A stretch of 5,314 bases of DNA, taken from contig JAFLUS010000168.1 of NCBI GenBank assembly GCA_022508685.1, positions 1 to 5,314 on the forward strand, in the 5' to 3' direction. The first letter of the stretch is position 1, and every line of letters starts with the position of its first letter. The DNA comes from Prevotellaceae bacterium (lineage in GTDB: Bacteria; Bacteroidota; Bacteroidia; Bacteroidales; Bacteroidaceae). Positions 1 to 5,314 of this stretch are shown piece after piece. The notes below the pieces were generated by a model. It was given only the letters and a program-made list of their open reading frames with translations, was not told the origin of the DNA and did not search any database. Made by a program: the position numbers and the translations under genes.

Positions 1-404
1 TCATTCAAAAAGACCGACATCGCGACATTGCCGTCGGACATTCCCTCCACGGCATCCATCGCGACGACCTCGATATGCGCCTCGGCGGACACCCCATTCG
101 CAACGAAGCCTCACAAGGACAAGGCAAAACCTATCTTATCAGCCTCAAATTGGCACAATTCGACTTTCTGCGCCACACACGCACAGGCCCCACCACTCCC
201 ATTCTCCTACTCGATGACCTTTTCGACAAACTGGACACCGAGCGCATCGAGCGCATCATCCACCTCCTTGCAGCCAAGAATTTCGGGCAAATCTTCATCA
301 CCGACACCAACCGCGAACATCTCGACCGCATTCTGCAACAATCCCCCGTTGAACATAAAATCTTCACCATGCGACAGGGCAATATCTTTATTTATAAAGC
401 ATAG
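1..404 (+). CDS. recF: DNA replication and repair protein RecF, C-terminal part (5' truncated by window edge)
   Basis: The frame is open from base 3 to a TAG at 402-404, giving 133 residues. Full RecF is about 360-370 residues, so roughly the last third is present. RecF is an SMC-like ATPase that binds gapped DNA at stalled forks and, with RecO and RecR, helps load RecA. Visible marks, numbered from the first in-frame codon: a GIHRDDL stretch at 17-23 (usually GPHRDDL in RecF), the ABC/SMC signature SQGQ at 37-40 followed by GKT, a Walker B strand ILLLDDL at 67-73 with its acidic pair, the FDKLD D-loop right after it, and an IFITDT strand at 97-102. The Walker A site lies upstream, outside the window. 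The gene converges with the rhamnosidase gene, leaving 19 bases between stop codons. Family assignment is secure. The ATG at 75-77 is internal and not the start. Confidence 0.95.
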   Translation, partial: IQKDRHRDIAVGHSLHGIHRDDLDMRLGGHPIRNEASQGQGKTYLISLKLAQFDFLRHTRTGPTTPILLLDDLFDKLDTERIERIIHLLAAKNFGQIFITDTNREHLDRILQQSPVEHKIFTMRQGNIFIYKA

Positions 405-423
405 ATTCACAATTGGCAGTCTT

Positions 424-451
424 TCACCACTCAACTTCAAACGAGTGGTGA
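424..451. terminator. Inverted repeat between convergent genes, possible bidirectional terminator
   Basis: TCACCACTC at 424-432 is the exact reverse complement of GAGTGGTGA at 443-451, giving a 9-bp stem with a 10-base loop. It covers the stop codon and last codons of the minus-strand rhamnosidase gene and starts 19 bases after the recF stop. The symmetrical hairpin could stop transcription from both sides. The weakness is that no T-tract directly follows the stem on either strand; on the plus strand the nearest T-run is at 464-468. A terminator role is inferred from position; the stem itself is read directly. Confidence 0.35.
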
Positions 452-3072
452 CCAGAACCTACGTTTTTAGTAGTTGTACTACCATCGGCACAAGGCAGAA
501 GCAGTTGGCCATTGGTATTGGGTGGTAATGTAGCATCAAGCCTGAAGATACGTTGCAGCGTATCCAACTGCCATGTACAGGCAATTTTTCCGTAAGGCGA
601 TTGATAAGTAGTCGATGCCGAAGTCAAATCGCCGACGACTTGCGGTGCTATGAGGATATGACGGTAACCGACAGTGCCTGCTTGCTGACGAATTCCGCCT
701 ACAGAAGCGTATAGCCATTCAAGGATATGGCCGAGCATGAGGTGGTTGTTCGACGCATTGGGCAATGCTTGCCATGATTCGGTAAGGGCGGTTGCACCAT
801 GTTTCAATTGGTATCCATAGCCGGGCGTATCGGTACGAATGTTCATGTCATAGATGATGTCGGAACGTCCGTTGTCGGCAAGGGCGGTCAGGAGATAATG
901 AAAGCCAATGTCACCCGTAGTGAGTGCATTACCACGTTGGCGGATGTCATGAACGAGATGACAGAGAGCATATTCAATTTCGTCAGCGTCTAATAATCCG
1001 AGTGCAATGGTCATGGCAATGGCGGTTTGGCTGTTGCGTTCTATTTCGTGCGTCTGCGAATTCAGAAAAGCTTGACGGAATGCAGCACGGACGGCTTCCG
1101 CCATGTGTGCATAGTGCTGTGCATCATCGCGTTCACCGAGGAGTTCAGCCATTTGTTGCATCGTGGCAATGTCATGGTAATAGATGGCCGTGGCTGTGAG
1201 CGCGGTAGAGGTGAGTTGGGCATATCCCGGCGGATTGGGACCGATGTCGTACCAGTCTCCCAAACCATAAGCGAGAATACCATCTGCAGCACGGCTCGTC
1301 AGGTAGTCGAGATAGCGTTTCATGGCGGGATAATGGCGGCGGATGAGTTGGTCGTCGCCGTAAGTCTGATAGTATTGCCACGGTACAATGATGAATGCAC
1401 TACCCCATTCGGGCGAATCTTCAAAACCATCGGCAAAGCGGGTGTACTCTGGTGTGATGGATGGAATACATCCGTCGGGACGTTGCGACGTCTCCATATC
1501 GTGGAGTATCTTGGCATAGAATGTACGGTAATCGTAGCGATACAGGATAGAGGATTGCATCAGATGGGCTTGCTCTATCCAGCCTAATTTCTCGCGGTGA
1601 GGACAATCGGTCAGTATGCTTTGCGCATTACTGCGTATTGCCCAGTCAATCAGTGTGTGAATTTGATTAAACAGCGGATTTGAGCAACTGAAGGTTCCAG
1701 CTTCGTCAGCAGCATTTGAGATGTGCAGCCCTTTCAGTGCAGTCAGCACTGGCAAGTTGTTGGGGTTGTCTTCGTCTGCGGGAACAGCACCTTCCACTTG
1801 CACATAGCGGAAGCCGTAGTAGGAGAATTGCGGTTGCCAGTGTTCGGGAGCGTTACCATTGGTACGATACGAGAAATAGTAAGGTTGCCCGATGGCACTC
1901 TGATTAACGGTGCTGTCGGCATTGAGCAGTTCCGCTGGTCGGAAAATGACATGCCGTCCTCGTTCGCCTGCGAGTTCGATGGAGATGATGCCAGAGAAGT
2001 TCTGTCCCAAATCGTAGACCCAATGTCCTGCGGCATTCTTAAACTTTTGCTTGATTGGCATCTCCTGTCGGACAATGACGGGAATGGAAGTCTGCGAATG
2101 CAACGTTCCTACATATTGGGTGGAAATGGCGTGCGTCCATTGCACATCGTCGAATGTGGGTTGCGTCCAGTTTGAAGAAGGCAACAACGTGGCATCGTAG
2201 TCTTCTCCTCCAAAAATGCTGGAATACACAATGGGGCTTGGAGCCACGCGCCATGTCGTATCGCTCACCACGTCGTCGATTGTCCCGTCTTCGTATTCAA
2301 TGTGCATCAACAGACGCATTTTGGGTGCGCCATAGTCTGTGAGGAGTTTGAAATAGCGTTCACGGGGAATGTAGTGGAAACCGTTTCCCAACATGATGCC
2401 GATGGCGTTGCTTCCTTGTTGCAAATGATGGGTAACGTCGAACGTCACGTATAGGGCTTCGACGTCGTATTTTGTCCATCCTGCATCGAGGAAATGATTA
2501 CCGACTTTCTTGCCGTTGAGAAAGAGGTCGAAATGTCCCAGCCCACAGACGTAAGCCGTTGCTCGTTGCACGGGTTTTGGCAGAAAGAATGCTTTTCGCA
2601 GCAACGGCAAGCGGTAATCAGTGGTTACCGCTTGTGCTTCTTGTGCATGATGGTCGGGCTGCATGGCAATCCATTGTGCCTGTCGCCAATCGGATTCGTC
2701 GAACAATCCGGTGGAAAAGTCTTTCCATGCACTCCATGCCGTTTGCCGACCGACCGTACCCCAACAGCGTACACGCCATTGGTAATGCGTAGCAGGCTGA
2801 AGGGCTGTACCGCCATAAGGAATGGATACAGAGCGGTCGGACCACACTTTGCGGCTGTCCCATATCAGCTTGCCGTCTGTCCGCACTTGGATCTGATAGG
2901 CTTTCTGCCAATAGTTCGGCTTGTCGGTAGCGACTTTCCAACTCAATCGCGGCGCAGTTTGCTCCACCCCGAGCGGATTGGGCAAGTCTTCGCAGCGGAG
3001 GTCACAGACGGTCTGAGCAGTTGCCGATTGCAGCACTACCCACAAGGCAAGGAGGCTCAATAATGGTTTCAT
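424..3072 (-). CDS. Secreted GH78-type alpha-L-rhamnosidase
   Basis: An 882-residue protein expected to hydrolyse terminal alpha-L-rhamnose from plant or microbial glycans and glycosides, with inversion, outside the cytoplasm. Residues 1-19 form a Sec signal (MKP, hydrophobic core, SATA before Q20) with no lipobox, so a periplasmic or secreted protein is likely. The domain order fits bacterial GH78: Fn3-like N-domain about 21-125 (LRCEDLPNPLGVEQTAPRLSW), jelly-roll domain about 130-320 with FLNGKKVG and AGWTKYD, beta-domain about 335-450 (YDLGQNFSG), (alpha/alpha)6 barrel about 455-795, and C-terminal beta-domain about 800-882. The DCPHREKLGW motif at 489-498 carries the likely general acid E494, and TESW at 764-767 carries the likely base E765, followed by N776-H777. 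These roles rest on alignment from memory to characterised GH78 enzymes. The gene lies 17 bases after an unknown gene on the same strand and is probably co-transcribed with it. A GGGAAG in that gap is a weak ribosome site. No susC/susD pair is visible. The exact substrate cannot be read. Confidence 0.93.
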   Translation of the reverse strand: MKPLLSLLALWVVLQSATAQTVCDLRCEDLPNPLGVEQTAPRLSWKVATDKPNYWQKAYQIQVRTDGKLIWDSRKVWSDRSVSIPYGGTALQPATHYQWRVRCWGTVGRQTAWSAWKDFSTGLFDESDWRQAQWIAMQPDHHAQEAQAVTTDYRLPLLRKAFFLPKPVQRATAYVCGLGHFDLFLNGKKVGNHFLDAGWTKYDVEALYVTFDVTHHLQQGSNAIGIMLGNGFHYIPRERYFKLLTDYGAPKMRLLMHIEYEDGTIDDVVSDTTWRVAPSPIVYSSIFGGEDYDATLLPSSNWTQPTFDDVQWTHAISTQYVGTLHSQTSIPVIVRQEMPIKQKFKNAAGHWVYDLGQNFSGIISIELAGERGRHVIFRPAELLNADSTVNQSAIGQPYYFSYRTNGNAPEHWQPQFSYYGFRYVQVEGAVPADEDNPNNLPVLTALKGLHISNAADEAGTFSCSNPLFNQIHTLIDWAIRSNAQSILTDCPHREKLGWIEQAHLMQSSILYRYDYRTFYAKILHDMETSQRPDGCIPSITPEYTRFADGFEDSPEWGSAFIIVPWQYYQTYGDDQLIRRHYPAMKRYLDYLTSRAADGILAYGLGDWYDIGPNPPGYAQLTSTALTATAIYYHDIATMQQMAELLGERDDAQHYAHMAEAVRAAFRQAFLNSQTHEIERNSQTAIAMTIALGLLDADEIEYALCHLVHDIRQRGNALTTGDIGFHYLLTALADNGRSDIIYDMNIRTDTPGYGYQLKHGATALTESWQALPNASNNHLMLGHILEWLYASVGGIRQQAGTVGYRHILIAPQVVGDLTSASTTYQSPYGKIACTWQLDTLQRIFRLDATLPPNTNGQLLLPCADGSTTTKNVGSGHHSFEVEW

Positions 3073-3089
3073 GGCTGCACAGCACTTCC

Positions 3090-3722
3090 CTACTCGCTCA
3101 ATTCATCGGACGGAGCAGGTGTATTGTCTGCAGCGTCTGTGTCCGGAACGGATGATTCTTCTTGCTGCTCGTCGCCAAGGAAAGTGTATGTAAAATTATT
3201 GCTTTTGATGGACGGGAACTGGCTGCGCACATCGACGTCCTGTCGGTTGCGCAGATGTTCAATCATGCGGTTGTAGCAGTGCATGGCGCTGTCTGCCTTC
3301 AGCCGGACACGGAAGCGTGTGTCGACATACTGGCACTTGCCCGTATCGGGATTGGTGACCACGCGTTTGAAAATGAGGGATGCTTCGTACCAGCCTTCAT
3401 GCTGTTCGTTGAACAAATCCATTTGCGTGCGTTTGCGTTCTGCCATTGCGGAATGGTTGTCGCCTTGCTGCTTGCGCATTTTTTCCATGTACTTGAATTC
3501 TTCCAGCGTCTTGGCTTCGGTCTTCAGGAAGAGTACATAATTGCTGTAACTCACTTTCAGGCGAAACGGATAAGTGTTGTCAGACTCGGCAAAGTTGATG
3601 ATGCGGTCAATGGCATTGGCATCGTACTTGATTTCATCGATGGAGGAAAGAAAGGCAACAACTTCTTGAATATTTGTTGCAAGCGTGTCGTGGTCAAAAT
3701 ACCGAACGTACAAATTCATCAT
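3090..3722 (-). CDS. Conserved Bacteroidales protein of unknown function (MNLYVRYF family)
   Basis: A 210-residue protein with no signal peptide or membrane segment, so probably cytoplasmic. I cannot give it a function; the opening MNLYVRYFD resembles small conserved proteins I have seen in Bacteroides and Prevotella genomes. Visible parts: a short beta start (3-9), a helix-rich section about 14-46 (ATNIQEVVAFLSSIDE), strands about 52-69 (YPFRLKVSYSNYVLFLKTE), a charged coiled or linker section about 72-105 rich in K, R, E and Q, strands about 111-143 (WYEASLIFKRVV, DTRFRVRLK), a helix about 145-160, and a disordered acidic, Pro/Ser/Thr-rich tail about 184-210. Two ATG codons stand in tandem at the start; the second (3719-3717) may be the true start, since it gives MNLYVRYF directly. 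It is the first gene of a likely two-gene unit with the rhamnosidase, behind a leftward promoter at 3815-3847. Whether the two share a job is unknown. Confidence 0.8.
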   Translation of the reverse strand: MMNLYVRYFDHDTLATNIQEVVAFLSSIDEIKYDANAIDRIINFAESDNTYPFRLKVSYSNYVLFLKTEAKTLEEFKYMEKMRKQQGDNHSAMAERKRTQMDLFNEQHEGWYEASLIFKRVVTNPDTGKCQYVDTRFRVRLKADSAMHCYNRMIEHLRNRQDVDVRSQFPSIKSNNFTYTFLGDEQQEESSVPDTDAADNTPAPSDELSE

Positions 3723-3814
3723 AATAATCGTTATAAAGGTAAATAGTACTTAAAAGAACGCTTCGGGTTTGCATATTCTTTATTATCATGAACTGCAAAA
3801 AGCATTATCGAGTG

Positions 3815-3847
3815 CAAAGTTAGTCTTTTTGTCTGAAAAACTGCAAT
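3815..3847 (-). promoter_or_regulatory. Bacteroidota-type promoter for the leftward gene pair
   Basis: On the minus strand, bases 3822-3815 read TAACTTTG, a full match to the Bacteroidota -7 consensus TAnnTTTG. Upstream of it, after a 21-bp spacer, 3847-3844 reads ATTG, three of four matches to the -33 TTTG element. Transcription would start near 3808, giving a leader of about 85 bases before the ATG at 3722. No other full TAnnTTTG match was found in this direction in the gap; TACCTTTA at 3741-3734 is a weaker one lying too close to the start codon. Confidence 0.6.
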
Positions 3848-3873
3848 AAAATGAAAAAAAAGCCGTAACTTCG
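3841..3873 (+). promoter_or_regulatory. Probable promoter for the queuosine transporter-queF operon
   Basis: TAACTTCG at 3866-3873 matches the Bacteroidota -7 element TAnnTTTG at all but one position and sits in the context GTAACTTCGCAGC, which is typical of such promoters. The -33 position about 21 bp upstream is poor (CTGC at 3841-3844 against TTTG). A start near 3880 would give a leader of about 75 bases that contains the whole pseudoknot at 3921-3951. The region overlaps the -33 part of the leftward promoter. Confidence 0.5.
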
Positions 3874-3906
3874 CAGCGATTTAACGCATTATTCATTTTA
3901 TGCATT

Positions 3907-3921
3907 ACCGCAGTAAGCGGT
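3907..3921 (+). other. Leader hairpin abutting the preQ1 aptamer
   Basis: ACCGC at 3907-3911 pairs with GCGGT at 3917-3921 around the 5-base loop AGTAA. The hairpin lies in the predicted leader of the queuosine operon and ends at the first base of the aptamer. Its GGT arm (3919-3921) is also complementary to ACC at 3952-3954, just before the start codon, so it may take part in the switching part of the leader. Pairing is read directly; the role is inference. A 5-bp stem can occur by chance. Confidence 0.4.
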
Positions 3922-3951
3922 CGTGTGCTTGAACACCACGTAAAAAACAAG
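3921..3951 (+). promoter_or_regulatory. preQ1 class I riboswitch (H-type pseudoknot aptamer)
   Basis: The leader can form the compact preQ1-I pseudoknot. P1 pairs CGTG (3922-3925) with CACG (3937-3940). Loop 1 is the six bases TGCTTG (3926-3931), comparable to UUCUAG of the Bacillus and UCGCAG of the Thermoanaerobacter aptamers as I remember them. P2 pairs CTTG (3928-3931) with CAAG (3948-3951). Loop 2 is AACA, followed by C3936 directly before the 3' strand of P1, the position of the preQ1-recognising cytosine. Loop 3 is T plus six A residues (3941-3947), the usual A-rich loop. P1 has four Watson-Crick pairs, with a U-U at the fifth position. The element ends three bases before the ATG of a queuosine-precursor transporter followed by queF. 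Ligand-stabilised P2 would sit in the ribosome footprint, so translational repression by preQ1 is the likely action. The genes downstream, not chosen in searching for the fold, strongly support the call. Confidence 0.82.
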
Positions 3952-3954
3952 ACC

Positions 3955-4704
3955 ATGACAACATCTGTTTCTTCGGTCGACAATGGTAGCCGCAGCACCA
4001 TTGCGACTTCGGATGCGCAGCAGCCGCATCAAGTGAGTGTAACCTTCATGCTGATGGGCATCTTTTTCTGTGTATGCCTTGTGGCGTCCAATCTGCTCGA
4101 AACGAAAATCGTGCAAGTGGGTCCCATTTCCATGACGGCAGGTTTCCTCGTGTTCCCCATTTCCTACATTCTCAACGACTGCATCGCTGAGGTATGGGGA
4201 TTTCGCAAGGCAAGGCTTGTCATTTGGACGGGGTTCCTGATGAATTTCTTTGTAGTGGCAGTGGGCGGACTTGCCGTCGCCATTCCGCCAGCCCCCTACT
4301 GGGCAGAGAACGAACCGCATTTTGAGTTTGTGTTCGGTCTGGCTCCACGCATTGCAGCAGCCAGTCTGCTCGCTTTCCTCGTCGGTTCGTTCCTTAACGC
4401 ATGGGTGATGAGCCGCATGAAGATTCGCGACAAGGAGCATCGTTTCGCTTGGCGTGCCATTGCTTCGACGCTGGTGGGCGAAAGTGCCGATTCGTTGGTC
4501 TTCTTTCCGCTCGCATTTGGCGGACTGATGAGCATACCGGATTTGCTCAAATTGGTCGTGCTGCAAATCACGGCAAAGACGCTGTACGAAATCGTTGCCT
4601 TGCCGCTCACCATTCGCATCGTCCGCCACGTGAAACGCACGGAAGGCGTGTCGGCATACGACGAAAACATATCGTATAACGTATTCAAAATCAAAAATCT
4701 ATAA
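3955..4704 (+). CDS. yhhQ: Queuosine precursor transporter, YhhQ/DUF165 (VUT) family
   Basis: A 249-residue inner-membrane protein. The family (COG1738) imports 7-deazaguanine precursors preQ0 and/or preQ1, as shown for E. coli YhhQ. After a polar N-terminus of about 26 residues come about six membrane segments, roughly 29-49, 57-75, 87-110, 131-150, 168-190 and 196-223. Family-type motifs are ASNLLETK (44-51), [16 protein letters not shown] (67-82) with acidic D75 and E79 inside the membrane region, and [18 protein letters not shown] (171-188). The ATG at 3955 is preferred: an in-frame GTG at 3925 would add ten residues but lies inside the aptamer. No Shine-Dalgarno sequence is visible. The queF gene starts 13 bases after the stop, so the two form an operon under the preQ1 leader. 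Which precursor is carried cannot be told from sequence. Confidence 0.93.
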
Positions 4705-4717
4705 TATTTTACTGCAC

Positions 4718-5185
4718 ATGAACTTACAACGAGAGGCAGAGGGGCTGAAAGCCCTCGGCACCACTACTGCATATCGGCAGGACTATGCGCCTGAAGTGTT
4801 GGAAACGTTTGAGAACAAACATCAAGACAACGACTATTGGGTACGCTTCAACTGCCCCGAATTCACGAGCCTGTGCCCCATCACCGGTCAGCCCGATTTT
4901 GCCGAAATCCGCATCAACTACATCCCCGACGTGCGCATGGTGGAAAGCAAGAGCCTGAAACTCTATCTGTTCAGTTTCCGCAACCACGGCGATTTCCACG
5001 AAGACTGCGTGAACACCATCATGAAAGACCTCATCCGACTGATGGACCCGAAATATATCGAAGTGACAGGCATCTTCACTCCTCGCGGCGGCATCAGCAT
5101 CTACCCATACGCCAACTACGGCCGCAAGGGGACGAAATACGAAGAAATGGCTGCCTTCCGCCTCCTCCGCCACGATATGGCATAA
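4718..5185 (+). CDS. queF: NADPH-dependent 7-cyano-7-deazaguanine (preQ0) reductase QueF
   Basis: A 155-residue cytoplasmic enzyme that reduces the nitrile of preQ0 to the aminomethyl group of preQ1 with two NADPH, the step before insertion into tRNA by Tgt. The length fits the short, single-domain (B. subtilis-like) QueF, a T-fold oligomer, not the long two-domain E. coli form. Catalytic Cys53 lies in [12 protein letters not shown], with Asp60 seven residues on, the same spacing as the known Cys/Asp pair. The QueF motif ESKSLKLY is at 76-83, and FHEDC at 93-97 supplies the substrate-binding His94 and Glu95. The end carries [16 protein letters not shown] (120-135), usual for the family. The gene starts 13 bases after the transporter stop with no clear ribosome site, so it is probably co-transcribed and indirectly controlled by the preQ1 leader. 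No queC, queD or queE is in the window. The protein appears complete. Confidence 0.96.
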
Positions 5186-5239
5186 GCCTTCGCACATTCG
5201 ATTTTTCCTATTTATCAAGCATGCAGAAAAGGGCTTTTC

Positions 5240-5305
5240 GGCGTGCGCATAAACGTTCTGAGGCGTGCGCATAAGCGTTTTCAGGCGTATGCATAAGCGT
5301 GTTCA
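5240..5305. repeat. Three imperfect 22-bp tandem repeats downstream of queF
   Basis: Three head-to-tail 22-bp units lie at 5240-5261, 5262-5283 and 5284-5305. Each opens with GGCGT, has a GCATAARCGT core at the same place, and closes with TTCTGA, TTTTCA or GTTCA. Unit 3 differs from unit 2 mainly in TATGCA for TGCGCA and one base near the end; both variants keep a 6-base palindrome. The next bases (5306-5314) read CGTTTATGC, the inverse of the GCATAAACG core of unit 1, and the window then ends, so the array may continue. The stretch 5186-5239 before it holds no gene that I can support. Function unknown. Confidence 0.8.
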
Positions 5306-5314
5306 CGTTTATGC
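5291..5314. other. 24-base near-perfect palindrome at the window edge
   Basis: GCATAAGCGTG at 5291-5301 pairs with CACGTTTATGC at 5304-5314 through ten Watson-Crick pairs and one G-T wobble (5297 with 5308), leaving TT at the centre. It joins the core of the third tandem unit to an inverted copy of that core. It could be a terminator stem for the queF operon, a protein-binding site or part of a larger inverted repeat; what follows lies outside the window. Confidence 0.6.

Follow-up and report, generated by a model that had tools for sequence, protein, structure and literature searches.

The 5,314-nucleotide stretch of Prevotellaceae DNA analysed here (hereafter the window) contains, directly upstream of genes for a queuosine precursor transporter (yhhQ) and a preQ1 synthase (queF), a candidate regulatory RNA whose sequence makes a well-supported case for a single preQ1-I aptamer of type II, lying within the known class. 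The best explanation of its placement, which we consider likely, is that closure of this aptamer by preQ1 would block initiation of translation of the yhhQ-queF operon. More tentatively, and with a little under even confidence, we propose that the adenines of its third loop would be the A-box of the ribosome, removed by the ligand, and that the triple arrays of related aptamers in one genus (g15) might constitute a three-site preQ1 switch, the first tandem arrangement of preQ1-I. Our literature searches, covering mostly titles and the opening of abstracts, found no prior description of the A-box overlap or of spacer-free multi-aptamer leaders in the wider family.

Table 1. Features of the window with positions counted from its first base
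Feature	Position	Strand	Evidence and remarks
End of a recF-like gene	3..404	+	
Alpha-L-rhamnosidase, 882 aa	424..3072	-	PF17389 and neighbours
ORF, 210 aa	3090..3722	-	no Pfam or NCBIfam match
Likely -7 promoter box TAACTTCG, Bacteroidota type	3866..3873	+	one base off TAnnTTTG
P0 hairpin ACCGC-AGTAA-GCGGT	3907..3921	+	sequence; abuts the 5' side of P1
Possible preQ1-I-type pseudoknot	3922..3951	+	both helices formable, read from the sequence
P1 5' strand CGUG	3922..3925	+	sequence; covariation in relatives
Loop between the P1 strands UGCUUGAACAC	3926..3936	+	sequence
P2 5' strand CUUG, inside that loop	3928..3931	+	sequence; P2 variants among relatives
C just 5' of the P1 3' strand	3936	+	preceded by A3935, giving AC
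P1 3' strand CACG	3937..3940	+	sequence; covariation in relatives
Loop 3 UAAAAAA	3941..3947	+	A-run 3942-3947, i.e. -13 to -8 from ATG (A of ATG = 0)
P2 3' strand CAAG	3948..3951	+	sequence; then ACC and ATG at 3955
yhhQ, queuosine precursor transporter, 249 aa	3955..4704	+	PF02592, TIGR00697
queF, preQ1 synthase, 155 aa	4718..5185	+	PF14489, TIGR03139
Tandem repeat, period 22, 3.3 copies (TTTTCAGGCGTGCGCATAAGCG), 3' of queF	5235..5305		

The element was originally predicted as a 31-base stretch at 3921..3951 with both helices of the preQ1-I pseudoknot, a cytosine directly before the 3' strand of P1, a loop of six adenines and an end three bases before the start codon of yhhQ, itself followed by queF. 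All of this is borne out by the features in Table 1, and both helices are kept in relatives; the coordinates are also correct except for base 3921, which belongs to the P0 hairpin rather than to P1. The identity of the two genes is secured by matches well over the respective cut-offs, yhhQ scoring 107.3 bits against TIGR00697 'queuosine precursor transporter' (cut-off 50.95) and queF 174.4 bits against TIGR03139 'preQ(1) synthase' (cut-off 86.9). Upstream, the likely promoter box is the sole match to TAnnTTyG within 150 bases 5' of the aptamer. The strict form TAnnTTTG, which we take to be the -7 consensus of the Bacteroidota type, is found upstream in 140 of 163 other leaders, as against 13.2 expected from single-base shuffles. 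P0-like stems of at least 5 pairs, placed 0-3 bases 5' of P1, are present in 77 of 143 single-aptamer leaders as against 90 of 810 shuffled ones, the leaders being related and non-independent. The leader of the window holds a single copy of the aptamer, not a tandem, and no terminator-like site was seen in 3800-3990. In a search of its own genome with a covariance model built from 13 leaders (R1) the place in the window scored 52.3 bits (E 7e-9), the window being itself one of the 13 training rows, and the next best matches reached 17.1 and 13.4 bits. When sequence was shuffled in blocks of two bases, a strict descriptor of the motif matched 5 times in 1.33 Mb.

Conservation of the element was assessed across 80 yhhQ loci recovered by a protein scan, of which 79 remain after setting aside one that lacks a leader (L055). 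The union of R1 and the descriptor finds the motif in all 79; R1 alone recovers 78 at E up to 10 (L063 missed) and the strict descriptor alone 77 (L028 and L036 missed). R1 and a second model, R2, replaced two MAFFT alignments, one of which put the two loop types out of register and the other misplaced CAAG in some rows. Within the window's genus yhhQ is present in 7 of 13 genomes, and the six with a leader, that of the window included, match R1, the seventh (G006) being cut by a contig end. Two sub-forms can be distinguished, namely the CUUG/CAAG form of the window and a form with UAUUCUAG or UAUUCCAG and mostly CAGG in Bacteroides and Phocaeicola. At L028 (1426-1479; the same as L234) a hairpin CCTTC...GAAGG is inserted in the aptamer loop and P1, P2 and the A-rich strand are intact.

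Of the cells in an alignment of 73 distinct rows made with R1, 99.3% are paired (87.0% in shuffles), with 51 two-sided changes (17.0 in shuffles) and a covariation score of 0.239 (0.050 in shuffles) that is destroyed by sliding the partner strand; none of 500 shuffles, which ignore the relatedness of the rows, reached any of these values. The number of pairs changed on both sides is 3, which 63 of the 500 shuffles matched and is not special. Because R1 was built with P1 and favours it, 74 leaders were re-anchored without the letters of P1 (five further leaders could not be anchored), and P1 defined in this manner is fully Watson-Crick in 68 of the 74, the best of 2000 shuffles giving 62; the six failures have a different loop-3 length and were forced into the wrong register. 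Pair 1 of P1 varies between CG, AU and GC, and pair 3 between UA, AU and GC. P2 is CUUG/CAAG in 57, CCUG/CAGG in 9 and CUGG/CCAG in 1 of 92 distinct cores; in the other 25 one or two of the inner pairs are non-canonical. Its paired cells number 334 of 368, as against a mean of 317 and a maximum of 324 in 1000 shuffles, with the outer C-G and G-C pairs of these cores imposed by the descriptor. The outer pair becomes A-U in L260 (AUUG/CAAU) and G-U in L140, and is non-standard in L259 and L261. Since pairs 2-4 of P2 are invariant in one of the alignments (A7), the evidence for P2 comprises fewer changes than that for P1, and the predicted covariation in orthologous leaders stands for P1, where the changes are compensatory, and only in part for P2. 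All 80 leader rows of alignment A4 and all 77 of A7 have the dinucleotide AC before the 3' strand of P1, a dinucleotide demanded by the descriptor and not by the models; a single weak array copy (the first in G224) ends in CC by eye.

A match to the Rfam preQ1 model (RF00522) had been put forward as a check of the prediction. It did not materialize: no match at the element was recovered in the window with permissive filters, in 3880-3980, or in the whole of its own genome at E up to 10. Nor did this model match any of 17 related loci, L002, the place of the window itself, among them, and it passed its cut-off of 39 bits in 0 of 101 family genomes, Bacillus subtilis alone being over the cut-off among 14 control genomes. 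The two best family matches, at 29.6 and 26.1 bits, are yhhQ leaders with the motif (L249 and L250), and two weaker ones (G094 and G075) overlap R1 matches. As relatives with clear motifs fail too, we do not take the miss as a refutation; it is best read as a limit of the library model and not as a structural feature. Nested folding of 3915-3960 favours another structure, in which the minimum pairs bases around the ATG, and 27 of 200 shuffles fold equally well. With a program that cannot form pseudoknots, the nested-model probability of P1 is 0.02 in the window, and among 141 leaders with one aptamer only 13% exceed 0.5. Because the proposed element is a pseudoknot, nested folding is uninformative here.

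The place of the element among the known preQ1-I types can be read from the bases flanking P1. The window has AC (A3935 and C3936) before the 3' strand of P1, which the review PMC11625349 gives as the mark of type II, and not the UC that, together with UU atop the 5' strand of P1, typifies type I; above its 5' strand the window has UG. It also lacks the UU flank and AAGG tail of type III, a type almost confined to Pseudomonadota, having instead UG, CAAG and a Bacteroidales host. The preQ1-I interpretation of the original prediction is supported by the formable pseudoknot of P1 and P2 and by the C before the 3' strand of P1, even with RF00522 not reached at 39 bits. The type II aptamers of B. 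subtilis and T. tengcongensis have an A-rich loop 3. They share with the Bacteroidales version an H-type pseudoknot, AC before the 3' strand of P1 and an association with queuosine genes. In contrast to them, the Bacteroidales version has a P1 of four pairs, an A-run that lies over the A-box with no Shine-Dalgarno site to mask, a P0 against P1 in many leaders, and a sequence that RF00522 misses. Imperfect P2 helices have a precedent in the T. tengcongensis aptamer, for which PMC11625349 describes canonical pairing at just two of the four P2 steps. The type III switches of gammaproteobacteria likewise control yhhQ and have AC before the 3' strand of P1, but they flank the 5' strand of P1 with UU and mask an AAGG Shine-Dalgarno sequence (as described in passages of PMC11625349 and PMC10622847), whereas that strand is followed by UG in the window.

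The genes found downstream of the motif when it is sought as RNA are consistent with this assignment. In total 125 distinct places, meaning distinct sequences in the fetched loci and covering about 64 of the 134 R1 places in the family, include 111 before yhhQ, 9 before queC (8 assigned by blastp and L248 by reading), one before queD-queE (L133) and one before a nucleoside hydrolase (L127), so that queuosine genes follow 121 of the 125. Also counted among the 125 are L109, L173 and L266 plus strand, low-scoring descriptor matches without queuosine genes that are regarded as spurious. Seven fetched loci missed by the descriptor lie outside this set: L140, L259, L260 and L261 have yhhQ downstream, L234 is the same place as L028, a yhhQ locus with a hairpin in the loop, L253 was rejected, and L237 (G291, R2, E 2.3e-4) is only a chance look-alike. 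At E 0.01 with strict filters R1 matches 130 of 251 genomes of the family. In the order, at E 0.01, R1 matches 43 and R2 34 of 295 genomes, together 50 genome handles, a total that includes the chance second site of G291 and four weak R2 matches (G269, G288, G378 and G382). In the phylum, searched with R1 only, 3 of 296 genomes match, two of them in the window's own family; the third (G883, E 0.0026) precedes an argC-like frame, named by look, has no CAAG and was rejected.

The spacing of the motif bears on its potential mechanism. In 166 distinct leaders with an ATG within 12 bases the 3' strand of P2 lies 4 bases from the ATG in 87, 3-5 in 131 and 2-6 in 156, a spacing not demanded by the descriptor, and loop 3 thus falls at about -9 to -14. 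The frequency of A is 0.77-0.95 over -9 to -14 and 0.86-0.95 over -9 to -13, and at -12/-13 it is 0.93/0.89 as against 0.42/0.46 for a comparison set of 229 other ORFs, called mechanically in the first 90 sequences; the high frequency in the leaders is partly by design, an A-rich loop 3 being required by the descriptor. Passages of PMC6847099 describe A-12, A-13, A-3 and A-6 as stimulating translation in Flavobacterium johnsoniae, with structure near the start accompanying low translation in a phylum without Shine-Dalgarno sequences, and PMC9976891 reports that ribosomes of Bacteroidota do not recognise Shine-Dalgarno sequences. The corresponding bases of the window are A3943/A3942 at -12/-13, A3949 at -6 (within P2) and A3952 at -3; the A-run lies over the adenines that enhance translation in Flavobacterium, and preQ1 would therefore mask the ribosome's own A-box. 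This overlap could be a coincidence, because an A-rich loop 3 is a general trait of preQ1-I and is also demanded by the descriptor.

In the preferred reading the ligand-free RNA, with its short P1 and P2, would expose the A-run and CAAG. The adenines would then be the loading site of the 30S subunit, which is not dependent on Shine-Dalgarno pairing in Bacteroidota. Loop 3 lies in the groove of P1 in the preQ1-I class. Pairing of preQ1 with C3936 would close the pseudoknot, with CAAG and its A at -6 taken up by P2 and the adenines at -13 to -8 by the groove of P1. Initiation would then fail, and at high preQ1 the cell would cease both to import queuosine precursors and to reduce preQ0. Contacts of adenine amino groups at P1 are mentioned in the review PMC11625349. 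As the leader has no terminator-like site, a separate expression platform seems needless. Control through access to the start codon had originally been proposed as probable; burial of the A-rich strand upstream of the ATG is judged likelier than start-codon access alone. If this reading holds, the A-box-covering spacing would provide a concrete and testable answer to how a translational riboswitch might act without a Shine-Dalgarno sequence.

The cellular ligand could alternatively be preQ0, or both compounds, bound by the same fold in an organism living by preQ0 salvage. Such a life would suit the yhhQ-queF operon of the window, and PMC10622847, which deals with the type III switch of E. coli, states that YhhQ imports preQ0 with preference. 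The host genome itself, which has tgt and no queC over the cut-off (the best being a 22.8-bit match), also suggests salvage, weakly, since a missing queC is slender evidence in a genome that is only 86% complete. Other genomes carry queC under the same motif, and the E. coli and T. tengcongensis members measured in PMC10622847 prefer preQ1, the type II aptamer of the latter binding preQ0 17-fold less tightly; we accordingly hold this alternative to be unlikely. An effect on transcription or RNA stability in place of translation initiation has a parallel in the type II member of B. subtilis, which controls transcription according to PMC11625349. Another output may also exist in relatives, as in 4 of the 9 queC leaders the aptamer is 72-169 bases 5' of the ATG (72 in L266, 86 in L175 and L238, and 169 in L248). 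Against such an effect stand the P2-to-ATG distance of 2-6 bases in 156 of the 166 leaders with an ATG within 12 bases and the lack of a terminator-like site in 3800-3990, and we regard it as quite improbable for the window. The distant queC aptamers themselves (at 1501 in L175 and, on the minus strand, at 424 in L238, 1501 in L248 and 399 in L266) might have a different output, perhaps a transcriptional one.

It may also be asked whether the leader senses anything at all. A constitutive A-rich enhancer of translation with a small hairpin would need neither the covarying helices nor the invariant C before the 3' strand of P1 nor the association with queuosine genes, and it appears highly improbable, even with an A-run that fits the general A-box of the phylum as described in PMC6847099 and with no match to Rfam. 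A preQ1-I aptamer acting on translation initiation remains the preferred reading of the window.

A distinctive elaboration of this theme is seen in g15, a genus of 45 genomes, where the leaders of all 30 genomes with a strong R1 match were examined and the 15 others, having no strong match, were left out. A script called 16 triples, 6 doubles and 7 singles and missed one genome (G569), which makes 22 of 30 leaders tandem; with the weak copies that R1 or inspection by eye recognised counted in, there are 18 triples, 7 doubles and 5 singles, or 25 of 30 tandem. The script triples precede yhhQ (L122, L123, L124, L125, L142, L144, L145, L148, L149, L161, L222, L223, L225, L226, L229 and L230) and are spacer-free except L123, with spacers of 0 in 15 of the 16 and of 3 and 0 in G237. 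In those 15 P1 is CGAG, CGUG and CGAG by position, with a P2 of CCUG/CAGG in the first copy and of CUUG/CAAG in the last; as these P2 sequences differ, the first and last copies can hardly mispair. The middle copy has CCAG/CCAG, with two canonical pairs of four, in 10 triples and CCAG/CAAG in one more, and is otherwise mixed. The exception, G237, has CGAG, CGAG and CGUG for P1 and CUUG/CAAG for P2 in all three copies. All 19 array leaders scanned have a TAnnTTTG box upstream, and in 18 of them 16-19 bases separate its end from the first aptamer, so that the array probably makes up nearly the whole leader; a P0 hairpin next to P1 is found in 2 of these 19, as against 77 of 143 leaders with a single aptamer. 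Loci from other genera showed no second copy adjacent to the first. A pattern for the array junction, run across the order, matched 42 times, in 40 of 393 genomes, and since a reversed control also matched in many genomes it says nothing on arrays elsewhere; L252, one likely-looking match, proved not to be an aptamer.

In a three-site switch of this kind control of the ATG would fall to the last copy, and the others would likely make the response sharper. Alternatively, the extra aptamers may be neutral tandem duplicates with no added function, as might be expected from a copy number that ranges from 1 to 3 within g15 with 7 changes on the YhhQ tree (a quick tree with weak deep forks, in which L020, L022, L024, L025, L026, L028 and L029 form one branch with one or two copies). 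The imperfect P2 of the middle copy in 10 of the 16 script triples, with CCAG/CAAG in one more, and the identical P2 of all three copies in G237 also point in this direction. Yet 15 of the 16 share the same position-specific differences between copies and have zero spacers, a pattern that holds across YhhQ identities of 72-99.6% (14 of these 15 having a usable YhhQ), and we think neutral duplication the less convincing account, rather unlikely though worth keeping in view.

Several riboswitch classes provide comparisons for these arrays. Tandem glycine and guanidine-II riboswitches likewise place several aptamers for one ligand on one expression platform (Table 1 of PMC9481103), but they comprise two aptamers of other folds, whereas g15 has up to three spacer-free preQ1-I pseudoknots. 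Triplets of c-di-GMP-I, FMN, SAM-I and other classes also have three same-class aptamers per leader (PMC9481103) and are listed in its Table 1 under multiple expression platforms. Table 3 of the same 2022 survey lists preQ1-I, -II and -III as not found in tandem, and the passages of PMC11625349 that use the word tandem give no preQ1 example. That review lists Bacteroidota for type I and gives type II a similar distribution, so the presence of preQ1-I in the phylum is not new. Among the papers listed, titles and the opening of abstracts yielded no description of the Bacteroidales family or of an array, and some single leaders may be contained in the alignments of McCown 2014, the main survey. 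Because the Rfam preQ1 model misses the family, queuosine control is probably under-annotated in a major gut order. The spacer-free triple arrays would offer a natural test of what extra ligand sites do on one start codon with a very small aptamer.

The single locus with a nucleoside hydrolase downstream of the same type of aptamer (L127, 2862-3983, minus strand; PF01156) encodes a protein with a lipoprotein-like N-terminus, which perhaps frees queuine-type bases from nucleosides, and its genome has a second aptamer about 14.5 kb away, before yhhQ.
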